NCBI GenBank assembly: GCA_023136775.1
Contig: JAGLQO010000022.1
Location: forward strand, 1 to 50,434
Reading direction: 5' to 3'
DNA: 50,434 nt
DNA from: Candidatus Pacearchaeota archaeon
GTDB taxonomy: Archaea; Nanobdellota; Nanobdellia; Pacearchaeales; GW2011-AR1
In this document: positions 1 through 50,434 of the stretch, one piece after another
Layout: each line of letters begins with the position of its first letter
Numbering within the stretch: the first letter of the stretch is position 1
Notes under the pieces: model-generated
The model's database searches: none
The model's input: the letters and a program-made list of their open reading frames with translations, nothing else
What the model was told of the DNA's origin: nothing
Translations under genes and position numbers: made by a program

Positions 1-2675
1 TTTTGCTTAGCTTCTTTTTTTTGCTGGTTTGCGACTTTCATGTTTCTTAATATTGCTGAAATTTTACTTATTGGAATTATTTCAACTAAGCCTGTTCTTT
101 TCCCGTTCGCTTTTTTAATTACAAAAGCTACTCTTTCATTTGACCAACCCTGCCTTTTCAGGTTGCTAGAAATCTTTGAATCGTCCATACCTCTTGTTTT
201 TGCGTTTGCTATAAACATTAAGAGATTATATAATTCTCTTCCATCTGCAAATAAATATTTTTCATAACGATGATTATACCAAATCTGTAGAATTGTGTAT
301 AAAATGAATACAGCAAATATTGCCAATATTCCATAAAGAATTGCCTTTCCAACTGGTTTACAATCACTTCTACAAGTTAAATAGGTTTCTCCTAAATTTT
401 CTTCACAAACAGAATTATAATTACAGGTTGTGTCAATATCAGATTCTATGACTATTGCAGTAAGGGATGGGGAAACGAAATAGGATAATGGTTCAGCACT
501 TTTATAATAAAATTCGAAGTATCCTTCTCCAGCAGCTTTTATTGGAATTAGTGTAAAATCCTCTGACTCTAGTGCTCCTACGTCTTCTCCAAAGTATAAG
601 CTACTTAATGGTGCGTCAATTGCGAAATAGCTATTCTCGTTGCTATTGGATTTTATATGAAAGGTGTAAGCACTAAGGGAGCCTATACTACTTCCATCTA
701 AGAGTAAAATATTATATGAATCGCTGGTTGAACTCGCTTCAATATTTGTATTTTGCCAACTTAAAATTGCTTTTGCATAATCTTCAGATGTTCCATCTGT
801 AAAATCGTTAGTAATTGCTAGTATTGGTTCTATGTTTATATCATCTAAATCATTCATTAAATATGGCTTATCAAAACTTGTTATATCCACTCCAACTGGG
901 ACGCTTATCTCATACAACTCAGCTGCAATCCTAATATAATCATTATTACTTGTCGCCCCTTGGTAATTTTTTTCTAAAGTATCCAATGTCGTGGTTAATC
1001 CAACGATATTTGCTATGCTGGATAATTCTTGCCTGTACCAGAATGGTGTTTTATCTATGGCAGTTTTTATGACGTCAACTGAATTTCTTCTGGAAAGAAG
1101 TCCGCTAATTATTGCAGCTTCGGGGGTAATTGTTTTTATGTAGAACTCCTCAGAATCTTTTAGATTTCCTCCAGCACTTACATTTAATTTTATTGTATAA
1201 TGTTGTATTTTTTCATAGGTGTGCGTGATGTATGGTTCATAGGTAGTTTGAGTTGTGCCATCCCCCATGTCCCAGTTATAAGTCAATGACTTATTGCTTG
1301 GGAACTCTACGTTAGCAGAAACTTTCATCGGAATCCCTGCGACTGGTTCCATTGGAAATATTGATAAGATTTTTGGGGCAGAAGTAACATTAAAACGTTT
1401 ACTAAAAATTATTTCATCTCCTATTTTAAGAATATAATTCATAGTCTTTGAAATATTAAAATCTAAAAGTCTTAAATCTAAAAGTCCATCAAAACTAATT
1501 GTTGCTGGGGTAACTTCTAATTCGTAGATTTCATTGGAAGTTGTATATCCTCCACTTATTTGATACACTATTTCTATATCTTTTATTCTTGCTCTTTGAG
1601 TTGTTCCAGAAAATGTGAATGGTAAAATGCATTCATTAGAACAATTCGCGCCAGAACTTTCAGTCCCGCCATATTTTTCAATTAAATATCTATTTGCCTT
1701 TTCTGTAATATCGTCACTATCAAAATCAAACTCTTCTTCTAAAAATGTATAATTTGCATATCTTACTGCTTGGGCAAAAATTGCATAATCATTTGTACTA
1801 GAAACTGGGCTACTTCCGTATGGAAATCCACAATTGTTTCCTACATTTTCAAAATAAATTTCATATCTTGTCAGTGTTAAATCTTGTGACCCTACACAAA
1901 CATAATAATCTCCAGCTAAATACATGTCGCCCTCGTCTATAATACACCCTTGGAATTCATTAGTTTTTGGAAAATAATTACAGTCTTCTAGTTTTTCCCC
2001 ACTGTCTTTTGAATAAAGATACATTGTCAAATTTTTATCTTCTGGTTCTTCTGGAGATATTGGAGAACCTATTTTTGCTCCTATCCTTATTTTATCTGTT
2101 TCGGGAATGTATATTAATTCACAATATGGGTTCTTTCCAATTTGAAATCCTCTCGCTCCTACTCTTTCTGTAGTATTGTAACAGCCCCAATCTTTTTCTA
2201 AAAATGTGTTAGAAAATTTTTCAAAAGCCCATTTGTCCTCTCCAAAAAAATCGACACTCAATGGCTGATTAATTCTCTCCGCGAAATCACTTTCTATTGC
2301 GAAGTTTATACCCTCTATATTTATCATCCCTCCACTAAAAACGAATCCTAAAGATTTTTCTTCCGAAGATGAAAAATTGAAAATTATTCCAGATATTTCA
2401 TTTGATGAAGAGTAACCGGAAGAACAATCTACTGGGGAACAATCATAATCTGAATTTTGAAAATCCAAAAAAGTCTTTAAAAATATACTATCATTATCAT
2501 TAGAATATATCATTATATTTACATCTTCTGAAGTTAATGTTAAATTAACTTCTCCTTTCAAAGGTTCTAACGAAGAAGGAACATTATCTATGCTATAATT
2601 ATTAATTTTTATTTCGGCAGATACTGTTAGTATTGATGCTATTAATAAAAATACAATTAATATTCCTCTTTTCAT
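1..2675 (-). CDS. Large membrane-anchored surface protein with PKD domain (3' end outside window)
   Basis: The reading frame is open from the ATG at 2675 to the window edge, so at least 891 residues are visible and the C-terminus is missing. Residues 1-20 (MKRGILIVFLLIASILTVSA) are a signal peptide. A PKD domain lies near residues 452-494, with the motif WDMGDGT and a following HTYE. A Cys-rich motif near residues 750-770 (CEENLGETYLTCRSDC) resembles the C-x-x-x-x-G-E-x-x-x-x-C-x-x-D-C motif common in archaeal surface proteins. A membrane segment follows near 777-795, then a basic cytoplasmic tail containing a helical block around KTRGMDDSKISSNLKRQGW. A TATA box (TTTATAAA) ends 21 nt before the ATG, supporting this start. 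It heads a minus-strand group of surface proteins. The overall design suggests cell-surface binding or structure; the exact role is unknown. Confidence 0.85.
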   Translation of the reverse strand, partial: MKRGILIVFLLIASILTVSAEIKINNYSIDNVPSSLEPLKGEVNLTLTSEDVNIMIYSNDNDSIFLKTFLDFQNSDYDCSPVDCSSGYSSSNEISGIIFNFSSSEEKSLGFVFSGGMINIEGINFAIESDFAERINQPLSVDFFGEDKWAFEKFSNTFLEKDWGCYNTTERVGARGFQIGKNPYCELIYIPETDKIRIGAKIGSPISPEEPEDKNLTMYLYSKDSGEKLEDCNYFPKTNEFQGCIIDEGDMYLAGDYYVCVGSQDLTLTRYEIYFENVGNNCGFPYGSSPVSSTNDYAIFAQAVRYANYTFLEEEFDFDSDDITEKANRYLIEKYGGTESSGANCSNECILPFTFSGTTQRARIKDIEIVYQISGGYTTSNEIYELEVTPATISFDGLLDLRLLDFNISKTMNYILKIGDEIIFSKRFNVTSAPKILSIFPMEPVAGIPMKVSANVEFPSNKSLTYNWDMGDGTTQTTYEPYITHTYEKIQHYTIKLNVSAGGNLKDSEEFYIKTITPEAAIISGLLSRRNSVDVIKTAIDKTPFWYRQELSSIANIVGLTTTLDTLEKNYQGATSNNDYIRIAAELYEISVPVGVDITSFDKPYLMNDLDDINIEPILAITNDFTDGTSEDYAKAILSWQNTNIEASSTSDSYNILLLDGSSIGSLSAYTFHIKSNSNENSYFAIDAPLSSLYFGEDVGALESEDFTLIPIKAAGEGYFEFYYKSAEPLSYFVSPSLTAIVIESDIDTTCNYNSVCEENLGETYLTCRSDCKPVGKAILYGILAIFAVFILYTILQIWYNHRYEKYLFADGRELYNLLMFIANAKTRGMDDSKISSNLKRQGWSNERVAFVIKKANGKRTGLVEIIPISKISAILRNMKVANQQKKEAKQ

Positions 2676-2713
2676 AAAATAGATTAGCAACAATAGTTTA
2701 TAAATATTTCAAA

Positions 2714-3010
2714 TTACTTTTTCTTAGAGACAGATTTTTTCCCTATAGGGGCTTTTTTCGAAGATAATTTCTTTTTTATCATAACAGATTTCTTGTTTTT
2801 GGATTTTAACATAGTAAATGCTCCAATTAAAATTAACAATGCTCCAATTAAATAAATTTCACAATTAGTAAAAGCATTTTCTGAAGATTCATACGATTCT
2901 AACTGTACTTCAGAGTCGTCTTTAATCGTGAAGCCTACTGCTATTGAGCTCGCAACAACAAAGCTAGACAAAATAACTACTAAAAATAAACCCCCAATTG
3001 CTTTTTGCAT
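2714..3010 (-). CDS. Small membrane protein with Lys-rich tail, 98 aa
   Basis: The protein has an N-terminal hydrophobic segment (about residues 5-25, signal peptide or membrane anchor), a short acidic external part, a second membrane segment (about 53-68) and a strongly basic C-terminal tail (many KK and SKK). I do not recognise a family. It starts 7 nt after the end of the upstream Cys-rich protein gene on the same strand, but a TATA-like CTTTAAATA about 21 nt before the ATG suggests it may also have its own promoter. It may be a small partner of the neighbouring surface proteins. Confidence 0.65.
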   Translation of the reverse strand: MQKAIGGLFLVVILSSFVVASSIAVGFTIKDDSEVQLESYESSENAFTNCEIYLIGALLILIGAFTMLKSKNKKSVMIKKKLSSKKAPIGKKSVSKKK

Positions 3011-3017
3011 GTTTTAA

Positions 3018-3950
3018 TTAATACTCCCTCTTATTTAAAGTTTGCTTTTCTTTTACAAAATAAGATATTCCTATTATCGACAATGACGCAAGAAGAGCAA
3101 ACAAACTAAATCCTGATAATTTTATTGGTGGTTCCCCACAAAATCTTTCAGTCTCTCCCCCTACGCAATTTAAAGCTCTCAAACATTCTTCAGGAACTCC
3201 ATCTGGGAATCCAAGAGAAGAATTTTTTGATGTCCACTCTACTGCTTGTTTTCCATCTTCACAAAGTCCAAGAGTGTAAACATTTGAACATGAAAAAGAT
3301 ATATCAGAGCCATCTGCTTTAACAGCTACATAATCAATACCACATTTTTGTGCAACACTATCCCATTCACATGAACTATTTTCTGCCAAAACAGAAAATG
3401 CCTGATTATTACATTCTATAAAATTCCCAAAAATATTTGAGCCAACACCAACTCTTGCTAAGTTAAGTTCATCAGCAAAACATGTTTCATTGGATTGATA
3501 ATATGCGCAACTTTGATCTGCTACACTTGCTACACAAGATGGAGTTTCTAACTCATCTAACCAAACACATGTTGTTGAAAGTTCTTCACAATTAACCTCG
3601 GATTTACTAGAACAAAGTTCAGTACTTCTTTGGCATTGAAAAGTTGCTAGAGCTGTTTCGTTGCACCAATATCCAGGTGGACAACACAATGGAACTCCGG
3701 ACGGAATTGAATTTTGCCCTCTCGAACAACCCTTTCCTTGAGAAGTTGTAACCCATGATCCTTCTTCCTCAGCACAATAAAACATTCCTCCTGTGATTTC
3801 CCCTACGGAACAAGTTCCCTTTGGAACACTTATGGTTGAACCTTCATATGGAAAAGGACATCCTCCAACCGTAAAGCTAGTTTCAGCCTCTGTTGCGCTT
3901 ACGATGCTAAAAAGAAACAATCCCAATAAAATTAATAATCCATACCTCAT
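3018..3950 (-). CDS. Cys-rich secreted protein with C-terminal membrane anchor
   Basis: A protein of about 310 residues with a signal peptide (MRYGLLILLGLFLFSIVSA), some 30 cysteines suggesting extracellular disulfides, several N-x-S/T sites and a C-terminal membrane helix (SLFALLASLSIIGISYF) before a basic tail. An upstream ATG at 3968 is in frame, but the TATA box TTTATAAA lies only about 11 nt before it and about 28 nt before the ATG at 3950. The leaderless spacing seen elsewhere in the window, and the good signal peptide, favour 3950. No known domain is recognised. It is part of the minus-strand surface-protein group and probably a cell-envelope protein. Confidence 0.75.
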   Translation of the reverse strand: MRYGLLILLGLFLFSIVSATEAETSFTVGGCPFPYEGSTISVPKGTCSVGEITGGMFYCAEEEGSWVTTSQGKGCSRGQNSIPSGVPLCCPPGYWCNETALATFQCQRSTELCSSKSEVNCEELSTTCVWLDELETPSCVASVADQSCAYYQSNETCFADELNLARVGVGSNIFGNFIECNNQAFSVLAENSSCEWDSVAQKCGIDYVAVKADGSDISFSCSNVYTLGLCEDGKQAVEWTSKNSSLGFPDGVPEECLRALNCVGGETERFCGEPPIKLSGFSLFALLASLSIIGISYFVKEKQTLNKREY

Positions 3951-4060
3951 TTTAATTATATCCATCAAATATTTATAAATATTCCTACCAAATTTTGTGT
4001 TGGAAAATTAATAAAATAAAATTTCCTCATTCGCATTTTATATAAACTCCAAAATTCATT

Positions 4061-5419
4061 TTAAGGCAAACTCACTTTTAACTTTGCTGATTTTTGACCT
4101 GAAGTGTATATAGCATTGAATTCATGTGTTAGGTTTTTCATAAATCCTTGTGTTAAATCATTCCAATTTTGGGTATAACTTTGATCTCCGTCACCTAAAA
4201 ATGTCCAATTCCAAATAAATGGGTCTATACCTGGAATTTGTTTAAATGCCTCGCCACTTCGTACCTTGTATCCTTTAGTAGTGCTTGCGTTAAAAAATAT
4301 TGTTATTGCATCAAAATCACTATAGTCTTCAGGACTTGCAATACACGCTGCTGCATAATCTCCATCAGTTGTCAAATCCAATATCATAATATTCGAAATA
4401 GTTCTAGATTTATCTCCTCTTGAGTTATTTGCTTCTGCTATAACTTGAAGTTCACCTGAAACATCAAACTGATAATTAAAATCAACACCTTTGTTGTCAA
4501 AATCTATTACATTTAACACTTCTTCATCTTTTTTGATTTTAATAGTTCCTGTTATTTCATCATCTGCATCTGTGGCGGTAACAATTATATTTGCAATATC
4601 ACTCTTATTAAAAGCGTCTCCACAATCCAAATTCATATTTACTTGCATTGGATCATTGTTAATTGCTAAGTTAATCTTTAAAGCTGTACTTTTTTGTGTT
4701 CCAACTCCAACTTCGAAATAAAATTTTTCAAAATCTTTGGTGTTATCTAAATCTTCCTTCTTTATCGTCCACTTTGCCATGTAGTTTCCTGTAACCTCAT
4801 CTGTGAATCCCTCTAATATTTTAATTTCATCATTAATAATAAGGTCATCTTCCTTGATTTCGAAATTTCCCTCTAATCCATTAGGGGCAACTAGGTAAAT
4901 TGTATCTCCAAAATCTGCTTCTGTAATTATTCTCCCGTCAAGTCCTGCCCAATAAACATTAGCACAGCATAGTTTTACGGGATAATCCATTTGGTCATCA
5001 GTTGCTAAGTGGGAATTATAGGATCTAAATAATCTAGCTATCAATTCTGCCTCGTCTCCCATTGCACAGTCATTTACTTCGGATTCATCAAAAACACATT
5101 GTAAATTTCCATAACAAATTTGTTGATTATAGACTAGTTCATCACTTTCGTTGGATGCATGGGAATTTAATTGCGAATAAACATTAACTACTGTGTTCAT
5201 TCCATTACATGTATGGGGATTTGTTCCAGTATATGTTTCAAAAAAGTCATCATAACAGATTTCTGTTGCGTAATTTGTATCTGAATAATTTGAAACATGA
5301 GCATTAGTTTCCCCAGATAATTTCATAATTAATTGGTCCGGTCCGCCGACACAGGCATTAACAACTGCTAAACTCACTAGCAAGAAAGACATTAATATAA
5401 TCACAAATCTCTTTTTCAT
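4061..5419 (-). CDS. Secreted protein with three N-terminal Cys repeats and Ig-like region
   Basis: A protein of 452 residues with a signal peptide ending near residue 22 (SLAVVNAC). The first 160 residues contain three imperfect repeats with the pattern N-(A/S)-H-(V/A/L)-S/A followed about 13-16 residues later by a Cys-containing block (TEICYDD, QQICYGN, VKLCCAN). The rest (about 180-450) looks like beta-rich immunoglobulin/PKD-type material, including a run with DLDCGD-type acidic motifs and a closing part FIWNWTFLGDGDQ. No C-terminal anchor is evident. A TATA box TTTATATA lies about 19 nt before the ATG. It is probably exported; the function is not known. Confidence 0.75.
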   Translation of the reverse strand: MKKRFVIILMSFLLVSLAVVNACVGGPDQLIMKLSGETNAHVSNYSDTNYATEICYDDFFETYTGTNPHTCNGMNTVVNVYSQLNSHASNESDELVYNQQICYGNLQCVFDESEVNDCAMGDEAELIARLFRSYNSHLATDDQMDYPVKLCCANVYWAGLDGRIITEADFGDTIYLVAPNGLEGNFEIKEDDLIINDEIKILEGFTDEVTGNYMAKWTIKKEDLDNTKDFEKFYFEVGVGTQKSTALKINLAINNDPMQVNMNLDCGDAFNKSDIANIIVTATDADDEITGTIKIKKDEEVLNVIDFDNKGVDFNYQFDVSGELQVIAEANNSRGDKSRTISNIMILDLTTDGDYAAACIASPEDYSDFDAITIFFNASTTKGYKVRSGEAFKQIPGIDPFIWNWTFLGDGDQSYTQNWNDLTQGFMKNLTHEFNAIYTSGQKSAKLKVSLP

Positions 5420-5453
5420 ATATTGTTAACAATGTTTTACTATATAAATATGT

Positions 5454-5685
5454 TGGCTTTTTTTCTGGTGAAAAAAATGCCATGAAAATCCACACAGGAT
5501 TTCTAATCCAAACCCCTTACCGACTAGCGCACCCTCACTGATATATATTTTTTAGGTTGGGGCAGACCCTCGCAGATGGTTCGATATATGGAGGGAATTT
5601 ATTCTAAATTCCCGTTTTGGGGAGTGGTTGTTATATATTCCATAAAAAATCATGACACCTTCGGCGCCAGTGATTTCTTATGGAC
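5454..5685. repeat. Family A structured intergenic repeat, copy A1
   Basis: This is a chain of hairpins between convergent regions. Stem 1 is TTTTTTT/AAAAAAA around CTGGTG (5455-5482). Stem 2 is GAAAATCC/GGATTTC around ACACA. Stem 3 is CCAAACC (5508-5514) with GGTTCG (5578-5583), holding CTTACCG and CGCAGA in its loop plus an extra CACCCTCAC...GGCAGACCC module. Stem 4 is GGGAATTT/AAATTCCC. Stem 5 is TCCATAA/TTATGGA around CTTCGGCGCCA. The same order recurs at 15634, 33489, 40184 and 45297. It fills the whole gap between the flanking genes. Confidence 0.85.
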
Positions 5686-5708
5686 ACTTTTTAGAATTGA
5701 TTTTGATT

Positions 5709-7115
5709 TTATCCAATAATCACCAATACTGGACGTAGCTTTGCTACTTTTTTTCCCAATCCTGCGGTATCGCTAATTTTTACTACTTCGTCGATGTCTT
5801 TGTATGAGAATGGGGATTCTTCTATCATTCCTTTGTTTGATCCGAATTCTACGAATACTCCTCTTTTCTCCATGTCTTTTTTAGCTTCGTCGAATGTCAT
5901 TTCTTCTTTTGCTTTTGTTCTGCTTCTGACTCGACCAGCTCCGTGGGCGGTTGAACTAAATGATTTTTCTTCGGCTTTGGTTGTTCCTACTAAAACATAA
6001 CTTGGGGTTCCCATTGAGCCTGGCAATAAAACTGGTTGACCTACGCTTCTATAATCCTCTGGGATTTCAATTCTGCCTGGTCCAAAACTTCTTGTTGCTC
6101 CTTTTCTCATAATTAAAACGTCTTTACCGTCGTGCTTTTCTATTTTTGCAATGTTATGACAAATGTCGTATACTACTTCGGCTTTAAAATCTGGAAAATA
6201 ATGTTTTAGATTTTCTCTTACGAAATGCGTGATTACTTGTTTGTTTGCGAAAGCGAAGTTTGCGGCGCATGACATTGCTGATAAATATTTTTTTCCAAGT
6301 TCTGATTTGATTGGTGCGTTTACTAATTCTCTGCTGTACTCTGGGAAGCTGTATTCTTTTTCCATTTCTTTAATGTAGTCCGACGCTACTTGATGTCCGA
6401 GCCCTCGTGAGCCGCAGTGAATTAAAATTACTACTTGATCTTTTTCTAAGCCGAAAACTTTTGCCACTTTGTCGTCGAAGATTTCCTCTACAATTAATAC
6501 GTCTAAGAAGTGATTTCCTGCACCTAGAGTTCCCAACTGATTCATTCCTCTTCCTTTCGCCCTATTGGAAACATCTAACGGATTTGCATTTTCCATTTTT
6601 CCTTCTTCTTCAATATGTTTGAAATCAACTTCATCTCCGTAACCTTTTTTTATTGCCCACTTAGCTCCTTCGACTAAAACTTCGTCTAATTCTTTATTTG
6701 TTAATTTTATATTTCCTTTTCTTCCGACGCCCGAAGGGACTGTTCGGAATAGAGAATGAGACAATTCTTTTTCTTTGCCGATTAGGTCTTTTGATTTTAA
6801 ATTTGTTTTTAGTAATCTAACTGAGCAATTGATATCGTAACCGACACCGCCTGGAGATATCACTCCTGTTTCTAAATCGAAAGCAGCGACGCCGCCAATT
6901 GGAAAGCCATAGCCTTGGTGCATGTCTGGCATTGCGTAACTTGCACGTAAAATTCCTGGGAGCTTTGCTACGTTGGAAACTTGGGTTAGGGATTTGTCGG
7001 CTTTGATTTGATTGATAAATTCTTCGCTCGCGAAAATTCTTCCTGGAACTAACATATCCCCTGTCATTGGAATTTCCCATTCTGTGTCACTGATTTTTCT
7101 TAGTTCTACCATCAT
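5709..7115 (-). CDS. rtcB: RNA-splicing ligase RtcB
   Basis: This enzyme joins RNA 2',3'-cyclic phosphate or 3'-phosphate ends to 5'-OH ends using GTP and manganese; in archaea it ligates tRNA exons after intron removal. The 468-residue length is normal for the family. Visible family motifs are MPDMHQGYGFPIGGVAAFD, GGVGYDINCSVR (metal-binding Cys), GAGNHFLDV, HCGSRGLGHQVASDY, GSMGTPSYVLVG and the C-terminal SSTAHGAGRVRSR block, which carries the His that becomes guanylylated. The start is one of two adjacent ATGs, with a TATA box (ATATAAAA) about 20 nt upstream. No archease gene is next to it. The next stretch downstream is a family A repeat. Confidence 0.97.
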   Translation of the reverse strand: MMVELRKISDTEWEIPMTGDMLVPGRIFASEEFINQIKADKSLTQVSNVAKLPGILRASYAMPDMHQGYGFPIGGVAAFDLETGVISPGGVGYDINCSVRLLKTNLKSKDLIGKEKELSHSLFRTVPSGVGRKGNIKLTNKELDEVLVEGAKWAIKKGYGDEVDFKHIEEEGKMENANPLDVSNRAKGRGMNQLGTLGAGNHFLDVLIVEEIFDDKVAKVFGLEKDQVVILIHCGSRGLGHQVASDYIKEMEKEYSFPEYSRELVNAPIKSELGKKYLSAMSCAANFAFANKQVITHFVRENLKHYFPDFKAEVVYDICHNIAKIEKHDGKDVLIMRKGATRSFGPGRIEIPEDYRSVGQPVLLPGSMGTPSYVLVGTTKAEEKSFSSTAHGAGRVRSRTKAKEEMTFDEAKKDMEKRGVFVEFGSNKGMIEESPFSYKDIDEVVKISDTAGLGKKVAKLRPVLVIIG

Positions 7116-7187
7116 ATAAGATGAAGGATTAGTTTTATATTATTTTTGGCTTACTTGTTGATTTCATTATTTTTCCCAAATCATCAA

Positions 7188-7196
7188 CTTTATAAG
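7188..7196 (+). promoter_or_regulatory. Candidate TATA box for RNase P RNA
   Basis: CTTTATAAG lies about 45-50 nt before the predicted mature 5' end at about 7241, which places transcription start near 7215-7220 and leaves a short 5' leader for processing. It is the best TATA-like match on the plus strand in this gap. The assignment is by position and motif only. Confidence 0.45.
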
Positions 7197-7240
7197 TCCA
7201 AATTAACCTTTAATTTTGTAGAATAATCTATTATTTTGCA

Positions 7241-7565
7241 GTCATAAGTGGAATAGTTAACTTTCGATATCTCTGTCTAAATGGCAAAAGAAATGTAAAA
7301 TGATTTCTGAGAAATTGAGGAAGGTCCGCGCATCTCTCTTTGATTTATTTCATTGAGGATAAAATAGCGATGAAAATCGTACGTCGTGAGGCGTGATTAG
7401 GAAGATAGAAACGAACCGATTTAATTCGGCTGGAACGAGTCCATCTATTTGATGCAACTGGAAACCGTTAATTCGGTCTTGTACAGGCTTAGTCAGATGT
7501 TAACACAAATCGTCAGAATTGGATTCTGGGTTTGACAAAACGTGGCCTATTTTTCACTTATGACA
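7241..7565 (+). ncRNA. rnpB: RNase P RNA
   Basis: This is the catalytic RNA of RNase P, which removes 5' leaders from pre-tRNAs. The ends form a long P1 helix: GTCATAAGTG (7241-7250) with CACTTATGAC (7555-7564), extended by ATAG/CTAT. TGTC-AAA near 7274 can pair with TTTGACA at 7531 as P2, and AGAAAT/ATTTCT (around 7289-7307) forms P3. Conserved region I is visible as GAGGAAGGTCCGCGC (7317-7331). GAAACGAACC...CGGCTGGAACGAGTCC matches the CR-II/III area, GATGCAACTGGAAACC (7451-7466) matches CR-IV, and CAGAATTGGATTCTG (around 7514) matches CR-V. It sits between two minus-strand genes and ends 5 nt before the stop of the large surface protein, so the two transcripts converge. A covariance-model search would settle the exact ends. 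Confidence 0.88.
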
Positions 7566-7569
7566 TATT

Positions 7570-10500
7570 TTATTTTTTAGTAAGCGGGATTTTATGAGCT
7601 TTTACTTTATTCACAAGTTTTATTTTCTCTATTTTCTTCTTCCCATAGAATTTCTTGTAGAAAATTATTAGAGTTAATAAAACTAAAATTGAAAAAACTA
7701 ATGCGATTATCATAATAATTATGAATTTATCTTGTTTCTCTTCTTTTGTTTCTATTTCCTCTAATTCGGTTTCATCCAAATCATCATAAACAAGTCCCAT
7801 TACGAAAATTGAGAAACCGTCTGTTGTGGCTTGGAAATAGAAAAACTCCTCATCTGAGTATATGAAATCAGTTTTAACTTTGATCCAAACGTCGCTGTCA
7901 TTTTGCCGTTTAAACATTTCAATTTCTCTAACTATTTTATCTTCGTTAAATCCAGTTTCTAAAACTTTTTCTTCTATCCATTCTCTTGTTATTTTAAAAT
8001 CTAAAGTCACGGAGTCAATCTGGTCATTTGTTATTCCTTCTTTTTCAACAATAAATATTTCATAAGTCTCAAATACTTTTCCAATTGTAACTCCAAGTCT
8101 CAAATCTGCCTCGGTTATATTTTCTACTTCTTCAATTGATATCGAAACTCCTGTAACATTTTCTCCAACGTCTATAGAGACCCCTGTTAGTCCAAAATCT
8201 GAATCATTGATTGTAATATTTGTTGGCTCGTCTGGATTCATTTCTGGGAAAACTGTGACTATTGTGTCGTTTACTACTTCTGCTATTCCTGTTTCTGGGT
8301 CTACTGTTGAGGTAGATGAGCTTCCACTTGAACCTCCGTCGTCCACTGTACAGGATTGAGTTTCTGCTGATTTATTTTCTTCAGTTCCGCAATTGTTATC
8401 GTCGGTACAGGTTCTTGTTTGGGATGATGAGACACAGGTTGACCAAGCGGTGCATGTCCAGTCTTCTTGACAACCCGTACATTCTTGAATTTCTATTGGT
8501 TTAGAAACTGTTGTTCCGCAAGCATTTGCATCAGTGCATATTCTTGTTTGATGAGTTCCGTTACATGCTGACCAGTCTTGGCAGAACCAAGATTCTGTGC
8601 AAGCTGACGCATTATATGCCAAAGGTAAATAATCATAATTGGTTCCATCCAAACTGTAGCTTGAATCACAAATTCCATTTTCGTTGGCGTCTGTGCAGGT
8701 CTCGGAATAACCAGTTCCGTTTGGATATGCCCAATAGTTTCCACCTAAATTTGGACCGTCCATAATATTAGTTTCAGCTTGGAGAGTTGTGTTGAAATAG
8801 TTAGTTAGAGCAGATGCATTGTAATAATTTACCGTATTATTAAAGAAGTTGTTATAAAAAGTGTTGTTGTTGGAAGTGCTTCCAAGACGTATTCCATATT
8901 CTGTATTATTAATTATTTGAGAATTTTTTATGGTATTATTAGAACTTGAATAAAGATAAAACCCATTATAATCAGTTGAATCTGATGTTATATTTGTAAA
9001 GATATTATTAGAACTTGACGACAAACTAAACCCCTCGCGATTAAAATTTGCGATTACATTCATGAATATGTTATTATTGGAATTTGAACTAAAATCTCCA
9101 CTCATTTTATTGAAATTCAGTGTAATATTAGTAAAAATATTATTAGAACTTGAAATTGAACGAATCCCTGCATAAACACCAGAAGAATTCACATTAGACA
9201 TATTAGCCCACTCTGTAGAGTAAAGGATAAGCGCATTATTTTTAAGAATGTCAGAACTTGAAATTGTAACATTATTAATAGTAGAATTATCTGCATCACA
9301 AAGAATAAGTTCCGATAATATCTTATTTTCAACAGTCACCGTATAATTATAAAATTCTATTGGTCTATTTCCCGAACCAGTTATATTTGTATAACTATTA
9401 GTACAATCAACTATATTCGCTGGAAGAGCAATGTCATACAGGGAATTTTCTTGTACTATAATATTTGTGAATATATTATTCGGACTATTATAGGAATTTA
9501 AACCATAATCATTCAAATTTGATGTTATATTTGTAAAGATGTTATTTGAACTTGAACTCTGACGAAAACCATAATCATTCAAATTTGATGTTATATTTGT
9601 GAAAGTATTATTGGAACTTGAATAGATATAGACTCCATTAGCAAAATCGCTTATATTACAATTCTTTACAGTATTATCATTAGAACCCGTACTTAAATAA
9701 ATTCCGGAGTCACTACCGGTACCGTCTATTGTGTATCCCCCACAATCAAAAATTACATTATCTTTACCTGCGAAATCGATACAAGTTCCTACTATGTTAG
9801 AAAGGGATGTGTTAAGTTGGATAGTGTCATCTGCACTGGCAGCTGCGATTTTTGTATTACAATCTGAACAATTATGGCAAGTCACTGGGGGAGTTATAAA
9901 CAGGGGATGATAATCGTAATTAACTCCTCCGATACTATAAGTTGAGTCACAAATTTTATCGTCATTTGAATCTGTGCAAGTTTCAGAAAATCCGGTTCCA
10001 GTTGGTGTTGCCCAGAAGTTTCCACCCATGTTTGGTCCGCCTACAATATTTGTTCCAGCTTGGAGGGTTGTGTTGAAGTAATTACTTACAACTGAGGCGT
10101 TGTGGTAATTTACTGTATTATTGAAAAAGTTGTTATAGAAGGTGTTATTTAAAGAATCTCTAAAATATATCCCATAAACTACGCTGGATTTTACAGAAGA
10201 ATCATTTATCATATTATTATTTGAGTTCCTAAAGTAAAATCCATAGGAATTATCATTGACAGAAACATTTGTAAATGAATTATTATTTGATTCATAAGAA
10301 TAAATTCCGTTCTTATTATTAGAAGAATCTACATTAGACAAACTCACATTATCTGTAAAAAACATATAAATCATGTTATTTTCTAATGTGTCAGAACCCA
10401 TCACTATTACATTATTTATAACTGAATTATCTGCGTTACAAAGAATAAGTTCTGATAAAATTTTATTTTCTATTGTAGCTGTATAATTGTAGTATTCTAT

Positions 10501-13500
10501 TGGTCTTCCTCCTGATCCAGTTACGTTTATTAGAATATTATTACAGTCAATTTCTGGGGCTGCCGAAAATACAATATCTTCATTTATATTTTCTTGAACT
10601 ATAATGTCTTCAAATCTATTTCCATATGTCCCACTAATTTCAAGCCCCCTATAATTATTATTTGCTACAACATTCATGAAAGTGTTATTACTATCTGTTA
10701 CTCTCACCCCCGCACCTGTATTATTATTTGCTACAACATTTGCAAAAGTGTTATTATGTGAATTATAATAAATATTGATACCATAGTTTTGATTCCCGAT
10801 ACTCGTCACATTAGTAAATGTGTTATTATTACAATAATAGCTAAAATAAATCCCTCCTCCGTTATTGTTATTATTAGTTAAAATATCAGAAAATGCATTG
10901 TCATTCGAATTATACAAAATAATTCCGTGATAATTCTCTGAAGAATTTACGTTGCTGATAATTACATTATCTGAATCTACCAAGCTAAACATATTATTTT
11001 TAATTGTATTTGAGCCCTTTATTGTTATGTTGTTTACTATTGAATTATCTGCGTTACAAAGAATAAGTTCTGATAAAATTTTATTTTCTATTGTAGCTGT
11101 ATAATTGTAGTATTCTATTGGTCTTCCTCCTGATCCAGTTATGTTCGTTAGAATATTATTGCAATGAGATTCTGAGGAAGTTTCAATACGAATGTCTTCT
11201 TGATTATTTTCTTGAACACTTGAATTTATTAATTTGTTGCCTTCAGTCTCATCAAAGTATACTCCGAAGTTATTATAATTGGCATTTATGTCTATAAAAG
11301 AATTATTAGTACTAGCTCCTATCTGTATCCCATAATAATGGTTATTAGATGTAATGTTGCTTAGGTTATTATTGTGGCTGTCATAAATCTGTATTCCTCT
11401 ATAAAATTCAGATATGATACAATTCTCTATAGCATTATTATTAGAACCAGAACTTAAATAAATTCCATAATCTGTCCCTGTATAATCTCCGTCTATTGTG
11501 TATCCTTGACAATCAAAAGTTACATTATCTTTGCCTGCAAAATCTATACAAGTACCAACTTGATCATCAATATCATTACTCAACAAAATTGTGTCTCCTA
11601 CACTTGCAGCTGTAATTAATGCGTTACAATCTGAACAATTATTACAAGTTATAGGTTCCATTCCACCGTCAGTTATTGTCCAATTGTATGTGTTGATTAA
11701 ATCTTGTCTTGCAGTGACTGCCGTAGACGAATATTTAGTTGGAGAAGCAACTAGAGAAACTTCTGATTGCAAAGTTGGGAGAGCATCCCATCCTATTAAA
11801 ATTGAATCGTAGTTTTCTGTTGAAAGATTTGAATTGAAAAAAATATTTGACATTGTTGCAACAGATGACACATTCCAGCTGGAAAGATTTTGATTAAAAG
11901 AGGTTGCAAGTTCAAACATATTAGTCATAGATGTTACACTTGAAGTATCCCATGTGGAAATATTACTATTAAAAGAAGTTGCTAATTGGAACACAGCTCC
12001 CATATTTATAACTTTAGACGTATTCCATGAGTTTAGGGGTTGGCTAAAATTATAAGCTGCTTTAAACATATATTGCATAGTTGTTATATTAGAAGTGTCC
12101 CAATTGTTTAGGGGTTGGTTAAAAGAAGTAGCAAAATAAAACATATAATCCATATCTGTTACTTTGGATGTGTCCCATGTGGAAATATTACTATTAAAGT
12201 CAGTAGCATAATTGAACATATCACTCATATCTAATACATTAGACGTGTCCCAATTGTTTAGGGGTTGGTTAAAATCAAAAGCATAACTAAACGTATGGTG
12301 CATGTTAGTTACTTTTGATGTGTTCCAGTTAGATATATCTTGATTAAACTTTCTTGAATTTTGGAACATGTAATACATGGTTGTAATATTTTCAGAAACT
12401 TCATCAAACCAATCTTCAGAAGTAAAATTAGTAATGACTAGACAATCTCTAAGCATATTTTCAGAACTATTTATTCCGGTTAGTCCATTTGACATTGGAC
12501 TTAAAATATCAATAAGTAAATCTTCAGTTCCTTCATAGAATGAAATTCTTGAAGCCCCACCATTTAATGATATGTTATGAATACCTGGAGTTGCAAAAAC
12601 AAAACTTCTAAGTCCAGTTCCATCGTAAGTTGTAGTGTTTGTTCCATTCCATACAACATCTAAGCTTACTGCGTCGTCAGTTTGAAATGAAAATGTTTCA
12701 TCTGGGGTTGTTGTATTAATCTGGAAAGTGAAGTATGTTAATGGTTCCATTCCACCATCAGTTATTGACCAATTGTAATTATCTATAAACGACTGTCTTG
12801 CAGACGAAGCCGATGAAGTATATTGAGAATTTCCTCCGTGGAACTCTGTGTTGTTTTTTAGAGTTGGTAATGAAGACCAACCAGTTAGTAGAGCGTCGTA
12901 ATTATTGGTTGAAAGAGTTACTCCATTAAACATTAGTTGCATTGTCGTTACGTTTGATATGTTCCAAATTGAGAGATTTTGATTGAAGGAAGTGGCACCA
13001 TTAAATGTACTTGACATGTCTATTACGCTTGATACATCCCAAGAGTTTAGAGGCTGATTGAAGGCAGAAGCACTATTAAACATTCTTTGCATGTTTGTTA
13101 CGCTTGATACATCCCAATTTGATATGTTTCCATTGAACAAACTAGCTATATAAAACATATATTGCATGTTTGTTACATTAGAAGTGTCCCAATTTGAAAG
13201 ATTTTGATTAAAAGAAGAAGCACGATCAAACATGGATCGGAATGTTGTAACTTTTGATGTGTCCCAATTTGAAAGATTTTGGTTGAAATTATCAGTATTA
13301 TAAAACATATATTGCATACCTGTTCCTGTTACACTTGAGGTATTCCAGGAATTTAGAGGTTGGTTAAAAGAAATGGCATCATAGAATAAATATTGCATAT
13401 TTGTTACATTAGAGGTATCCCAGTTAGAGAGATTTTGGTTAAAGGGAGTTTCTCGAAACATAAGAGCCATGTTTGTTACTTTTGAAGTATCCCAGTTATT

Positions 13501-14562
13501 TAAAGGTTGATTGAAATTATCAGCAGCACAAAACATGCTATACATATCTGTAACACTAGAAGTGTTCCATGTAGATATGTTACCATTGAAATCAGATTCT
13601 GTAAAAACAGCTGTAAACATATAAGACATGTCAGTTACTTTTGAGGTATCCCAGTTACTCAGAGATTGATTAAAAACAAGTGCATTTTTAAACATTCTTT
13701 GCATGTTTGTTACATTAGAAGTATCCCAGGAGTTTAGGGGTTGATTGAATAATGATGTATCAGCAAATAAATACATCATGTCAGTTACTTTTGAGGTATC
13801 CCAGTTGGAGAGATTTTGGTTGAAATTAATAGCTCCAAAAAACATATGACTCATATCTGATACATTTCCCGAAACTTCATCGAACCAATCTTGGGTCGTA
13901 AAATTAGTAATATTTTCCGCATCTCTAAACATATTTTCAGAACTATTTATTCCAGTTAGTCCATTTGACATTGGACTTAGGATGTCTGTTAATAATGTTG
14001 GAGTTCCTTCATAAAATGAAATTCTTGAGGCTTCACCCTGAATAGAAATATTATGGATTCCTGCTGATGTATAATTATGACTTCTGAGTCCATCTCCGTT
14101 GTAGGTGTCATTTGCTCCTCCGTCGCCCCAGTCTACTAATAAACTTACTGCAGCGTCGGTTTGAAATGAAAAGTTTTGATAATCATTTGTAGTGTTGATT
14201 TGGAAAACAAAAAAATTCGCTGTATCAGATTGAATCGTAAAATCACCTTGGGTTGTGAAGTCTGATTGGATTCCAAAACCTTGTGATTCACTTGATTCTT
14301 CTTCAGGTGCAGATGAATCATCTAGAGGTTCTTCTAGAATTGTTTCATTTTCTAAAGTTTGATTTGTTTCGTTAATTTCTGAAATTGTTTCGTTAATTAA
14401 AGTCTCATTGGTTTCGTTTTCTAATATTGCATGTCCTGTAAACTTAGCATTTTCATCTGTTAAAACTGCTATTGAAACTATTACGAAAATTGCAAACATT
14501 AATGCAAAAAATATATTCTTTGTATTTGTGAACGGTTTACTTTTTGATTTCCCTTTTTTCAT
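7570..14562 (-). CDS. Giant surface protein: BspA-like repeats, beta-helices, TSP1-like motifs, membrane anchor
   Basis: About 2330 residues. The N-terminus (MKKGKSKSK, then a hydrophobic stretch at about 15-35) is a signal/anchor, followed by an acidic Asn/Glu-rich linker. From about 115 come two copies of a module: a PKD-like DWGDGG-type domain, then BspA-like DUF285 repeats (NWDTSKVTNM..MF, about 25 residues each) at roughly 228-555 and 738-915. Two parallel beta-helix (NosD-like) modules follow at about 970-1520 and 1560-1975, each opening with CxxCSDCN and IDFAGKDN. Next come two Cys-rich TSP1-like units (WSACNGTHQTRIC, WSTCVSSSQTRTC), a PGF-pre-PGF-like domain (about 2090-2255), a membrane helix and a basic tail. 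An in-frame ATG at 14619 exists, but a TATA-like TTTTTATA about 20 nt before 14562 favours this start. Probable adhesin or polysaccharide/host-surface binding protein. Confidence 0.85.
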   Translation of the reverse strand: MKKGKSKSKPFTNTKNIFFALMFAIFVIVSIAVLTDENAKFTGHAILENETNETLINETISEINETNQTLENETILEEPLDDSSAPEEESSESQGFGIQSDFTTQGDFTIQSDTANFFVFQINTTNDYQNFSFQTDAAVSLLVDWGDGGANDTYNGDGLRSHNYTSAGIHNISIQGEASRISFYEGTPTLLTDILSPMSNGLTGINSSENMFRDAENITNFTTQDWFDEVSGNVSDMSHMFFGAINFNQNLSNWDTSKVTDMMYLFADTSLFNQPLNSWDTSNVTNMQRMFKNALVFNQSLSNWDTSKVTDMSYMFTAVFTESDFNGNISTWNTSSVTDMYSMFCAADNFNQPLNNWDTSKVTNMALMFRETPFNQNLSNWDTSNVTNMQYLFYDAISFNQPLNSWNTSSVTGTGMQYMFYNTDNFNQNLSNWDTSKVTTFRSMFDRASSFNQNLSNWDTSNVTNMQYMFYIASLFNGNISNWDVSSVTNMQRMFNSASAFNQPLNSWDVSSVIDMSSTFNGATSFNQNLSIWNISNVTTMQLMFNGVTLSTNNYDALLTGWSSLPTLKNNTEFHGGNSQYTSSASSARQSFIDNYNWSITDGGMEPLTYFTFQINTTTPDETFSFQTDDAVSLDVVWNGTNTTTYDGTGLRSFVFATPGIHNISLNGGASRISFYEGTEDLLIDILSPMSNGLTGINSSENMLRDCLVITNFTSEDWFDEVSENITTMYYMFQNSRKFNQDISNWNTSKVTNMHHTFSYAFDFNQPLNNWDTSNVLDMSDMFNYATDFNSNISTWDTSKVTDMDYMFYFATSFNQPLNNWDTSNITTMQYMFKAAYNFSQPLNSWNTSKVINMGAVFQLATSFNSNISTWDTSSVTSMTNMFELATSFNQNLSSWNVSSVATMSNIFFNSNLSTENYDSILIGWDALPTLQSEVSLVASPTKYSSTAVTARQDLINTYNWTITDGGMEPITCNNCSDCNALITAASVGDTILLSNDIDDQVGTCIDFAGKDNVTFDCQGYTIDGDYTGTDYGIYLSSGSNNNAIENCIISEFYRGIQIYDSHNNNLSNITSNNHYYGIQIGASTNNSFIDINANYNNFGVYFDETEGNKLINSSVQENNQEDIRIETSSESHCNNILTNITGSGGRPIEYYNYTATIENKILSELILCNADNSIVNNITIKGSNTIKNNMFSLVDSDNVIISNVNSSENYHGIILYNSNDNAFSDILTNNNNNGGGIYFSYYCNNNTFTNVTSIGNQNYGINIYYNSHNNTFANVVANNNTGAGVRVTDSNNTFMNVVANNNYRGLEISGTYGNRFEDIIVQENINEDIVFSAAPEIDCNNILINVTGSGGRPIEYYNYTATIENKILSELILCNADNSVINNVIVMGSDTLENNMIYMFFTDNVSLSNVDSSNNKNGIYSYESNNNSFTNVSVNDNSYGFYFRNSNNNMINDSSVKSSVVYGIYFRDSLNNTFYNNFFNNTVNYHNASVVSNYFNTTLQAGTNIVGGPNMGGNFWATPTGTGFSETCTDSNDDKICDSTYSIGGVNYDYHPLFITPPVTCHNCSDCNTKIAAASADDTIQLNTSLSNIVGTCIDFAGKDNVIFDCGGYTIDGTGSDSGIYLSTGSNDNTVKNCNISDFANGVYIYSSSNNTFTNITSNLNDYGFRQSSSSNNIFTNITSNLNDYGLNSYNSPNNIFTNIIVQENSLYDIALPANIVDCTNSYTNITGSGNRPIEFYNYTVTVENKILSELILCDADNSTINNVTISSSDILKNNALILYSTEWANMSNVNSSGVYAGIRSISSSNNIFTNITLNFNKMSGDFSSNSNNNIFMNVIANFNREGFSLSSSSNNIFTNITSDSTDYNGFYLYSSSNNTIKNSQIINNTEYGIRLGSTSNNNTFYNNFFNNTVNYYNASALTNYFNTTLQAETNIMDGPNLGGNYWAYPNGTGYSETCTDANENGICDSSYSLDGTNYDYLPLAYNASACTESWFCQDWSACNGTHQTRICTDANACGTTVSKPIEIQECTGCQEDWTCTAWSTCVSSSQTRTCTDDNNCGTEENKSAETQSCTVDDGGSSGSSSTSTVDPETGIAEVVNDTIVTVFPEMNPDEPTNITINDSDFGLTGVSIDVGENVTGVSISIEEVENITEADLRLGVTIGKVFETYEIFIVEKEGITNDQIDSVTLDFKITREWIEEKVLETGFNEDKIVREIEMFKRQNDSDVWIKVKTDFIYSDEEFFYFQATTDGFSIFVMGLVYDDLDETELEEIETKEEKQDKFIIIMIIALVFSILVLLTLIIFYKKFYGKKKIEKIKLVNKVKAHKIPLTKK

Positions 14563-14622
14563 GAAAATTAAAAACATCTTTAGTATAAAAAGATTATTGA
14601 AGATTAGTTTTATTTGCACATT

Positions 14623-15207
14623 TTAAAATAATAATAATTTTGCTATTTGTCCTGCGAGTCCTGCTAGGATTGGGATTGTTAAGTTGTCGTTTATTTTATA
14701 TGAGAACATTTCTGAGAGTGTCGCTACTATTGCCATTGGAATTATTATCAACCAATTTCCGATTATTAGGTAGCCTATTGTTAGGTCGATTATTAATTCT
14801 GTTATTGATCCTTGGATGCTAGAGTTTTCTGATATTTTGTGTTTGCCGAATTTTAATCCTATTATGGTGGCTGCGGCGTCACCGATTGCCATCATTAGAA
14901 TTGCTGAAAGTGCTATTTGAAAATTAAAAAAGGTTAAGGCAATAATCATACCTAATATGTATGGTATTTCTCCGCCGAATTTTTTTGTTTCATTGTCTCT
15001 CCAAAGTTTATGGAAGAATGGGATTTTTTTCTTTTTGATTATTCTTAGATATTCCATGATTAGGAATGCTATTAGGATGAATGTTAGTGAGAGTAATGCT
15101 AGGGTTTGTGAGTTGAGATATTTTAGAATTAGCCAGTAGGGTAGTAAATAAATTAAACTTGCGACGTGGAAGAATTTTCGTTTTATTTCGAAAGCTAATT
15201 TTGACAT
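14623..15207 (-). CDS. Dolichol kinase / phosphatidate cytidylyltransferase-like membrane enzyme
   Basis: A polytopic protein of 194 residues with 5-6 membrane segments. Family motifs are EIKRKFFHVASLI at the N-terminus, KKFGGEIPYILGMI (about 75-88), GDAAATIIGLKFGKHKI (about 110-126) and the following SSIQGSITE block, where the family usually has K-S-x-E-G. The dolichol/phytol kinase and cytidylyltransferase superfamily uses CTP to phosphorylate a polyprenol or to activate a lipid head group. In an archaeon this fits isoprenoid lipid-carrier or archaeol metabolism; the exact substrate cannot be read from the sequence. It starts 21 nt after a CTATAAACT box. Confidence 0.8.
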   Translation of the reverse strand: MSKLAFEIKRKFFHVASLIYLLPYWLILKYLNSQTLALLSLTFILIAFLIMEYLRIIKKKKIPFFHKLWRDNETKKFGGEIPYILGMIIALTFFNFQIALSAILMMAIGDAAATIIGLKFGKHKISENSSIQGSITELIIDLTIGYLIIGNWLIIIPMAIVATLSEMFSYKINDNLTIPILAGLAGQIAKLLLF

Positions 15208-15239
15208 ATATATATTAGAGATTATTAGTTTATAGAGAT

Positions 15240-15400
15240 TGGGGAAATGGAATACAAATTGGTCTCAAACGACATGGTTCTGGTGAACCCGCTCGCGGAT
15301 CTTGGGGATTTAATGGATTTCCGAAACGGGGAAAGGGAAATTTTTGCTCACGGATTTCACAGATGGGCTTACCCATTCACGGATCTAAAACAGTTGAGTT
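15240..15400. repeat. Family B intergenic repeat, copy B1
   Basis: The copy contains GGTCTCAAACGACATGG (also a module of family A copies), then GGGGATTTAATGGATT and the family B core TTGCTCACGGATTTCACAG-ATGGG-CTTA-CCCAT-TCACGGAT (15345-15384). The core is a hairpin flanked by two direct CACGGAT motifs. Related cores occur at 18629, 25848, 38858 and 50283. Confidence 0.75.
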
Positions 15401-15416
15401 ATTTTAGTGAAGTTTA

Positions 15417-15446
15417 TTGGTGTCGACGTTCGATTCTCTCTCTCAT
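15417..15446 (+). pseudogene. Broken 3' part of a tRNA-Phe gene
   Basis: The stretch GGTGTCGACGTTCGATTC and following CTCTCTC match the variable loop and T-arm of the intact tRNA-Phe 180 bp downstream. One base is missing in the 5' T-stem (GAGAG is GACG here) and the acceptor end is lost. It follows directly after repeat B1. It cannot fold as a tRNA and appears to be a remnant. Confidence 0.75.
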
Positions 15447-15459
15447 TTTTCTTAACAAC

Positions 15460-15534
15460 AAACTTAAAAACCAACTATTCTGTTTATGTTTAATGGGACG
15501 GTAGCGCTGTTGAGAGATCACACGGCTGAAGACC
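15460..15534 (+). pseudogene. tRNA promoter and broken 5' part of tRNA-Phe
   Basis: From 15495 the first 40 nt of tRNA-Phe recur exactly 60 bp upstream of the intact gene (GGGACGGTAGC, then CACACGGCTGAAGACC). Several changes destroy the D-arm and the copy stops after the anticodon loop. The best TATA-like box in the region (CTTAAAAACC near 15462) lies about 25-30 nt before this partial copy, not before the intact tRNA. Transcription of the intact tRNA may therefore start here and carry the broken half as a leader. Confidence 0.65.
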
Positions 15535-15554
15535 TTCACCCTACACTTTACAAT

Positions 15555-15626
15555 GGGACGGTAGCTCAGTGGGAGAGCACACGGCTGAAGACCGTGGTGT
15601 CGAGAGTTCGATTCTCTCTCGTCCCA
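15555..15626 (+). tRNA. tRNA-Phe (GAA)
   Basis: The full cloverleaf is visible. The acceptor pairs GGGACGG with TCGTCCC and is followed by discriminator A; the D-stem is GCTC/GAGC. The anticodon stem is CACGG/CCGTG with loop CTGAAGA, so the anticodon is GAA (15587-15589). The variable loop is GTGTC and the T-arm is GAGAG-TTCGATT-CTCTC. No intron and no encoded CCA. It is flanked upstream by broken copies of itself and downstream, 8 nt later, by a family A repeat. Confidence 0.97.
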
Positions 15627-15633
15627 TACTAAA

Positions 15634-15818
15634 ATCAACATTTTTTGCTTTGCAAAAAATCGTTGGTAAATTTCTGTAGAAATTTAAATTCCAAACCACT
15701 TACCGACTCACGTCGCAGATGGTTTGATATAATGAGGGATTCTCCCGCTATTCAGAGTTTTAGTTATTTATTCCATAAGAAATAGTGGCATCTTCGACGC
15801 CACGATGTTCTTATGGAA
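15634..15818. repeat. Family A structured intergenic repeat, copy A2
   Basis: Hairpin chain in the same order as A1 but with different stem sequences. Stem 1 is TTTTTTGC/GCAAAAAA. Stem 2 is AAATTTC/GAAATTT. Stem 3 is CCAAACC (15691-15697) with GGTTTG (15721-15726) around CTTACCGACT and CGCAGAT. Stem 4 is degenerate. Stem 5 is TTCCATAAGAA/TTCTTATGGAA around TGGC-ATCTTCGAC-GCCA. It lies directly after tRNA-Phe. Confidence 0.85.
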
Positions 15819-15882
15819 AATATTAATTTTCTACTTCCATTTTTTAGAAAGAATTTATAATCTTTGAAAATTTATTAGTGTT

Positions 15883-16215
15883 ATGAATAAGTATGATGGA
15901 CTTGTGAAATATGATAAGTTGATTCGGGATAGGATTCCTGAGAAAATTGAAAGTAATGGTTCTACATATAAATTGCATGTTGCTAATGATAAAGAATATT
16001 GGAGCAAACTTCAAAGTAAAATTGGCGAAGAAGTTAATGAATTTTTAGAGGACCCTTCAGTCGAAGAATTGGCTGATATTGTTGAGGTACTTTATGCTAT
16101 TGCTGATTTTAATTTTGGTGGACGAAAAAATTTAGAAGAAGTAAGGCTGAGAAAATTTGAGAAACGTGGTGGATTTGAAAAGAAATTAATTCTTGATGAA
16201 ACCGACAATAGATAA
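15883..16215 (+). CDS. MazG-like / PRA-PH-type NTP pyrophosphohydrolase
   Basis: A protein of 110 residues starting NKYDGLVKYDKLIRDRIPE, typical of the COG4997-type house-cleaning pyrophosphohydrolases. The helical metal site is visible as KIGEEVNEF (about 46-54) and EELADIVEVLYAI (about 61-73), giving the E-E-x-x-E / E-x-x-D acidic pattern that binds Mg in all-alpha NTP pyrophosphatases. A conserved RGGFEKKLIL block is near the end. It probably hydrolyses non-canonical nucleotides to monophosphates. A TATA box TTTATAAT precedes the ATG at leaderless distance. Confidence 0.85.
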   Translation: MNKYDGLVKYDKLIRDRIPEKIESNGSTYKLHVANDKEYWSKLQSKIGEEVNEFLEDPSVEELADIVEVLYAIADFNFGGRKNLEEVRLRKFEKRGGFEKKLILDETDNR

Positions 16216-16249
16216 TAACTTTTATAAAGAAAAGAGTTGTTGATTTGTT

Positions 16250-16810
16250 ATGAGGGGGAATAAAAAAGCGGCGATTGAGATGTCTATTGGGACTATTGTT
16301 ACTATTGTTCTTGCTATGTCTATGTTGATTTTGGGGATGGTTTTGGTTAAAAATATTTTTAGTGGATCGTCTAGTAATGTTTTACAGATGAATGATCAGG
16401 TAAAGGGTCAAATTAATAAATTATTCACTGAGGACAAAAGAACTGTTGTAAATTTACCAAATCAAATTGCAAAGATTAAGCAAAATGAAGAATGGGGAGT
16501 TTCTTTTGGTATTCAAAATTTAGCTAGAGGAACGGCTGAAAGTGGGATGTTCTCATATGAAGTTGTTGTTGCTTCTCCAGAAGAGGTTACAAGAATGTGT
16601 GGAATTAATGATAGGGAAGTTATGAGCTGGGTTGGTGCTGGTAGAATTGGAAAAGATATTCCTATTGCCCCTGGTGAATCTTATGCAAGTAATGTTAGAT
16701 TTATTATTCCTGATACTGCTCCACTTTGTATTGTACGATTTAACTTAAAGGTTACAAAAGATGGTAAAGCTTATGCAACTGATTTTTTCGATGTAGAAGT
16801 TTTGCCCTGA
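16250..16810 (+). CDS. Pilin-like protein with class III signal peptide
   Basis: The 186-residue protein begins MRGNKKAAIEMSIGTIVTIVLAMSMLIL: a short basic leader, the AAIEM processing region and a 20-residue hydrophobic helix, as in archaeal type IV pilin/archaellin-like proteins cut by prepilin peptidase. The rest is a beta-rich external domain (about 60-186) with two Cys. This protein type, with AAIEMSIGTIV at the start, is frequent in DPANN genomes, but its exact role is unknown. It lies away from the main pilus locus at the right end of the window. Confidence 0.75.
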   Translation: MRGNKKAAIEMSIGTIVTIVLAMSMLILGMVLVKNIFSGSSSNVLQMNDQVKGQINKLFTEDKRTVVNLPNQIAKIKQNEEWGVSFGIQNLARGTAESGMFSYEVVVASPEEVTRMCGINDREVMSWVGAGRIGKDIPIAPGESYASNVRFIIPDTAPLCIVRFNLKVTKDGKAYATDFFDVEVLP

Positions 16811-16866
16811 AAGTCAAGTTTTTTATTAATGGATAATATTAAAAGTGCCAAATTTATTTAATAATT

Positions 16867-16965
16867 ATGTTGAAATTATATAATACATTAACCCGAGAAA
16901 AAGAAGAATTTAAACCCATCAAGAAAGATGAGATTGGAATTTATACTTGTGGTCCAACTGTTTAG
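16867..16965 (+). pseudogene. Duplicated 5' end of cysS (32 codons, then stop)
   Basis: Reads [20 protein letters not shown] and on to CGPTV, then TAG. It matches the first 32 codons of the intact cysS 340 bp downstream. Seven codons differ and six of these differences are synonymous; the only amino-acid change is T9 for S. The match breaks exactly where a family C element begins (TAGGCTCCC). It is best explained as a target duplication made when that element entered the cysS start. Confidence 0.85.
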
Positions 16966-17165
16966 GCTCCCTTTTAGAAAAAGGTTCCCTGGAATCAAAA
17001 CTTAGTTAGGTTTAATCTAAAATAAATTTTCTAATAAAAAATTGATTTTAGATTAAACGATATATGACGAAATTAAATTTCTTAACGCGCCTGTCCAGAG
17101 GACAACCTGTCGCTGAAATTTTATTTCGTATGCTTGGCTGCTTTTGTTATGAAAGTTGTTGAAAC
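16963..17165. mobile_element. Family C structured element, copy C1, in cysS 5' region
   Basis: A non-coding element of about 200 bp nearly identical in its core to the one at 33091. Hairpins in order: CCTTTT-AGA-AAAAGG; a long stem AATCTAAAAT/ATTTTAGATT; ACGAAATTAAATTTC paired with GAAATTTTATTTCGT, enclosing the conserved GTCCAGAGGACAACCTG. No open reading frame of useful length is present. It is bounded on the left by the duplicated cysS start and on the right by the intact cysS with its own promoter. The right boundary is uncertain by about 20-30 bp. Confidence 0.8.
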
Positions 17166-17206
17166 TAAGTGTAAACTTTTATTAAGCTTATTTTTATTTA
17201 TTTATT

Positions 17207-18583
17207 ATGTTAAAATTATATAATACTCTCAGTAGAGAAAAAGAAGAATTTAAACCTATAAAGAAAGATGAGATTGGAATTTATACTTGTGGTCCAACTG
17301 TTTATTGGTTTGGTCATGCTGGAAATCTTCGGAGTTATATTTTTGCGGATATTTTGAAGAGGGTCTTATTATATAATGAGTTTAAGGTAAAGCATATTAT
17401 TAACGTGACTGATGTTGGGCATTTGACTTCGGACTCTGACACTGGGGATGATAAAATGGAGGCTGCTGCTGCTAAGGAAGGTAAAACTGCTAAAGAAATT
17501 TCTCATTTTTATTTTGATGCCTTTCGAAAAGATTTTAGGAAATTAAATTTAATTGAGCCATTCAAATGGACTTGGGCGACTGAGCATATTAAAGAGCAGA
17601 TTGAGATGATTGAGATTTTAGAAAAGAAAAATTACACATACAAGACAGATGACGGAATTTATTTTGATACTTCTAAATTTAAAGATTATGGGAAATTGTC
17701 TAATAAAAAAATCGAGGGACTTGAGGCTGGGAAGAGAATTGATTTGCGAGATAAAAAAAATAAAACCGATTTCGCACTTTGGAAATTTTCTTTTCCAGAA
17801 GATAAGCGACAGCAAGAATGGGATTCTCCATGGGGGAAAGGATTTCCTGGTTGGCATATTGAGTGTTCGGCTATGGCGACTAAATATTTAGGGAAACAAT
17901 TTGATATTCATACTGGTGGTGAGGATAATATGCCAATTCATCATGAGAATGAAATTGCTCAAAGTGAATGTGTTTGGGGCGTTAAACCTTGGGTTAAGAC
18001 TTGGATGCATGGTGCGTTTTTGAATATTAAGGGTGGGAAAAAAATGAGTAAGTCTGCTGGAAAGATTAAGACTATTTCACAATTAGAGGATGAGGGGATA
18101 GCTCCTTTGATGTATAGGTATTTTACTTATTCTGCCAAATATAGAAAGCCTTTAGTTTGGAGTTCGGAGGCTGTTGAGTCTGCGGTTAATAGTTATAAAA
18201 AATTAAAAAATATTATTTCTGGGATTGAAAATACTGCTGGGAAAAATAAAATGTATTTGAAAGAATTCGAGGAAAGGATTAACGATGATTTGGATATGCC
18301 TGGGGCTTTGGCTGTTCTTTGGAAATTGGTTCGAGATGAAAAGGCTAGTGGAAAAATTGGAACTATTCGAAAAATGGATATGGTTTTTGGGTTGGATTTA
18401 TTGAAAGAAGAGGAGAAAGAAAAAGTACCTAAAGAAATTATTGAGATTGCAAATGAGCGACAAAAAGCTCGGGGGGGAAAAGATTGGGCGAGGAGTGATG
18501 AGCTTCGGGATTTAATAAAGGCTAAGGGCTGGGTTGTTAAGGATTCTAAAGATGGATTTGAGTTGGAAAAAAGTAACTGTTAA
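17207..18583 (+). CDS. cysS: Cysteinyl-tRNA synthetase
   Basis: Class I aminoacyl-tRNA synthetase charging tRNA-Cys. The 458 residues match the usual length. Visible are the N-terminal CGPTVYWFGHAGNLRSYIFAD region (zinc Cys and HIGH-type motif), GWHIECSAMATKYLG (zinc Cys), HHENEIAQSE (zinc ligands) and GGKKMSKSAGK (KMSKS loop, about residue 280). The C-terminal helical domain ends in RGGKDWARSDELRDLIKAKG. A TATA-like AACTTTTATTAAG lies upstream. The first 33 codons and part of the promoter are duplicated upstream by the family C insertion, so this copy carries the only full-length gene. Confidence 0.97.
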   Translation: MLKLYNTLSREKEEFKPIKKDEIGIYTCGPTVYWFGHAGNLRSYIFADILKRVLLYNEFKVKHIINVTDVGHLTSDSDTGDDKMEAAAAKEGKTAKEISHFYFDAFRKDFRKLNLIEPFKWTWATEHIKEQIEMIEILEKKNYTYKTDDGIYFDTSKFKDYGKLSNKKIEGLEAGKRIDLRDKKNKTDFALWKFSFPEDKRQQEWDSPWGKGFPGWHIECSAMATKYLGKQFDIHTGGEDNMPIHHENEIAQSECVWGVKPWVKTWMHGAFLNIKGGKKMSKSAGKIKTISQLEDEGIAPLMYRYFTYSAKYRKPLVWSSEAVESAVNSYKKLKNIISGIENTAGKNKMYLKEFEERINDDLDMPGALAVLWKLVRDEKASGKIGTIRKMDMVFGLDLLKEEEKEKVPKEIIEIANERQKARGGKDWARSDELRDLIKAKGWVVKDSKDGFELEKSNC

Positions 18584-18600
18584 TTAAAATGTAAATAGCT

Positions 18601-18700
18601 CGGAGATTCAAGGCAAGGAAGACAATTTTGCTCACGGATTAACACAGATGAATTCCTCATTCACGGATTCAAGACAATGATTTTGGGAGTGGATTTTTGT
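18601..18700. repeat. Family B intergenic repeat, copy B2
   Basis: GGAGATTCAAGGCAA, then TTGCTCACGGATTAACACAG-ATGA-ATTCC-TCAT-TCACGGATT, then CAAGACAATGATTTTGGGAGTG. The hairpin arms differ from B1 but keep the flanking CACGGAT repeats. The remainder up to the next gene (18764) is AT-rich and holds a TATA-like stretch (AATATAAAAAG) before the ATG. Confidence 0.7.
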
Positions 18701-18763
18701 ATAATTTGTTATGTAGAGTTGCCTAAATAAAAAATATAAAAAGTCTATTATGTACATTATTAC

Positions 18764-19036
18764 ATGAAAACTTTGAATAAATTTTTAATTGTTATTGGGA
18801 TTCTTGTTTTAATTATTGCATCTTATTTTGTGATTACCAATTTTATTATTACTGGGCGGGTTATTGTTACTTATCATACTCAGGCGATTTGTGACGAGAA
18901 TAATGTTTGCCAGGATTATGAGATTTATTGTGACGATGGGGTGCTGATTAAAATTACGCCTATTAATGGAGCGATTATTCAAAATGTTGAGAATTGGACT
19001 GACCCTCGAGGAATTGATGGCAATAAATTATGTTAG
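18764..19036 (+). CDS. Small membrane-anchored protein, 90 aa, unknown
   Basis: An N-terminal hydrophobic helix (about residues 8-27, FLIVIGILVLIIASYFVI) is followed by an external domain with four cysteines (CDENNVCQDYEIYC and a final C) and a beta-rich look. It resembles a signal-anchored lipoprotein-size protein, but no lipobox is seen. TATA-like ATATAAAA lies about 25 nt upstream. I do not recognise a family. Confidence 0.65.
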   Translation: MKTLNKFLIVIGILVLIIASYFVITNFIITGRVIVTYHTQAICDENNVCQDYEIYCDDGVLIKITPINGAIIQNVENWTDPRGIDGNKLC

Positions 19037-19096
19037 TTGTTAACAATTATTTTCTATGATATAATTATTTATAAAACATTTTTTCTTGCCTGAATT

Positions 19097-19864
19097 ATGG
19101 TTGCTATAAATTCATTTGATATGGGGGTTAACTCCATGGAAGAAGATCTTTATATTAGAACAATTAATGAATTTAGGATTGATTTTGAAAATAATGTTTT
19201 GTTCTTTTTGAACACCTTGAGAATAATTAAGGATAAAAAAATTAATTCCGAATACTTGGAATATATTATTCCTTATTTTGACAAACTATGTTTGAGATAT
19301 CATGTCGATAAAGTAAGATTAAAAGTTAATTATGAAAAGCCCAATAAGGAACTAGACAATATTCTTATGATTATAAAAAGAGCGAAAAAAGCAATTGATT
19401 ATTCTTATTTAGATGTTTCTGATTTTTATTATAAGAATTATGATTATTTTTTGGGGTTAAAGATGAATAAAAGTTTTGCTATAATTTTGAAAGATATATT
19501 GAAAGAATATCATCACAGAATTCCTGGAAAAATAATCAAAGCTCCTAGGGAAAAAATAATCAAAGGAGATAATTTTATGTTTAGTGAATCTATTATTGAC
19601 AGTGATTTTTTTAATGGACTTAAGAAGGCCGCTGATAAAATGATTTTGAAAGTTTATGATTATTTAATCGAAACAAATCTAAAAGAAATTAATTCTAGAA
19701 AAATGTATTTGTTAAAAAATGATTTTTTAGAGATTGGAAAAAAATATCATAAACTCAAATTTAATGTCAAGATTAATAATAAAAGTTGTAAAAAAATTGA
19801 AGATTGCTTTTTGGATGAAGTTGGGGCGAATATTTTTAGAGTAAAAGAAATTTTTATGAAGTGA
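19097..19864 (+). CDS. Hypothetical protein, 255 aa
   Basis: A mostly helical, Lys/Asn-rich soluble protein with no signal peptide or recognised motif. Residues 15-100 look like amphipathic helices (RIDFENNVLFFLNTLRIIKD), and there is a central basic stretch (KIIKAPREKIIKG). A later in-frame ATG (19136) exists, but a TATA box (TTTATAAAA at 19069) stands about 20 nt before 19097, which supports the longer form. It reads in the same direction as nth, 42 bp downstream. The function cannot be inferred. Confidence 0.65.
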   Translation: MVAINSFDMGVNSMEEDLYIRTINEFRIDFENNVLFFLNTLRIIKDKKINSEYLEYIIPYFDKLCLRYHVDKVRLKVNYEKPNKELDNILMIIKRAKKAIDYSYLDVSDFYYKNYDYFLGLKMNKSFAIILKDILKEYHHRIPGKIIKAPREKIIKGDNFMFSESIIDSDFFNGLKKAADKMILKVYDYLIETNLKEINSRKMYLLKNDFLEIGKKYHKLKFNVKINNKSCKKIEDCFLDEVGANIFRVKEIFMK

Positions 19865-19905
19865 TTTGATAGAATATAAAAAGCTCATTTGATGTATTCC
19901 ATTGT

Positions 19906-20559
19906 ATGAAAACCAAAGTTAATATTTCAAAAACCATGGGGTTGCTTTCTAAGAAATATCCTAGAAGCACTACTACGTTAAATACGATGCGAGGGAAAGC
20001 TAGTGCTTATGAGATTTTGATTTCTTGTTTACTTAGTCTTCGGTCGAGGGATGAAGTTACCGATGTTGTTTCTGCTGAATTATTTAAGGTTGCTAATACT
20101 CCTAAAAAAATTGTTAAACTGCCTATGGACAAATTGAAGAAAATTATTTTTCGGACTGGACATTATAATAAGAAAGCTGAAACTTTGAAACATGTTTCTA
20201 AAGAGTTGATTTCTAAGTTTGGTAATGAAGTTCCTAGGACTTATGATGAGTTGATTTCGATTAAGGGTGTTGGTCCGAAGACAGCGAATATTGTTTTGGC
20301 GTTTGCTTTTGGGAAGTTGGTTTTGCCAATTGATGTTCATTGCCATCGGATTCCGAATCGTCTTGGGTGGATTAGAACTAAGACTCCTGAGGAGACTGAA
20401 AAAGAATTGATGATAATTTTGCCGAAAAAATATTGGAGGGAATTCAATTCTGCTTTTGTGCAATTTGGCCGAGAGATTTGTTTACCTATTTCTCCAAAAT
20501 GTTCGGAGTGTTTGGTTAAGAAATATTGTGATAGGATTGGCGTTTTGAAAAGTAGGTAG
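19906..20559 (+). CDS. nth: Endonuclease III (DNA glycosylase/AP lyase)
   Basis: A base-excision repair enzyme that removes oxidised pyrimidines and nicks the abasic site. The 217 residues match the family. The helix-hairpin-helix is ELISIKGVGPKTANIVLAFAF (catalytic Lys in GVGPKTA), followed by the catalytic Asp in LPIDVHCHRIPNRLGW. The C-terminal iron-sulfur loop is C-x6-C-x2-C-x5-C (CLPISPKCSECLVKKYC). It starts shortly after a TATA-like ATATAAAAAG box. Confidence 0.96.
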   Translation: MKTKVNISKTMGLLSKKYPRSTTTLNTMRGKASAYEILISCLLSLRSRDEVTDVVSAELFKVANTPKKIVKLPMDKLKKIIFRTGHYNKKAETLKHVSKELISKFGNEVPRTYDELISIKGVGPKTANIVLAFAFGKLVLPIDVHCHRIPNRLGWIRTKTPEETEKELMIILPKKYWREFNSAFVQFGREICLPISPKCSECLVKKYCDRIGVLKSR

Positions 20560-20647
20560 AGAAACGTTTTGGTTGGTGATGGGGATGTGTCATTGATTAG
20601 TAGTTACAAATAGTAATGTTTATATAGTTTAATTGTTTGGGTTTATT

Positions 20648-20887
20648 ATGAAAAGATTGGAAGAAATACAAGAAATTTTGAATATGCCAGCACCCAGACA
20701 AAACGAGGAGATAAACGAAACTCTTCCTGAAGATTTGGGAATCGTTAGAAATGATGGTTATCGCTCCTGTATAAACTGGGAACTTAGGGGAAAGGGTTTT
20801 CATGTTGAATCCGAACAGACATACGAAACTTTGTCAGATAAAGAATTATTAACGTCTGCTTATCTAGAAATTTATAGCGGATTTTGA
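20648..20887 (+). CDS. Small soluble protein, 79 aa, unknown
   Basis: Begins MKRLEEIQEILNMPAPRQNEE. An in-frame ATG exists 15 nt earlier at 20633, but the TATA box TTTATATAG at about 20617 is too close for it and fits 20648. The protein is acidic, with no membrane segment and no recognised domain (ends ELLTSAYLEIYSGF). It stands alone between nth and a HAD gene. Confidence 0.6.
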   Translation: MKRLEEIQEILNMPAPRQNEEINETLPEDLGIVRNDGYRSCINWELRGKGFHVESEQTYETLSDKELLTSAYLEIYSGF

Positions 20888-20928
20888 AAAGTCGGTAAAT
20901 ATAAAAATTATATTTTTTATAATAATGT

Positions 20929-21561
20929 ATGGGTGAGATTAAATTAATTATTTTTGATTTGTGGAAGACTTTAGCGTATAAGAAAAATAACAAGAATCAT
21001 AAATCTATTCGTGAGATGATTGATAAAACTGGCACGAGTATTTCCGTAGATAAACTCGTTAAAATTTTTGAAGAATCTGTGCAAACTAAAAAATGGAAAA
21101 ATGAATGGGGCGCTTATGAAAATATGTGTAAGAATATGAAATTGGAATGTAGCGAAAAAAATATTAATGTTCTTATGAGTGCTAGAAAAAAAGTTGAAAG
21201 AAATCCTAAAAATTATATTCATACTATTTCTATGTTGAAAAAATTGAAAAACCTTGGATATAAAATTGGAATCGTTTCTAACAGCAGCATGTTTGCTATT
21301 GAGAATATGAAGAAAAATAAATTATTCAAATATATTGATTATCCTGTTTTTTCTTTCGAGGTTGGAGCAATTAAGCCTGACGTAAAACTTTACAAAGCTA
21401 CTTTGAAAAGGGCTGGAGCTAAACCCGGAAAAACGATAATGATTGGAGACAATTTAAAAAATGATGTTTTATCCCCGAGAAAACTTGGCATGAATGCAAT
21501 TCATTATAAAAATTATAGACAACTGAAAAAAGATTTTAGAAAGTTTGGAATAAATTTATAA
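20929..21561 (+). CDS. HAD-superfamily hydrolase (DxW variant)
   Basis: A Rossmann-like HAD fold of 210 residues. Motif I is KLIIFDLWKTLAY: the nucleophile Asp is present but position +2 is Trp, so the usual D-x-D acid/base Asp is absent, similar to the D-x-Y of haloacid dehalogenases. Motif II Ser is in IGIVSNSS, motif III Lys in GAIKPDVKLY, and motif IV in MIGDNLKNDV. The cap is helical (about 18-95). The altered motif I suggests it may not be a standard phosphatase. Substrate unknown. Confidence 0.8.
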   Translation: MGEIKLIIFDLWKTLAYKKNNKNHKSIREMIDKTGTSISVDKLVKIFEESVQTKKWKNEWGAYENMCKNMKLECSEKNINVLMSARKKVERNPKNYIHTISMLKKLKNLGYKIGIVSNSSMFAIENMKKNKLFKYIDYPVFSFEVGAIKPDVKLYKATLKRAGAKPGKTIMIGDNLKNDVLSPRKLGMNAIHYKNYRQLKKDFRKFGINL

Positions 21562-21586
21562 AAGATTATGAATTACTTTAATTAAG

Positions 21587-21850
21587 ATGGTGAAAAGATC
21601 TATTTGGGATATTCTGGCGTGGGTTGCGTTGGTAAGTATTGTTGTTTGGACTATCTTGAAAATAACTGGTGTAATTAACACGCCACTATTAATTCAATAT
21701 TATCCTATTCTTGCAGCAAGTTATGCATTTGGTTGGCAAATGAATAAATTGAATAGTATTGGAAAAGAAGTTGAAGGATTAAAAAAATTTAGAGAAGAAA
21801 CGGTTAAAGAGATTAATGGAATTAAATTAAATTGTGTAAAAAATCATTGA
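21587..21850 (+). CDS. Small membrane protein, 87 aa
   Basis: Two hydrophobic segments (about residues 8-27 and 35-52), then a cytoplasmic coiled-coil-like stretch (MNKLNSIGKEVEGLKKFREE). Its stop codon overlaps the ATG of the next HAD gene by one base, so the two are translated together. It opens a three-gene unit ending with RuBisCO. No known family. Confidence 0.7.
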   Translation: MVKRSIWDILAWVALVSIVVWTILKITGVINTPLLIQYYPILAASYAFGWQMNKLNSIGKEVEGLKKFREETVKEINGIKLNCVKNH

Positions 21851-22566
21851 TGGTAAAGAAGGCAGTTCTATTTGATTTGGATAATACCCTGTATGATTAT
21901 GAAGGTCCTCATGCCAAAGCCCTTAAGGCAGTTTATGATATTTTATCTAAGAAGATTAACATTTCTTTTATAAAATTTAAAGAATTATATAAAATGTCTA
22001 AGATTGAAATTCATAGAGAACTTAGTGGTCTTGCGTCATCGCATAATCGAGTTCTTTATTTTCAAAGACTTATTGAAAAAACTCATAATACTGTTGACCC
22101 ATCTCTAATTTTGAAATTATATTCTACTTATTGGGATACGCTTTTAAAAAATATGGAGCTTGGGAAGGGTGTTTTAGAGACTCTAAAAGAGCTAAAGAAA
22201 AGAAATTTAAAAATTGCTATTGTTAGCGACTTAACGACACATATACAACTTAGAAAAATTCATCAACTTGGTATTACAAAGTATATCGATTTTCTTGTAA
22301 CCTCCGAAGAGGCTGGAAGTGAAAAACCGCATGCTATTATGTTTTTATTAGCTTTGAATAAATTGGATGTTTCTTGGCATGACGCTATTTTTGTTGGAGA
22401 TAACACAATTAATGATATTGAGGGTGCGAATTCGGTTCGAATGGATACCGTTTTAATTAAGAAAGGATCTTTAGCTAAGGAATCCAATGAAGATTATCAG
22501 AAACCTAATTTTGTTATTAAAAATATTCCAGAAGTTTTAAATATCCTAAAGGGATTAGATAATTAA
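21850..22566 (+). CDS. HAD-superfamily phosphatase next to RuBisCO
   Basis: A protein of 238 residues, starting MVKKAVLFDLDNTLYDYEG at the ATG that overlaps the previous stop codon (an earlier in-frame ATG at 21832 lies inside the upstream gene). The HAD motifs are complete: DLDNT (motif I), IVSDLTT (II), SEKPHAIMF (III Lys) and FVGDNTINDIEGA (IV). A helical C1 cap sits between motifs I and II. Its stop lies one base before the RuBisCO ATG, so the genes form an operon. By context it could remove phosphate from a RuBisCO side product or inhibitor, or act in nucleotide salvage; this is inference. Confidence 0.85.
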   Translation: MVKKAVLFDLDNTLYDYEGPHAKALKAVYDILSKKINISFIKFKELYKMSKIEIHRELSGLASSHNRVLYFQRLIEKTHNTVDPSLILKLYSTYWDTLLKNMELGKGVLETLKELKKRNLKIAIVSDLTTHIQLRKIHQLGITKYIDFLVTSEEAGSEKPHAIMFLLALNKLDVSWHDAIFVGDNTINDIEGANSVRMDTVLIKKGSLAKESNEDYQKPNFVIKNIPEVLNILKGLDN

Positions 22567-22567
22567 G

Positions 22568-24043
22568 ATGGTGATAAAATCTTCGCAATTAGAAACTGAA
22601 CTGAAATCTTTGAATGCTAAGCAATTACATTATACTAATTTTGATTTACCTAATCCGCAAAACGGGGAATATTTGCTTTGCGTTTTTCATTTTATTCCTG
22701 GGAAGGGGATGAATACTTTACAGGCAGCGACGGAAATTGCAGCTGAGAGTAGCACGGGTACAAATTTTACAGTTCAAACGGAAACTGCATTTTCGCATGA
22801 GATGGATGCGTTAGTTTATCAAATTGATTATAAAAAAGAACTTGTTTGGATTGCTTATCCTTGGAGACTTTTTGACCGAGGTGGAAATATTCAAAGTATT
22901 TTGACATATGTCGTCGGTAATGTACTTGGAATGAAACAAATCGATGCTTTAAAATTATTGGATATGTGGTTTCCTCCTGCTATGTTGGAACAATATGATG
23001 GACCAAGTTATACTTTAGACGATATGAAAAAATATTTAGGTATAAAAAATCGTCCTGTTCTTGGAACTATTGTTAAGCCAAAAATGGGATTAACGTCTGC
23101 TGAATATGCTGAAGTTTGTTATGATTTTTGGAAAGGTGGTGGAGATTTTGTAAAGAATGATGAGCCGCAGGCAAATCAAGATTTTTGTCCGTATGATAAA
23201 ATGATCAAGTATGTGAAGGAGGCGATGGACAAAGCGGTGAAGGAAACTGGGAAGAAAAAAGTTCACTCGTTTAATGTTTCTGCTAGTGACTTTGATACGA
23301 TGATTAAGAGATGTGAAATGATTCGTAAAGCTGGATTTGAGAAGGGGAGTTATGCTTATTTGATTGATGGGCTTACTGCTGGATGGATGGCTGTTCAGAC
23401 TTTAAGAAGAAGATATCCTAATGTGTTTATTCATTTTCATAGAGCAATGCATGGAGCGTTTACTCGTCCTGAAAATCCAATTGGGTTTAGTGTTTTGGTT
23501 CTTTCAAAATTTGCTCGGTTAGCTGGGGCTAGTGGTATTCATACTGGGACGGCTGGAGTTGGAAAAATGAAAGGAACACCTAAGGATGATATAACTGCAG
23601 CTAATGGGATTTTGAAATTATTAGCTAAGGGACATTTCTTTGAACAGTCTTGGTCGAAGATTCCAACTAAAGATAAAGATGTTTTGAAAATGGTTCGAGA
23701 AGATTCTCATCATCATGTTATTTTAGAAGACGATTCATGGAGGGGAATAAAAAAATGTGCTCCTATTGTTTCTGGTGGATTAAATCCTGTTTTATTAAAA
23801 CCGTTTATTGATATTGCTGGGACTACTGATTTTATTACGACTATGGGGGCTGGATGTCATGCTCACCCTGATGGAACTCAAGCAGGTGCTGCCGCTTTGG
23901 TTCAGGCATGTGAAGCTTATCAGAAGAAAAAGCCAATTGAAAAATATGCTCGAAAGCATGAGGAATTGAGAAAAGCTATTGAATTTTTTAGTAAGCCCAA
24001 GAAGAGTTTGAAAAATGTGGAAAGCATTGAGAAGACTCATTAA
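22568..24043 (+). CDS. rbcL: RuBisCO large chain, form II/III-like
   Basis: Ribulose-1,5-bisphosphate carboxylase of 491 residues. Active-site blocks are present: GTIVKPKMGL (catalytic Lys), GGGDFVKNDEPQANQ (the Lys to be carbamylated plus the Asp/Glu metal ligands), FIHFHRAMHGAFTR (His), GIHTGTAGVGKMKG (loop 6 Lys), IVSGGLNP (Ser) and the phosphate-binding stretch TMGAGCHAHPDG. KNDEPQANQ and GKMKG resemble form II sequences, whereas the C-terminus resembles archaeal forms, pointing to form II/III. In archaea such enzymes usually work with AMP phosphorylase and R15P isomerase in AMP salvage; neither is in this window. Its last codon overlaps the convergent gene 24040-24507 by 4 nt. Confidence 0.96.
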   Translation: MVIKSSQLETELKSLNAKQLHYTNFDLPNPQNGEYLLCVFHFIPGKGMNTLQAATEIAAESSTGTNFTVQTETAFSHEMDALVYQIDYKKELVWIAYPWRLFDRGGNIQSILTYVVGNVLGMKQIDALKLLDMWFPPAMLEQYDGPSYTLDDMKKYLGIKNRPVLGTIVKPKMGLTSAEYAEVCYDFWKGGGDFVKNDEPQANQDFCPYDKMIKYVKEAMDKAVKETGKKKVHSFNVSASDFDTMIKRCEMIRKAGFEKGSYAYLIDGLTAGWMAVQTLRRRYPNVFIHFHRAMHGAFTRPENPIGFSVLVLSKFARLAGASGIHTGTAGVGKMKGTPKDDITAANGILKLLAKGHFFEQSWSKIPTKDKDVLKMVREDSHHHVILEDDSWRGIKKCAPIVSGGLNPVLLKPFIDIAGTTDFITTMGAGCHAHPDGTQAGAAALVQACEAYQKKKPIEKYARKHEELRKAIEFFSKPKKSLKNVESIEKTH

Positions 24044-24507
24044 TCAAAGATATAATACGTATCCGAGAAAAAATCAGATCCTAAATTAAAGTATCTTATT
24101 TCTGGTACCATTGTCTTTAAATGGTCATTTATATATTTCAAAGATTCATCAAAATGTAATCTTTCTTTGTCGGTTAATTCCATACCTGACGCATGAAGTC
24201 TAAAAGCAGGTCTGGTCAAACCCATATTAATTCCTTGTATTATTATTTGGGACAGCCCTTCATAGTTTCCATGATATTGCATTCTAACTCCTCCATTAAA
24301 AAGACCTGGTTTAATATCCACTTCTCCAAATAAATCGGTTGTGTAAATAAAATTTCCGTCATTTGGCTCAGCTATTCTAAAATGAACTTTGGGAGTATAT
24401 TTCTCAAAATGACCAACAATTTCTAATCTTGAAATTCCATCTTTATGGAATCTACCGCAAACTTCTCCAATTAAATTTTTTCTTTCTTCTTGTTTTAATA
24501 ATTCCAT
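24040..24507 (-). CDS. Hypothetical protein, 155 aa
   Basis: A soluble alpha/beta-looking protein with no signal peptide. Distinct stretches are VGHFEKYTPKVHFRIAEP and GGVRMQYHGNYEGLSQ. A TATA box TTTATATAC lies about 20 nt before the ATG, so it is an independent transcript. It converges on and overlaps the RuBisCO stop by 4 nt. No family recognised. Confidence 0.65.
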   Translation of the reverse strand: MELLKQEERKNLIGEVCGRFHKDGISRLEIVGHFEKYTPKVHFRIAEPNDGNFIYTTDLFGEVDIKPGLFNGGVRMQYHGNYEGLSQIIIQGINMGLTRPAFRLHASGMELTDKERLHFDESLKYINDHLKTMVPEIRYFNLGSDFFSDTYYIFD

Positions 24508-24555
24508 AATGGGATAGGGTTTACAAAGTATATAAATATTATTTTATTAAATATG

Positions 24556-25270
24556 AGAAACTCCCCGCCCTCAAAGGTTCTCCCTTCGGTCGAATCGCCT
24601 TCGGCGAGCAGGATATCTTACCTACTTCCAAACTTTCAACTTAACTTGACCTCTGTCAATGAACTCGAAGTTCCAGTTATTTGAATGTTTGATATAATTT
24701 TGGACTGCTTCCGCAGTCACACTTCCAACATTTCTAAAGAACTTTCCAGGACTCCACAAATGGGCTTTCTTATGCCCCTTTATAAAATACCGTCGCCATT
24801 CTGGGAATCTCTTGAAAAACATCTTTGCAGTTTTACCTTTCAAAACATTAAAAGCAAAACTAACTGACATTGTCGGTGGAATTTCTACAAAAAGATGTAT
24901 ATGATCCGTCATGACTTCCATCTCGTATATCTTAATTTTCCATTCGTCTGCGACTTGTTTCAAAGCCCAAATCATATAACCCCTTTTTTCGGGAACTCCA
25001 AAAACTGGAACACTATATTTTGGTTTCCATATAAAATGAAAAGAAAGCTGTCCAATAGAATGTTTGTGATGAATTATTTCAACCATATTTTTACCTCCAT
25101 TAAATTTATTTAGGTTGAACCAGTTCTCACTATGTTAACAAATGTAGTGGGCCTTCTGGCTCACTATTTTATATTTTTAAGAAATAAAAGTTTTACCTCA
25201 CTCAGCCCAAAGGGCAGAGGCATCATGGGAACCATGTGAGAGAATTACGGACTTATATTTTACCTCCACA
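24556..25270 (-). mobile_element. IS200/IS605-type insertion sequence
   Basis: The element consists of the single-gene transposase 24622-25086 with subterminal hairpins on both sides, as expected for elements that move as single strands. Downstream of the gene are CTCCCTTCGG and CGCC-TTC-GGCG (24586-24606). Upstream are AGTGGGCC-TTCT-GGCTCACT (25147-25166) and GCCC-AAA-GGGC (25206-25215). No accompanying tnpB is seen. The ends are approximate because this type makes no target duplication. Sequence near the right end (25200-25270) repeats the GGAGGTAAAA ribosome-site motif found before tnpA. Confidence 0.75.
24622..25086 (-). CDS. tnpA: IS200/IS605 family transposase (TnpA, Y1 HuH)
   Basis: A single-strand transposase of 154 residues, the normal size. 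The HuH motif is DHIHLFVEIPP (about 61-71) and the nucleophile Tyr is in AVQNYIKHS (about 130-138). Other family blocks are HFIWKPKY near the start and KGHKKAHLWSPGKFF in the middle. Unlike other genes here it has a clear Shine-Dalgarno (GGAGGT, about 6 nt before the ATG) and no well-placed TATA box. That fits recent arrival from a host with leadered mRNAs. Confidence 0.93.
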   Translation of the reverse strand: MVEIIHHKHSIGQLSFHFIWKPKYSVPVFGVPEKRGYMIWALKQVADEWKIKIYEMEVMTDHIHLFVEIPPTMSVSFAFNVLKGKTAKMFFKRFPEWRRYFIKGHKKAHLWSPGKFFRNVGSVTAEAVQNYIKHSNNWNFEFIDRGQVKLKVWK

Positions 25271-25302
25271 ATGTTTAAAATTGAGAATTTCTAAAATTAT
25301 TT

Positions 25303-25728
25303 ATGAACTATAAAGAATTTAATAAGGCTCTTGATCATTGTCCGTTTTGTGATTTGCCGAAAAAGGAAATTATTGAAGAAAATGATTCTGCTGCTGTTTT
25401 ATTATCTAGATCTCCTTATGTTAAAGATCATTTGTTGGTTGTCCCAAAAAAGCATGTTGTTAATTTGTCTGAATTGGATTCTGGAGAACGGGATGATTTG
25501 TTCAGACTAGTTTTCTTTGCACAGGATAAAATTGAAAAAATTTATGGGAATTTTTCTACGCTTTATAGAGAAGGCAAGAAAGTTGGGAAATCCATTGCTC
25601 ATGCTCATTTTAATATTGTACCTAAGCTAGTACTTGGAGTGATTGATGAAGATTTGAGAGATAGGTATGTTTATACCGACGAGGAATATGCAGGAAAGAT
25701 TGATGAATTTCGGAAAATTGATTGCTAG
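25303..25728 (+). CDS. HIT-family nucleotide hydrolase/transferase
   Basis: A protein of 141 residues with the N-terminal CPFCDLP zinc-like pair (about 14-19), the early block SRSPYVKDHLLVVPKKHV and the histidine triad AHAHFNIVPK (about 103-112). The family triad is H-x-H-x-H; here the third His is Asn, while the central nucleophilic His is kept. HIT proteins hydrolyse dinucleotide polyphosphates or AMP conjugates. It has its own TATA-like box (GTTTAAAAT) and no operon partner. Confidence 0.88.
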   Translation: MNYKEFNKALDHCPFCDLPKKEIIEENDSAAVLLSRSPYVKDHLLVVPKKHVVNLSELDSGERDDLFRLVFFAQDKIEKIYGNFSTLYREGKKVGKSIAHAHFNIVPKLVLGVIDEDLRDRYVYTDEEYAGKIDEFRKIDC

Positions 25729-25732
25729 ATTT

Positions 25733-25950
25733 TGAGAGTGGATGTTATTTTTTTAGCTCGCGGATTCTGGGAATTTAACGGCACCTTTACAAATACATTT
25801 TATTATTGGTTGGGGCATGCTAATTTAAGACAGGAAGATAATTTGCTCACGGATTTTCACGGATGGACTTGCCCATTCACGGCACCTTTACAAATACATA
25901 ACTAAATAGGTTGGGGCATGCTAATTTAAGACAATAATTTTGGGGATGTT
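25733..25950. repeat. Family B intergenic repeat, copy B3 (compound)
   Basis: The unit GGCACCTTTACAAATACAT...GGTTGGGGCATGCTAATTTAAGACA occurs twice (25780 and 25876). Between the two lies the family B core TTTGCTCACGGATTTTCACGG-ATGG-ACTTG-CCAT-TCACGG (25851-25880). The rest of the gap before glmS (to 26126) holds a perfect hairpin CGAACTC-CGAAA-GAGTTCG (26008-26026) and AT-rich promoter sequence; no gene is seen there. Confidence 0.7.
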
Positions 25951-26126
25951 GAGGCGAACAATGAGGGAATGAAACGAAGTGTAATGGGTGAGAATATATT
26001 GCATTAACGAACTCCGAAAGAGTTCGACCAGATGCTTTAGGCAATCCTTTAAACTCAAGTATTTTAAAAATTTTAAAAATAATATATCACACAAATACTA
26101 ATAAATGTAAAAATACTAAAATTCAA

Positions 26127-27920
26127 ATGTGCGGAATAATAGGTTATGTGGGAGAAAGAGAAATGGCGCCATTATTAATTAATGGCTTAAAGAAATTAGA
26201 ATATCGTGGATATGATAGTTATGGGTTTTGCATAAAAGATGGCGATAGATTTCATGTCCTGAAAAAGAAAGGGAGAATATCGGAGGACGAATCTCCTTTG
26301 AAAAAGATACAAGGAAATTTTGGGATTGCGCACACCAGATGGGCTACACACGGAAAACCAACAGAAATTAATTCCCATCCTCATTTTGATTGCAAAAAAG
26401 AAATTTCTATAGTTCATAATGGAATAATAGAGAATGCGGAGCAACTAAGAAAGATGCTAGAAAAAGAGAAGCATGTATTTGTTTCTGAGACAGATTCAGA
26501 AGTTATAGCTCACTTAATTGAAAAATTCTACGTAAATAGCCTAGAGATGGCAGTAAAAAAGGCTATAAGTTTATTGGACGGTTCTTTTGCTTTAGCTATA
26601 ATCTGTAAAAATGAAGACTGTATTTTGGCAGTAAAAAGAGGTTCCCCTTTAGTTTTAGGAGTTGGAAAAAATGAAAATTTTATTGCTTCAGATGTTGTTC
26701 CAATTATTGAATATACAAAAAAAATAATTTATCTAAAAGATGAAGAGATTGCTAAAATCACAAAAGAGGGAATAGAAATAAAAAATTCAAAAGGTAAAAT
26801 TATCGACAAGAAAATTGCAGAAATAAAGTGGAACATTAAGCAGGCAGAGAAGGGAAAATTTAAACATTTTATGATCAAGGAAATTTTTGAACAGCCAGAG
26901 GTCATTAAGAATGTATTAAGGGGAAGAATAAAAGATAATAAAATAAAACTAACATTAGATATAAATTTTAAAAAAATAAATAGGATAATTCTAACAGCCT
27001 GTGGAACTAGCTGGCATTCCTGCTTGATAGCAAAAACATTAATTGAAAAATATGCACAAATACCAGTGGAGGTAGATTACGCTTCTGAGTTTAGATATAG
27101 AAATCCTTTAGTTTCAAAAAACGATTTATTAATTGCGGTTTCTCAATCTGGGGAAACAGCCGATACTTTAGCAGCAATAAGGGAAGGAAAAAAGAAGGGG
27201 GCAAAAACTTTAGGAATCATAAATGTGGTTGGCTCCACAATATCTAGGGAAGTAGATTCCGGAATTTACCTTTACTCAGGACCAGAAACGGGGGTAGCTT
27301 CAACGAAAGCTTTTACATCTCAAATAATGGCATTATTTCTTTTTGCATTGTATGCACGACAGGAGAAAAAATGTAAAATAGATCCTAGATTGATTAATGA
27401 GATAAAAAAACTCCCAGAGAAAATAGAGGAATCTTTAGGAGAAGTAAAAAAAATAAAATCGATAGCAAAGAAATTTGTTGATTCATCTAATTTTTTATAT
27501 TTCGGTAGAGGAATAAATTATCCAGTTGCTTTAGAGGGGGCACTGAAACTAAAAGAAATTTCTTATATTCACGCAGAGGGATATCCTGCTGCAGAAATGA
27601 AGCATGGACCAATTGCCCTTATTGATGGAAACATGCCGAGTGTTTTCATAGCTACACATTCCAAAACATTTAGTAAATTAATTAGTAATATTGAGGAAGT
27701 TAAAGCACGGGGTGGAAAAATTATCTCTATTGTGAATAAGGAAGATAAAATTGCTAGAAAGTGTTCAGATTTTGCAATAAACGTCCCAAGAACCATAGAA
27801 GATTTATCTGCTATAGTTAATGTTATCCCACTACAACTCCTCTCCTATTTTATCGCAGATATGAGAGGATTAGATGTTGACAAGCCGAGAAATTTAGCAA
27901 AATCTGTGACAGTAGAATAA
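26127..27920 (+). CDS. glmS: Glutamine--fructose-6-phosphate aminotransferase
   Basis: Makes glucosamine-6-phosphate, the first step to UDP-GlcNAc for cell-surface glycans. The 597 residues are standard. Cys2 (MCGIIGYVG) is the N-terminal nucleophile of the glutaminase domain, followed by LEYRGYDSYG, IAHTRWATHG and NSHPHFD (about 1-225). Two SIS sugar-isomerase domains follow (about 280-590) with CGTSWHSCL, AVSQSGETADT, GVASTKAFTSQ, YPAAEMKHGPIALI and the C-terminal PRNLAKSVTVE. The codon bias is more A-rich at third positions (AATAAT, GGA, ATA) than in neighbouring genes, which often use T, hinting at a different origin. Confidence 0.97.
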   Translation: MCGIIGYVGEREMAPLLINGLKKLEYRGYDSYGFCIKDGDRFHVLKKKGRISEDESPLKKIQGNFGIAHTRWATHGKPTEINSHPHFDCKKEISIVHNGIIENAEQLRKMLEKEKHVFVSETDSEVIAHLIEKFYVNSLEMAVKKAISLLDGSFALAIICKNEDCILAVKRGSPLVLGVGKNENFIASDVVPIIEYTKKIIYLKDEEIAKITKEGIEIKNSKGKIIDKKIAEIKWNIKQAEKGKFKHFMIKEIFEQPEVIKNVLRGRIKDNKIKLTLDINFKKINRIILTACGTSWHSCLIAKTLIEKYAQIPVEVDYASEFRYRNPLVSKNDLLIAVSQSGETADTLAAIREGKKKGAKTLGIINVVGSTISREVDSGIYLYSGPETGVASTKAFTSQIMALFLFALYARQEKKCKIDPRLINEIKKLPEKIEESLGEVKKIKSIAKKFVDSSNFLYFGRGINYPVALEGALKLKEISYIHAEGYPAAEMKHGPIALIDGNMPSVFIATHSKTFSKLISNIEEVKARGGKIISIVNKEDKIARKCSDFAINVPRTIEDLSAIVNVIPLQLLSYFIADMRGLDVDKPRNLAKSVTVE

Positions 27921-27937
27921 ATTTTTATTATTGTAAA

Positions 27938-28098
27938 TTTTAGATTCCAAATACTTACCGACTTTCGCACCCTCACTATTTATTACTTAGATTGGTTGGT
28001 CTCAAACGACATGAACTTGGTAGTCCCGGGCAGACCCTCGCAGATAATTTGATATATGAGGCGAAACTTATGTTTCGCCGACTTGTGCAACCTTACCA
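27938..28098. repeat. Family A structured intergenic repeat, copy A3 (partial)
   Basis: This copy keeps stem 3, CAAAT (27948-27952) with ATTTG (28047-28051), around CTTACCGACT and CGCAGAT, plus the inserted CACCCTCAC...GGTCTCAAACGACATG...GGGCAGACCC module. Stem 4 is changed to GGCGAAA/TTTCGCC (28060-28079). Stems 1, 2 and 5 are missing. It fills the gap between glmS and trmY. Confidence 0.75.
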
Positions 28099-28132
28099 TT
28101 AAACTTTAATAGACAAATAACCAACTTTGAAT

Positions 28133-28729
28133 ATGAGAGAATTTATTTATTATTCTAAAAGTGCAGTTACTGCTGGGAATTTAATTAAGGATAATTTGAT
28201 GCAGGCTGGGAGGATGGATATCGTTTGTAATGTAATTATAGCTGCCTTTTTTACGTCTAACGCTATGAGAGAAGATGTTAAGTTTCATTTGATTTTTGAC
28301 GGTCCGCCTCATGCTCCGAGACATTTAGTTTTGGAGAGTAACACTGAAATGCCAATTAGTAAAAAGAATGTTGCTGGATTAATTAAGCGAATGCTTTACA
28401 AGAGTCCTACTACTGAAGGATTGCTGGAAGTTTTTCCTGGGGCTAGTATTGAGAAGATGAGTTTTGAGCATTTGGTTAAAAATTTAGATAAAGAAGGTAA
28501 GGATGTTTTGTTGCTTGATGGGAAAGGAAAAGATGTTCGGGAAATTAAATTAGAGATGGATGAAAAAAATAATTCTGTTTTTATTATTGGAGACCATGAG
28601 GGATTCCCTTCGGACAAAAAAAAGTTTTTGAAAAAGATTGACGGAGTAACTGTAGGTCCAAAAATTTTATTTGCGAGTCAGGTGATTACTATTTTGCATA
28701 ATGAATTAGATAGGAAAGAATCACAATAA
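28133..28729 (+). CDS. trmY: tRNA (pseudouridine54-N1)-methyltransferase
   Basis: A SPOUT-class methyltransferase that makes N1-methylpseudouridine at position 54 in the archaeal tRNA T-loop. The 198 residues match TrmY. Visible are MREFIYYSKSAVTAGNL, HLIFDGPPHAPRHL, the SAM-binding knot region IGDHEGFPSDKKKFL and the end TVGPKILFASQVITILHNELDR. A TTG six nt earlier is in frame, but the TATA-like CTTTAATA about 21 nt upstream suits the ATG at 28133. Confidence 0.95.
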   Translation: MREFIYYSKSAVTAGNLIKDNLMQAGRMDIVCNVIIAAFFTSNAMREDVKFHLIFDGPPHAPRHLVLESNTEMPISKKNVAGLIKRMLYKSPTTEGLLEVFPGASIEKMSFEHLVKNLDKEGKDVLLLDGKGKDVREIKLEMDEKNNSVFIIGDHEGFPSDKKKFLKKIDGVTVGPKILFASQVITILHNELDRKESQ

Positions 28730-28760
28730 TACTTTTATAGTAATATAAGTTTTATACTCT

Positions 28761-29183
28761 ATGAAAAATGACAAAGGATATGAAGCTATTGTACGTCTCT
28801 CTTACTTTACTATCTCTGGTGAGTACGAGAAAGCTCAAAGGATTGCACCTGTTCATCTTGACTTGAAAAACCCTAGACGTGTTCTTTCTCAGATCGATGA
28901 TCGTGAAGAATATCTTAAAATAATGTCTCAATATAAAACTATATTAGATTCTCTTGATTCTAATAACCCTTTAGTAAACATAGATATGTTATGTACCGCC
29001 AAATTCACTAACCATGAAATAAAAGTCGATAATATTTTTTATGAAGGAAGTGCAGATACTATTGATGAACGTCTCAGATTTGAACATAAAATGCCATATG
29101 AAGAATACATAGAAAGGGGAAAGCCATCTGCCATTGGGATTACAAGAGTTGCTAAGGATGATATAACTTCTACATTTGATTAA
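28761..29183 (+). CDS. Hypothetical protein, 140 aa
   Basis: A soluble mixed alpha/beta protein with no signal peptide, beginning MKNDKGYEAIVRLSYFTISGEYEKAQ and ending GKPSAIGITRVAKDDITSTF. Codon use is richer in C-ending codons (CGTCTC, CACCTG) than in neighbours. A TATA-like CTTTTATAG precedes it. No family recognised. Confidence 0.65.
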   Translation: MKNDKGYEAIVRLSYFTISGEYEKAQRIAPVHLDLKNPRRVLSQIDDREEYLKIMSQYKTILDSLDSNNPLVNIDMLCTAKFTNHEIKVDNIFYEGSADTIDERLRFEHKMPYEEYIERGKPSAIGITRVAKDDITSTFD

Positions 29184-29188
29184 GAATG

Positions 29189-29230
29189 TTTAACCGACAG
29201 GAATAAAAACTTCTATCAATATTTATCAAG
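29189..29230 (+). promoter_or_regulatory. Promoter module P1, duplicated at 29758
   Basis: The sequence TTTAACCGACAGGAATAAAA and one more A, with 21 nt to the ATG of the GNAT gene, occurs again at 29758 with exactly the same spacing to the ATG of the nucleotidyltransferase gene. It covers BRE- and TATA-like positions (GACAGGAATAAAAA). After the 21 shared bases the two sequences diverge. Confidence 0.6.
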
Positions 29231-29737
29231 ATGAAGAGGGTACCCGTCTGTGATGATGTAAAAATCATTAGAGCTTCTGAAAAAGATATTTCTGTAATTA
29301 TAAAACTTATTGGGGATTTATATCTGGAAGAAGAAAGATTTTATGCTAGAGGATTAAATGCACATAAAAAAATTCTTAAAAATAAAAATAGTTTTTTGGA
29401 AAAAGACTTAACTAAAAAATTACAAGAGAAAAATTGTATAATATATTTGGCCAAGATTAGAAATGAGTTTGCTGGGATTGCTGTTGCAAGTTGTTTGAAA
29501 AAAACTACTATTTTTACAAACAAAAAGATTGGATTTCTGGAAGATATTTTTGTTTGTAAAAAATATAGAGGTGCTGGAGTATCTAGGCTACTATATGATA
29601 AAATTGGAAAATGGTTTCGTAAAAATAAATGTGAAATTGAAAAACTACTTGTTTTATCAAAAAATCCAGCTGCACATATATATGAGAAATGGGGATTTTC
29701 TCCAGTTATTTTAGAAATGAGAAAACCCATTAAATAA
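29231..29737 (+). CDS. GNAT-family N-acetyltransferase
   Basis: A protein of 168 residues. The acetyl-CoA loop is KYRGAGVSRLLYDKI (about 115-129), preceded by the strand FLEDIFVCK and followed by the typical NPAAHIYEKWGFSPV (about 144-158). The N-terminus VKIIRASEKDISVIIKLI is the usual GNAT start. Acceptor unknown. Its promoter is shared in sequence with the downstream toxin-antitoxin-like pair. Confidence 0.88.
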   Translation: MKRVPVCDDVKIIRASEKDISVIIKLIGDLYLEEERFYARGLNAHKKILKNKNSFLEKDLTKKLQEKNCIIYLAKIRNEFAGIAVASCLKKTTIFTNKKIGFLEDIFVCKKYRGAGVSRLLYDKIGKWFRKNKCEIEKLLVLSKNPAAHIYEKWGFSPVILEMRKPIK

Positions 29738-29757
29738 CTTAATTAGCTACTTCGGGA

Positions 29758-29799
29758 TTTAACCGACAGGAATAAAAAGTTAATTAGATTTATTGAATT
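29758..29799 (+). promoter_or_regulatory. Promoter module P2, copy of 29189
   Basis: The same 21-base element as at 29189, placed 21 nt before the ATG at 29800. It suggests a common regulator, or a promoter copied together with one of the genes. Confidence 0.6.
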
Positions 29800-30087
29800 A
29801 TGAATAAGGAGATGATTATAAATAAACTTGAAGAAAGAAAAGATGGATTAAAAGCTCGTGGAATTAAAAGAATTGGACTTTTTGGATCGTATTTGAAGGG
29901 AACACAGAAAAGAGGTAGCGATATTGATTTGCTTATTAATTTGGATGATATTAGCGCTAGAAACTATTTCGGGTTATGGACTTATTTCGAAAACTTATTT
30001 GGACGAAAAGTTGACTTAATTATAGAAGAGGATTTAAAACCTGAATTGAAATATGTAAAAAAAGAGGCGTTATATGTCAAAATATGA
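29800..30087 (+). CDS. mntA: MNT-domain nucleotidyltransferase (MntA-like antitoxin)
   Basis: The protein is 95 residues and carries the minimal nucleotidyltransferase motif GS-x10-DxD, seen as FGSYLKGTQKRGSDIDLLI (about 28-46). In characterised MntA/HepT systems the MNT protein adds AMP to the HEPN partner and silences it. The gene overlaps the downstream HEPN gene by 14 nt, the usual layout. The duplicated promoter at 29758 drives the pair. Confidence 0.88.
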   Translation: MNKEMIINKLEERKDGLKARGIKRIGLFGSYLKGTQKRGSDIDLLINLDDISARNYFGLWTYFENLFGRKVDLIIEEDLKPELKYVKKEALYVKI

Positions 30088-30397
30088 ACTTTATTTAAAT
30101 GAAATAAAGAGAACTATTTCTACGATTGAAAATTCTGTAAAAGGTTATGATTACAATAAATTCTCTAAGGATAAAAATTTAATTGATGCTTCTGCTATGA
30201 GAATCCAAGTTATTGGAGAATCTGCCAAAAAATTACCAAATGATTTTAAGAAAGACAAAAAAGATATTTGGAAAGATTTTGAGAGAATGAGAAACATTAT
30301 AAGTCATGCTTATATTGTTTTTAACAAGAAGATAATATGGAAAGTTATTTTAGAGGAAATTCCAGAATTAAAAAAAATGATTAATAAGAAAAAATGA
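30074..30397 (+). CDS. hepT: HEPN-domain protein (HepT-like RNase toxin)
   Basis: A helical protein of 107 residues with the HEPN RNase motif R-x4-H-x-Y, visible in RMRNIISHAYIVF (about 75-87). The helix AMRIQVIGESAKKLP (about 41-55) is typical of HepT (DUF86). It probably cuts RNA when not modified by the overlapping MNT partner. Its stop overlaps the start of the acylphosphatase gene by 4 nt (ATGA). Confidence 0.87.
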   Translation: MSKYELYLNEIKRTISTIENSVKGYDYNKFSKDKNLIDASAMRIQVIGESAKKLPNDFKKDKKDIWKDFERMRNIISHAYIVFNKKIIWKVILEEIPELKKMINKKK

Positions 30398-30672
30398 AAA
30401 GAGCAGCTAGATTTATTGTACAGGGAACCGTACAGGGAATTTTTTTTAGGCGGTTTGTTAAGGAGCATGCTGATAAGCTTGGATTAGTTGGGTTTGTTAG
30501 AAACTTGACTGGGGGCGACGTTGAGATTTTAGCAGAGGGTGAAATTGAAAAAATTGAAAGACTTTCTAAGTTTGTGAAAAAGGGTCCTGAGCATGCTCAA
30601 ATTCGTCATGTCCAAATTGAAGAAAAAAAGTTTTCTGACCAGTTTAAAGATTTTCAGATATTGCGATTTTAG
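30394..30672 (+). CDS. acyP: Acylphosphatase
   Basis: A protein of 92 residues, family-typical length. The active-site Arg lies in VQGTVQGIFFRRFV (about 9-22) and the Asn in GFVRNLTGGDVEILAEG (about 33-49). It hydrolyses acyl phosphates such as 1,3-bisphosphoglycerate. The ATGA overlap joins it to the MNT/HEPN operon, which is unusual for a housekeeping enzyme. Confidence 0.93.
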   Translation: MKRAARFIVQGTVQGIFFRRFVKEHADKLGLVGFVRNLTGGDVEILAEGEIEKIERLSKFVKKGPEHAQIRHVQIEEKKFSDQFKDFQILRF

Positions 30673-30722
30673 ACGAATATCGCCACAACTAATTTTATAA
30701 AGTAATTTTTCGAAGTATACTA

Positions 30723-32252
30723 ATGGAACTTAAGGGCAGAGAGAAACAAATTGTTGATGAGCGAATTAAGAAAATTGATGAGCTTAGAGATAATGGCATT
30801 GAACCATATTCTCATCGATTTGACTTACATGAAGAAAAAACTCATTCTAATATTATTAAGGAAGATTTTGAAAAACTGAAAGATGAAGAAAAGTCTGGGG
30901 AATCTAGAATCCTCGCTGGTCGAGTAATGACTAAAAGAAGTTTTGGAAAATTATCCTTTTTTGGTTTGCAAGATTTGGGGGGGGATATTCAGATTGTTGT
31001 CCAAAAGGGTGAGGTTAGTGAAGAAGTAATTTCTACTTTTAAGAAAATTGATTCTGGGGATATCGTTGGCGTTAAGGGTGAAGTTATAAAAACTCGAACT
31101 GGAGAAATCTCTCTTATGGCTCAAGAACTTTATATTTTAACAAAATCTATTTTACCCTTACCGGACAAACATAAAGGATTAAAGGATGAAGATGAAAAAC
31201 TCAGGAAAAGATATTTGGATATTATTATGAACGAAGATGTTAAAGAGATTTTTATCAAGAAACAAAGATTTTGGAACACTGTTCGAAATTTCTTGTCTGA
31301 CAAGGGTTTTTTAGAAATTGAAACTCCAATTCTTGAAAATTCTGCTGGGGGAGCCGCTGCCACTCCGTTTGCAACTCATCACAAAGCACTTGATTTAGAT
31401 GTCTATTTAAGAATTTCAATGGGAGAACTTTGGCAAAAAAAAGCTTTGGTTGCTGGGTTTGAGAAGACGTTTGAAATTGGGAGACAATTTAGAAATGAGG
31501 GTATGGACTCCGAACATTTACAAGATTATACTCAGATGGAATTTTATTGGGGCTATGCAAACTTCGAAGATGGAATGAAATTAGTTGAAGAGATGTATAA
31601 GGAAATTGCGAAAGCTACTCTTGGAACTTTGAGATTTGAGGCTAATGGACACACTATTGATTTAGGTACAGGATGGGATAGATATGATTTTGAAACTTTA
31701 ATCAAAGATAAAACTGGGATAGATATTTACGAAGCTTCAAAAGAAAATATCGTGAACAAATTAAAAGAATTGCAAATGGATTTTGATGATTCTGTTGATA
31801 AGTGGAGATTGATTGACTTACTTTGGAAATACTGTAGGAAAAATTTGAACGGTCCTGGATTCTTAGTTGGACAACCTGTTGAGTTAACTCCTCTTGCTAA
31901 ACGAAGTGAAAGTGACCCAAGAAAAGTTGAGCAATTCCAAGTAATTCTTGGAGGGAGTGAAGTTGGAAATGGGTATAGTGAACTTAATGATCCTATTGAT
32001 CAAGAAAAGAGATTCTCAAGCCAAAGGGAACTTGGAGAGGCTGGCGATGAGGAAGCTATGGAACACGATGCGTCTTTTATCGAAGCTTTGAAATATGGAA
32101 TGCCACCTGCTTGCGGATTTGGGGTTAGTGAAAGATTATTTTCATTTATGATGGGGCGACCAATTAGAGAATGTGTACTGTTCCCGTTAATGAAACCAGA
32201 GGGAATGAAAAAAGAAGATGAAAAAAGAAAATCTACCGATAACAAGGAATGA
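30723..32252 (+). CDS. lysS: Lysyl-tRNA synthetase, class II
   Basis: A class II enzyme of 509 residues. The N-terminal OB-fold anticodon domain (about 55-145, GRVMTKRSFGKLSFFGLQD) precedes the catalytic core: motif 1 region FLEIETPILENSAGGAAATPF, motif 2 FRNEGMDSEHLQDYTQMEFYW and motif 3 ACGFGVSERLFSFMMG...IRECVLFPLMKP. The C-terminus overlaps the next gene by 35 nt. A TATA-like TTTTATAAAG precedes it. Many archaea use a class I LysRS, so the class II type is worth noting. Confidence 0.97.
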   Translation: MELKGREKQIVDERIKKIDELRDNGIEPYSHRFDLHEEKTHSNIIKEDFEKLKDEEKSGESRILAGRVMTKRSFGKLSFFGLQDLGGDIQIVVQKGEVSEEVISTFKKIDSGDIVGVKGEVIKTRTGEISLMAQELYILTKSILPLPDKHKGLKDEDEKLRKRYLDIIMNEDVKEIFIKKQRFWNTVRNFLSDKGFLEIETPILENSAGGAAATPFATHHKALDLDVYLRISMGELWQKKALVAGFEKTFEIGRQFRNEGMDSEHLQDYTQMEFYWGYANFEDGMKLVEEMYKEIAKATLGTLRFEANGHTIDLGTGWDRYDFETLIKDKTGIDIYEASKENIVNKLKELQMDFDDSVDKWRLIDLLWKYCRKNLNGPGFLVGQPVELTPLAKRSESDPRKVEQFQVILGGSEVGNGYSELNDPIDQEKRFSSQRELGEAGDEEAMEHDASFIEALKYGMPPACGFGVSERLFSFMMGRPIRECVLFPLMKPEGMKKEDEKRKSTDNKE

Positions 32253-32811
32253 AGCATTTGAGATTTTGCGAGAAATGAACCAGAATGATTTTGATATGAC
32301 TCATTATTTAGAAAGTGAGGCTATTATGAAGGCTTTGGCTAAAAAACTTGGGAAGGATGAAGATTATTGGGGGATGGTTGGACTCTTGCATGATGTTGAT
32401 TGGCATTCTACCAAGACCGACTTGAAAAATCATTGTATTCATTGTGTTGAGATTTTGAGAGAACATGGATTTGATGACCATTTTATTGAAATTGTTCAGT
32501 CTCATGCTTATGGTCACGACGCTGTTCCTGAATTGAGGGAGCATACTCGGTTGCATGCTATTGAGCACTCTTTGGTTGCTGCTGAAACTTTGACTGGACT
32601 TATCTATACTTATGCTTTGATGAGGGACGGGCGAGTTTCGGATATGACTGTTAAGGGTTTAAAGAAAAAATTTAAGGATAAAAATTTTGCGAAAGGGGTT
32701 GACCGGGAATTAATTACAGAAATTGAAGAAGTTGGGATTGAGCTTGGAGAATTTTTTGAGTTGGCGATTAATGCTGTTCGTGGGATAAAGCATGAAATTG
32801 GTTTGAAGTAA
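32218..32811 (+). CDS. HD-domain phosphohydrolase
   Basis: A protein of 197 residues with an HD domain: HYLESEAIMKALAKKLG (first His, about 28), LLHDVDWH (the HD pair, about 58-65) and the later HCVEILREHG and HAIEHSLVAAETL helices. HD enzymes hydrolyse phosphoesters of nucleotides. The start at 32218 lies 35 nt inside lysS, suggesting translational coupling; a later internal ATG is less likely because it would cut the first helix. Confidence 0.85.
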   Translation: MKKENLPITRNEAFEILREMNQNDFDMTHYLESEAIMKALAKKLGKDEDYWGMVGLLHDVDWHSTKTDLKNHCIHCVEILREHGFDDHFIEIVQSHAYGHDAVPELREHTRLHAIEHSLVAAETLTGLIYTYALMRDGRVSDMTVKGLKKKFKDKNFAKGVDRELITEIEEVGIELGEFFELAINAVRGIKHEIGLK

Positions 32812-32900
32812 TCGCTTCGCGATTACAGTTGGTAGTTTTTAGTGATTAGTTGGTAGTGGAATACATTGTTTCGTCGTTTATCGACGATTGTTCTTGAAAC
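32812..32900. repeat. Family D repeat (TTGGTAGT / TCGTCG hairpin), copy D1
   Basis: TCGCTTCGCGA, then GTTGGTAGTT...TTGGTAGTGG, then CGTCG-TTTAT-CGACG. A related copy is inserted in the gene at 43812-43912 (GGTAGTTGGTAGTT, GCGTCG-CTCAT-CGACGC). The rest of the gap up to 33000 has only another short hairpin (GAGAAGC-AAC-GCTTCTC, 32968-32984). Confidence 0.55.
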
Positions 32901-33041
32901 GTCGATAAGGGGTGGAGTTGGCGCGTGAATGAGAAAGCTAAATAAACGAAGGAACTATTATCTATACGAGAAGCAACGCTTCTCTAATTGAGCAATTTTT
33001 GTTTTAGTTAAGTTTATATTTATCAAGAATTATATTTTGTT

Positions 33042-33137
33042 ATGGGGTTAGTGGTGAAAACTAAGATTAAAGAATATACTCAGCTTAATGTAGGCTCCCT
33101 TTTAGAAAAAGGTTCCCTGGAATCAAAACTTGGTTAG
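33042..33137 (+). pseudogene. Duplicated 5' end of the histone gene fused to family C element
   Basis: The promoter and first 16 codons of the histone gene (MGLVVKTKIKEYTQLN) recur 285 bp upstream of the real gene. Bases 33002-33091 match 33287-33376 with three differences, all at synonymous third positions. The frame then runs into the element and ends as VGSLLEKGSLESKLG followed by TAG. It is a target duplication and probably not functional. Confidence 0.85.
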
Positions 33138-33286
33138 TTTTAATCTAAAATAAATTTTCTAATAAAAAATTGATTTTAGATTAAACAATATACTGCGAAA
33201 TTAAATTTCTTTACTGTTCCGTCCAGAGGACAACCTGAACCTAAAATTTTATTACGCAGGGACATTGTTGCGCGACTTGTCCGCGC
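33091..33286. mobile_element. Family C structured element, copy C2, in histone 5' region
   Basis: The element is about 196 bp. Its first 90 bp (TAGGCTCCCTTTTAGAAAAA onward) are almost identical to C1, including AATCTAAAAT/ATTTTAGATT. The third hairpin keeps GTCCAGAGGACAACCTG but its base changes to TGCG...CGCA (ACG...CGT in C1), which preserves pairing. An extra GCGCG/CGCGC hairpin closes the right end. It is flanked by 90-bp direct repeats of the histone promoter and start. Confidence 0.85.
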
Positions 33287-33326
33287 TTTTAGTTAAGTTT
33301 ATATTTATCAAGAATTATATTTTGTT

Positions 33327-33488
33327 ATGGGATTGGTGGTGAAAACTAAGATTAAGGAATATACTCAGCTTAATGTTGGGGAGGAATTTTCTAGGGCTTT
33401 TGAGAGGAAGGTTGAGAATTTATTGAAGGATGCTGAGGAGCGGGCTAAGGCTAATGGTCGTCGGACTATTTATGCGCGGGATATTTGA
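33327..33488 (+). CDS. Small archaeal histone-fold protein, 53 aa
   Basis: The protein is MGLVVKTKIKEYTQLNVGEE followed by FSRAFERKVENLLKDAEERA and KANGRRTIYARDI. The central helix plus the A-N-G-R-R-T-x-x-x-R-D-I ending match the second helix, loop 2 and third helix of archaeal histones (compare AGRKTVKASDI). It is probably a DNA-packaging histone or the related DUF1931 type. TATA box TTTATATTTA and a start identical to the duplicated copy upstream support this gene. Its length is short because the N-terminal helix is reduced. Confidence 0.85.
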   Translation: MGLVVKTKIKEYTQLNVGEEFSRAFERKVENLLKDAEERAKANGRRTIYARDI

Positions 33489-33778
33489 TGCATTGACATT
33501 TTTCCGTGGTCGGAAAAATCGTCAGGGGAAATCCACACAGGATTTCTATGTCCAGACCGCTTACCGTCGAGGCCGCAGACGGTCTGATATTATGAGGGAA
33601 TTTATTCTAAATTCCCGACTTGGGGAGTACTTCTTCCGCAGCTGCAGCACACCCCTTAGCGAAGGGGCGAAAAATTATGTCGTCTTCGACGCACCCTCAC
33701 GATATATAATAAATATTGGTTGACCTCAAACGGCATGGCTCTGGTGACCCCGGGCAAGCTTCCACATTTCTTATGGAG
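33489..33778. repeat. Family A structured intergenic repeat, copy A4
   Basis: Stem 1 is TTTTTCC/GGAAAAA in TTGACA...TCGTCA. Stem 2 is GAAATCC/GGATTTC around ACACA. Stem 3 is CCAGACC (33552-33558) with GGTCTG (33581-33586) around CTTACCGTCG and CGCAGAC. Stem 4 is GGGAATTT/AAATTCCC. The stem 5 region carries an insertion with CCCCTTAGCGAAGGGG and CACCCTCAC, the GACCTCAAACGGCATGG module, and ends CATTTCTTATGGAG. It starts 3 nt after the histone stop. Confidence 0.85.
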
Positions 33779-33784
33779 TTCTAG

Positions 33785-33877
33785 ATTATTATTTTAACTT
33801 ATTTACTTTATTAGCTTATTCCTTGATTTGTTGCTTTATCGATTTCTATTGTAGCGTTTCTAAGTTTTATTTTTTCT
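33785..33877 (-). pseudogene. Remnant of a corC-like 3' end
   Basis: On the minus strand this reads EKIKLRNATIEIDKATNQGI and then a stop. It nearly matches the C-terminus of the intact corC-like gene at 37527-38759 (EKIKLRNATIQIDKATNQGI). The RhuM gene runs into it in another frame and uses its TAA. It is one of two corC pieces flanking RhuM. Confidence 0.8.
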
Positions 33878-34877
33878 CTATTTGATTTATTAGCTTATCA
33901 AAATCTGACTCAAAAAGATTATCTTGAATTATTCTATATGTTTCAAATTCTGAAACTGCAAATTCTTTTGCTATTTTTGCAGTTATTTTTCCTGGACTAT
34001 TTAGCACTTCTCTCTCATCAAACTCTAAAAATAAATCGAGTCGTTTTGACCAATCTTCCATTGTCATCGGTATTTTTCTTATTGCTCTTTCTTTTGCTAA
34101 ATCAAGATATGCCCCAACTATTCTTCCAAGAGATTCCATTTCGTCTTTTTTCAAATAATTTTTGGCAATGGACACATCTGTTTTTAGAATTTTTCCGTTT
34201 GGAGAATTTTTCCATGATGTTAAACCCATATATTCTTTTTTACTGTTAGCTCTCTTCGTTATTAATTCTGGAGCTGTATTATGATGTATTGCAAAATGAA
34301 GTTTGTTTTGTACCTTTGCAAAAAAGTCTTTTGTTAACTTGGAATCATTTTCGTAGTCTAAACTTGTAGAATAAATATCCGTTATCTTTTGATAGAAATT
34401 TCTTTCGCTTAATCTAATTTCGCTAATTTCCTCTAAAAGCTCGTCAAAATAATTTTTATTTAAGTATACTCCATTTTCCAATCTTTTTTTATCTATGACG
34501 TACCCTTTGAGTGCAAATTGTTTTATTATCTTCGTTGCCCAAATTCTAAATTGTGTTGCTTTATTTGAATTTACTCTATATCCTACTGAAATTATTGTGT
34601 CTAAGTTATAAAATTTGGTATTATAATTTTTTCCGTCAGTACTAGATAGTCGGAATTCCCGACATACTAATTTTTCATTTAATTCGCCATCTTTAAAAAT
34701 ATTGGATAAGTGTTCTGTTATAGTATTTCTGCTTTTATCAAATAATTTCGCGATCATTTTTTGTGACAACCAAACTGTTTCGTCTTGGAATTTTACCTCT
34801 ATAGAATCTTCTTTTGACTGAGTCGTGAATATTAAAAATTCTGCTGTAGAATTTCTAATTGTTAGATTTTTGTCCAT
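33867..34877 (-). CDS. RhuM family protein
   Basis: The protein is 336 residues and of the virulence-associated RhuM type, widespread on bacterial islands. Typical N-terminal blocks are QDETVWLSQKMIAKLFDKSRNTITEHL (a helix-turn-helix-like DNA-binding region, about 29-55), FRLSSTDGKNYNTKFYNLD and ISVGYRVNSNKATQFRIWATKII, with a helical C-terminal half. The molecular role is not established. A good archaeal TATA box (TTTATAAC) stands 20 nt before the ATG. The last codons lie in a corC remnant, so the natural C-terminus may be altered. Confidence 0.88.
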   Translation of the reverse strand: MDKNLTIRNSTAEFLIFTTQSKEDSIEVKFQDETVWLSQKMIAKLFDKSRNTITEHLSNIFKDGELNEKLVCREFRLSSTDGKNYNTKFYNLDTIISVGYRVNSNKATQFRIWATKIIKQFALKGYVIDKKRLENGVYLNKNYFDELLEEISEIRLSERNFYQKITDIYSTSLDYENDSKLTKDFFAKVQNKLHFAIHHNTAPELITKRANSKKEYMGLTSWKNSPNGKILKTDVSIAKNYLKKDEMESLGRIVGAYLDLAKERAIRKIPMTMEDWSKRLDLFLEFDEREVLNSPGKITAKIAKEFAVSEFETYRIIQDNLFESDFDKLINQIEKK

Positions 34878-34914
34878 AGAATTAGATAAATGAGAAAGTT
34901 ATAAATATTGTTAT

Positions 34915-34946
34915 CTAGTTTCCTTTTATTTTTTTTACCGATTTGA
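34915..34946 (-). pseudogene. Second corC-like 3' tip, upstream of RhuM
   Basis: On the minus strand it reads SVKKIKGN then stop. It matches the last codons of the intact corC-like protein (SVKIIKGN) with few base changes. Together with 33785-33877 it brackets the RhuM gene, in an order that implies a duplicated corC end split by insertion. Confidence 0.6.
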
Positions 34947-35004
34947 TATATCTAAAATTTTCTGATCCGGTTGCGACACACCTCTAATTTGCGAATTGTG
35001 AAGC

Positions 35005-35142
35005 GATTTCTAGATTCCAAATCCCTTACCGACTAGTGCACCCTCACTATTTACTACTTAGATTGGTTGGTCTCAAACGATATGGCTCTGTTAACCCTGG
35101 GCAGGCTCCCCCATTTCTTATGGAGTGTTTTAGATTTTATAT
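35005..35142. repeat. Family A repeat, copy A5 (partial, with module)
   Basis: Only the first arm of stem 3 (CCAAATC...CTTACCGACT) is kept, followed by CACCCTCAC, GGTCTCAAACGATATGG and GGGCAGGCTCC, closing with CATTTCTTATGGAG. Sequence from 35143 to 35235 contains one fair hairpin (AGTTCGGTTTT...AAAACCGAATTT) and no convincing gene. Confidence 0.65.
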
Positions 35143-35235
35143 TGAAACTAACGTTTGGATTATGAGAAGTTCGGTTTTGAGACAACCCATAAAACCGAAT
35201 TTGGATGGAGAAGTCTGCAAGACTTTCTAATCTCT

Positions 35236-35310
35236 TAATCGCTGTTAATTTCGTCTGACCGACGGGAGGAGAGCGCAGCGTGGCAAGGCGTAGCCGCAGA
35301 GTTCTGAACC
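35236..35310 (-). repeat. Possible degenerate attC-like site D
   Basis: On the minus strand CGACGAGG pairs with CCTCCCGTCG around a GC-rich loop (GCGGCTACGCC, GCTGCGC). It begins with the GTTCAGAACTC motif seen at the other cassette ends. The core boxes of sites A and B are not present, so the assignment is weak. Confidence 0.35.
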
Positions 35311-35323
35311 TCGTCGTTAATTA

Positions 35324-35725
35324 TTATTTCTTTTCAATATTTTGTATTAACCACAATCCAATTATTAGGGCCACCATACTACCAAAACCATAGTATCCAC
35401 TGATCCAATCTGCGACAGTCCCTATTGCACTAACAAAAACTACACGATGCGCAAGCACAAGTTCTTCTTTGCCCGTAGTTTGACGAAGTTGCCAACCCAG
35501 AACGATGTTCAACCCAGCCGATAGCATTACGATTAATCCACAAACCAAGCCCACAATTGGTGAAGCCGTATGCCATGAGGGCACGAAGGTATGTCCTGGC
35601 GCGAAGAATAGTAACATATCTTGCAATCCGCCGTAAAGCATCAACACCCCACCCAAGACTAATACGATTAACCAAGCCTGGCGATGAAGTCTTTGTTTTT
35701 TCGTGAGATTTTTATTTTTCATCAT
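35324..35725 (-). CDS. Bacterial-type membrane protein, 133 aa, cassette gene
   Basis: A four-helix membrane protein (about residues 17-35, 52-75, 90-108 and 112-128) with a conserved-looking WISGYYGFGSMVALIIGLWL end. Its GC content and codon use (GTA, CTG, GCG, CCC) are clearly higher than in the host genes around it, which indicates transfer. It still has an AT-rich, TATA-like upstream region (ATATTTAAAAAAG). No family recognised. It is the last cassette of the candidate array. Confidence 0.75.
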   Translation of the reverse strand: MMKNKNLTKKQRLHRQAWLIVLVLGGVLMLYGGLQDMLLFFAPGHTFVPSWHTASPIVGLVCGLIVMLSAGLNIVLGWQLRQTTGKEELVLAHRVVFVSAIGTVADWISGYYGFGSMVALIIGLWLIQNIEKK

Positions 35726-35763
35726 AATATGTTATTTTCTACTTTTTTAAATATTTTGTCTTT

Positions 35764-35936
35764 TTCAAGGGGTTCAGAATTTCATATAACATTTGGGTTA
35801 AGGAAAGTTTTTTGAGCATAGCGGGGGAAATTTGGGAAAATTGCGAGCCGAGTAATTTTCCTTTTATCTCTTGTTATATGAGGGTGAACGAAACAAAGTG
35901 GAGTGAAAGCGCAGCATCCCCTTGAGTTTCTGAACA
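35764..35936 (-). repeat. attC-like hairpin site A
   Basis: On the minus strand CATATAAC...GTTATATG form the outer box pair (98 bp apart), with AAGAGATAAAAGG and CCTTAACCC inside and a central hairpin GGAAAATT/AATTTTCC around ACTCGGCTCGC. On the upstream side it carries AAACTCAAGGGG and GCTGCGC. Its outer boxes pair perfectly within the site. Confidence 0.6.
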
Positions 35937-35939
35937 CAC

Positions 35940-36116
35940 TTATTTTCGGTATTTTAAAACTAAAAATATTCCTATGGTAAAAAATATTATTGCTATTCCT
36001 ATCGTTGCCCATTCATAGCTTTTAATAAATTTATTGGCAATAGTAATAATCAATACGGCAATACCTATAAAAAATAAACCAATCCCTTGTTTTTTGTTTA
36101 ATGTTTTTGATTTCAT
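35940..36116 (-). CDS. Small two-helix membrane protein, 58 aa, cassette gene
   Basis: Reads MKSKTLNKKQGIGLFFIGIA and continues with VLIITIANKFIKSYEW to a final KYRK. Two membrane helices (about 12-28 and 38-54) are separated by a short loop. It starts 2 nt after the stop of the zinc-ribbon gene, so both are one transcription unit and one cassette. The stop lies 5 nt before the conserved cassette-end motif. No family recognised. Confidence 0.7.
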   Translation of the reverse strand: MKSKTLNKKQGIGLFFIGIAVLIITIANKFIKSYEWATIGIAIIFFTIGIFLVLKYRK

Positions 36117-36118
36117 AA

Positions 36119-36334
36119 TTAATATTTTTCCTTTAATTTTTCAATATCTTTTTTTTCATCTATCCACTCTTCAGAAAAACCACAGTTGCTACATAAATAT
36201 CTAGTAATTTTCACCGCACTAAAAACAGTAGCACCAAGCATGATGTTGTTCCCTACACCAAATCCTCCGACTTTTCCAGGTATTCTAATTATTTTTTTTG
36301 ATGAACATTTAGGACATTGTTTTGAATTTTTCAT
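36119..36334 (-). CDS. Zinc-ribbon protein with Gly-rich middle, 71 aa, cassette gene
   Basis: Two CxxC pairs (CPKC at about 8-11 and CSNC at about 48-51) form a zinc ribbon around a Gly-rich, partly hydrophobic middle (GKVGGFGVGNNIMLGA). A charged helix ends the protein (DEKKDIEKLKEKY). Short proteins of this kind are common in bacteria. Function unknown. First gene of the two-gene cassette. Confidence 0.75.
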   Translation of the reverse strand: MKNSKQCPKCSSKKIIRIPGKVGGFGVGNNIMLGATVFSAVKITRYLCSNCGFSEEWIDEKKDIEKLKEKY

Positions 36335-36369
36335 AATATTATTAATAAGTTAATTATTAAAAACTTTTT

Positions 36370-36540
36370 GGTGTGCTCAGAAATTTCGTATAATATCTGG
36401 GATAAAAGAAGTTTTGTGAACGTAGTGAGCAAAATTTGGGAAAATTGCGAGCTGAGCAATTTTCCTTTTATCCCTTGTTATACGAGGTTGAAATTCTGAA
36501 AGAATTTTAAGTGCAGTGTCCCCTTGAGTTTCAAACCTTG
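36370..36540 (-). repeat. attC-like hairpin site B
   Basis: About 75-80% alike to site A by eye. On the minus strand CGTATAAC and ATTATACG form the outer box pair, then GGGATAAAAG and CTTTTATCCC pair perfectly, then GGAAAATT/AATTTTCC around GCTCAGCTCGC. The change from CATATAA/TTATATG in site A to CGTATAA/TTATACG here is compensatory. On the upstream side it carries GAAACTCAAGGGG and CACTGCAC. Confidence 0.65.
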
Positions 36541-36550
36541 CCGTTTTAAT

Positions 36551-37255
36551 TCAGGATTTAATATTTGGTTTTACACCTTTTATCAAAAGCCATAAAAGCA
36601 GAATTAATTCTCCCCAAAAGGTATAATCTGTAATCCTTATATTAAAACTTGGGAGAAAAAAGAATATAAAGACATCTGCTAAATAACCTATACCTGCAAC
36701 TAATAATAAAATTCCGATAATTCTGCTGATAATTTTAGGAAAATATCTCGATTTGATTATTAGAAGTCCTAACGGAACTAACCAAAGACCAAAGAAAATG
36801 TGATTAATCACTACACCATTCTGATATAAATTTAGAAATAACATTGTTAGAGATTCTAATTGACTGGCTTCAAATACTCTTAGATAATTTCCATTTAAAA
36901 TAATAATTGCTACAATTTTGTTAAGTGTGTTTATGCAGGCGATAGCACCACCTACTAATACTAATGAAAACATTAAAAGTGCATTATTTTTATTTATTGG
37001 CTTAAACAGTTTGTATAACATAAATGCTGTTAATATCCAAAATACTGCCATTATTAATTCACTTACAATTCCTAAATTGAATAATGACATTGAGTTAAGG
37101 ATGTTATTTGCTGTTATTACAGCATCGCCTGAAATAACTAACTTTTTGTCTACAAAGAAAGTAAAGAATGCAGTTATTGCTAGAATTAAATAAAAAAATC
37201 CTGCAATTCTTGCATTTTTTTTAGGAGATTCAATTTCTTGATTATTATTTTTCAT
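36551..37255 (-). CDS. DUF4386-type membrane protein, 234 aa, cassette gene
   Basis: A protein with about seven membrane helices that resembles the bacterial DUF4386 family: KKNARIAGFFYLILAITAFF at the start, then SELIMAVFWILTAFMLYKLF, NGVVINHIFFGLWLVPLGLLI and SRIIGILLLVAGIGYLAD. The family function is unknown; members are frequent in Bacteroidota and other bacteria. A TATA-like ATTTATATATAAG lies about 18-20 nt before the ATG. It fills one whole cassette between sites C and B. Confidence 0.85.
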   Translation of the reverse strand: MKNNNQEIESPKKNARIAGFFYLILAITAFFTFFVDKKLVISGDAVITANNILNSMSLFNLGIVSELIMAVFWILTAFMLYKLFKPINKNNALLMFSLVLVGGAIACINTLNKIVAIIILNGNYLRVFEASQLESLTMLFLNLYQNGVVINHIFFGLWLVPLGLLIIKSRYFPKIISRIIGILLLVAGIGYLADVFIFFFLPSFNIRITDYTFWGELILLLWLLIKGVKPNIKS

Positions 37256-37304
37256 ATATTTATTAATTATTAAAACTTATATATAAATCTATTCACAATT
37301 GAAG

Positions 37305-37345
37305 GCAAGATTTGAAATTTCATATAACATCTGGTTAAACGCAAT
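37305..37345 (-). repeat. Truncated attC-like site C
   Basis: On the minus strand GCGTTTAACCAGATGTTATATG and then AAATTTCAAATC match the downstream half of sites A and B. The other half is missing, as at the first cassette of an array or after deletion. The stretch between here and corC (37346-37526) is AT-rich with no gene seen. Confidence 0.5.
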
Positions 37346-37526
37346 AACAGTTGTGTTAAATCCAAACATAAAGAATATATTCGTTGAATTTTTATATAAA
37401 ATTAAAATTTTATTATATTTTATGCGACAATATAATTATACTATTCCTATTAATATTTTCTTAAGAAAGTTTGAAAATTTCTGTATTCTCCAAGTGCATT
37501 TTAAATAAACAATTAAATCTTATATA

Positions 37527-38759
37527 TTAGTTTCCTTTTATTATTTTTACTGACTTAATTCCTTGGTTTGTTGCTTTGTCTATTTGAATTGTTGCGTTTC
37601 TAAGTTTTATTTTTTCTCCAGACCTTGGAATTCTTTGGAGTTTATGTTCTATATATCCAGCTAATGTGTTATATTGTTCTCCTTTGATTCCTAGCTTTAA
37701 AACTTTGTTTAAATCGTCTATGGGGATTTTTGCATCTACTCTTATTACGTCGTCTTTTAATTTTTTAACGTAAAGATTTTTTCTTTTTGATTTATCAAAT
37801 ATATCTCCGACTATTTCTTCTAGAATATCTTCAACTGTTACTAGACCTTCGATATCTGAATATTCATCTACGACGATAGCCATTGGGACTTCTTTTCCTT
37901 CAAACTCTGTCAATAAATCATCTATCTCTTTTGTTTCTGGAATGAATAAAACTGGACGCAGGATTGTTTTTACTTTTCTACTTAATTTTTTATCCCTTAC
38001 TTGGCGAAGAACGTCGTCGATATCTATGATTCCTTCAATCTCGTTTTCTTTAATGTAAACTGGATATCTTGAGTATGGAGTTTTTACTATGAAGTCTAAA
38101 ACTTCAGAAATCTTTTTTTCGCCATCAATCATTTTCATATCAATTCTCGGGGTCATAATTTCTTGGGCAATTGTTCCTCCGAATTTCAAAACGTTATGCA
38201 TAATCTCTGCAGCTTCTTTTTCTAGCAAGCCTTCTTTTCGCCCCATTGTTACAATTGTTTCCAACTCTGATTCTGACAAGCCGCCTTCTTTTTTAGAGCC
38301 CAAAAGTTTTGACATTATTTTTGAAATTTTTTCAAACATCCAAACTAATGGATGTAGGAATATTGATAAAATTTCTACTGGTCTTGCAATCGCTAAAGAA
38401 ATTCTTTCAGCGTTATTTGCGGCATAAGTTTTTGGAGTTATTTCTCCGAAGATTAAAATTAAGAAAGTCATAATTCCTGTAGCCATCCCAACGCCGCTTG
38501 AGCCAAAAAGTCCTGTAAACATTACTGTTGCTAGGGAAGCTGCTCCAATGTTTACTAAATTATTTCCTATTAGAATTGTTATGATTAATCTGTGTGGATT
38601 TTGTTTTATTCTATGTAGAGTTGCTGCGCCCTTCTTCCCTTGTTTTACTAAAGCCTTTGTCTTGATTTGATTTATAGACATAAGTGCAGTTTCTGTTCCT
38701 GAGAAAAGAGCGGACAAAATTAATAGAATGACTAATGATATAATTTGAATTTCAAGCAT
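37527..38759 (-). CDS. CorC/HlyC-type transporter-associated protein (CNNM domain + CBS pair)
   Basis: A protein of 410 residues. The N-terminal CNNM/DUF21 membrane domain (about 1-180) has LLILSALFSGTETALMSINQIK and FGEITPKTYAA. Two CBS domains follow (about 200-325): MTPRIDMKMIDGEKKISE, and YSDIEGLVTVEDILEEIVGDI. A C-terminal CorC_HlyC transport-associated domain (about 335-410) closes the protein. The family is linked to Mg2+/Co2+ export or resistance. Fragments of a second copy of its 3' end flank the RhuM gene 3-4 kb away. Confidence 0.93.
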   Translation of the reverse strand: MLEIQIISLVILLILSALFSGTETALMSINQIKTKALVKQGKKGAATLHRIKQNPHRLIITILIGNNLVNIGAASLATVMFTGLFGSSGVGMATGIMTFLILIFGEITPKTYAANNAERISLAIARPVEILSIFLHPLVWMFEKISKIMSKLLGSKKEGGLSESELETIVTMGRKEGLLEKEAAEIMHNVLKFGGTIAQEIMTPRIDMKMIDGEKKISEVLDFIVKTPYSRYPVYIKENEIEGIIDIDDVLRQVRDKKLSRKVKTILRPVLFIPETKEIDDLLTEFEGKEVPMAIVVDEYSDIEGLVTVEDILEEIVGDIFDKSKRKNLYVKKLKDDVIRVDAKIPIDDLNKVLKLGIKGEQYNTLAGYIEHKLQRIPRSGEKIKLRNATIQIDKATNQGIKSVKIIKGN

Positions 38760-38847
38760 AATTTCTCCTATTTTAGAATGGAAAATTGGTATTTAAGTTT
38801 TTTTATTTTATGGATATTTTATTGTTTGAATTAATACTGGGGAAGGG

Positions 38848-38985
38848 GGGCGAATTGGCTCACGGATTACACGGACGGCTTCGCCGTTCACGGATCTAAG
38901 GCAATGATTTTGGGAGTGAGAACTTGTTGGGGCGAATGAAATGAGTGATTGAGTTTAAGGTTAAGGGAGCGGGAGCGGCGAGTGG
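38848..38985. repeat. Family B intergenic repeat, copy B4, plus GAGCGGGAGCG motif
   Basis: TTGGCTCACGGATTACACGG-ACGGC-TTC-GCCGT-TCACGGAT then CTAAGGCAATGATTTTGGGAGTG. The arms ACGGC/GCCGT replace ATGGG/CCCAT of B1 and keep pairing. It is followed at 38964 by GGGAGCGGGAGCGGCGAGT, which recurs with one change at 45486. The rest of the gap has no visible gene. Confidence 0.7.
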
Positions 38986-39112
38986 AGCGATATAAGTCGA
39001 GCTGAAGCTGAAGGCGGAAAGGACAACGTTCGTGCGAGCGAATAATATGAGAGACGTAAGTTCTCTAAATGATTATCTAAAGTTTTATAATTCTTGATTG
39101 ATATTTTATTCT

Positions 39113-39679
39113 ATGGTGGAATTAAAAAGTGTTGATACAGAGAAAAAACTAAAGAGAAAAGATTTTCTTGAAGAAATAGAAAAGGCAACTAACGAAGAAT
39201 ATATTACCGAATGGGATAGTGAGGGTAAGATTGGAATTCAAAAGAAGAAAAGTAATGTTAAGCGAGGGGCTGTTAGCAAAAGTGCTGGGAATGCGTTTGA
39301 AGCAAAGGTGAGAAAAGATTTAATCGAGAAAGGTTGGATTGTGGACAAGTGGTCTAATAATTTAGATTTAGATACAAACTCTATGCATCCTTGCAAAAGG
39401 ACTTTCAAAAGATTTGCTGTCGGGAAGGGGGTTATGACAATTGGAACTGGATTTCCTGATTTTATTTCATTTAGCCGTAAAGAAAATGGAGACTATAAAA
39501 TTATTGGAGTTGAAGTTAAGATGAATGGAAAACTTTCTCGAGAAGAAAAAGAAAAATGTGCTTGGTATTTGGAAAGAAAAATATTTAGTGAAATTCTGGT
39601 TGCCTCTAAGATTAAAGAAAGGAATCGTGTTCGGGTTGAGTATAAAGATTTTTTAGAAATTCAAAAACGAATGAGATAA
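39113..39679 (+). CDS. PD-(D/E)XK nuclease-like protein
   Basis: A protein of 188 residues. Catalytic-type residues are AGNAFEAKVRKDLIEKGW (Glu), TGFPDFISFSR (Asp) and IIGVEVKMNGKLS (E-x-K), then EEKEKCAWYLE, in the order of VRR-NUC or archaeal Holliday-junction-resolvase-like nucleases. The N-terminal 50 residues are a charged extension. An ATG 15 nt upstream is in frame, but the TATA box TTTATAAT at 39084 fits 39113. It probably acts on DNA structures; the target is unknown. Confidence 0.78.
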   Translation: MVELKSVDTEKKLKRKDFLEEIEKATNEEYITEWDSEGKIGIQKKKSNVKRGAVSKSAGNAFEAKVRKDLIEKGWIVDKWSNNLDLDTNSMHPCKRTFKRFAVGKGVMTIGTGFPDFISFSRKENGDYKIIGVEVKMNGKLSREEKEKCAWYLERKIFSEILVASKIKERNRVRVEYKDFLEIQKRMR

Positions 39680-39709
39680 ATACTTAAATCAATTATTATA
39701 AATTACTAT

Positions 39710-40036
39710 ATGGGAGTTCATCATATACATAAAAGAAAAAGAGCACATGAGAAACTAGAAAAATTTCCACATAATAATAAGTATATTCGTGGGTTAGATA
39801 AATTTTTAATTATAATTGCTATTATTGGTCCGTTGGTCGCATTACCTCAAATTTTACAAATCTTTGTTTTAAAAAATGCAAGTGGGGTTTCTGCTTTATC
39901 TTGGGGACTCTATGCATTATTCAACCTTCCTTGGATTACTTATGGATTTGTCCACAAAGAAAAACCAATTATTATTGGATATATGTTATCATTTTTTATT
40001 AATTTAATTGTTCTTACAGGCGCTTTGGTTTATTAA
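39710..40036 (+). CDS. SemiSWEET / PQ-loop-type small transporter
   Basis: A protein of 108 residues with a basic N-terminal extension (about 30 residues, HHIHKRKRAHEKLEKF) and three membrane helices. The first carries the PQ motif IIGPLVALPQILQIF, the second LSWGLYALFNLPWITYGF and the third PIIIGYMLSFFINLIVLTG. SemiSWEET proteins dimerise and move sugars; the long basic N-terminus is unusual. It starts after a TATA-like TACTTAAAT. Confidence 0.8.
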   Translation: MGVHHIHKRKRAHEKLEKFPHNNKYIRGLDKFLIIIAIIGPLVALPQILQIFVLKNASGVSALSWGLYALFNLPWITYGFVHKEKPIIIGYMLSFFINLIVLTGALVY

Positions 40037-40048
40037 AATTATTTTAAA

Positions 40049-40176
40049 TTAAATTGGAACGGCTACGCCTGATACGTTGTAAATTGTTAAGTGATTATCT
40101 TCGTCGTCTAGGATTAGGTTTGAAACTGCTGGTATTGAATATGCCGTGGGATCACTGCTGGAGAAATAAATGTAAT
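40049..40176 (-). pseudogene. Duplicated 3' end of the pilin-like gene 40401-41336
   Basis: Matches 40401-40528 over 128 bp with three differences (two synonymous, one Ile to Thr in the gene frame). It includes the stop codon and about the last 42 codons. The match ends exactly where the family A insertion begins, so it is the outer half of a target duplication. Confidence 0.9.
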
Positions 40177-40400
40177 AATATATTGACATTTTTTTCTGGT
40201 GAAAAAAATCGTCAGATTGGTCTTCTGCAGGAAGCCCTAGATTCCAAATTCCTTACCGTCGAAGCCGCAGAGAATTTGATACATTGAGGGAATTTCTTTG
40301 AAATTCCCGCTTTAGAAAATATTTCTTCCATAATAAATTGCAGCATCTTCGACACTGCATTTCTCATGGAGATGTAAATTTATTTTTATAACCAAACTCA
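40177..40400. mobile_element. Family A structured element, copy A6, with long target duplication
   Basis: A 223-bp insert between two 128-bp copies of the same gene end. Stem 1 is TTTTTTTC/GAAAAAAA in TTGACA...TCGTCA. Stem 2 is the CTTC-TGCAG-GAAG region. Stem 3 is CAAATT (40245-40250) with AATTTG (40273-40278) around CTTACCGTCG and CGCAGA. Stem 4 is GGGAATTT/AAATTCC. Stem 5 is TCCAT...TGCAG/CTGCA...ATGGA around CATCTTCGACA. This is the cleanest copy for defining the ends of the element. Confidence 0.85.
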
Positions 40401-41336
40401 TTAAATTGGGACGGCTACGCCTGATACGTTATAAATTATTAAGTGATTATCTTCGTCGTCTAGGATTAGGTTTGAAACTGCTGGTATTGAATATGCCGTG
40501 GGATCACTGCTGGAGAAATAAATGTAATCTATTAGGGATTTGTATTTTACTGATAAGCCTCTGTCTGCTAATAATTGAGGATAAACAATAGATTCTATTC
40601 CATTTGTATTAGCTGATAAATCTCCTTGTAATCTATTTAAAAAACTTGGAGCAGAGATTGATTCTTTATAATATGAATTTGAAAAATGGTTTGTTAAATT
40701 TGTATAATCTGCACCTAATACAAAATTAGAATAAGGTGTTTGATTTATTTGAACCGTAACTTTCCCTGATGTTTCGATGTGATAAAGTGGATCTAAAAAT
40801 GTATTAATAGGGATTAACGATTCGAAATATGCACTTCTATTCCATGAGGCTAAGTTACTTTTATCCTGAATGAACAATGTGACGTTTAGAGAAAATTGCA
40901 TATTCCAGGGATCTTTCATTGTCAGTGTAATTTCTGGATTATCTAAAAATACTTCTGCGTTTATTTTATTTGCATTTAAATTTAAAGAGTATAAAATATC
41001 TGAGAATTTTCCGTCGTCCATTAGATGATTTTGTTCGCCGTAAAGTGAGCCGTTAAAAAATATTTCTTCTACTGATTGATTAAAATCTGAAATATAATCA
41101 TAATTATCTAATGTATATTGTTGTAGAACAAAGATTGTTCTGTATCCAGAGATGAAAAGATGTCTTGGAATATCTTGCTCTACTGAAGCTACGAAACTAT
41201 TCAATGTGTTTATTCTTTTTGTTATTGGAGCTCTATCTTTAATTAAAGAATATCCTGAATAAACAATGATAAAAAATGTCAGCAAAGCTATGACCATTAA
41301 TGTAAATATCATGCCTTTTTTATTTTTTAATGCCAT
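40401..41336 (-). CDS. Secretion/pilus-associated protein with N-terminal anchor
   Basis: A protein of 311 residues. Its start, MALKNKKGMIFTLMVIALLTFFIIVYSGY, is a class III-like signal/anchor helix. The external part has many N-x-S/T sites and ends IIYNVSGVAVPI. Its start overlaps the vWA gene upstream by 10 nt, so it belongs to the minus-strand pilin operon (45255 to 40401). It is probably a minor pseudopilin-like component. The last 42 codons are duplicated beyond an element inserted in the gene's 3' part. Confidence 0.75.
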   Translation of the reverse strand: MALKNKKGMIFTLMVIALLTFFIIVYSGYSLIKDRAPITKRINTLNSFVASVEQDIPRHLFISGYRTIFVLQQYTLDNYDYISDFNQSVEEIFFNGSLYGEQNHLMDDGKFSDILYSLNLNANKINAEVFLDNPEITLTMKDPWNMQFSLNVTLFIQDKSNLASWNRSAYFESLIPINTFLDPLYHIETSGKVTVQINQTPYSNFVLGADYTNLTNHFSNSYYKESISAPSFLNRLQGDLSANTNGIESIVYPQLLADRGLSVKYKSLIDYIYFSSSDPTAYSIPAVSNLILDDEDNHLIIYNVSGVAVPI

Positions 41337-43942
41337 TGTCTGATTTGAACCTCTGTTGAATGATAAAATGGGATTCCTTCTAATACTGAAATTTCTATTT
41401 GTAAATCTTGGGAAGATAATTGTACGTCTATGATTCCGTCGGAATTAAAATCTAAAGCTTTGAACAAATTATAAACTGAAATATGAGTAGCGTCGTCTGA
41501 GTCTTCACAATCAGCTCCTGCACATTGAATATTACCTAGCTCGTAATTACAAACTGCGGAACCTGAATAACCTGCGGGAATTACGAGGGTTGAATTCCTA
41601 TCTGCAAATTGAATATCCCATGTACAACCTTCTGCAAATGCGGATACTGAATTAAACGATGCCAATTCTTTTGCGATTGTATAAATTATGGTATTATTTA
41701 TCGAACCTGCACTTGTATTTCCCGCCGATAAACCTGTTCCCAAAGTTACCGTGTTTGAACTTTGGACTAACGATGGAGAGATGTAAATAGAATAAGGATC
41801 TCCTAATTTTATATAATCTGTATTATACTTACTTAAATTATAAACTTCATTTCCGTTTATATCTACCTCGCTTGTCCATCTTGGACCAGAATACGATATA
41901 ACATTTGTGCTAATTACTGTGTAATTTTCTGGAATATCAAATGAACCTGATGATGCGGTTGAGAATTGTTCTTCAATTGTTGAAACTAATCCTATTGGGG
42001 ACTGATCTTTTTGGTATTCAAATTCTATGAATGAATCTGGGGAAAGTTTTGACAGAAAATTGCCTGTGACTTCGATTGTTTGTTCGTAATATGCTGTTTC
42101 AATTAGCTCTTCTGCAATCTTTTCATAGATTGATTCTAAGTCATCTACTGTTGCAAAAAAGCTTCCATCTCCGCAACTTGCCATGTCTGTTAAGGTTTCA
42201 ACTCCTGCACCACTTCCAAATCCAATCGTGTAAACTTTTATTCCATGGTTCTCGAAAGCGTCACAAGCTGATTGAACAGCGTCTTCGCCGGAGTCTCCAG
42301 TTCCTTGTTCTGCACAAGTTTCCGTTGCCTCTCCGTCACTCATAACAACAATAGATTGAAATTTATTTGCGCTTGAGTTAGCTAATAATCCAGCTACTGC
42401 TTTGTTTACTCCGCAACAAATACATGTCCATCCGCTAGCACTCCATGACGCTACTTCTGCCTTTAGGGAAACATTGTCGCTTGACAGTTGATGATAAGTT
42501 GAATCTGATGCGATAGTTGAATATGCAGCGAGACCGACCCGATTTCCAGAAGCATTTAAAATCATATCAATAAATAAATAGTTTGCATCTTTTGCATCTT
42601 GAATTTTTGAAGACCATGCCCCACCACAGCTATTACAGGTTGAAGCACTTCCGCACCAATCTCCAGACCCAAAACAACAAAACCACCCTGCCCCATCACA
42701 CACTCCTTCCATACTTCCTGAAGTATCCGTTACTGAAAACACGTCTATATCTCTTGAATTATTTTCTACGTATGAAACATTTTCCATACCAAATCTTAGA
42801 GGAATTGTTTTCTTGCTCAAATCATTGTAATCTAATAATGATGCCAGGGTTGAATTTGATAAGACTATTGTTTCATTTCCGAAGCTGGTGTCATTATAAA
42901 TTGTCGTGTTTCCAATCGTCAAAAATGTCTCCACTGAATTATTAAAATGTAAAGATACGCTCAATCCAGTTAAATTCCCGGGGATATAAAAACTGTCATA
43001 AAGATTTATTGCTCCTGTAATTCCTGGGAAATTATATCTTTCTGGTTGTTCATAAGTTATTTCACTATCGTAAATTATTTTTAGGAATCCTCCCGAGATG
43101 TGGAGATTAGAGCCTTTAAATTCAATTGTGTTTTGTCCTGATGAGAAATTTGAAATGGAAACATTATAAGAAACTGGGGTGTAATCATTAACTGAGCCGT
43201 TAAATAATCCTGCACTTATTCCATTTACAAAAATTTCGAAATCGTCGGATATTACTAATTCAATTACTACCGTCGAGATATTTCCATTATAGTCAATTAT
43301 GGCCGTAATATTTCCTTCTCCGACATATCCTCCAAAATAAAAATAGTCTGTTCTCGCACTGCTCGAAATATATGCCCTCGTTGACATTCCCGTCACTCCG
43401 CCCATTCCTCCTATCCCACTAATTATTTGACTTTGCACTGAAACTACTTCTGCATCTTCGAACGGAGTTATGTTTCTCGATGCCAAAAGTTGGTTGCCGT
43501 ACCATATTCCTACATTTTCATTTGGAGATATTACGGATAATATTTTTTCTGATAAATTTTTTGCTATTGTTTTATTTGTTAAATAAAATTCTCCTATTTG
43601 TTCAATTACTAATTTATTTGGATCTTTTATGTTTAATGCGACTAAATCTACTCCGTCTAATTCTCCTATGGTTAATGAATTAAGTGCTTGAATTAAATCT
43701 TCGGGCATTGAAGACTCTCTCCTAGATTTTATAACCGTTGGTGCAATTGCTACTACCACTAAGATTATTATCGTTAGTGCGACTAAGGCGTCCATGCTAA
43801 AAAATTGCGCCCTATTGGTAAATCCTTGAGATTTACCGTTGGTAGTTGGTAGTTGATAGTTCGCTTCGCTGGTAGTAAAGGCATTATTGCGTCGCTCATC
43901 GACGCTTGTGTTTTGTTTATTTATTATTTTTATTCTTCCCAT
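41327..43942 (-). CDS. vWA-domain pilin-like surface protein, 871 aa
   Basis: A pilin-like N-terminal helix (RAQFFSMDALVALTIIILVVVAIAP) begins near residue 47. A beta-rich region (about 90-400) follows. A von Willebrand A domain has the metal site DTSGSM in FSVTDTSGSMEGV (about residues 410-430), with VVMSDGEA and TIGFGSGAG. Beta domains with N-glycosylation sites complete the protein. A Cys-rich loop (CCFGSGDWCGSASTCNSCGG) is inserted just after the metal motif. It overlaps the preceding pilin gene by 13 nt and the next gene by 10 nt. The first 46 residues before the helix derive partly from an inserted repeat. It is likely an adhesin at a pilus tip. Confidence 0.83.
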   Translation of the reverse strand: MGRIKIINKQNTSVDERRNNAFTTSEANYQLPTTNGKSQGFTNRAQFFSMDALVALTIIILVVVAIAPTVIKSRRESSMPEDLIQALNSLTIGELDGVDLVALNIKDPNKLVIEQIGEFYLTNKTIAKNLSEKILSVISPNENVGIWYGNQLLASRNITPFEDAEVVSVQSQIISGIGGMGGVTGMSTRAYISSSARTDYFYFGGYVGEGNITAIIDYNGNISTVVIELVISDDFEIFVNGISAGLFNGSVNDYTPVSYNVSISNFSSGQNTIEFKGSNLHISGGFLKIIYDSEITYEQPERYNFPGITGAINLYDSFYIPGNLTGLSVSLHFNNSVETFLTIGNTTIYNDTSFGNETIVLSNSTLASLLDYNDLSKKTIPLRFGMENVSYVENNSRDIDVFSVTDTSGSMEGVCDGAGWFCCFGSGDWCGSASTCNSCGGAWSSKIQDAKDANYLFIDMILNASGNRVGLAAYSTIASDSTYHQLSSDNVSLKAEVASWSASGWTCICCGVNKAVAGLLANSSANKFQSIVVMSDGEATETCAEQGTGDSGEDAVQSACDAFENHGIKVYTIGFGSGAGVETLTDMASCGDGSFFATVDDLESIYEKIAEELIETAYYEQTIEVTGNFLSKLSPDSFIEFEYQKDQSPIGLVSTIEEQFSTASSGSFDIPENYTVISTNVISYSGPRWTSEVDINGNEVYNLSKYNTDYIKLGDPYSIYISPSLVQSSNTVTLGTGLSAGNTSAGSINNTIIYTIAKELASFNSVSAFAEGCTWDIQFADRNSTLVIPAGYSGSAVCNYELGNIQCAGADCEDSDDATHISVYNLFKALDFNSDGIIDVQLSSQDLQIEISVLEGIPFYHSTEVQIRQWH
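43812..43912. repeat. Family D repeat inside the vWA gene, copy D2
   Basis: In the gene's N-terminal coding part, GGTAAATC-CTTGA-GATTTACC, GGTAGTTGGTAGTT and GCGTCG-CTCAT-CGACGC resemble the intergenic copy D1. On the gene strand they are translated as residues such as TSVDERRNNAFTT and NYQLPTTNGKSQGF. The insertion keeps the reading frame and lengthens the leader before RAQFFSMDAL. Confidence 0.65.
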
Positions 43943-44436
43943 ATGTAAAGGTATAGTGGTAGTGTTTTATTTTGACAGATTGTGAATCTTGTAATCTTGA
44001 CTAAGTTTTTTGAGTTTATGTTATTTTTTGTTACTCCGGGTTTTCCAATTCCTTCAACTGGATTTCCGTATATTGTCATATTATCGTCGAAGAAAAAATA
44101 ATAATCGTATATTGTATTTGATAATCCTTTTGTTTTTGTATAATTATTTTCTGTGTAAATCATGTCGTAAAGGTTCGTTAATTTTGTTTCGTTAATTCTA
44201 TTGTCAGTTGTTAATCCTAAAATTATTGCGGTGGAAGAATTCCAGTCTTGTGGATATCCTTCCGACATTAAATTATTTGCTAATATTTTCCCGTCATAAA
44301 AAAGCAAGTCAAATGTTTCACTTGTTTCTTCCGAATAATTTAGGGTATATGTGAAGAAAATCATTATTCCAATTAAAAAAAGTGACAAGCCTACCATTAT
44401 ATCTAATCCCCAAATTTGTGCATGTTTGAATTTCAT
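43930..44436 (-). CDS. Pilin-like protein, 168 aa
   Basis: The start MKFKHAQIWGLDIMVGLSLFLIGIMIFFTY is a pilin-type leader and helix. The external domain (about 35-168) has N-glycosylation sites (NWSS, NYTK). It overlaps the upstream pilin gene by 4 nt (ATGA) and the vWA gene by 13 nt. It is a pilus subunit or minor pilin in the same operon. Confidence 0.78.
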   Translation of the reverse strand: MKFKHAQIWGLDIMVGLSLFLIGIMIFFTYTLNYSEETSETFDLLFYDGKILANNLMSEGYPQDWNSSTAIILGLTTDNRINETKLTNLYDMIYTENNYTKTKGLSNTIYDYYFFFDDNMTIYGNPVEGIGKPGVTKNNINSKNLVKITRFTICQNKTLPLYLYIWEE

Positions 44437-44828
44437 GAGTTTAGAAAGATTTCTCCGTTAATTTTTTTTATTGTGTTGTTTGGGATGTTGATGTCTCCTA
44501 TGGTGTCTGGAACTGGAAAGGCCATTGCGTGTCTTTCGTTTAATGTTTTGATATATACTAATCCTTCGGTTACGTTTACCGTGTAATCTAAATTTCCTGC
44601 TTTTGTTGGGATATCAAAAATTCTTGAGTAGCCGTCGATTGACCCAGACGCTAGGTTAATTTCATTTTGAATTGTTAGTGCAATTTCTTTTACCATTATG
44701 GCTTCGCGTTGATACATTTTATCTTCTGTGTTGTTTTGAACTGCTGCAAAAAAAATGGTTATGAAAAATAATACTGCTCCCATTATTATCATAAACTCCA
44801 TTGCTATTTGAGCTTTTTTGGATTCCAT
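44433..44828 (-). CDS. Pilin-like protein with class III signal, 131 aa
   Basis: The start MESKKAQIAMEFMIIMGAVLFFITIFFA has the KKAQ-AMEF processing motif typical of archaeal pilins of the class III type, with Glu at +5 of the mature helix. The C-terminal domain is small and beta-rich (GNLDYTVNVTEGLVYI). It is one base after the preceding pilin stop and overlaps the next by 4 nt. Probable major or minor pilin. Confidence 0.82.
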   Translation of the reverse strand: MESKKAQIAMEFMIIMGAVLFFITIFFAAVQNNTEDKMYQREAIMVKEIALTIQNEINLASGSIDGYSRIFDIPTKAGNLDYTVNVTEGLVYIKTLNERHAMAFPVPDTIGDINIPNNTIKKINGEIFLNS

Positions 44829-44829
44829 A

Positions 44830-45255
44830 TTAATTCCTACTTACTACCGCGTGACTTTCGTTCGCGACGATAACTATGCTTTTTATTCCTGAAAAAATTG
44901 AAAGTTCCGCGCTAAAATTTTCTACCATTGGGACTGAACTTTGATATGCTATTGTATTTTCGCCTGAGGTTAGCGAATGGGTAATTACTATTGAGTTTTC
45001 TATTATTTGAAGGTCGGTTACTCCGTCGGGAAGATGGGCAGTTATTGTTGCTTTTGACGGTTCACCTGCGTAGAAAACTACTTCTGCGGTTGATGTTATT
45101 TTATTTGCGAAGTTTGCGATTTGGCTTGATTTCATTCTGTCGTTTATTGTGTTGCTGTAATAAAATCCAGCGCCTATTATTACTACCATTACGAATGTTA
45201 GGAATCCCATTAAAATTAGAAACTCCATGCTAGACTGAGCTTTTTTGTTCACCAT
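44830..45255 (-). CDS. Pilin-like protein with class III signal, 141 aa
   Basis: The start at 45255 gives MVNKKAQSSMEFLILMGFLTFVMVVIIGAG, again the KKAQ-SMEF motif. The frame is open further upstream to 45480, but that part runs through a family A repeat and has no signal sequence; a TATA-like CATTTTATC about 20 nt upstream supports 45255. It is the first gene of the minus-strand pilin operon (four pilin-like genes plus the vWA gene). Confidence 0.82.
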   Translation of the reverse strand: MVNKKAQSSMEFLILMGFLTFVMVVIIGAGFYYSNTINDRMKSSQIANFANKITSTAEVVFYAGEPSKATITAHLPDGVTDLQIIENSIVITHSLTSGENTIAYQSSVPMVENFSAELSIFSGIKSIVIVANESHAVVSRN

Positions 45256-45296
45256 CTTTTCTGTAATTAAGAGATAAAATGTGTTAATAAAAGTAT

Positions 45297-45442
45297 ATAT
45301 TGACATTTTCCCGTGGTCGGGAAAATCGTCAGATTGGTCTTTTGCAAAAAGCCCTAGATTCATTTCTCCGACGAAACGTGGTTCCTCTACGAAATATATA
45401 AGTAGGGCGAAATTAAATTTCGCCCGTGATTCGGAATTCCTA
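45297..45442. repeat. Family A structured intergenic repeat, copy A7
   Basis: Stem 1 is TTTTCCC/GGGAAAA in TTGACA...TCGTCA. Stem 2 is GGTCTTTT/AAAAAGCC. Stem 3 is poorly kept. Stem 4 is GGGCGAAAT (45405-45413) with ATTTCGCCC (45417-45425), again a different sequence with full pairing. It sits in the divergent promoter region of the pilus locus. Confidence 0.75.
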
Positions 45443-45650
45443 CTTGCTGGAGCGAAAGAATTGAGCGAATGGTTGAACAAGCTACGGGAGCGGGAGCGAC
45501 GAGTAAAATGTATAGAGCACGTAAAAGTGTACCCTCTAAGTAAGCGATTCTCTGAATCGCATTTTAATCGGGCAAGCCGAGTGTAAGAGCGAAGCGGGAG
45601 AGGCGAATAAATACTCGAATCGCAGATTCGACAAATAAGAAAACAACATC
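45443..45650. other. Gene-free stretch with repeated motifs upstream of 45680
   Basis: Contains GGGAGCGGGAGCGACGAGT (45486, also at 38964). A 22-bp segment (45517-45538) is identical to codons in the tail of the gene just downstream (46484-46505). There is also an inverted pair GCGATTC-TCT-GAATCGC (45543-45559) that partly recurs near 45613. No gene is supported. A TATA box (CTTTATAAAA, 45652) for the next gene follows. Confidence 0.6.
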
Positions 45651-45679
45651 TTTATAAAATTGTTTAAGTAATAGTAATT

Positions 45680-46696
45680 ATGGTTATCGGGGTGATTGGA
45701 TTAGTTATTACTAGCGTCGTAGCTGGACTCTTAATTATTGTTGCTAATGGAGCGTATTTTTTCAAGAAATTTGAAAGTTATATTGCTGATGTCGCATCAA
45801 AATCTTTTTTTCAAATAGTTAGAAATGTGTATGGAATTATTCCTGTAAAAAATAAAGTATTTATTCTTATTCAATTTATTGTACTAATTATTGCTACTAT
45901 TTCCCTTGTAATGTATGTTAAGAAAAAAACGAAACCTATATTGACTAGAGCTTGTTTTTCTAGAAATTTTCGGGACTGTGAATCTAGAACTGATCTTGAT
46001 ATGTTGTATAGGATATTGATTTCTAAAAAGGAAATTAATCTTGGGGATATTGAAAGATTATTTGAAGTTAATGGAGAAGTTGCTTTAGATTGGTGTAAAG
46101 TTTTAGAAAATGCTGACTTGGCATTAATTGATTATCCTAATTTCCAAAAACCAGTTTTACGACTTCCTGAGGATTCTAAAAAAATTAAAGGAATAAATAA
46201 TGGACCTATTGTCAAAGAAGTACTCGATACCATTACCAGGGAAAAGAAACTTAAAATTGTGGAAAGTGTAGCTGGGAAAACTAATGTTGCAAAAAAAATT
46301 AAACCTGTAGTAAAAAAATCTAATGTTAAAGTTGCTAGTGGCAGGAAAGTAAAGTCTTCCAAAAGAAAAAGTACTCTTGTTGTTCATAAAAAACAAGGAA
46401 TTTCGAAGAAAATATTACGTAAGAAAAATATTGTACAAAAGAGTGTGCCTTCTGTAAAAAGCAAAGTTCCAGTTTCATCGGTCGCACGTAAAAGTGTACC
46501 CTCTAGGAAGGGGACTGTTGTCCCAGTTTCATCGGGCAAGAAACGGAATAGTACGTCTGTAAAGAGACCTGCCAAAAGGAAAAATAGTACGCTAGTAAAA
46601 AGACCTACTAAGAAGAAACATAATACTTTAGTAAAAAAATCTAATAAAAAACAAAATAGCACACCCGTAAAGAGACCTGCTCGAAAAAAGAAATAA
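45680..46696 (+). CDS. Membrane protein with winged-helix-like part and Lys-rich repeat tail
   Basis: A protein of 338 residues. Two membrane helices (about 1-22 and 60-78), a central soluble domain (about 95-165, including INLGDIERLFEVNGEVALDW, which looks like a winged helix) and a tail of about 150 residues that is extremely rich in Lys/Arg. The tail holds repeats of the type NST-x-VKRP-x-KKK (about 290-338). It begins the plus-strand secretion operon; its stop is directly followed by the ATPase ATG. The tail may bind nucleic acid or acidic partners (inference). Confidence 0.7.
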   Translation: MVIGVIGLVITSVVAGLLIIVANGAYFFKKFESYIADVASKSFFQIVRNVYGIIPVKNKVFILIQFIVLIIATISLVMYVKKKTKPILTRACFSRNFRDCESRTDLDMLYRILISKKEINLGDIERLFEVNGEVALDWCKVLENADLALIDYPNFQKPVLRLPEDSKKIKGINNGPIVKEVLDTITREKKLKIVESVAGKTNVAKKIKPVVKKSNVKVASGRKVKSSKRKSTLVVHKKQGISKKILRKKNIVQKSVPSVKSKVPVSSVARKSVPSRKGTVVPVSSGKKRNSTSVKRPAKRKNSTLVKRPTKKKHNTLVKKSNKKQNSTPVKRPARKKK

Positions 46697-48316
46697 ATGG
46701 CAAAAAAGAAAAAGAAAAATACCAACGATGAATATGCAAAGAAAATAGTGAAAGGTGTAGTTGGTAGCTCGAGTAGCAAATTAGCTGCAAAAAAAGTAAA
46801 GAAAATAGACAAAAGTATTTTGATTGAAAAATATACCATAAAATCTGAAAAGTCTACTGATGTTGATGTTGAGATAAGAAAAAAAGGGGTTGGGATTATT
46901 TACACTTTAAAGATTCCTGAAATTGACGTTGCCACAAAGGCATTATTGGAAGAAATTAGAAATGAACTTATTACTACTACGACAATTGGTATGAATGAAA
47001 TTATGAATCCTGATGCGTTGGACGAAATAAGAAGAAGATTCTTGAATGAGTCTGGAGCATTGTTGAATAAAAAAGTTCCTACGATAAAAACTCGAACGAA
47101 AGATATTCTTGTTAATAAATTGTTGCAAGATATGCTTGGACTTGGAGAAATTGAGTTCTTGATTAATGATGCTAATCTTGAGGAAATTGTTATTCCGTCG
47201 GCAAAAGAACCTATAAGAGTTTATCATAAAAAATATGGATGGCTACCCTCTAGTCTTAAAATAGGAAGAGAAGATGAAATTGTTAATTATGCCAACATTA
47301 TTGCTCGAAGGGTTGGAAGACAAATCACTGTTTTAAATCCTTTGCTTGATGCCCATTTATCCTCGGGAGATCGTATTAATTCTGTTCTTTATCCTATTAG
47401 TACAAAGGGTAATACTATTACTATCAGGCGTTTTGCGAGAGACCCTTATACAATTATTGATTTAATAGGAAATAAAACTATCGACATTAATGTTTCGGTT
47501 TTATTGTGGTTGGCAATTGAATATGAAATGAATATTATTTTTAGTGGTGGAACGGCTTCTGGTAAAACTGTTATTTTGAATGCGTGTATGCCATTCATTC
47601 CTCCAAATCATAGAATTATTAGCGTAGAAGATACTCGAGAATTAATGCTCCCTGATTTTTTATATTGGACACCTATGGTGACTCGAAGTTCTAATCCTGA
47701 AGGAAAGGGGGAAGTTAGCATGCTTGATTTATTGGTAAGTTCTCTTAGGATGCGTCCTGATAGAATTGTTCTTGGTGAAATGCGTCGAGAAGAAGAGGCT
47801 ATGGTTATGTTTGAGGCAATGCATACTGGTCACTCCGTTTATGCAACCATGCACGCTAATTCTGCAACTGAAACTATTTCTCGTTTGACAAATCCTCCGT
47901 TAAGCGTTCCGAGTAATTTGCTTAATGCTGTTAATTTAAATGTTGTTATGTTTAGGGATAGGCGACGAGGAATCAGGCGAGTTCTTCAAGTTGCCGAATT
48001 TAGCGCACAAGACAATAGGGCTAATGCCACTGTTCTTTATAGATGGATTGCCGACACCGATACTATCGTTAGACATGCCGAAAGTTCAAAGTTCTTTGAA
48101 GACATCACAAAAACTACTGGAATGACAGGAAAAGAAGTTGAAAAAAATTTAGAAGACAAAAAAAATATCCTCAACTGGTTAATAAAAAACAAGATTAGAG
48201 ATTTAGAAAGCTTTGGGAATGTTATGAATCATTATTATTCTGATAAAGAAGCACTCTTAAAGGAAATTAGACGTAATAATGTCAAGATGTTTCAAAAGGG
48301 GAAAGGAACTAGATGA
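46697..48316 (+). CDS. tadA: Type II/IV secretion ATPase (TadA/PilB-like)
   Basis: A protein of 539 residues with a Lys-rich start (MAKKKKKNTND). The N-domain (about 60-260) has FLINDANLEEIVIPSAKEPIRVYH and DGDRIN-type loop residues SSGDRINSVLYP. The Walker A is GGTASGKT (about 285), then the Asp box SVEDTRELMLPD, the LRMRPDRIVLGEMRREEEAM region and the His box TMHANSATET. It powers assembly of the pilus by ATP hydrolysis. It follows the upstream gene without a gap and overlaps the next by 4 nt. Confidence 0.94.
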   Translation: MAKKKKKNTNDEYAKKIVKGVVGSSSSKLAAKKVKKIDKSILIEKYTIKSEKSTDVDVEIRKKGVGIIYTLKIPEIDVATKALLEEIRNELITTTTIGMNEIMNPDALDEIRRRFLNESGALLNKKVPTIKTRTKDILVNKLLQDMLGLGEIEFLINDANLEEIVIPSAKEPIRVYHKKYGWLPSSLKIGREDEIVNYANIIARRVGRQITVLNPLLDAHLSSGDRINSVLYPISTKGNTITIRRFARDPYTIIDLIGNKTIDINVSVLLWLAIEYEMNIIFSGGTASGKTVILNACMPFIPPNHRIISVEDTRELMLPDFLYWTPMVTRSSNPEGKGEVSMLDLLVSSLRMRPDRIVLGEMRREEEAMVMFEAMHTGHSVYATMHANSATETISRLTNPPLSVPSNLLNAVNLNVVMFRDRRRGIRRVLQVAEFSAQDNRANATVLYRWIADTDTIVRHAESSKFFEDITKTTGMTGKEVEKNLEDKKNILNWLIKNKIRDLESFGNVMNHYYSDKEALLKEIRRNNVKMFQKGKGTR

Positions 48317-49194
48317 AGTTTAAAATTCCATTTACCTCTGGAGATTTTACAAAATTAAAATCTAGGTCTAAACTTTTTAGTTCCAAATTTAAACATAAAA
48401 AAAATTCCAAACTTGAAACTTTGCTTAGAAACTTGGACATTGATTTAACCCGTGAAGAATATTTAGGAATTGTTCTTTACACTTTTGTTAATTTATTTGT
48501 AATTGCATGGATTGTGCTTTCTTTGATGTTTCTTGTTATGCAAATAAAATTATTTTATCTTATCGGAGCTGGAATCGCAATAGTTCTTGCTGGGTTTAAT
48601 GCTATTACTCAGCTCGGTTATCCTGGACTTTTTCAATCCAAAAGACAAAAAAATATAGATAAAAATTTATTATTTGCTATGGATGATATGCTTGTTCAGT
48701 TGAATTCTGGAGTTGCTCTTTTTGAAATTCTAACTAATATTTCTAATTCAAATTATGGGGAATTGAGCGTAGAATTTAAAAAAATCGTTAAACGAATTAG
48801 TGCTGGAGAACCTGAATCAAAAGTTTTGAATGATGTCGGGAAGAAAAATTCTTCAGTGTTTTTTAGGAGAATACTTTGGCAGCTTAGCAACGGGCTTAAT
48901 TCTGGAAGCAATATGACTTTGATTATTAAGGAGAGTGTTAATACTTTGAATGAAGAGCAGATGATTCAAATCCAAAATTATGGTAATAAATTAAATCCGT
49001 TGATTATGATGTATATGCTTATTTCCGTTATTGTTCCAGCACTGTCCGTTAGTTTTATGACTGTTGTTGTTTCTATGATGGGAGTTGAAGAAACTATTGC
49101 CAAATCTATGTTTATTGGACTTTTCATATTCGTTTTATTTTTCCAAATAATGTTCCTTGGAATGATTAGATCAAAACGTCCGAGTTTACTATGA
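48313..49194 (+). CDS. TadC-like pilus platform membrane protein 1
   Basis: A protein of 293 residues of the type II secretion F family. Helices lie at about 55-75, 80-100, 235-260 and 265-285. The T2SSF domain has the conserved cytoplasmic helix DDMLVQLNSGVALFEILTNI and SAGEPESKVLNDV. It forms the membrane platform worked by the ATPase. ATGA overlaps join it to both neighbours. Confidence 0.9.
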   Translation: MKFKIPFTSGDFTKLKSRSKLFSSKFKHKKNSKLETLLRNLDIDLTREEYLGIVLYTFVNLFVIAWIVLSLMFLVMQIKLFYLIGAGIAIVLAGFNAITQLGYPGLFQSKRQKNIDKNLLFAMDDMLVQLNSGVALFEILTNISNSNYGELSVEFKKIVKRISAGEPESKVLNDVGKKNSSVFFRRILWQLSNGLNSGSNMTLIIKESVNTLNEEQMIQIQNYGNKLNPLIMMYMLISVIVPALSVSFMTVVVSMMGVEETIAKSMFIGLFIFVLFFQIMFLGMIRSKRPSLL

Positions 49195-50111
49195 GAACTA
49201 TTAAATCAAAACACCAGCTAACTAGGCAACAAAAAACAATTAGAAAAAGAAAACAGATAACTTCTGCTATATTTTCTATTGTTGTAGCTGTGGCTGTTTT
49301 GATTATTAAAAAAAACATTATAACTAGTGTTGCTGCTTTTTTTATAACGTTTGTATCTCTACATTTTTTAAGCAAATTTAGAAAATCAATGAAGATTAGT
49401 GATCGAAGGAAAAAGATTGAAGAAGTATTTCCTGATTTCTTGCAACTAGTTGCCAGTAATCTGAGAGCTGGTATGACTGTTGATAAGGCTATGCTTCTTA
49501 GTTCCCGTCCTGAATTCGCTCCGCTTGATAGAGAAATTCTTCAAACAGGAAAAGAAATTTCTACTGGGAAACCTATTGCTATTGCTCTTAGATCTATGGC
49601 TACAAGAATTGGGTCGGAAAATGTTACAAAAACTTTGTTGATAATTTTATCTGGGATTCGTGCCGGCGGGAATTTGGCGGTGCTATTAGAAGACACTTCT
49701 AGGATAATGCGGCAGCGAGGGGTTGTTGAGAAAAAAGCTGCGTCTCAGGTTTTAATGTATGTTATATTTATCTTTTTAGCAGTGTCGGTTTTTGCCCCTG
49801 GACTGTTTTCTCTTTCTGGAGTTTTGGTTGGAACAATGACTGATATGATGGGTGGAGTTAGTCCTGATTCTGTTCCTTCTAATTTGCCTGTTAGTTTTTC
49901 TTCGATTAGTATAAGTGTGGAATTTGTTTATTATTTTTCTCTGATTTTTATTATTTCTATGAATATAATGGCGTCACTTATACTCGGGCTGGTTGGAAAA
50001 GGTTCGGAAAAAGAAGGGCTTCGAACGTTGCCCGTTATGTTACTTATAAGTCTTGGAATTTTCTTTACTATGAGTAAAATTCTTAAAGTTGTCATGGCTG
50101 GATTTACATAA
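49191..50111 (+). CDS. TadC-like pilus platform membrane protein 2
   Basis: A second T2SSF-domain protein, 306 residues. EVFPDFLQLVASNLRAGMTVDKAML (about 80-104) and GIRAGGNLAVLLEDTSRIMRQR (about 160-181) are family hallmarks. Helices are at about 24-60, 192-218, 245-265 and 280-300. It pairs with the preceding platform protein, as in archaeal Tad-like systems with two F proteins. Last gene of the operon. Confidence 0.92.
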   Translation: MRTIKSKHQLTRQQKTIRKRKQITSAIFSIVVAVAVLIIKKNIITSVAAFFITFVSLHFLSKFRKSMKISDRRKKIEEVFPDFLQLVASNLRAGMTVDKAMLLSSRPEFAPLDREILQTGKEISTGKPIAIALRSMATRIGSENVTKTLLIILSGIRAGGNLAVLLEDTSRIMRQRGVVEKKAASQVLMYVIFIFLAVSVFAPGLFSLSGVLVGTMTDMMGGVSPDSVPSNLPVSFSSISISVEFVYYFSLIFIISMNIMASLILGLVGKGSEKEGLRTLPVMLLISLGIFFTMSKILKVVMAGFT

Positions 50112-50139
50112 GGTGAATGAATTTTCTTTTGAAAATTCG

Positions 50140-50360
50140 GTGTTCGAGTGGAAGGCAGAGGACAGGGGAATTTTTGCTCGCGGCACCCTCACAAATATAT
50201 AATAGATATTGATTAGGGCATTCTAATTTCGGAGATTTAATGGATTCAAGGCAATGATTTTATGAGTGTTATTATTTTTAATGGCTCACGGATTTACACA
50301 GATGAGTTCCTCATTCACGGATTGAAGGCAATGGGTCTGGGAGTGGGTTTTTTGTTTTAT
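50140..50360. repeat. Family B intergenic repeat, copy B5 (compound)
   Basis: GGCACCCTCACAAATATATAA, GGGCATTCTAATTTCGGAGATT, ATTCAAGGCAATGATTTTATGAGTG, then the core GGCTCACGGATTTACACAG-ATGAG-TTC-CTCAT-TCACGGATT and GAAGGCAATGGGTCTGGGAGTG. It shows how family B cores and the CACCCTCAC module of family A are joined. No gene is seen to the right edge of the window. Confidence 0.7.
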
Positions 50361-50434
50361 GAAGATGGATGTGAAATAAAATAAAGTATTGTGATTCTGA
50401 ATTATAATCAGCGCTGTCCAGAAACAAATAAATT

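Follow-up and report, generated by a model that had tools for sequence, protein, structure and literature searches.

How do the integrons of archaea compare with those of bacteria? Gene cassettes similar to the ones considered here spread antibiotic resistance in bacteria. In bacterial integrons, represented below by those of IntI1 and VchIntIA, a divergent integrase gene and an adjacent insertion point accompany a mobile cassette array. The VchIntIA-VCR complex has an IntI-specific region that includes the alpha-I2 helix as well as residues contacting extrahelical bases (PMC3053210), and this domain is held to be necessary for integron activity by Messier and Roy (2001), as that work is cited in PMC4792948. 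In archaea, Ghaly et al. (2022) reported 75 MAGs with integrons, most of them CALINs, together with six IntIs recognized by the IntI-specific domain; their attC clusters include some from Nanoarchaeota (PMC9668308). In the full-text literature on DPANN, Nanoarchaeota, Woesearchaeota, Pacearchaeota and archaeal integrons (preprints and most subscription journals lie outside it), an integron integrase of the XerA type is unreported.

The window analyzed here is a stretch of 50,434 nucleotides, contig C15 of a Candidatus Pacearchaeota assembly (1.2 Mb, 38 contigs, completeness 87.5%). A sequence-only reading had pointed to a cassette cluster of the integron type in the genome of a DPANN archaeon, and our analysis supports it. 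We propose that the window array very probably belongs to an integron system native to DPANN archaea and served by an integrase of the XerA type, and that it is the CALIN-like part of this system, without an integrase of its own. The arrays as such are of a known kind, the CALIN; what is new is the integrase, the attI and the type of site. The CALINs surveyed by Ghaly et al. also comprise DPANN attC clusters and may in part be these same arrays, but that survey reports neither an integrase of the XerA type with its attI nor the abundance of the system across the phylum (PMC9668308).

A three-cassette array in the window

The array spans window positions 35143-37328, with the cassettes themselves running from 37327 to 35152 on the minus strand, and it holds the four small minus-strand ORFs (234, 71, 58 and 133 aa) in three units that the sequence-only reading had described. 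Cassette 1 (36394..37327, measured from crossover to crossover with limits set by the R' G^TT positions) carries a gene for a DUF4386 membrane protein of 234 aa (36551-37255; Pfam PF14329, E 1e-46). Cassette 2 (35790..36393), whose limits recur in another genome, carries genes for a zinc-ribbon-like protein of 71 aa (36119-36334) and a membrane protein of 58 aa (35940-36116). Cassette 3 (35152..35789), again delimited by R' G^TT positions, carries a gene for a membrane protein of 133 aa (35324-35725) that matches no Pfam family. The cassettes end, respectively, in the minus-strand attC-like sites W1 (36385..36485; 78.6 bits and E 3.6e-16 with the covariance model R2 described below), W2 (35781..35881; 59.6 bits, E 2.5e-11) and W3 (35143..35252; 69.9 bits, E 5.9e-14). 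The outer boxes CRTATAAC/GTTATAYG and the inner arms GGGATAAAAG/CTTTTATCCC pair as had been claimed, and the single orientation of the sites likewise holds, the long sites at 35778-35888 and 36382-36492 being 83% identical in the same direction. The earlier list of sites was incomplete, however, as W3 reaches outside the range then considered; with W3 placed at 35143-35252, a site terminates every one of the three units. The crossover of W1 reads ATT instead of GTT (G to A). An Rfam search of the window matched tRNA alone.

The upstream edge of the array (37311..37362, minus strand) is a half site that ends in GATG^TT, lacks R'' and is preceded on the same strand by an imperfect inverted repeat, GGATTTAACACAA..TTGCGTTTAACCA. 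This edge forms a direct repeat with the R' ends of the attC sites and resembles the attI sites upstream of integrases; it could be attI-like, or else an attC that decayed. When a CALIN is taken as two or more attCs spaced by less than 4 kb with no intI adjacent, the window array is one, since three sites lie within 1.35 kb and the nearest integrase is on a different contig. The earlier statement that the cluster has no integrase stands for the locus, but the genome does have a matching integrase, on contig C13.

Fold, covariation and anatomy of the sites

Covariance modeling and single-strand folding, both of which had been named as ways to check the sequence-only reading, indicate a structure that covaries. 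Folded as single-stranded DNA, W1 has a z of -6.97 (0/200 shuffles), W2 of -2.1 and W3 of -3.05; fold alone is weak for W2 and for the site C1 (z = -0.5). A first covariance model, R1, was built on five sites of the same genome and then found sites in relatives, and a second, R2, was built on 31 sites. In the 31-site alignment, 86.3% of cells are paired, two-sided change occurs in 20 of 24 pairs, and the covariation score is 0.475 as against 0.147 for column shuffles and 0.046-0.116 for slid partners, although fitting the alignment to the structure biases the absolute pairing and covariation figures upward. Both AAC and GTT are essentially invariant in this alignment. Across 170 sites the median R''-R' span is 100 nt, with TAACA-GGATTAAnnG ... 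CTTAATCC-CGATGTTA as the consensus; the strict RYYYAAC box is present in 54 and the strict GTTRRRY in 46, or about 30%.

These sites resemble bacterial attC sites in being folded, in their invariant AAC..GTT, in their R''-L''-L'-R' order and in their G^TT crossover. They differ from them in lacking the extrahelical base of the L stem: the bulge is missing on the 5' side in 180 of 185 sites and on the 3' side in 183 of 185, counts that lean toward none and may hide some bulges because R2 was trained on bulge-free sites. The central spacer is asymmetric, with 2 nt on one side and 4 nt on the other.

Could the sites instead be dispersed structured repeats, MITE-like for example, that flank small genes by chance? 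Such repeats might well be long imperfect palindromes about 80% identical to one another, as the sites within the window are, yet the sites form tandem clusters of a single orientation that adjoin one recombinase clade, the units are bounded at GTT, and compensatory changes preserve the arms. We find this explanation hardly credible. Moreover, occurrence throughout the genome beside unrelated host genes, which was to be expected of ordinary repeats, is not what is seen: the genome contains 7 R2 sites, or 8 with a laxer cut-off, all in small clusters.

A XerA-type recombinase beside a second array

The genome encodes two Xer/IntI-like recombinases, on contigs C10 and C13. The C10 recombinase groups with XerA-type genes common to most genomes of the family. 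The C13 gene (L024:7185-7988, minus strand) encodes a tyrosine recombinase of 267 aa and stands head to head with an array in which a 118-aa gene is followed by a site at 8565-8658 of the same locus, and a GmrSD-type gene by a second site at 10852-10943, the two cassettes carrying the window's attC type. An attI-like site, consisting of a perfect 13-bp inverted repeat and then GATGTTAAACG, separates the start of the integrase gene from the first cassette. Near this integron, at L024:12230-12560, are tandem partial copies that resemble a tRNA gene plus its upstream region. A third cassette cluster of the genome, at L278:4996-6724 (contig C3:40995-42723), contains a zinc-type alcohol dehydrogenase gene and a 69-aa gene; the last site of the C3 array includes one stretch 92% identical to W3.

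What kind of recombinase is the C13 protein? It scores 233 bits against NF040815 (XerA_Arch), for which the cut-off is 220, while its match to TIGR02249 is below cut-off and split around positions 180-236. In a structure search the top E-values belong to XerA (PDB 4a8e and 5hxy), followed by IntI4 (2a3v), which has the higher TM-score. As the model has low confidence around residues 242-250 and a high rmsd to the structures it matches, only one feature of it was used, the absence of an extra helix: as modeled, the C13 recombinase has none between residues 175 and 190. The catalytic residues RKHRHY (R, K, HxxR, H, Y) are intact in all 32 array-linked recombinases. In every one of the 32, in contrast to bacterial integron integrases, the IntI-specific region measures 17-24 residues as opposed to 63 in IntI1, and roughly 43 residues of it are missing. 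The IntI-specific patch, which the sequence-only reading had proposed to look for in a recombinase of the genome, is accordingly absent from the C13 integrase. The likeness to archaeal XerA extends to the NF040815 model, size and fold (PDB 4a8e, 5hxy); the difference is that the DPANN integrase belongs to a separate clade, is patchy in its distribution and is tied to arrays, the housekeeping XerA of this genome being the one on C10.

The likeness to XerA raises the alternative that the arrays are Xer/dif-type modules, with the sites as complex dif sites and the recombinase as a XerA duplicate that resolves dimers or serves pdif-like modules. The score above the NF040815 cut-off agrees with this, as does the attI palindrome, whose arms of 10-16 bp round a short loop are dif-like. 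We nevertheless regard the alternative as very unlikely. A dif-type site is 28 bp long and recombines at its center, whereas these sites are about 100 nt long with two covarying nested pairs of arms, the units are bounded at GTT and not at the center, and the evidence of crossover is at a GTT that lies outside the palindrome. In addition, most of these genomes have a separate XerA gene with no adjoining sites.

Linkage of one recombinase clade to the arrays

Among 138 genomes of the family, matches to the C13 protein are bimodal: identity is 61-81% in about 35 genomes and 38-49% in most genomes. In a tree of 104 proteins, of the 22 array-linked recombinases 21 group in a clade of 43 rows and one, L101, is unplaced, while none of 50 loci of the XerA-type clade is array-linked. 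In a wider tree with a second sample, a single state change again explains the linkage. The layout of the linked loci is fixed as well: the sites are found on the side of the start codon and point away from the divergent integrase, with the sole exception of L078, where the site is oriented oppositely. Of 20 arrays chosen by their sites alone, almost all of which belong to other families in the phylum, 11 had a recombinase of the clade type on the expected side, and several of the remaining arrays reach a contig end there (e.g., L347, L351, L352, L355 and L362).

At the level of genomes, at least two sites occur in 26 of the 41 with a clade integrase and in 10 of the 97 without (p = 4e-10). 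The MAGs are incomplete, and 8 family genomes have at least two sites with no clade integrase detected. The contig ends no more than 500 bp upstream of where the integrase gene starts in 13 of 35 cases, compared with 1 of 47 for XerA, and on the downstream side of the integrase in 1 of 35; such breaks are as expected if variable or repeated arrays disrupt assembly. A site on the expected side was not found in the clade members L072, L082, L084 and L087, which have 3-7 kb of upstream sequence.

Distribution of sites and integrases

Matches to R2 were found in 103 of 279 genomes of the phylum, with at least two sites in 56; they occur in 86 of the 219 high-quality phylum genomes and in 55 of the 138 family genomes. 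In a bacterial control phylum the count is 1 of 198. The sequence-only reading had left open whether the cluster was moved into the genome or is native to it; the phylum-wide occurrence speaks for a native system and against a recent bacterial import. The closest bacterial counterparts of the integrase are small recombinases of Bacteroidota and Ignavibacteria, annotated 'site-specific tyrosine recombinase/integron integrase', which are about 40% identical, similar in length and share a C-terminal SPLD motif. They differ in their surroundings, since attC of the window type was not found in the loci of these bacterial homologues or in five whole genomes. Exact attC 3'-end patterns had zero matches in viral contigs, so that carriage by viruses is without evidence.

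Movement of the platform itself is suggested by two loci. In L360 (contig C11 of G371), which belongs to another family, a clade A integrase 76% identical to that of C13 is accompanied by an array, which suggests a recent horizontal transfer, inside the class, of the complete platform; this locus has a second recombinase 6 kb off. In L197, from a MAG labelled Aenigmatarchaeota, the integrase is 66% identical and three sites are present. The presence of clade integrases in these two places implies either horizontal movement or, for the latter, a wrong label.

These counts also bear on the proposal that the window array is an ordinary CALIN, in which archaea captured cassettes of bacterial integrons that only a bacterial IntI moves, either in trans or once DNA has been taken up, as has been suggested for archaeal CALINs generally, and the XerA-type recombinase is a bystander. 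Archaeal integrons are indeed mostly CALINs, and IntI1 recombines archaeal attCs (PMC9668308). We consider the proposal unlikely, however, as canonical IntI is above cut-off in none of the 279 phylum genomes, that of the window included, and the sites are common in this phylum and nearly lacking from the bacterial control. Similarly, a bystander would not be expected to show the fixed layout of clade and array or the conserved attI-like site, when the XerA genes of the same genomes are unlinked, and the cassette genes have archaeal TATA boxes, as described below.

Cassette movement and the attI junctions

The native integron system that we favor should leave junctions at G^TT, and relatives should differ by whole units. 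Both are seen. A unit on contig C11 of G384 (archaeon isolate CSMAG_1910, whose integrase is 97% identical) is 84% identical to window cassette 2, and the homology extends from the G^TT of the preceding site to the G^TT of the following site with unrelated flanks on either side. In G109 (L069), of another genus, a relative of the same cassette is the first cassette at the integrase attI, which ties the window cassettes to the C13-type integrase platform. Likewise, among close relatives the attI sites match as far as G^TT, beyond which the first cassettes differ, and conversely the attIs of L058 and L074 differ while the start of the first cassette is the same. Thus, contrary to the possibility raised with the sequence-only reading that relatives never differ by whole units, they do differ by whole crossover-bounded units (cassette 2 in G384 and G109; L058 and L074). 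The putative attI lies next to the integrase and consists of an inverted repeat and then GTT, with divergence after G^TT; unlike the bacterial attI, it is an almost perfect palindrome with nAT and GTT after it.

Two further observations were made in these genomes. G022 has two integrons, L066 (contig C18) and L093 (contig C31), with integrases of different subclades that are 71% and about 47-49% identical to the C13 protein; the first cassettes of the two start almost identically. On the G384 contig that carries the shared cassette, an archaeal MAG contig, a 276-aa bacterial-type sigma-70 family protein with regions 1.2, 2 and 4 (Pfam E 1e-13 and 6e-9) is encoded at L306:4044-4874 (plus strand), adjoining an 800-aa valyl-tRNA-synthetase-like ORF and the shared cassette.

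Promoters and orientation of cassette genes

A perfect 8/8 TATA at -40..-18 is present in 49% of 68 cassette genes and in 5% of shuffled upstream DNA, in agreement with the sequence-only suggestion that cassette genes have TATA-like promoters of their own. The companion expectation, that integron cassettes are promoter-poor and unidirectional, fits the window insofar as its genes lie on one strand, but does not fit the TATA boxes or the related arrays, where the longest ORF of a cassette is on the same strand in 44 cases and on the opposite strand in 26, some of these ORFs being possibly spurious. With TATA boxes in half of the genes and mixed orientation, the cassettes are not promoterless units read from a Pc, and in this the DPANN system differs from bacterial integrons. 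As two defining features of IntI integrons are missing, the system is not classed as an IntI integron; in other respects it passes the sequence tests for an integron-like way of working.

A model for the proposed DPANN integron

From site anatomy, covariation, clade linkage, separation from XerA, unit boundaries and the missing domain, all of which are read directly in the DNA, we infer catalysis, a single-stranded substrate and action of the C13 recombinase in trans on the window array. We propose that the C13 recombinase would bind the R and L arms of an attC, which is probably used as a folded single strand, because the structure is conserved. It would then cut the R' box between G and TT, put circular cassettes into attI or, more rarely, into secondary sites, of which the window locus would be one, and excise or reshuffle cassettes. 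Since there is no extrahelical base in the L stem and asymmetry exists only in the spacer, the choice of strand and orientation would have to be made via the spacer or loop. Cassette genes would be expressed singly from archaeal TATA promoters and not from one common promoter. The window array, with no integrase in cis and a mutated W1 crossover, may be a dead relic.

Beyond this locus, we see an even chance that a plain XerA-type recombinase acting on folded attC sites, with no reading of extrahelical bases, represents a distinct and possibly ancestral DPANN class of integron; the IntI domain would then possibly be a later addition, and integrons would not necessarily be a bacterial invention. 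A natural system that has neither the domain nor the L-stem base makes domain-free site recognition, and the origin of integrons, testable. In surveys that require IntI, complete DPANN integrons would pass for CALINs. Finally, a dedicated gene-capture platform would be present in very small archaeal genomes, in about a third of the species sampled.

Sequences around the array

The window encodes, among others, RtcB, cysteinyl-tRNA synthetase, a class II aminoacyl-tRNA synthetase, RuBisCO, a type II/IV secretion ATPase and histone-fold ORFs, a gene content in keeping with a DPANN archaeon, and the CNNM gene flanking the array is present in two genus mates. Repeat-rich stretches lie beside the array at 33691-33878, 34902-35126 and 37514-37618. 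Direct repeats (33691-33779 and 35038-35126, 80%) enclose a RhuM-family gene (33867-34877), and segments of the CNNM gene's 3' end (37527) are repeated at 33818-33878 (90%) and 34902-34947 (78%); these repeats hint at a possible second insertion or duplication adjoining the array. Farther off, a 93-nt direct repeat (33002-33094 and 33287-33379, 96% identical) takes in the start of a histone-fold ORF and suggests that part of a gene was duplicated, and an ORF of 2349 aa occupies 7570-14619 on the minus strand.
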